From Parcubacteria group bacterium (GTDB taxonomy: Bacteria; Patescibacteriota; Minisyncoccia; UBA6257; JAAZHW01), in contig JAAZHW010000040.1 of the NCBI GenBank assembly GCA_012510515.1, positions 1 to 16,752 on the forward strand: DNA of 16,752 nt. The letters run 5' to 3'. Positions 1 through 16,752 of the stretch are shown here, in pieces; the stretch's first letter is position 1, and every line of letters starts with the position of its first letter. The position numbers and the translations under genes were made by a program. Below the pieces are notes generated by a model, which was not told the DNA's origin, searched no databases, and was given only the letters and a program-made list of their open reading frames with translations.

Positions 1-2
1 AT

Positions 3-221
3 TATATTCAATGTAAAAAGTATATTACTTCAAAAGTTGACGTAAAAGATATAAGAGAATTTTATGGGGTTTTAGTGGATCATACAGCGAAAGGTAAAGG
101 AATTTTTATTACAACTAATGTTTTTACTAGCGAAGCTGATTATTTTGCTCAAGATAAACCGATTGAATTAATTGATGGTCAAAAATTAGTAAGATTAATT
201 CAACAGGTGAATAGACTATAA
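3..221 (+). CDS. Mrr-like restriction endonuclease, C-terminal fragment
   Basis: The window opens inside this gene; only the last 72 codons are present. The frame reads YIQCKKY near its start and continues with IREFYGVLVDHTAKGKGIFIT and then IELIDGQKLVRLI. This is the typical C-terminal half of the Mrr_cat restriction endonuclease fold, which cuts DNA, often modified DNA. The Q-x-K of YIQCKKY matches the conserved QxK metal/catalytic motif; the preceding catalytic Asp would lie upstream of the window. What is seen ends at a TAA at 219-221. The target and the N-terminal recognition domain cannot be judged. It could be a type IV enzyme or an orphan Mrr-like nuclease. It stands ahead of two other nucleic-acid-acting genes. 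Confidence 0.8.
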   Translation, partial: YIQCKKYITSKVDVKDIREFYGVLVDHTAKGKGIFITTNVFTSEADYFAQDKPIELIDGQKLVRLIQQVNRL

Positions 222-222
222 T
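194..222 (+). promoter_or_regulatory. Possible promoter for the NYN gene
   Basis: A perfect -10 hexamer TATAAT lies at 217-222, overlapping the stop codon of the upstream endonuclease. The bases 16-17 upstream (ATTAATT, 194-200) match the -35 consensus only weakly. A start near 229 would give a leader of about 36 bases before the ATG at 265. The weak -35 and the AT-rich context keep this uncertain. Confidence 0.3.
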
Positions 223-238
223 ATTAATAATCAAAAAG

Positions 239-254
239 TCAAAAATTAATTGAA
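239..254 (+). repeat. 16-base direct repeat, copy 1
   Basis: The 16-mer TCAAAAATTAATTGAA occurs here, about 10 bases before the NYN start codon, and again identically at 876-891, about 37 bases before the AlkD-like start. The identity over 16 bases in leader position may be functional or a duplication remnant, though low complexity weakens the case. Confidence 0.5.
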
Positions 255-264
255 GAATAAAATT

Positions 265-768
265 ATGGAGAAACAAGAAAATAATTTTGCTTTTATTGAT
301 AGTCAAAATCTTTATTTAGGAATTAAAAGTCTGGGCTGGAAATTGGATTACCGAAGATTTAGAATTTATTTAAAGGAAAAGTATAAAGTATCAACAGCCT
401 ATTTATTTATTGGTTATATTCCAGCTAATCAAGATCTATATTCTTCATTACAAAGAGATGGCTATGTTTTGATTTTTAAACCGACATTATTTGATAAGAA
501 CGGAAAAGTTAAAGGTAATGTGGATGCAGATTTAGTTTTACAAGCTATGGTTAATTATAAAAAATATGATGAAGCCATAATTGTTACAAGTGACGGAGAT
601 TTTTATTCTTTAGTTAAGCATTTATACAAAAATAATAAACTTAGATGTGTGATAAGCCCATATACTAAAACTTGCTCGATTTTATTAAAAAAGACAGCTA
701 AAGAAAAGATCTTTTTTACGGCTAATTTAAGAGAAAAACTCGAATATTATAAAGAAAAACACCGCTAA
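265..768 (+). CDS. NYN-domain protein (LabA/DUF88-type putative RNase)
   Basis: This 167-residue protein is essentially a single NYN domain, a PIN-like fold found in metal-dependent RNases. The sequence shows the expected acidic residues: FIDSQNLY (D12, N15) near the N-terminus, NVDADLVLQAM (D87, D89) in the middle and VTSDGDF (D110, D112) at the end of a beta strand. The domain occupies roughly residues 8-150. I chose the ATG at 265; an in-frame TTG at 250 exists but lies inside a 16-base repeat also found ahead of the next gene, where no reading frame follows, and GAAG at 252-255 is a fair, weak ribosome site for 265. No signal peptide or membrane segment is visible. The substrate is unknown. 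The gene sits between an Mrr-like endonuclease and an AlkD-like glycosylase. Confidence 0.85.
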   Translation: MEKQENNFAFIDSQNLYLGIKSLGWKLDYRRFRIYLKEKYKVSTAYLFIGYIPANQDLYSSLQRDGYVLIFKPTLFDKNGKVKGNVDADLVLQAMVNYKKYDEAIIVTSDGDFYSLVKHLYKNNKLRCVISPYTKTCSILLKKTAKEKIFFTANLREKLEYYKEKHR

Positions 769-795
769 GGGACAAAACCCAAAGAGGTGTTTTTC
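754..795 (+). terminator. Hairpin terminator after the NYN gene
   Basis: GAAAAACACC (754-763) pairs perfectly with GGTGTTTTTC (786-795), and the loop holds a smaller GGG/CCC hairpin (769-771 with 778-780). The stem begins inside the last codons of the NYN gene. The right arm carries five T's, so it can act as an intrinsic terminator on the plus strand, separating NYN from the next gene. Confidence 0.6.
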
Positions 796-875
796 ATATG
801 TATTCTGATTAAATTGTAGCAAATATACATCTATTGTCAAGCATATTTATCCACAAACTCAAATAGAAGAAAAGA

Positions 876-891
876 TCAAAAATTAATTGAA
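876..891 (+). repeat. 16-base direct repeat, copy 2
   Basis: Identical to 239-254. It lies in the leader of the AlkD-like gene, after a stretch (796-928) in which I see no gene and no convincing promoter. Confidence 0.5.
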
Positions 892-928
892 AAATTAAGA
901 TTTTTTCAAAGATAAGAAAAGTTTAATT

Positions 929-1489
929 ATGCAATTAGCAGAAATTAGAAAAATATTAAGAAATAAATCAAGTAGAAGGACTAGAGAAAGTGCTAAAAAA
1001 TTTGTTCCTACAATTAAAAAACAATATGGAGTAAAAGCGTTGGTATTGAATGAGATTGCAAAAAGAATTAAAGAACCAGATTTTGACTTAGTTAAAAAAT
1101 TATGGCAAAGCGGGGCTTTTGAAGAAAGATTATTAGCAGTAAAAATTCTGGGTAAGTTTAGCAATAAGAATCCAGAAAGAACTTTAGAGTTAATTAAAAG
1201 ATTTAGCAAAGATATTTCAGATTGGGCGGTTTGTGATACTTTGGCAACACAAGGTATAAGAAAAATTATTAGATTAAAACAAAAAGAGATTTTTGAAATT
1301 TCAAAGGAACTTATTAAATCAAAAAATTTGTGGCAAAGAAGATTTGCTATTGTGCTGTTAATAGAATTAAATCGATCCGGCTTTGATAAAAAAGAAATTA
1401 AAAAGTTAGCGGAAAAAATTAAGGATGATAAAGAACCATATATCAAAAAAGCAATTATTTGGTTAGATAAAGAACTAAAAAAATATTAG
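929..1489 (+). CDS. AlkD-like DNA glycosylase (DNA alkylation repair, HEAT-like repeats)
   Basis: The 186-residue all-helical protein resembles the AlkD family, which removes positively charged alkylated bases using HEAT-like repeats. Residues corresponding to the AlkD active site can be recognised by local motif: SDWAVCDTLA carries the Trp and Asp (W99, D103), LWQRRFAIVL carries the Arg (R137/R138), and YIKKAIIWLDKE carries the later Trp (W178). B. cereus AlkD is about 237 residues; this version is shorter at the N-terminus. The hydrophobic frame on the opposite strand over the same bases is a shadow, because the plus frame carries a recognisable family pattern. The start at ATG 929 has no clear ribosome site. 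It likely protects DNA from alkylation; the neighbouring Mrr-like nuclease and NYN gene make a defence-related role possible but unproven. Confidence 0.85.
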   Translation: MQLAEIRKILRNKSSRRTRESAKKFVPTIKKQYGVKALVLNEIAKRIKEPDFDLVKKLWQSGAFEERLLAVKILGKFSNKNPERTLELIKRFSKDISDWAVCDTLATQGIRKIIRLKQKEIFEISKELIKSKNLWQRRFAIVLLIELNRSGFDKKEIKKLAEKIKDDKEPYIKKAIIWLDKELKKY

Positions 1490-1513
1490 AATTGAAAACA
1501 AGAATTCTGAAGT

Positions 1514-1540
1514 TTGATTATTAAAAATAAAGAGTATAAT
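1514..1540 (+). promoter_or_regulatory. Probable promoter of the cell-wall pair
   Basis: TTGATT (1514-1519) and a perfect TATAAT (1535-1540) are separated by 15 bases, slightly short. Transcription would start near 1547, giving about 43 bases of leader before ATG 1590. Confidence 0.45.
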
Positions 1541-1589
1541 AATTAAATAAGGAATTATAATTTTGAAAGTCGGATAAATTATTGTTTTG

Positions 1590-2957
1590 ATGGTGGAGTT
1601 TTCAAAAAAAATACCTATTGGATGGCTTTTTTTAATGATTTTTTTAACAATACTAATAATTGTTTTAATTTATTTTATCCCCAGAGAAGAAATTAAAAAT
1701 TATTCAATTACTATTAATTCTTTAGATGATAATAATCAGATAGAATTTCAATATGGAAGTTGGCCTCAATTGGGAGACGTTAATTTTTTTAATAATGTTT
1801 TAAAACAATTTAAAGAAAATAAAATTGATTTTGTTGAGGCGGATTTAGATCAAATGAAATTAGCTGTTTTTGAAAATGGAGAAAAAATAAAAGAAGTTAA
1901 TATTACTACCAAGGGAAGAGAAGGATCGTGGTGGGAAACACCAGTTGGTCTTTACAAAATAGAAGCAAAACATCCAAATGCTTACTCAAGTTTCGGTAGA
2001 GTTTATATGCCTTATAGTTTAGTTTTTGAGGGAAATTTTTTAATTCATGGTCAGCCCTATTATCCTAATGGGAAAAAAGTTTCTTCTCAATATTCTGGTG
2101 GTTGTATTCGATTAGCGGATGAAGATGCTAAAGAAATTTATGATTTGGTTTCGGTGGGGATGCCGGTTTTGGTTTTTAAAAAAGCTTTTGATGTAGAAAA
2201 ATCTACTTATCAATATAAAATTCCTGAATTAACAGCCGAAGCTTATATGGTAGCTGATTTAAAAAATAATTTTGTTTTTTTGGAAAAAAATAGAAATCAA
2301 ACTATGCCTATTGCTTCAATTACTAAATTAATTACTAGTTTGGTAGTTCTTGATTATACTAATATTGAGCGCTTTATTTCTGTGCCATCAGATGCTTTAG
2401 TATTTACATCTGTACCTCGTTTAAAGGTTGGTCAAAAAATTTCTATTTTAGATTTATTGTCTTTGCTTTTAATTGAATCTTCTAACGAAGCAGGAATTAC
2501 TTTGGCAACTTATTTGGGGCCAGAAAAAACCATTGAACGAATGAATTATCAAGCAAAAAGCATTGGAATGGAAAATACTAATTTTGTTGACCCTAATGGT
2601 TCTTCATTAGAAAACGTTTCAACGCCATTGGATTTATATCAATTAGCCAAATATCTCTATTTTAATCGGAGTTTTGTTTTAAATATCACCAAAGGAATTT
2701 TTGATAACGATTCTTATAAAGAGCCAGCTTTTAATTTTAAAAATAGTAATTTATTTTATGATGATAAAAATTTTGTTGGAGGAAAAATGGGTATAACTAC
2801 TGGTAGTAGAGAAACAATGTTAGCTATTTTTAATATTCCTTTTGATGAAGAGATAAGGCCAGTGGCTTTTATTGCTCTTCGTTCTAAAGACATTTATGCC
2901 GATATAATTAAAATGGTCGAATTTGTAAAAAATTATTATCAATTTGCCAATGAATAA
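1590..2957 (+). CDS. L,D-transpeptidase / D,D-carboxypeptidase fusion (YkuD + peptidase S11)
   Basis: This 455-residue protein joins two peptidoglycan enzymes. A membrane anchor spans about residues 10-31. A YkuD-type L,D-transpeptidase domain follows (about 87-197), with catalytic HG (H153) and SGGCIRL (C172). A serine carboxypeptidase of the S11/PBP5 type fills about 215-445, with SITK (S243, K246) and SSN (297-299). The third penicillin-binding motif, normally KTG, reads KMG here (399-401, in GGKMGITTG). The two activities are sequential: a D,D-carboxypeptidase trims pentapeptide stems to the tetrapeptides that an L,D-transpeptidase uses as donors for 3-3 cross-links. The anchor would place both domains outside the membrane. 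An in-frame TTG just before the ATG is ignored. The stop overlaps the start of the lipid phosphatase gene, so the two are probably coupled. Whether the S11 half is active with Met in place of Thr is uncertain. Confidence 0.92.
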   Translation: MVEFSKKIPIGWLFLMIFLTILIIVLIYFIPREEIKNYSITINSLDDNNQIEFQYGSWPQLGDVNFFNNVLKQFKENKIDFVEADLDQMKLAVFENGEKIKEVNITTKGREGSWWETPVGLYKIEAKHPNAYSSFGRVYMPYSLVFEGNFLIHGQPYYPNGKKVSSQYSGGCIRLADEDAKEIYDLVSVGMPVLVFKKAFDVEKSTYQYKIPELTAEAYMVADLKNNFVFLEKNRNQTMPIASITKLITSLVVLDYTNIERFISVPSDALVFTSVPRLKVGQKISILDLLSLLLIESSNEAGITLATYLGPEKTIERMNYQAKSIGMENTNFVDPNGSSLENVSTPLDLYQLAKYLYFNRSFVLNITKGIFDNDSYKEPAFNFKNSNLFYDDKNFVGGKMGITTGSRETMLAIFNIPFDEEIRPVAFIALRSKDIYADIIKMVEFVKNYYQFANE

Positions 2958-3468
2958 TTTAAATTATTTAATTTTTCAAAAAATAAATTTTTTAGCCGGA
3001 AAATATTTATGGTTAGATAAAATAATTATTTTTTTAGCCGATTATTTAATTTATTTTATGGTTTTGGGTGGATTAATTTACCTTTTTTTTGCTTATCAAA
3101 AAAAGTGGAAAAAATTTTTTGATTTAATTTTGGCAACAGTTTTGAGTCGATTAATTATTACCGAGGGTATTCGATTTTTTTATTATCATCCAAGACCATT
3201 TTTAACTTATTCCGTTAATCAATTATTAAATCATGACATCAGCAGTTCCTTTCCTTCGGGACATATGACTTTTATTTTTCCTTTGATTGCTTTTGTTTAT
3301 TTTGAAAATAAAAAATTAGGTATTGTTTTTGGAATTTTAGGAATTTTAATGGGTTTAGCGCGGATTGCCGCTGGTGTTCATTATCCTTTAGATATCTTAG
3401 GAGGAATTTTGTTGGGTATTTTTTCAGCCTGGTTAGTAAAGAAAATATTCACAAAAAAATTTAAATAA
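2950..3468 (+). CDS. PAP2-family membrane phosphatase (BcrC-like undecaprenyl-diphosphatase candidate)
   Basis: A 172-residue, multi-membrane-span protein with the three acid phosphatase motifs of PAP2 enzymes: RFFYYHPRP (motif 1, with Arg where Lys is usual), SSFPSGH (motif 2), and RIAAGVHYPLDILGG (motif 3, with the nucleophilic His and the Asp that supports it). Enzymes of this type release phosphate from lipid diphosphates; the BcrC branch recycles undecaprenyl diphosphate, the carrier for peptidoglycan precursors. The ATG at 2950 overlaps the end of the transpeptidase/carboxypeptidase gene (ATGAATAA), which supports translational coupling and a cell-wall role. A TTG at 2944 in the same frame is a less likely start. 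Exact lipid substrate is inferred. Confidence 0.88.
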   Translation: MNNLNYLIFQKINFLAGKYLWLDKIIIFLADYLIYFMVLGGLIYLFFAYQKKWKKFFDLILATVLSRLIITEGIRFFYYHPRPFLTYSVNQLLNHDISSSFPSGHMTFIFPLIAFVYFENKKLGIVFGILGILMGLARIAAGVHYPLDILGGILLGIFSAWLVKKIFTKKFK

Positions 3469-3509
3469 TAGCGGAAATTTTCTAAAAAATTTCCGCTATT
3501 AATTTTTTT
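3467..3509. terminator. Bidirectional terminator between convergent genes
   Basis: A perfect 15-base-pair stem (3467-3481 with 3486-3500) with a four-base loop is followed on the plus strand by a run of seven T's. On the minus strand the mirror side is also T-rich after a few bases. It lies between the plus-strand phosphatase, whose stop codon it overlaps, and the minus-strand hsp20 gene, so it probably ends both transcripts. Its GCGGAAATTTT arm resembles other palindromes in this window (see findings). Confidence 0.8.
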
Positions 3510-3528
3510 AATTTTACTTTTTCCAATT

Positions 3529-3978
3529 TTATTCTGCTTTAATTCTTATCTTTTTTACTCTATTTTTGTCTATTTTAGGTAGACGAATTGTTAGAATGCC
3601 ATTTTTTAAGGTGGCGCTAATTCGATCAGAATCAATTTCCATGGGTAAAATAATTGATCGACTAAAAGAACCCCAATAACATTCTTGAAAAAAATAATCT
3701 TCGTTTTTTATATTTTCATCTAGAATCCTTCTTCCTTTAATTGTGATCATGTCATTAACAATAGAAATATCAATATCTTCTGAATTGACACCGGCTACTG
3801 TTGATTTAATAACAATTTCTGTTGGAGTTTGATAAACGTCTACCATTAATTGTCCTTCGCCACTTAAAACATCTTCTTCTTCTTTTTCTTCTTCAAAGGA
3901 TAGGGAAGAATTTTTTACCTCAATATTTTTTTCGACATTATCAACATCTCCTTTGTTTTTAAATAATTTAAATGCCAT
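3529..3978 (-). CDS. Small heat-shock protein, Hsp20/alpha-crystallin family
   Basis: A 149-residue protein with an acidic, probably disordered N-terminal part (residues 15-38, including a run of Glu) and an alpha-crystallin domain at about 43-137. The domain ends with the diagnostic LKNGILTIRLPK, and YWGSFSRSIILP matches the usual central signature. The C-terminal IRI (144-146) is an I-x-I type tail motif used in oligomer assembly. Such proteins are ATP-independent holdases that bind unfolding proteins. It is the last gene of the minus-strand valS, prsW-like, hsp20 set; its ATG lies inside the end of the preceding gene (11-base overlap), so it is probably co-transcribed. No Shine-Dalgarno site is visible. 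Confidence 0.93.
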   Translation of the reverse strand: MAFKLFKNKGDVDNVEKNIEVKNSSLSFEEEKEEEDVLSGEGQLMVDVYQTPTEIVIKSTVAGVNSEDIDISIVNDMITIKGRRILDENIKNEDYFFQECYWGSFSRSIILPMEIDSDRISATLKNGILTIRLPKIDKNRVKKIRIKAE

Positions 3979-4753
3979 ATATTTTTTGATAGGATTGAAC
4001 CTGTTTTATAAGTCGACTCATTGTATAATTAGAAATGGTTAATAATATAATTATATACCATATATAATTTATATTCTCATTTACTTTTAGTATAAAATAA
4101 TTATAACAAGAATGCAAAATAGAAGCCATAATAATTCCTAAAATAATTAAACTAATAAAAACTTTTTTATTCTTTTTTAGAATACGACCGACAGCCCAAA
4201 AATAACCAAATATAGCCGAGGAATTAGCATGAAGAAAAACAGCAGTTAGAAAACGAATAAAAATAGTAATAATTAAAGTATTTATAACGGGCGAAGAAAT
4301 TGTGAAAGAAAAGATGTTATTCCAATCAATGATAATGAAATTTTCTTGAAGAACAGAAAAACAAACTTTAAGATTTTCAGCGGCAGCAAAACCTAATCCA
4401 GCCACAATAGCATAAATAATTGGGTCGGTGGTTTCGTCTTTGAAAAAGGGATTCTTTCGAGTGCTTAAAAAAGTGGCTAAAAATTTTCCTATTTCTTCTA
4501 ATAAAGGAAATAATAATAAAAAAACAATAATCCTTGTTTCATTATCTAACGTTTTATAAAAATTGGTTTTATTAATAACTAGTTCTAAAAAACCAACAAA
4601 TATTGTTATTAAAATTCCCATCACAAAAGTGATAATTAATTTGTGTTGAGGTTCGGGGCGATGATCTTTTTTTAAATAATAATTAAGCCAAATCAAACTT
4701 GGTGTAATGGCTAAAACAATAAGAAAAAAAAGATAAGCAAAACCAGAAATCAT
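3968..4753 (-). CDS. PrsW-family intramembrane metalloprotease
   Basis: A 261-residue membrane protein with about seven to eight hydrophobic segments. PrsW-type motifs are visible: LLEEIGKF (E86, E87), the DPIIYAIVAGLGFAAAEN block (110-127), FLHANSSA (H175) and SILHSCYNY (H214). In Bacillus, PrsW cuts an anti-sigma factor; wider relatives belong to the CPBP/PrsW glutamic-type intramembrane protease group. The start at ATG 4753 is favoured because it forms the classic ATGA overlap with the valS stop; the TTG at 4768 is less likely. No sigma/anti-sigma pair lies in the window, so the substrate is unknown. Its position between valS and hsp20 suggests shared transcription, and with Hsp20 it may form an envelope/protein stress response. 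Confidence 0.85.
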   Translation of the reverse strand: MISGFAYLFFLIVLAITPSLIWLNYYLKKDHRPEPQHKLIITFVMGILITIFVGFLELVINKTNFYKTLDNETRIIVFLLLFPLLEEIGKFLATFLSTRKNPFFKDETTDPIIYAIVAGLGFAAAENLKVCFSVLQENFIIIDWNNIFSFTISSPVINTLIITIFIRFLTAVFLHANSSAIFGYFWAVGRILKKNKKVFISLIILGIIMASILHSCYNYFILKVNENINYIWYIIILLTISNYTMSRLIKQVQSYQKIYGI

Positions 4754-6957
4754 ATTTTTTGAGGCCAATCTTCAATCATTAAAAACTTCTTTTTATTTTT
4801 AGTAGGAATCATTTGATAAATTTCTTCGGTAATGTAAGGCATAAATGGATGAAGCGTTTTTAATGATGTTTCCAAAACGGTGATTAAAAGATATTGGGCA
4901 GTAGCGCGTTCTTTTTTGTTTTGAAGACGCTCTTTATTTTGTTCAATAATTTTATCAGCAAAAACATGCCAGAAATATTGATAAAGTTTTTCTGAAGCAA
5001 TATGAAAATTAAAATTATCCATATCCTTCGTTACATCTTTAATTAAATTTTTTAAATCTTTTAAAATTTCTTTATCATTTTTAGATAATAAAGGTGTAGT
5101 TTTATTATCAAAATCATTTAAGTTCATTAAAACAAATCGGCTAGCATTCCAAATTTTATTGGTAAAATTACGATAGCCACGAATTTTTTCTTCCGAAATT
5201 ATCGGATCATTGCCGGGCGCATTGCCAACAATTAAAGAAAATCTTAAAGCATCGGCTCCGTATAAATCAATAATACCTAAGGGATCAATAACGTTATTTT
5301 TTGATTTAGACATTTTTTGGCGATCTTTATCACGAATTAATCCATGAAGATAAATATATTTAAAAGGCGTTTTTTTTGTGTTATACATTCCAAACATAAT
5401 CATTCGTGCCACCCAGAAAAACAAAATATCCCAACCCGTTTCCATTACATCTGTAGGATAAAAATTTTTAAAATCTTTTCCGTTAGGATAATTTAAAGTT
5501 GCATATGGCCATTGACCAGAAGAGAACCAAGTGTCAAAAACATCGGTTTCTTTAATAAATTTAGAATGATTACAATGAGGACATTTTTTAGGTTGACCAT
5601 TTTTAATATAAACAATTTCTTTACCGCAATTTTCGCAATAATAAATAGGAATAGGAATACCCCAAATAATTTGACGAGAAATATTCCAATCGCGAATATT
5701 TTCCATCCAATGATAAAAAACTTTTTCAAATTTTTTACTAACAAAAACTACTTTTTTTGTTTTTACTGCTTCAATGGCTAAATCTTTTAAAGATTTGTTG
5801 CCGCTTTTTGGTTTAGCAGTCATTTTTATAAACCATTGAGCCCTTGGTAATGGTTCAATGGTAGTTTTGCATTTATAACAAACGGAAACTTGGTGAGTGT
5901 AATCTTCAATTTTTTCCAAAGCGCCAGTTTTTTGTAAAATTTCTATTGCTTTTTCTCGCGCTTCCATTACTTTTAATCCTTCTAATTCGCCAGCTAAATT
6001 ATTCATTTTGCCATTCCAGTCAATAATTTGATAATCTAATGGCAGATTGTGTTTTTTGCCAATTTCAAAATCAACAGCATCATGAGCTGGTGTTATTTTT
6101 AGAGCGCCGGTACCAAAATCTTTATCTACTAATGGGTCGCTAATTACTTTGATTTTATCATCATAATTTTTCCGATTGTGAATTAACGGATTGATAACAA
6201 ATTGGCCGATAAAATTTTTATATAGTTTGTTTTGAGGATGGACAGCAATAGCAAAATCACCCGGAATTGTTTCTGGTCTTGTGGTAGCAACAGTAATGAA
6301 TTTTTTAGGATCATTTTCTAAATAATATTTTACATAATATAATTTATCATTTCTTTCTTCCCAATTAATTTCTAAATCAGAAAGAGCCGTTTGATGTTTA
6401 GGACACCAATTAACAATTCGATAATCTCGATAAATCAATCCATCATCATACATTTTTTTAAAAGTTTCATAAACTATTTTTATAATTGATGGATCAAGAG
6501 TAAATTTTTCTCTACTCCAATCACAGGAAGCGCCAAGTTTTTTAATTTGTTCTTCCATTTGCAATTTGTTTTTTTGAGTAAAATCCCAAATCATTTGATA
6601 AAGTTTTTCTCGGCCATTTTTTTCTTTTAGAATTTCAAAACGGCTTGTTCCTTCTTTCTCTAATTTTTTTTCAAAAACTACTTGAGTTTCAAAACCAGCA
6701 TGATCAGCGCCCGGCAGCCACAATGTTTTATAACCTCGCATTCGTTTATAACGAATTATTGTATCTTCGATGGCTATGGTTAAAGCATGACCCAAGTGAA
6801 GTGAGCCGTTGGCATTGGGCGGTGGCATAATAATAGAAAAGGGTTTTTTGTTTTTGGTTGGTAATTTATCTGGATTAAAAAAGCCAGATTCTTCCCATTG
6901 TTTGTATCTTTTTTGTTCAACATTTAAATGATTATAGTTTTTATCTAATTCAGGCAT
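4750..6957 (-). CDS. valS: Valyl-tRNA synthetase (short form)
   Basis: Class I synthetase that charges tRNA-Val. HLGH (54-57, in PPPNANGSLHLGHA) and KMSKS (548-552) form the ATP site. The editing domain lies between, with ATTRPET and TPAHDAVDFEIG carrying the conserved editing Asp. A zinc ribbon is shown by CENC (441, 444) and CPHC (459, 462). The protein ends at 735 residues just after the anticodon-binding helical domain (PFMPYITEEIYQMIP, then MIEDWPQKI). Typical bacterial enzymes have about 860-950 residues; the C-terminal coiled-coil that contacts the tRNA corner is missing. I take ATG 6957 as the start, because the TTG at 6972 would lie inside the promoter's -10 region. The stop overlaps the prsW-like gene by four bases. 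Confidence 0.96.
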   Translation of the reverse strand: MPELDKNYNHLNVEQKRYKQWEESGFFNPDKLPTKNKKPFSIIMPPPNANGSLHLGHALTIAIEDTIIRYKRMRGYKTLWLPGADHAGFETQVVFEKKLEKEGTSRFEILKEKNGREKLYQMIWDFTQKNKLQMEEQIKKLGASCDWSREKFTLDPSIIKIVYETFKKMYDDGLIYRDYRIVNWCPKHQTALSDLEINWEERNDKLYYVKYYLENDPKKFITVATTRPETIPGDFAIAVHPQNKLYKNFIGQFVINPLIHNRKNYDDKIKVISDPLVDKDFGTGALKITPAHDAVDFEIGKKHNLPLDYQIIDWNGKMNNLAGELEGLKVMEAREKAIEILQKTGALEKIEDYTHQVSVCYKCKTTIEPLPRAQWFIKMTAKPKSGNKSLKDLAIEAVKTKKVVFVSKKFEKVFYHWMENIRDWNISRQIIWGIPIPIYYCENCGKEIVYIKNGQPKKCPHCNHSKFIKETDVFDTWFSSGQWPYATLNYPNGKDFKNFYPTDVMETGWDILFFWVARMIMFGMYNTKKTPFKYIYLHGLIRDKDRQKMSKSKNNVIDPLGIIDLYGADALRFSLIVGNAPGNDPIISEEKIRGYRNFTNKIWNASRFVLMNLNDFDNKTTPLLSKNDKEILKDLKNLIKDVTKDMDNFNFHIASEKLYQYFWHVFADKIIEQNKERLQNKKERATAQYLLITVLETSLKTLHPFMPYITEEIYQMIPTKNKKKFLMIEDWPQKI

Positions 6958-6963
6958 AAAAAT

Positions 6964-6991
6964 ATTATACAAAATAAAATTTAAATCTCAA
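6964..6991 (-). promoter_or_regulatory. valS promoter, predicted leaderless
   Basis: On the minus strand, TTGAGA (6991-6986) and TATAAT (6969-6964) are separated by exactly 16 bases. The expected start of transcription, about seven bases after the -10, falls on the A of the valS ATG at 6957. The same layout occurs ahead of rtcB and the phosphohexomutase. Confidence 0.8.
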
Positions 6992-7083
6992 ATTTTTAAT
7001 ATTATCTTTTTTATTGCTAAAATCTGGGGAATTTTTTGGATTGCGTTTTTAGGATGATGTAAAGTAATAGCAATGCGATGGTA

Positions 7084-7120
7084 AGTTGGCGGCGAAGGCC
7101 TTTGGCCTTCGCCGCCAACT
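7084..7120. repeat. Perfect 17-bp palindrome (GGCGGCGAA hairpin A)
   Basis: Bases 7084-7100 are perfectly complementary to 7104-7120, with a TTT loop. The arm reads AGTTGGCGGCGAAGGCC. It lies between two divergent promoters, so it is not the terminator of a neighbouring gene. Its core GGCGGCGAA and outer flank are shared in inverted order with the hairpin at 7480-7512. Confidence 0.85.
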
Positions 7121-7124
7121 GCAC

Positions 7125-7294
7125 TAGTTTAACTCAATAACTTCTGGCTACGTTTTTGCCCAGCGTGCTCACTTACTGAATTGTTCCCTGCCTGCCGGCA
7201 GGCAGGGCTCGCTCTTCATTCTTTTTGAATCAAAAAGAATGAAACCATGCCCGCTCGCTTCACAAATTCAGCCAGAAGTTATTGAGTTAAACTA
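7125..7294. mobile_element. MITE-like non-coding element with 25-base terminal inverted repeats
   Basis: Bases 7125-7149 and 7270-7294 are perfect 25-base inverted repeats beginning TAGTTTAACTCAATAACTTC. The 170-base interval codes for nothing recognisable. Inside are a perfect 22-base palindrome centred on GCCGGC (7186-7207) and a 13-bp hairpin (7215-7227 with 7231-7243). Both ends carry TA, compatible with the TA target duplication made by IS630/Tc1-mariner type transposases; that assignment is inference. The bases are GC-richer than the flanks. No transposase lies in the window, so movement would need one elsewhere. It could instead be a large structured RNA or a REP-type composite. Confidence 0.55.
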
Positions 7295-7322
7295 AATCAA
7301 GTATCATTGTGCTAAAAGCCGA

Positions 7323-7409
7323 GGGATCCTTCACTACGTTCAGGATGACATTGAAAAACAGCAGTCATTCTGAGTGAAGCCCCGCCTACGGCGGGCAGGG
7401 AAGAATCCC
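7323..7409. repeat. Palindromic dispersed repeat, paired copies around an inner hairpin
   Basis: The left arm (7323-7349), read on the minus strand, is GTCATCCTGAACGTAGTGAA and onward to GGATCCC. The right arm (7364-7409) reads GTCATTCTGAGTGAAG, then an inner hairpin CCCGCC-TAC-GGCGGG (7381-7395), then AAGAATCCC. The arms are thus imperfect inverted copies of one unit. A further degraded copy, on the opposite strand, lies at 14502-14550. This is a multi-copy intergenic repeat of REP or MITE type. Confidence 0.65.
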
Positions 7410-7479
7410 ATCCACAGTAATGATTGCTGATTTTAAAAATTAGACTAATAAATACTTATTTTAAAAATATTTAATTAAA

Positions 7480-7512
7480 TGGCGGCGAAATTCTAAAAGA
7501 ATTTCGCCGCCA
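7480..7512. repeat. Perfect 15-bp palindrome (GGCGGCGAA hairpin C)
   Basis: TGGCGGCGAAATTCT (7480-7494) pairs perfectly with 7498-7512 around an AAA loop. The bases following it (7512-7536, read on the minus strand) resemble those preceding hairpin A at 7061-7088, including GTGGTAAGG versus ATGGTAAG. The two are therefore probably inverted copies of one element. Confidence 0.8.
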
Positions 7513-7572
7513 CCACCTTACCACGCCATCACTTTTCGTCATTATTTTACTCTTTTTTAATTGTTTTAAAAT

Positions 7573-7600
7573 TTGAGATTTGAGATATTTATCGTATAAT
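7573..7600 (+). promoter_or_regulatory. rtcB promoter, near-leaderless
   Basis: TTGAGA (7573-7578), a 16-base spacer and a perfect TATAAT (7595-7600) precede the rtcB ATG at 7612 by 11 bases. The transcript should begin near 7607, leaving about five untranslated bases and no room for a ribosome-binding site. The arrangement matches the valS promoter. Confidence 0.8.
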
Positions 7601-7611
7601 AAATTTAATCT

Positions 7612-9051
7612 ATGAACAAACAGGATTTAGTTAAAATTAATGATTTTTTATGGGAAATTCCTCAAAGTTTTAATTCGGCAATGCGAGTGCCGGCGCGAAT
7701 TTATGCTTCAGAAAAAATGTTAGAAGAAGTTTTTCGCGACCATTCAATTAATCAATTAATTAATGTTGCAAGTTTGCCGGGGATAATAAATTATAGTTTA
7801 GCTATGCCTGATATTCATGAAGGTTATGGTTTTCCTATTGGTGGAGTAGCAGCTATTTCAGCTGATAATGGTGTTATTTCTCCCGGCGGAGTTGGTTATG
7901 ATATCAATTGTGGTATGCGAATTTTATTATCTGATATTTCTTCTTTTGATATTGAAGATCTTTTAAATCGTTTAGCGACGGAAATTTCTAAAGTTATTCC
8001 TTCAGGTTTGGGAAAAGGACAGAAAATAAAAATTAGTCAAAAAGATTTAATTAAAATTCTTGAGGGCGGATCTAAAAAATTAATAGAAGATGGTTATGGG
8101 CAAAAAGAAGATTTTGAATATTGCGAATCTTTTGGGTGTTTGGCTAAATCTGATGCTAACCTTGTTTCTTTAAAAGCCAAAAAACGAGGGGAAGATCAAT
8201 TAGGCACTTTGGGTAGTGGTAATCATTTTTTAGAAATCCAAAAGGTAAATAAAATTTTTGATAAAGAATTAGCCGAAAAGATGGGTATTTTTGAAAATCA
8301 GATAGTAATAATGATTCATACTGGATCACGAGGTTTAGGTCATCAAATAGCTACGGATTATATTCAAATTATGATGCGTTCAATGCTAAAATATGATATT
8401 AAATTAGCTGATCGCGAATTAGCTTGCGCGCCTTTTAAAAGCAAAGAAGGACAAGATTATTTTAGCGCAATGAGTGCCGCAGCTAATTTTGCTTGGGCTA
8501 ATCGACAAATGATTACTTATTATATTCGTCAAGTTTGGAAAAAAGTTTTAGGAGAAAATAATAATTTGAAACTTCTTTATGATGTTGCTCACAATATTGC
8601 CAAATTAGAAGAATACGAAATTAATGGGCAAAAAGAAGTTTTAATTATTCATCGTAAAGGAGCAACACGAGCTTTTCCCAAGGGTCATTTAGAAATTCCT
8701 GAAAAATATCGTTTGATTGGACAGCCAGTTCTTATTCCCGGTAGTATGGGTTCTTTTTCTTATATTTTAATTGGCAAGGAAAGCGGTAAAGAAAGCTGGT
8801 ATTCAACTTGTCATGGCGCTGGTCGAAAAATGTCACGGACTTCGGCAACAAAAAATTTATCATCCCAAGAAATTATTGATGATTTAAAAAATAAAAATAT
8901 TTTAATAAAATGTGATAGTTTAAGAGGTTTAGCCGAAGAAGCGCCTCAAGCTTATAAAAATATTGATGAAGTTGTTGAAGTAGTTTGTGAAAGTGGTTTA
9001 TCATCCAAAGTAATTCAACTTAAACCATTGGCCGTTATTAAAGGAGAATAA
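7612..9051 (+). CDS. rtcB: RNA-splicing ligase RtcB
   Basis: GTP- and Mn-dependent ligase that joins RNA 2',3'-cyclic phosphate or 3'-phosphate ends to 5'-hydroxyl ends. At 479 residues it is a normal full-length RtcB. Visible signatures: MPDIHEGYGFPIGGVAA (65-81), GGVGYDINCGMR with metal ligands D97 and C100, GSGNHFLEIQ (H205), HTGSRGLGH (H236), DVAHNIA (H327), and CHGAGRKMSR with H401 as the His that becomes guanylylated. The C-terminal KPLAVIKGE contains the conserved Lys (K477). All key residues are intact, so it should be active. No archease gene is seen nearby. It is the first gene of a unit with smpB, two bases downstream, and then the tmRNA gene, which suggests a role in repairing RNA damaged under translational stress. 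Confidence 0.97.
   Translation: MNKQDLVKINDFLWEIPQSFNSAMRVPARIYASEKMLEEVFRDHSINQLINVASLPGIINYSLAMPDIHEGYGFPIGGVAAISADNGVISPGGVGYDINCGMRILLSDISSFDIEDLLNRLATEISKVIPSGLGKGQKIKISQKDLIKILEGGSKKLIEDGYGQKEDFEYCESFGCLAKSDANLVSLKAKKRGEDQLGTLGSGNHFLEIQKVNKIFDKELAEKMGIFENQIVIMIHTGSRGLGHQIATDYIQIMMRSMLKYDIKLADRELACAPFKSKEGQDYFSAMSAAANFAWANRQMITYYIRQVWKKVLGENNNLKLLYDVAHNIAKLEEYEINGQKEVLIIHRKGATRAFPKGHLEIPEKYRLIGQPVLIPGSMGSFSYILIGKESGKESWYSTCHGAGRKMSRTSATKNLSSQEIIDDLKNKNILIKCDSLRGLAEEAPQAYKNIDEVVEVVCESGLSSKVIQLKPLAVIKGE
9040..9046 (+). promoter_or_regulatory. Strong Shine-Dalgarno site of smpB
   Basis: AAAGGAG lies seven bases before the smpB ATG, inside the last codons of rtcB. It stands out because most other genes in the window lack a recognisable ribosome site. 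Internal operon genes therefore can use Shine-Dalgarno pairing here. Confidence 0.8.
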
Positions 9052-9053
9052 AA

Positions 9054-9500
9054 ATGAAAATTTTAATTAAAAACAGAAAAGCCGAATTTAATTATGAATT
9101 TTTAGAAAAATTTGAAGCTGGTATTCAATTATTGGGATGCGAAGTAAAGTCCGTAAAAAACGGATTGATTTCATTAGATGGCGCCTCGGCCCAATTTTAT
9201 AATGGAGAATTATATTTAATTAATGCTTCAATTCCGCCTTGGCAATTAGCTAATGCGCCAGACAACTATGACTCTAATAGAAGTAGAAAACTACTTCTTC
9301 ATAAAAAAGAATTAAATTATTTAATAGGCAAAACAAAAAGCGAACATTTAATGATTATTCCCACGGCTATTTACTTGAAAAAAAATAAAATTAAAGTAGA
9401 ATTAAAATTAGGCCGAATAAGACGAAAAGTTGATAAAAGAGAAGTAATTAAAAAAAGAGAGATCAGAAAAGAAATTGAAAAAAATATAAAAGCATATTAA
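9054..9500 (+). CDS. smpB: SsrA-binding protein SmpB
   Basis: A 148-residue protein of normal SmpB length. It binds tmRNA and places it in the A site of ribosomes stalled on broken mRNA (trans-translation). Diagnostic stretches are NRKAEFNYEFLEKFEAGI at the start, LGCEVKSVKNGLISLDGASA, and RSRKLLLHKKELNYLIGK in the middle. The Lys/Arg-rich C-terminal tail (RRKVDKREVIKKREIRKEI) corresponds to the part that enters the mRNA channel. It starts two bases after rtcB with a strong ribosome site, and its partner RNA is encoded eight bases after its stop. This tight smpB-ssrA linkage is common in bacteria; linkage to rtcB is less so. Confidence 0.97.
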   Translation: MKILIKNRKAEFNYEFLEKFEAGIQLLGCEVKSVKNGLISLDGASAQFYNGELYLINASIPPWQLANAPDNYDSNRSRKLLLHKKELNYLIGKTKSEHLMIIPTAIYLKKNKIKVELKLGRIRRKVDKREVIKKREIRKEIEKNIKAY

Positions 9501-9503
9501 TAT
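9475..9503 (+). promoter_or_regulatory. Possible promoter of the tmRNA gene
   Basis: TTGAAA (9475-9480) and TAATAT (9498-9503), 17 bases apart, lie inside the end of smpB. The expected start coincides with the G at 9509 that begins the tmRNA acceptor stem. Processing from an rtcB-smpB read-through transcript is an alternative source. Confidence 0.45.
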
Positions 9504-9508
9504 TAAAA

Positions 9509-9856
9509 GGGGATGATAGGCCTCGAAACGAAAAAATATTTTTGAGTCAGATCGAGGAGCCGTTACCTCGTAAATCAACGGGCAATAAAAATTGCCAACT
9601 CAAATAAAAATCTAGCTTTTGCTTTAGCTTAGCTAGCATCCAAATAACCAATGCTCGATAGGTTAGGCGGGTGTCATATTTATCGAGCTTGACTCTTTTT
9701 TTGGTTGTCTTTGACTAAAAGGAGCGACTAAAATCAAAGACAGGGGTTAATAATTTTGCCAATTTTTAATATTAATCCTAACAATAAATTGGCTTTATCT
9801 GGAAAGCTCAAAAATTAATTTTTTCGTTGACGCGGGTTCAATTCCCGCCATCTCCA
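9509..9856 (+). ncRNA. ssrA: Transfer-messenger RNA (tmRNA)
   Basis: GGGGATG (9509-9515) pairs with CATCTCC (9849-9855, one G-U) to form the acceptor stem, with A9856 as discriminator; CCA is not encoded. The T-arm reads GCGGGTTCAATTCCCGC. A long-range P2 helix is visible: 9527-9537 is perfectly complementary to 9818-9828. Pseudoknot PK1 is formed by CGAGG/CCTCG (9553-9557, 9566-9570) and CCGTT/AACGG (9560-9564, 9577-9581). The tag frame starts at GCC 9594 and encodes ANSNKNLAFALA, ending with TAG at 9630-9632. The tag marks stalled products for proteases. It ends in LA rather than the usual LAA. A GCA at 9582 lies in the same frame but directly against PK1, so it is a less likely resume codon. 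Confidence 0.96.
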
Positions 9857-9861
9857 CAACA

Positions 9862-9877
9862 CATGATATATATCATG
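9862..9877. repeat. AT-rich palindrome after tmRNA
   Basis: CATGATATATATCATG is a perfect 16-base palindrome six bases after the tmRNA 3' end. It might help 3' processing or weak termination, but no T-run follows directly. Confidence 0.3.
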
Positions 9878-9937
9878 AAAATAAATGTTTTAAATAAAAT
9901 AAATTTAATAAAGCAGTCGATTATTTTTTAAAAAAAA

Positions 9938-10438
9938 ATTTTAAAAAGACATAATATCAACAATCAAATAAAGGCTAAAGAAGTAAGAGTTATTGATGAA
10001 AGAGGAGAAAATTTAGGGGTGATGCCAATAGAAAAAGCATTAAATTTATCTCAGGAAAAAAATTTAGATTTAGTGGAAATTGTGGCAAAAATTAATCCAC
10101 CAGTAGTAAGAATTTGTGATTATAGCAAACTTTTATATCAACAAGAAAAGGCAGAGCGAAAACAAAGAATAAAAGAGCGAAGTGATGAAATGAAACATAT
10201 TCGTTTAAGCTTTAATATTGGCAAGCACGATATGGAAATAAAAGCCCGTCAGGCAGAAGATTTTTTGAAAGAAGGTTTGAGGGTTCAAATAGAATTAGTA
10301 TTGAAAGGTAGAGAAAAGGGGCACAAAGAATTAGCGGAAAATAAATTAAAAGAATTTTTGACCTTTATTAAAAATCCATATAAAATAGTCCAAGATATTA
10401 AAAACAATCCACGCGGTTTAACGATAATTATTAATTAA
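9938..10438 (+). CDS. infC: Translation initiation factor IF-3, with predicted AUU start
   Basis: IF3 binds the 30S subunit, prevents premature 50S joining and checks start-codon pairing. The frame holds a full IF3: INNQIKAKEVRVIDERGENLG at the N-terminus, NLDLVEIVAKINPPVVRICDYSKLLYQQ, the Lys/Glu linker, and a C-terminal domain with EMKHIRLSFNIGKHD and NPRGLTIIIN. The first ATG or GTG (10022, 10019) lies after the conserved N-terminal block, and no ATG, GTG or TTG exists between it and the upstream stop at 9929. The only candidates that keep the N-domain are ATT 9938, ATC 9956 and ATA 9968. ATT 9938 gives 166 residues, normal for the family, and AUU is the known infC start in E. coli, where it allows autoregulation. 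The gene is one base ahead of rpmI. No Shine-Dalgarno site is visible. Confidence 0.88.
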   Translation: MLKRHNINNQIKAKEVRVIDERGENLGVMPIEKALNLSQEKNLDLVEIVAKINPPVVRICDYSKLLYQQEKAERKQRIKERSDEMKHIRLSFNIGKHDMEIKARQAEDFLKEGLRVQIELVLKGREKGHKELAENKLKEFLTFIKNPYKIVQDIKNNPRGLTIIIN

Positions 10439-10439
10439 T

Positions 10440-10637
10440 ATGCTTAAAACAAAAAAATCGGTGCAAAAAAGAATAAAAACAACTACCAAAGGTAAAAAAC
10501 TTTTACACCGGCCAATTAAACAAAATCATTTTAAATCCAAATTATCTGGACGTAATAATCAAGATAAAAGAAAGTCGAAAATGATTAATAAGGTAGATAA
10601 GAAAGCAATAAAAGCTTTTCTTCCTTACGAAAAATAA
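10440..10637 (+). CDS. rpmI: 50S ribosomal protein L35
   Basis: A 65-residue very basic protein matching L35: KTKKSVQKRIKTTTKGKKLLHRP, then the Ser/Arg/Lys-rich centre, ending KAIKAFLPYEK (the LPY motif is typical). It starts one base after infC and precedes rplT, the conserved infC-rpmI-rplT order. No ribosome-binding site is visible, so translation may be coupled to infC. Confidence 0.95.
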   Translation: MLKTKKSVQKRIKTTTKGKKLLHRPIKQNHFKSKLSGRNNQDKRKSKMINKVDKKAIKAFLPYEK

Positions 10638-10699
10638 AAAATTTTTATAAAGGCATTTGTATTTAAATATTAAATCAATGTCGAATTAATTTTATTAAT

Positions 10700-11047
10700 A
10701 TGGTTAGAGTAAAAAGAGGAGTTGTTGCTCACAAAAAAAGAGAAAAAACTCTTAAAAAAACCAAAGGATTTAAATGGGGTAGAAAATCAAAAGAACGAGC
10801 CGCTAAAGAAGCTCTTCTTCATGCGCAAAGTCGTTCTTTTGTAGGGCGAAAAAATAAAAAGCGAGATTTTCGACAATTATGGCAAGTGAAAATTAAAGCC
10901 GCTGCCAATCAATCAGGATTAAAATATAATGAATTTATTAATTTATTAAAAAAGAATGATATTGCTATTAATCGAAAAATGTTAGCGGAGTTAGCTGAAA
11001 AACAACCTCAAATATTTGAGGCAATCATAAAAGAAGTCAAAAAATAA
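10700..11047 (+). CDS. rplT: 50S ribosomal protein L20
   Basis: A 115-residue basic protein that binds 23S rRNA early in 50S assembly. It begins MVRVKRGVVAHKKREKTLKKTKGFKWGRKS, the rRNA-penetrating N-terminal extension, followed by KRDFRQLWQVKIKAAA and GLKYNEFINLLKKNDIAINRKMLAELA, the diagnostic C-terminal domain. In E. coli and Bacillus, L20 represses this operon by binding its mRNA; the 62-base gap before the gene could hold such a site, but I cannot show one. Confidence 0.96.
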   Translation: MVRVKRGVVAHKKREKTLKKTKGFKWGRKSKERAAKEALLHAQSRSFVGRKNKKRDFRQLWQVKIKAAANQSGLKYNEFINLLKKNDIAINRKMLAELAEKQPQIFEAIIKEVKK

Positions 11048-11059
11048 AAATTTGTATAT

Positions 11060-11461
11060 ATGAGCATAACAATTTTTTCTAAAAAGAAAAAAATGGATAA
11101 AAAAAATCTGAAAGAATTTCAGGATTTATTAGAAAAAGAAAAAAAAGAATTAGAAGATAAAATAAATGAATTGAATTCTCAAGAAAAAAACATGGCAATT
11201 AAAACGCCAGATTTTATGGCTTTAGAAGATTCATCGGTTGAAGCCGACGAGGTGGAGGAATTAAATAATTTATTATCTTTAAAATCAGTGTGGGAAAATA
11301 ATTTATACCGCATTGAGCAAGCTTTAGAAAGAATTAAAAAAGGTACTTATGGAATTTGTGAAGAATGCGGCGAATTAATTGAAATTGAAAGATTAAAAAT
11401 TGAGCCGGCAGCTCAAATTTGTACGAAGTGTATTAAAAAGAAAAATAAAAAAACTGCCTAA
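11060..11461 (+). CDS. DksA/TraR-family zinc-finger protein
   Basis: A 133-residue protein: a Lys/Glu-rich coiled-coil (about residues 12-92) followed by a zinc finger with CEEC (C100, C103) and CTKC (C121, C124). This is the DksA/TraR layout. DksA enters the RNA polymerase secondary channel and alters initiation with ppGpp. The coiled-coil tip reads EDSSVEADEVEEL rather than the strict DxxDxA of E. coli DksA, so it may not act identically. ATG 11060 is used here; ATG 11093 (MDKKNLKEF) is an equally plausible start and would remove 11 residues. It follows rplT by 12 bases and precedes comM by 10. Confidence 0.85.
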   Translation: MSITIFSKKKKMDKKNLKEFQDLLEKEKKELEDKINELNSQEKNMAIKTPDFMALEDSSVEADEVEELNNLLSLKSVWENNLYRIEQALERIKKGTYGICEECGELIEIERLKIEPAAQICTKCIKKKNKKTA

Positions 11462-11471
11462 ATATTTTTTT

Positions 11472-13004
11472 ATGCCTGCCAAAGTGTATTCTGCGGCCGT
11501 AATTGGAATTAAAGCTCAACCCATTGAAGTGGAGGTTGATTTAGGTCCCGGTCTTCATAATTTTAATATTGTGGGATTAGCCGATAAAGCTGTTAATGAA
11601 GCAAAAGACAGAGTTTCTTCAGCAATAAAAAATAGTGGAGCTGTTGCTCCTTTAAGACAAAATAGAAAAATTACGGTTAATTTAGCTCCAGCTGATTTAA
11701 AAAAAGAAGGTTCAATTTATGATTTAGCCATTGCTATTGGCTATCTTTTGTGTTCTAATCAAATAAAAAATTTTTCAACTAAAAACAAATTATTTTTGGG
11801 TGAGTTAGCGCTTGATGGTAGTTTAAGACCAGTAGCAGGAGTTTTGCCCAGTGTTTTAATGGCTAAAAATAAATTTGAAGAAGTAATTTTGCCAGCTAAA
11901 AATGCTAAAGAAGCAGCCGTAGTTAAAGGAATTAAAATTATTGGTTGTAAAGATTTAAAAGAAGTTGTTGAATATTTAGAAGGAAAAAAAGAAATTAATT
12001 CTATTGTGGAAGAAAATTTAGAAAATTTTGGAGGGGAAAATTATAGTGTTGATTTTTCTGATATTAAAGGACAAAAACAAGCCAAAAGAGCTTTAGAAAT
12101 TGCTGCGGCTGGTGGACATAATATTTTAATGATTGGTTCACCGGGTTCGGGTAAGAGCATGCTCGCCAAAGCGCTTCCTTCGATTTTGCCTAAAATGTCC
12201 TTAAACGAAGCTATAGAAGTGACAAAAATTCATAGTGTTTGTGGATTAACATCTGAAGATAATCCTTTAATTGTTTTAAGACCCTATCGTTCGCCCCATC
12301 ACACTGCTTCAAAAGTTGCTTTAGTTGGTGGTGGTTCTTGGCCAAAGCCCGGAGAAATTAGTTTAGCTCATCGAGGAGTATTGTTTATGGATGAGCTTCC
12401 GGAATTTAATAGAGATGTTTTAGAAAGTTTGAGGCAACCATTAGAAGAAGGAGAAATAACAGTTAGTCGAGTTCAAGGTAGCTTAACTTTTCCCGCTCGG
12501 TTTATTTTGGTAGCCGCTATGAATCCATGTCCTTGTGGTTATTATGGTGATCCGGAAAAAGAATGTCGTTGCGCTCCCGGCGAAATTTTGCGTTATCAGA
12601 AAAAAATATCCGGACCTTTATTGGATAGAATTGATATTCAGGTGGAATTACCACGGGTAAAATATGATGATTTGAAATCAGAAGAAAAAAGTGAATCTTC
12701 TGTTCAAATTAGAGAATGGATAGAAAAAGCTAGAGAAATTCAGAAAGAGCGCTTTCTTTCTTTGAATAAAGAAATTTATACCAATAGTGAAATGACGTCA
12801 AAAGAAGCGGAAGAATTTTGTCAATTAGAAAAAGAAGCAGAAGCGTTACTTAAAAAAGCCATTGAAAGTTTTTATTTATCAGCGCGAAGTTACTATAAAA
12901 TTTTAAAAGTTGCTCGAACAATTGCTGATTTAGATAATTCAGAAAACATTAAAAGTGAGCATGTAGCCGAAGCTTTACATTATCGAATTAAGACAGAAAA
13001 TTAG
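11472..13004 (+). CDS. comM: ComM/YifB-family AAA+ ATPase (magnesium chelatase-like)
   Basis: A 510-residue protein with the ComM order: an N-terminal ChlI/Lon-like domain (1-170, beginning MPAKVYSAAVIGI), an AAA+ core with Walker A GSPGSGKS (222-229) and Walker B VLFMDE (303-308), a four-Cys segment NPCPCGYYGDPEKECRC (C353, C355, C365, C367), an arginine-finger-like LLDRIDI, and the C-terminal Mg_chelatase_C helical domain. ComM forms a hexameric helicase that drives branch migration when transformed DNA is integrated; it is not a chlorophyll enzyme. ATG 11472 is favoured over upstream TTG 11400, which lies inside the DksA-like gene. It is consistent with natural DNA uptake in this lineage. 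Confidence 0.94.
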   Translation: MPAKVYSAAVIGIKAQPIEVEVDLGPGLHNFNIVGLADKAVNEAKDRVSSAIKNSGAVAPLRQNRKITVNLAPADLKKEGSIYDLAIAIGYLLCSNQIKNFSTKNKLFLGELALDGSLRPVAGVLPSVLMAKNKFEEVILPAKNAKEAAVVKGIKIIGCKDLKEVVEYLEGKKEINSIVEENLENFGGENYSVDFSDIKGQKQAKRALEIAAAGGHNILMIGSPGSGKSMLAKALPSILPKMSLNEAIEVTKIHSVCGLTSEDNPLIVLRPYRSPHHTASKVALVGGGSWPKPGEISLAHRGVLFMDELPEFNRDVLESLRQPLEEGEITVSRVQGSLTFPARFILVAAMNPCPCGYYGDPEKECRCAPGEILRYQKKISGPLLDRIDIQVELPRVKYDDLKSEEKSESSVQIREWIEKAREIQKERFLSLNKEIYTNSEMTSKEAEEFCQLEKEAEALLKKAIESFYLSARSYYKILKVARTIADLDNSENIKSEHVAEALHYRIKTEN

Positions 13005-13066
13005 TTATAATTTATTAGAATTAAATTAAATAAGGTAGGTAAGTATTAATAGTGAGGGATTTAATA

Positions 13067-13103
13067 AGAGGCGGTGGATTTTTTTCAAAAATCCACCGCC
13101 TCT
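13067..13103. repeat. Perfect 17-bp hairpin after comM
   Basis: Bases 13067-13083 (AGAGGCGGTGGATTTTT) pair perfectly with 13087-13103 around a TTC loop. It lies between convergent comM and the M23 peptidase gene. No T-run follows on the plus strand, but the stem itself has a T-rich top. It could act in comM transcription termination, and it resembles the other GCGG palindromes in this window. Confidence 0.65.
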
Positions 13104-13147
13104 ACTATTTATTATCCTATTTAATTTTTTAGCTGGTTTTATTTAAT

Positions 13148-13170
13148 AAAAAACCGCTTTTAGCGGTTTT
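13148..13170 (-). terminator. Terminator of the M23 peptidase gene
   Basis: On the minus strand, AAAACCGCT (13170-13162) and AGCGGTTTT (13158-13150) form a 9-bp stem with a three-base loop, continuing into TT and an AT-rich tail. It lies 25 bases after the stop of the LysM/M23 gene. Confidence 0.75.
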
Positions 13171-13194
13171 AGACAACTATCAGATAATATAAAT

Positions 13195-14316
13195 TTATTT
13201 AACAAAAGGATTTTTGGCGTTATGAACTTCAAAATGAAGATGGCAACCAGAATTGCCAATAACATAACCAGTATTGCCCATCAAACCAATTAATTGTCCT
13301 TGATTAACATAATCTCCCTCAGAAACGGAAACTTTATTTAAATGAGCATATAAAGTTTCAGTATTATTAGGATGTTGAATTTTAATAAAATTACCGTATC
13401 CACCATTATCCCGGCCAACAGCTATAACCAATCCTTCGGCAGCAGCCATTATTGGTGTATTACAACGATTAGCAATATCCACACCATTATTTGAATGAAG
13501 AGTGCCCCAATTAAAGCCAGTAGTAGGAATTACATAATAATAAGGATAATCTGGCAAAGAAGAAGATGATTTATTAGAATTATTTTTTTGTTGATTAGAA
13601 GAAATTTTACCTTCTGGAATAATAATTTTTTGACCCGGTTGCAAGGCATTAGTATTTAAATTATTATAAGAAATAATTTTTTCGGCTTCGGCGGAATAAG
13701 TTTTGGCAATTTTTTCTATTGTATCACCAGCTTTTATTTCGTGGAGAACGCCGGAAACAGGTAAAATTATTAATTCTTCACCCGGAATAATTTTTTCACC
13801 TTTAAGATTATTAGCCCAACGAATAGTATTTAAACTAATGCCATATTCCGAAGCGATACTTAATAAAGTATCTCCTTTTTGAACTTTATAAATCAAAATC
13901 CCATTTTGCTCTGTTTTTATACTTGTCAAAATGGGATTGGGATTTAAAAGACTGTTGTTGTCTATAAGATAATAAATTTTAGTTTCGGATGTTTCAGAAG
14001 TTGGTGATTGGGCGTTGCTTGTAGAAATAGTTTGATTATTAGCGGCTAAAGCAATAGATTTTATAGAATCTCCATTAATAGTTGCTAATGTTTTTTGAGT
14101 AAAAGGACCGCCAATAATACCGCGATAGCTTTCTTTTAATGGCATTATTTTTTGTTCATTAGTTAAATTAAAAATTGTGATTAAGGATGTTAAAACTATC
14201 AAAAAAACACTCACTCTTATTGTCGGTTGTTTGATTAAAAAATGAGCTTTTTTACTATCAATCCATGATTGAAAAAAATTAACTTTTTCTTTCAAAAAAG
14301 TTTCAATTTTTTTCAT
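13195..14316 (-). CDS. LysM/M23 murein endopeptidase
   Basis: A 373-residue envelope protein. A membrane segment at about 34-50 anchors it after a basic cytoplasmic tail. Two LysM repeats follow (142-187, YKVQKGDTLLSIASEYGI; 191-234, HEIKAGDTIEKIAKTYSA), which bind peptidoglycan glycan strands. A Ser/Asn-rich linker (238-254) leads to an M23 zinc peptidase domain (about 258-373) with LHSNNGVDIA (H274, D280), YAHLNKV (H325) and HLHFEV (H359, H361). Such enzymes cut peptide cross-links or act as regulators; here the zinc ligands look intact, so catalysis is likely. ATG 14316 is used; a TTG one codon earlier is less likely. It has its own promoter about 90 bases upstream, a terminator behind it, and is a single-gene unit. 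Confidence 0.92.
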   Translation of the reverse strand: MKKIETFLKEKVNFFQSWIDSKKAHFLIKQPTIRVSVFLIVLTSLITIFNLTNEQKIMPLKESYRGIIGGPFTQKTLATINGDSIKSIALAANNQTISTSNAQSPTSETSETKIYYLIDNNSLLNPNPILTSIKTEQNGILIYKVQKGDTLLSIASEYGISLNTIRWANNLKGEKIIPGEELIILPVSGVLHEIKAGDTIEKIAKTYSAEAEKIISYNNLNTNALQPGQKIIIPEGKISSNQQKNNSNKSSSSLPDYPYYYVIPTTGFNWGTLHSNNGVDIANRCNTPIMAAAEGLVIAVGRDNGGYGNFIKIQHPNNTETLYAHLNKVSVSEGDYVNQGQLIGLMGNTGYVIGNSGCHLHFEVHNAKNPFVK

Positions 14317-14406
14317 CAATCGATTAAAATTTGTAAAAAGAGTACAAATAAGCTTGTTAAATTGTCTCCTTACAAGATAGGAATATCTTTTTAAGGATTA
14401 ATATTT

Positions 14407-14434
14407 AGTATAGTCATTTTATTTTTTCAGTCAA
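14407..14434 (-). promoter_or_regulatory. Promoter of the LysM/M23 gene
   Basis: On the minus strand, TTGACT (14434-14429) and TATACT (14412-14407) are separated by 16 bases, five matches of six in each. Transcription from near 14400 gives a leader of about 84 bases, unlike the leaderless promoters elsewhere in the window. Confidence 0.65.
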
Positions 14435-14501
14435 GGTTTTAATGATGATTAGCAATAATTAGTAATTATTATTTTATTCGAATTATCCTAAAAAATTGTG
14501 G

Positions 14502-14550
14502 AATTCTTTCCCGCCCACCGTAGGAGGAGGGGCTTCATTTAGAATGACAG
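14502..14550 (-). repeat. Degraded copy of the dispersed palindromic repeat
   Basis: Read on the minus strand the segment starts CTGTCATTCTAAATGAAG, passes through CCTACGGTGGGCGGGA and ends AGAATT. It matches the right arm of the element at 7364-7409 with small changes, including the inner CCTACGG hairpin loop. Confidence 0.6.
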
Positions 14551-14639
14551 TAAAAAATAGGATGACAAAAAAGAGTTATTATTCAGAAGATCTATTTTTG
14601 ATGTGTGAATACATTTATTTTAGTAAGTAAATAGAAAAT

Positions 14640-14667
14640 TTGAGATTTGTATTTTTTGTGGTAAAAT
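14640..14667 (+). promoter_or_regulatory. Phosphohexomutase promoter, predicted leaderless
   Basis: TTGAGA (14640-14645), a 16-base spacer and TAAAAT (14662-14667) end six bases before the GTG start at 14674. The predicted first transcribed base is the G of that GTG. The promoter shares AATTTGAGATTTG with the rtcB promoter. Confidence 0.75.
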
Positions 14668-14673
14668 ACTTTT

Positions 14674-16014
14674 GTGAAATTAATTAAAGAAAAAATTTTT
14701 TTAGCTTATGATATTCGCGGTAAATATCCCACAGAGATTAACGCTGACGTTTTTTGGCGTTTGGGTTATTTTTTTCCCAAAATACTTCAACAGCAAAATA
14801 TTTTATCATCCAAAAAAATAAAAATTATTATTGGACGCGATAATCGACCTAACGGTTTAACTTTAACTAAAAATCTTTTTCAGGGATTAATACAAAACGA
14901 TGTGGAAGTTGTTGATGCTGGAATTATCACCACGCCGATGCTTTATTTTTTAATTAAAAATTATAATTTTGATTTGGGTTTTATGATTACCGCTTCTCAT
15001 CTTAAAGAAAATTATAATGGTTTAAAAATTTATACTCAAAATTTAGATTGTCTTTCGGGAAAATGGCTGGCTAATTTTTTAAATATTTTTAATCAGCCAG
15101 CTGTTATTGGATTAAGCAAAGGAAAAATTATTAGAAAAAATTTTATTAATCAGTATTCTCAATTTTTAATTGAAATCAGTAATATTAAAAACGAAAAACA
15201 ATTAAAAAAATTACAAACAAAAAATATTTTGATTTGTTGCCCCAAAAATACTCAATCAATTTTAGAAAAACTAAAAAAAGAATTAAAATTGAAAATTCAT
15301 TTTATTCACCAGCCAATTGAAAAAAGACTTCTAATTCAAAGAAAACCAGATCTTTTTATTCGATTTGATAATGACGGAGATCGTTTATATGTTTTTTATG
15401 ATAGTGGTGAAAAAATTCTTGGTGATATCATCGGAGCATTTTTTATTGAATTAAAAAATCAAAAGAATAAAAATGGAAAAATTATTTTAGACCATCGTTC
15501 TACCGAATTATTAAATAAATTAGCTAAAAAATATCATTTTCAACCGATTTATTCTCCTTCTGGTCATAGTATTTTTAAAAAAGCTATGCGAGAAAATAAT
15601 GCTCTATTGGGAATTGAAAAATCAGGCCATTATTATTGGAAAGAATTTTTCTTTGCTGATTCGGGTATTTATTCTTTTTTAATGCTTCTAATTTTTTTAG
15701 CCAATAAAAAAGAAAGTTTAAATAATTTAGTAGCGGAATTTGTTCAAAAACAAATTATTTTACCTGAAATAAATTTTAAAATAAAAAGTCAAAAAAAGAT
15801 GGATGAAATTTTTAAAGAAGTAGAAAAAGTTTTTTATCAAAACAAAATAAATAAAGAAGATGGACTGACCGTTTTTGATAAAAATTTTAAATTTAATCTT
15901 AAAAATTCTCAAACTGAATTAAATGTTTTAAGATTAAATATTGAAGCAAAAAATAAAGATATTTTAGATAACAAATTAGCTATTATTAAAAAAATTATTA
16001 ATAAATATAAATAA
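14674..16014 (+). CDS. Phosphomannomutase/phosphoglucomutase family protein
   Basis: A 446-residue alpha-D-phosphohexomutase, normal for the family, which moves phosphate between C1 and C6 of hexoses for polysaccharide and nucleotide-sugar synthesis. Motifs in order: AYDIRGKYP (11-19); the phosphoserine loop ITASHLKENYNGLKI (S108), with Leu where the usual TASHN has Asn; the metal loop FDNDGDR (232-237), a variant of DGDGDR; and the sugar-specificity loop GIEKSGHYYWKE (E315, S317, H319). The catalytic Ser and all three Asp are present. The GTG start is supported by the in-frame promoter spacing. It precedes rbfA by four bases. Whether mannose or glucose phosphate is preferred cannot be told. 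Confidence 0.9.
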   Translation: MKLIKEKIFLAYDIRGKYPTEINADVFWRLGYFFPKILQQQNILSSKKIKIIIGRDNRPNGLTLTKNLFQGLIQNDVEVVDAGIITTPMLYFLIKNYNFDLGFMITASHLKENYNGLKIYTQNLDCLSGKWLANFLNIFNQPAVIGLSKGKIIRKNFINQYSQFLIEISNIKNEKQLKKLQTKNILICCPKNTQSILEKLKKELKLKIHFIHQPIEKRLLIQRKPDLFIRFDNDGDRLYVFYDSGEKILGDIIGAFFIELKNQKNKNGKIILDHRSTELLNKLAKKYHFQPIYSPSGHSIFKKAMRENNALLGIEKSGHYYWKEFFFADSGIYSFLMLLIFLANKKESLNNLVAEFVQKQIILPEINFKIKSQKKMDEIFKEVEKVFYQNKINKEDGLTVFDKNFKFNLKNSQTELNVLRLNIEAKNKDILDNKLAIIKKIINKYK

Positions 16015-16018
16015 AACT

Positions 16019-16390
16019 ATGGGTGATTCTTATCGATTAAAACAATTAAATAATTTAATCCAACAATTATTTTCTGAGATTTTACAAAAAGAGGGAAATT
16101 TTCCTCAAAATTATTTTATAACTGTTAATAAGGTAGATGTTTCTAAAGATTTAAATAATGCTAAAATTTTCATTAGTGTTTATCCAGAAATTACTAAAGA
16201 AATTAAGCAATATTTTCAAAAAAATATTTTTTCTTTTCAGCAAGAATTAAATAAAAAATTAAATATTCATCCAGTTCCTAAAATTCAAATTTTTTATGAC
16301 GAATCCGAAAAAAATGCGGCTAAAATAGAGGCCCTGCTTTATAAAGCTAAAAATCAATCAAAAAAAATTAATAAAAAATCTCAAGATTAA
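16019..16390 (+). CDS. rbfA: Ribosome-binding factor A
   Basis: A 123-residue protein resembling RbfA, a KH-fold factor needed for 16S rRNA maturation and 30S assembly. Family features: the N-terminal helix with RLKQLNNLIQQLFSEILQKE, the strand VNKVDVSKDLNNAKIFISVYP (typical of the VTxVxvsxDLxxAkvyvSv pattern), and KLNIHPVPKIQIFYDESEKNAAKIEALL near the end (usual motif: PxlxFxxDxsxexxxkI). It follows the mutase by four bases and is probably co-transcribed. Confidence 0.9.
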   Translation: MGDSYRLKQLNNLIQQLFSEILQKEGNFPQNYFITVNKVDVSKDLNNAKIFISVYPEITKEIKQYFQKNIFSFQQELNKKLNIHPVPKIQIFYDESEKNAAKIEALLYKAKNQSKKINKKSQD

Positions 16391-16486
16391 ATATTTATTT
16401 TTTATATTTCAATTTTTACTTGATTTTTCAAAAAGAATTAGTTATTTATTAAATATTAAGTAATTTAAAAATATTAATATTATTAA

Positions 16487-16559
16487 GGCGCGGTGGCGAA
16501 GTGGCTAACGCGGCGGTCTGCAAAACCGCTATACGAGAGTTCAACTCCCTCCCGCGCCT
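16487..16559 (+). tRNA. tRNA-Cys (GCA)
   Basis: The acceptor stem GGCGCGG (16487-16493) pairs with CCGCGCC (16552-16558), and the discriminator is T, the identity base for Cys. The anticodon stem GCGGT/ACCGC frames the loop CTGCAAA with anticodon GCA. CCA is not encoded. No clear promoter is visible in the 96 AT-rich bases after rbfA. Confidence 0.95.
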
Positions 16560-16560
16560 C

Positions 16561-16590
16561 TTATATATGTATATATATATATGTGTATAT
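16561..16590. repeat. AT/TA microsatellite between two tRNAs
   Basis: The spacer between tRNA-Cys and tRNA-Leu is almost pure alternating T and A with a few G's. It could form a weak hairpin or simply be an easily cut processing spacer. Confidence 0.6.
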
Positions 16591-16595
16591 AAATT

Positions 16596-16680
16596 GCCCG
16601 GGTGGCGGAATCGGCAGACGCGTTGGACTCAAAATCCAATGACCTTTTCGGTCATGAGAGTTCGAGTCTCTCCCCGGGCA
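16596..16680 (+). tRNA. tRNA-Leu (CAA)
   Basis: The acceptor GCCCGGG (16596-16602) pairs with CCCGGGC (16673-16679), discriminator A16680. The anticodon stem TTGGA/TCCAA frames CTCAAAA with anticodon CAA, reading UUG. The long variable arm TGACC-TTTTC-GGTCA is typical of Leu. CCA is not encoded; CAAAC follows. From 16681 to the end of the window I see no gene, only short inverted motifs (CAAAC/GTTTG and CAAGC/GCTTG). Confidence 0.95.
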
Positions 16681-16752
16681 CAAACGAATGAAATGAGTTT
16701 GAGGCGAGGATCAAGCTAACTGCTTGGCTTGCGTGAAAAATTATTGAAATGA

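Follow-up and report, generated by a model that had tools for sequence, protein, structure and literature searches.

A likely AUU start of the IF3 gene infC in a Patescibacteria order with 16S rRNA tails lacking CCUCC

Where does translation of infC, the gene for initiation factor IF3, begin if its reading frame contains no standard start codon and the ribosomes of the lineage seem to have no anti-Shine-Dalgarno (anti-SD) sequence? The autoregulation of infC is a textbook case that was worked out on an SD-led message. The locus studied here lies in a window of 16,752 nucleotides, the whole stretch of DNA that was analysed (contig JAAZHW010000040.1 of assembly GCA_012510515.1), and belongs to a Patescibacteria (CPR) genome of 526,731 bases in 95 contigs. 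We found smpB, the tmRNA gene, infC, rpmI and rplT in one row (9054-11047). The tmRNA gene also adjoins infC in the relatives L003, L004, L005, L008, L011 and L012. The features relevant to the question are the following:

9054-9500: smpB, named from its context
9509..9857, plus strand: tmRNA gene (ssrA), directly 5' of infC, identified by RF00023 (143.2 bits) and ARAGORN, with the tag ANSNKNLAFALA
9929..9931, plus strand: in-frame TAA closing the infC frame, two codons before ATT, read in the sequence
9938..9940, plus strand: ATT, the proposed infC start, codon -9 when counted from the residue that follows INN, with no standard start in frame
9938..10438, plus strand: infC, encoding translation initiation factor IF-3; 166 residues and a stop codon when read from the proposed AUU, with TIGR00168 and PDB IF3 matches
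9956..9958, plus strand: ATC, isoleucine of the INN block, the rival non-standard start, present in all three genomes of the family
10019..10024, plus strand: GTG and ATG, the first standard codons in the infC frame according to the ORF list, where gene callers tend to begin
10700..11047, plus strand: rplT (ATG), from the ORF list, the order-wide control gene for start codons

Direct reading bears out the claim of the preliminary description that neither ATG nor GTG nor TTG occurs in the infC frame from the stop at 9929 to GTG 10019. The frame reads TAA(9929) AAA AAA ATT(9938) TTA AAA AGA CAT AAT ATC AAC AAT CAA, with ATT as the third codon after the stop, and terminates at TAA 10436-10438, likewise read directly. 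ATC 9956, which encodes the isoleucine of INN, is a second non-standard start candidate in frame. The ORF list gives infC from GTG 10019 only, as a protein of 139 amino acids. Upstream, ATG 9863 and ATG 9875 are in the infC frame, but they are closed off by TAA 9929. An SD site had been said to be missing as well, and indeed AGGA, GGAG and GAGG are all absent from the 25 bases 5' of ATT 9938. By itself, the absence of standard codons from a single AT-rich stretch is not improbable.

The product of the window's infC is IF3 according to the TIGR00168 equivalog, which scores 139.8 bits from ATT 9938 (cut-off 60), with profile positions 3-165 of 170 covered. From 10019, the match drops to 106.8 bits and to positions 29-165, so that the predicted loss of N-domain residues upon starting there amounts to profile positions 3-28. 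The lead resulting from an ATT start is of normal length, as had been anticipated: in the PDB comparison, residue 3 of the window protein aligns with residue 2 of 5lmn_X, a solved IF3 chain of 171 residues. Comparison with two genomes of the window's family yielded pS 0.37 and pN 0.12 for infC codons 2-27 (G001), and pS 0.64 and pN 0.12 for codons 3-27 (G002). The low pN relative to pS indicates that the N-terminal block is coding, and the block is retained in the order loci examined. Between ATT and ATC, the family encodes K-[RK]-[HFY]-N. The residue in front of the INN isoleucine is R or K, specified by AAR, AGR or CGN, in 106 of the 125 first-round loci that contain the block (123 loci of the order plus L032 and L033). 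This conservation of the residues before ATC 9956 as amino acids favours ATT 9938, which is likely the start codon of infC.

Alignment with close relatives, as the preliminary description had suggested, supported the ATT start. G001 has the same ATT codon and reads AAA ATT TTA AAA AAA TAT AAT ATC AAC AAT, whereas G002 contains no standard codon after its in-frame TAA and has ATA one codon closer to the block. Both genomes carry their own in-frame TAA elsewhere between tmRNA and start, and ATG is absent from the 75 bases before the start codon in either of them. An ATG or GTG at another position in a relative had been named as an observation that would speak against the AUU start. This applies in part: G001 has two TTG upstream of its ATT, so that a TTG start is possible there, and one related protein, P0002, is called at the INN isoleucine. 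The expectation that gene callers misplace this start was confirmed: 11 database proteins, some possibly truncated by contig ends, share at least 70% identity with the query across 83% or more of its length, and in none of them was the start placed at the equivalent of ATT. Three of them (P0001, P0006 and P0011) have the MP of ATG 10022 as their first residues, in P0002 (73% identical) the start coincides with the INN isoleucine, and P0007-P0010 begin at or just before VIDE. P0004 is called at an upstream codon, and P0003 and P0005 extend far upstream, by residues apparently into the tmRNA end. These calls indicate that infC is often mis-called among the database proteins of the window's family.

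To place the locus in its lineage, infC was located in 145 of 150 genomes of the order and in 113 of 116 genomes of a phylum sample, from which the loci were retrieved except for that of G230; all surveyed loci belong to Patescibacteria. The first round comprised 159 loci, reduced to 149 by dropping 10 duplicate sequences, and the final set consisted of 147 order loci representing 26 families and of 112 loci from outside the order, namely L032, L033 and 110 more. A locus was classed as obligate non-standard if no ATG, GTG or TTG occurs anywhere from the in-frame stop to the block; families f12 and f26 (12 loci) were left out of this count because in them the anchor of the alignment falls past the TTG/ATG codons. 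Of the 135 order loci, 63 have an obligate non-standard infC, as do 45 of the 112 loci outside the order, compared to 0 of 131 order rplT starts, and it is this recurrence that goes beyond chance. In the other 72 loci of the order, the open frame offers at least one ATG (17 loci) or else GTG/TTG alone (55 loci).

The candidate start codons of the obligate loci cluster at a fixed distance from the block. ATT, ATC, ATA or CTG occupies codon -8 in 32 and codon -7 in 25 of the 63 obligate order loci, while the two other frames contain 0-5 such codons at these positions. At -9, where the window's ATT sits, the same codon class was found in 13/60 obligate order loci; the 45 obligate loci outside the order have their ATH/CTG peak at -9 (17 loci). 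A pyrimidine stands at -1 of ATH at codons -7 to -9 in 51 of 60 cases at obligate order loci, in contrast to 13 of 27 in-frame ATH farther upstream and 152 of 354 off-frame ATH (123 order loci; the count of -1 bases omits f9, f12 and f26). Outside the order, an SD motif precedes 22 of 56 ATH/CTG codons versus 57 of 409 other codons (odds ratio 4.0, p = 1.6e-5, an inexact value because the loci are related and their independence is overstated), and in L172, L190 and L193 it lies close 5' of ATA, ATA and ATT, respectively. Inside the order, no such SD excess before ATH/CTG was observed (3/112 vs 14/491).

Rule-based picks near the peak at the 135 order loci were ATC (35), ATT (30), ATA (23), TTG (18), CTG (10), GTG (3) and ATG (2), with none at 14 loci. 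Families f6, f15, f18 and f24 each contain a mixture of ATT, ATC and ATA. Family f9 uses one fixed place, occupied by CTG in 8/12, TTG in 3/12 and GTG in 1/12 loci; at the CTG loci (L135, L138, L139, L141, L143, L144, L145 and L150) there is no ATG, GTG or TTG upstream of the block. TTG prevails in f12 (8/10, besides ATG in 2/10) and accounts for 6/13 picks in f22. ATG between codons -4 and -20 was found at 10 of 147 order loci, which is about the off-frame rate (19/294). Such turnover within families, with ATG nearly absent, is what repression of a weak start codon by its own product, IF3, would predict.

As a control, start codons were determined for rplT, which could be located at 235 of 259 loci; none was found in the f9 loci, which thus have no start-codon control. 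Order rplT starts are ATG in 129 of 131 and GTG in two cases that may be valine codons (under a different rule, 131 of 133 were ATG and 2 were left unclassified), and the 104 rplT loci outside the order comprise 96 ATG, 6 GTG, 1 TTG and 1 masked start. The base at -1 of order rplT starts is T in 67% and C in 18%, matching the context of the infC ATH codons. An SD-like motif is present 5' of rplT at 2 of 131 order loci, compared to 26 of 103 others. The positive control, E. coli K-12 infC, was recovered as ATT with GGAGG upstream. We also observed that G is rare at -4 to -12 of order rplT starts; together with the base at -1, this may be the context that marks a start where the anti-SD is lacking. 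The idea of a new SD-like motif ahead of rplT that would match the new 16S tail was dropped, as no clear 4-mer emerged.

The window's own genome matches the 16S rRNA model up to position 1369 of 1533, where the contig apparently ends. Two tails from the window's family, those of G001 (GGATCATTTTTAAAGG) and G003 (GGATCATTCTAAAAGG), both lack CCTCC. The same is true of the tails in 60 genomes of the order, save the second tail of G284; these span 21 families (f1, 3, 4, 6, 7, 9 and 13-27) and were collected in sets of 13, 30 (one of them again G024) and 18 (one cut short). Many 16S 3' ends of the order (L282, L331 and L299-L328) read GGATCAATTAAAC and are similar across several families. The motif GTCGTAACAAGG is present in 154 of 227 order genomes, a number that includes chance matches, since L333 and L347 among 20 fetched matches are not 16S tails (L334, another of the 20, is cut short). 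ACCTCC at the right distance occurs in 1 of 227 order genomes, G284, which has two 16S tails, L298 (G284:C18) and L332 (G284:C17), one with and one without CCTCC; two such unlike tails make assembly contamination likely. A tail pattern requiring GGTANC (0/61) was discarded as invalid because the order mostly reads GGCAC. Throughout the phylum sample, the anti-SD pattern was matched in 71 of 116 genomes. Among other orders of the same class, G225 retains CCTCC, and eroded tails were found in G239 (CACTTCTT), G194 (CACTTAAAC) and G176 (CAATTCCAA). Outside the class, CCTCC is kept in 11 of 12 tails, and G155 has CCTCTT.

Several observations speak against the AUU start. The window's ATT lies off the -7/-8 peak of the order, and the bases at -1 of the start candidates in its family are A, A and G, hence no pyrimidine. 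SD support is lacking within the order, 72 of 135 loci have a standard codon, and 14 of 135 have no start-like pick. In addition, all three genomes of the family retain ATC 9956, with a pyrimidine (T, T and C) at -1 as before most starts of the order. Initiation at this codon, which would turn the INN isoleucine into the first residue of M-N-N-Q-I-K, would also agree with the call of P0002 and with the short N-termini in some families (f9 and f12); it would still be non-standard and follow the same regulatory logic. We nevertheless regard it as unlikely, given that the codons from ATT to ATC behave as coding, that R or K so regularly precedes the isoleucine, and that in solved IF3 structures the INN block is preceded by a short lead, a few residues long. 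GTG 10019 or ATG 10022 are the nearest standard codons and are chosen by gene callers in P0001, P0006 and P0011. The truncated IF3 resulting from such a start is scarcely credible, for it would lack profile positions 3-28, although codons 2-27 are under purifying selection and the block is kept across the order loci examined.

An upstream start at ATG 9863 or 9875 would require TAA 9929 to be read through or to be a sequencing error in its T6A9 run. Both codons are in frame and the stop lies in a homopolymer-rich stretch, but G001 and G002 have their own TAA elsewhere and no ATG within the 75 bases preceding the start, and 63 order loci do without a standard start likewise; we consider this explanation highly improbable. 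A different objection accepts AUU as the start and assumes weak constitutive expression only, without IF3 feedback. Feedback is invisible in the sequence, and the frequent TTG of f12 and f22 fits this assumption, as TTG is standard for IF3 in the accessible part of PMC5472188. On the other hand, the turnover among ATT, ATC, ATA and CTG, with ATG nearly absent from infC and not from rplT, points to selection on the codon class over drift to weakness, and the same source describes such starts as IF3-repressed in E. coli and Streptomyces. Expression without feedback is thus conceivable, albeit doubtful.

We therefore favour, with a probability of roughly 0.7, that infC is translated from AUU 9938 as an IF3 of 166 residues, under presumed feedback without SD pairing. 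AUU 9938 would serve as the start codon of the full protein, and IF3 would discriminate against starts that are not AUG, GUG or UUG. Rising IF3 would consequently lower the translation of its own mRNA, in a loop like that of E. coli; by analogy, autoregulation of the window's infC by IF3 is probable. Since the 16S tail of the order, as seen in sister species, lacks CCUCC, the loop would run without SD pairing. The start would instead be selected by codon-anticodon pairing within a leader rich in A/T, joined for most of the order by the pyrimidine at -1. With somewhat less confidence, we propose for the whole order that it lost the anti-SD yet kept the non-AUG infC start, so that self-control of IF3 would act via codon-anticodon pairing alone. 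AUU, AUC and AUA would then be interchangeable, with CUG in one family, and leader context would replace SD pairing. If this holds true, the IF3 feedback loop is independent of the SD mechanism behind the E. coli case. A weak infC start kept without an anti-SD would also uncouple the weak codon from SD guidance and make IF3 discrimination on codon pairing alone testable.

According to the accessible part of PMC5472188, infC starts at ATT in E. coli and at ATC in Streptomyces and is repressed by IF3 in a feedback loop; IF3 is described there as repressing non-standard starts, with TTG counted as standard. Further infC starts given in the accessible parts of the respective articles are AUU in B. 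subtilis (PMC1805508), AUA with an extended SD in S. aureus (PMC13009471) and ATT in Listeria (PMC13068326), and a survey of genes preferring non-AUG starts (arXiv 2008.10758, cited in the available text of PMC9845219) may cover infC. The window's infC resembles that of E. coli in the gene itself, the AUU codon, the lack of a standard start and the order infC-rpmI-rplT. However, E. coli has GGAGG and an anti-SD, whereas the window has no SD motif ahead of infC and the 16S rRNA of the order has no CCUCC; moreover, feedback was shown in E. coli, as the accessible part of PMC5472188 describes, whereas for the window's infC we infer it. The near-cognate infC start, with a codon that varies by lineage, is shared with B. 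subtilis, Streptomyces, S. aureus and Listeria as they appear in these sources. The present case differs from those four in the Patescibacteria host, the SD-less order and the CTG of one family (8/12). Because infC on AUU, AUC or AUA is known in several phyla, the device itself is not new; new is the apparently anti-SD-less setting of a near-cognate infC start.

Anti-SD-less bacteria have been catalogued before, with 128 taxids, mainly Bacteroidetes, Tenericutes and Carsonella, in the accessible part of Amin et al. 2018 (PMC6107228). The order resembles them in its 16S tails without CCUCC and, judging by rplT, perhaps also in a scarcity of SD motifs before genes. Here such tails span at least 21 families of a single Patescibacteria order, and the accessible text of that article contains no mention of 'parcubacteria'. 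In a literature search of mostly open-access articles, preprints excluded, neither order-wide anti-SD loss nor a non-standard infC start in Patescibacteria was found described, and the same applies to the accessible part of an article on Patescibacteria and SD (PMC10849945). Articles naming both the anti-SD and the candidate phyla radiation likewise report, in their accessible parts, no loss of the anti-SD in CPR.

Additional elements around the infC start were considered. RNA structure at the start is restricted to a weak A/U stem (z -1.5) and is uninformative, and promoter-like matches between 9500 and 10100 numbered 6 vs 2.8 in shuffles, none of them convincing. A GTCGAT element 5' of the start in the window's family was dropped, as base composition alone predicts 4.8 copies for the window, which contains 5. 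The same goes for a mini-ORF upstream of AUU and coupled to it, since the sister genomes show no such ATG within the 75 bases 5' of their starts. Finally, we observed an SD-like sequence, AAAGGAGAATAAAA, before smpB (9040-9054), even though the sister species lack an anti-SD; it is possibly a relic or due to chance.
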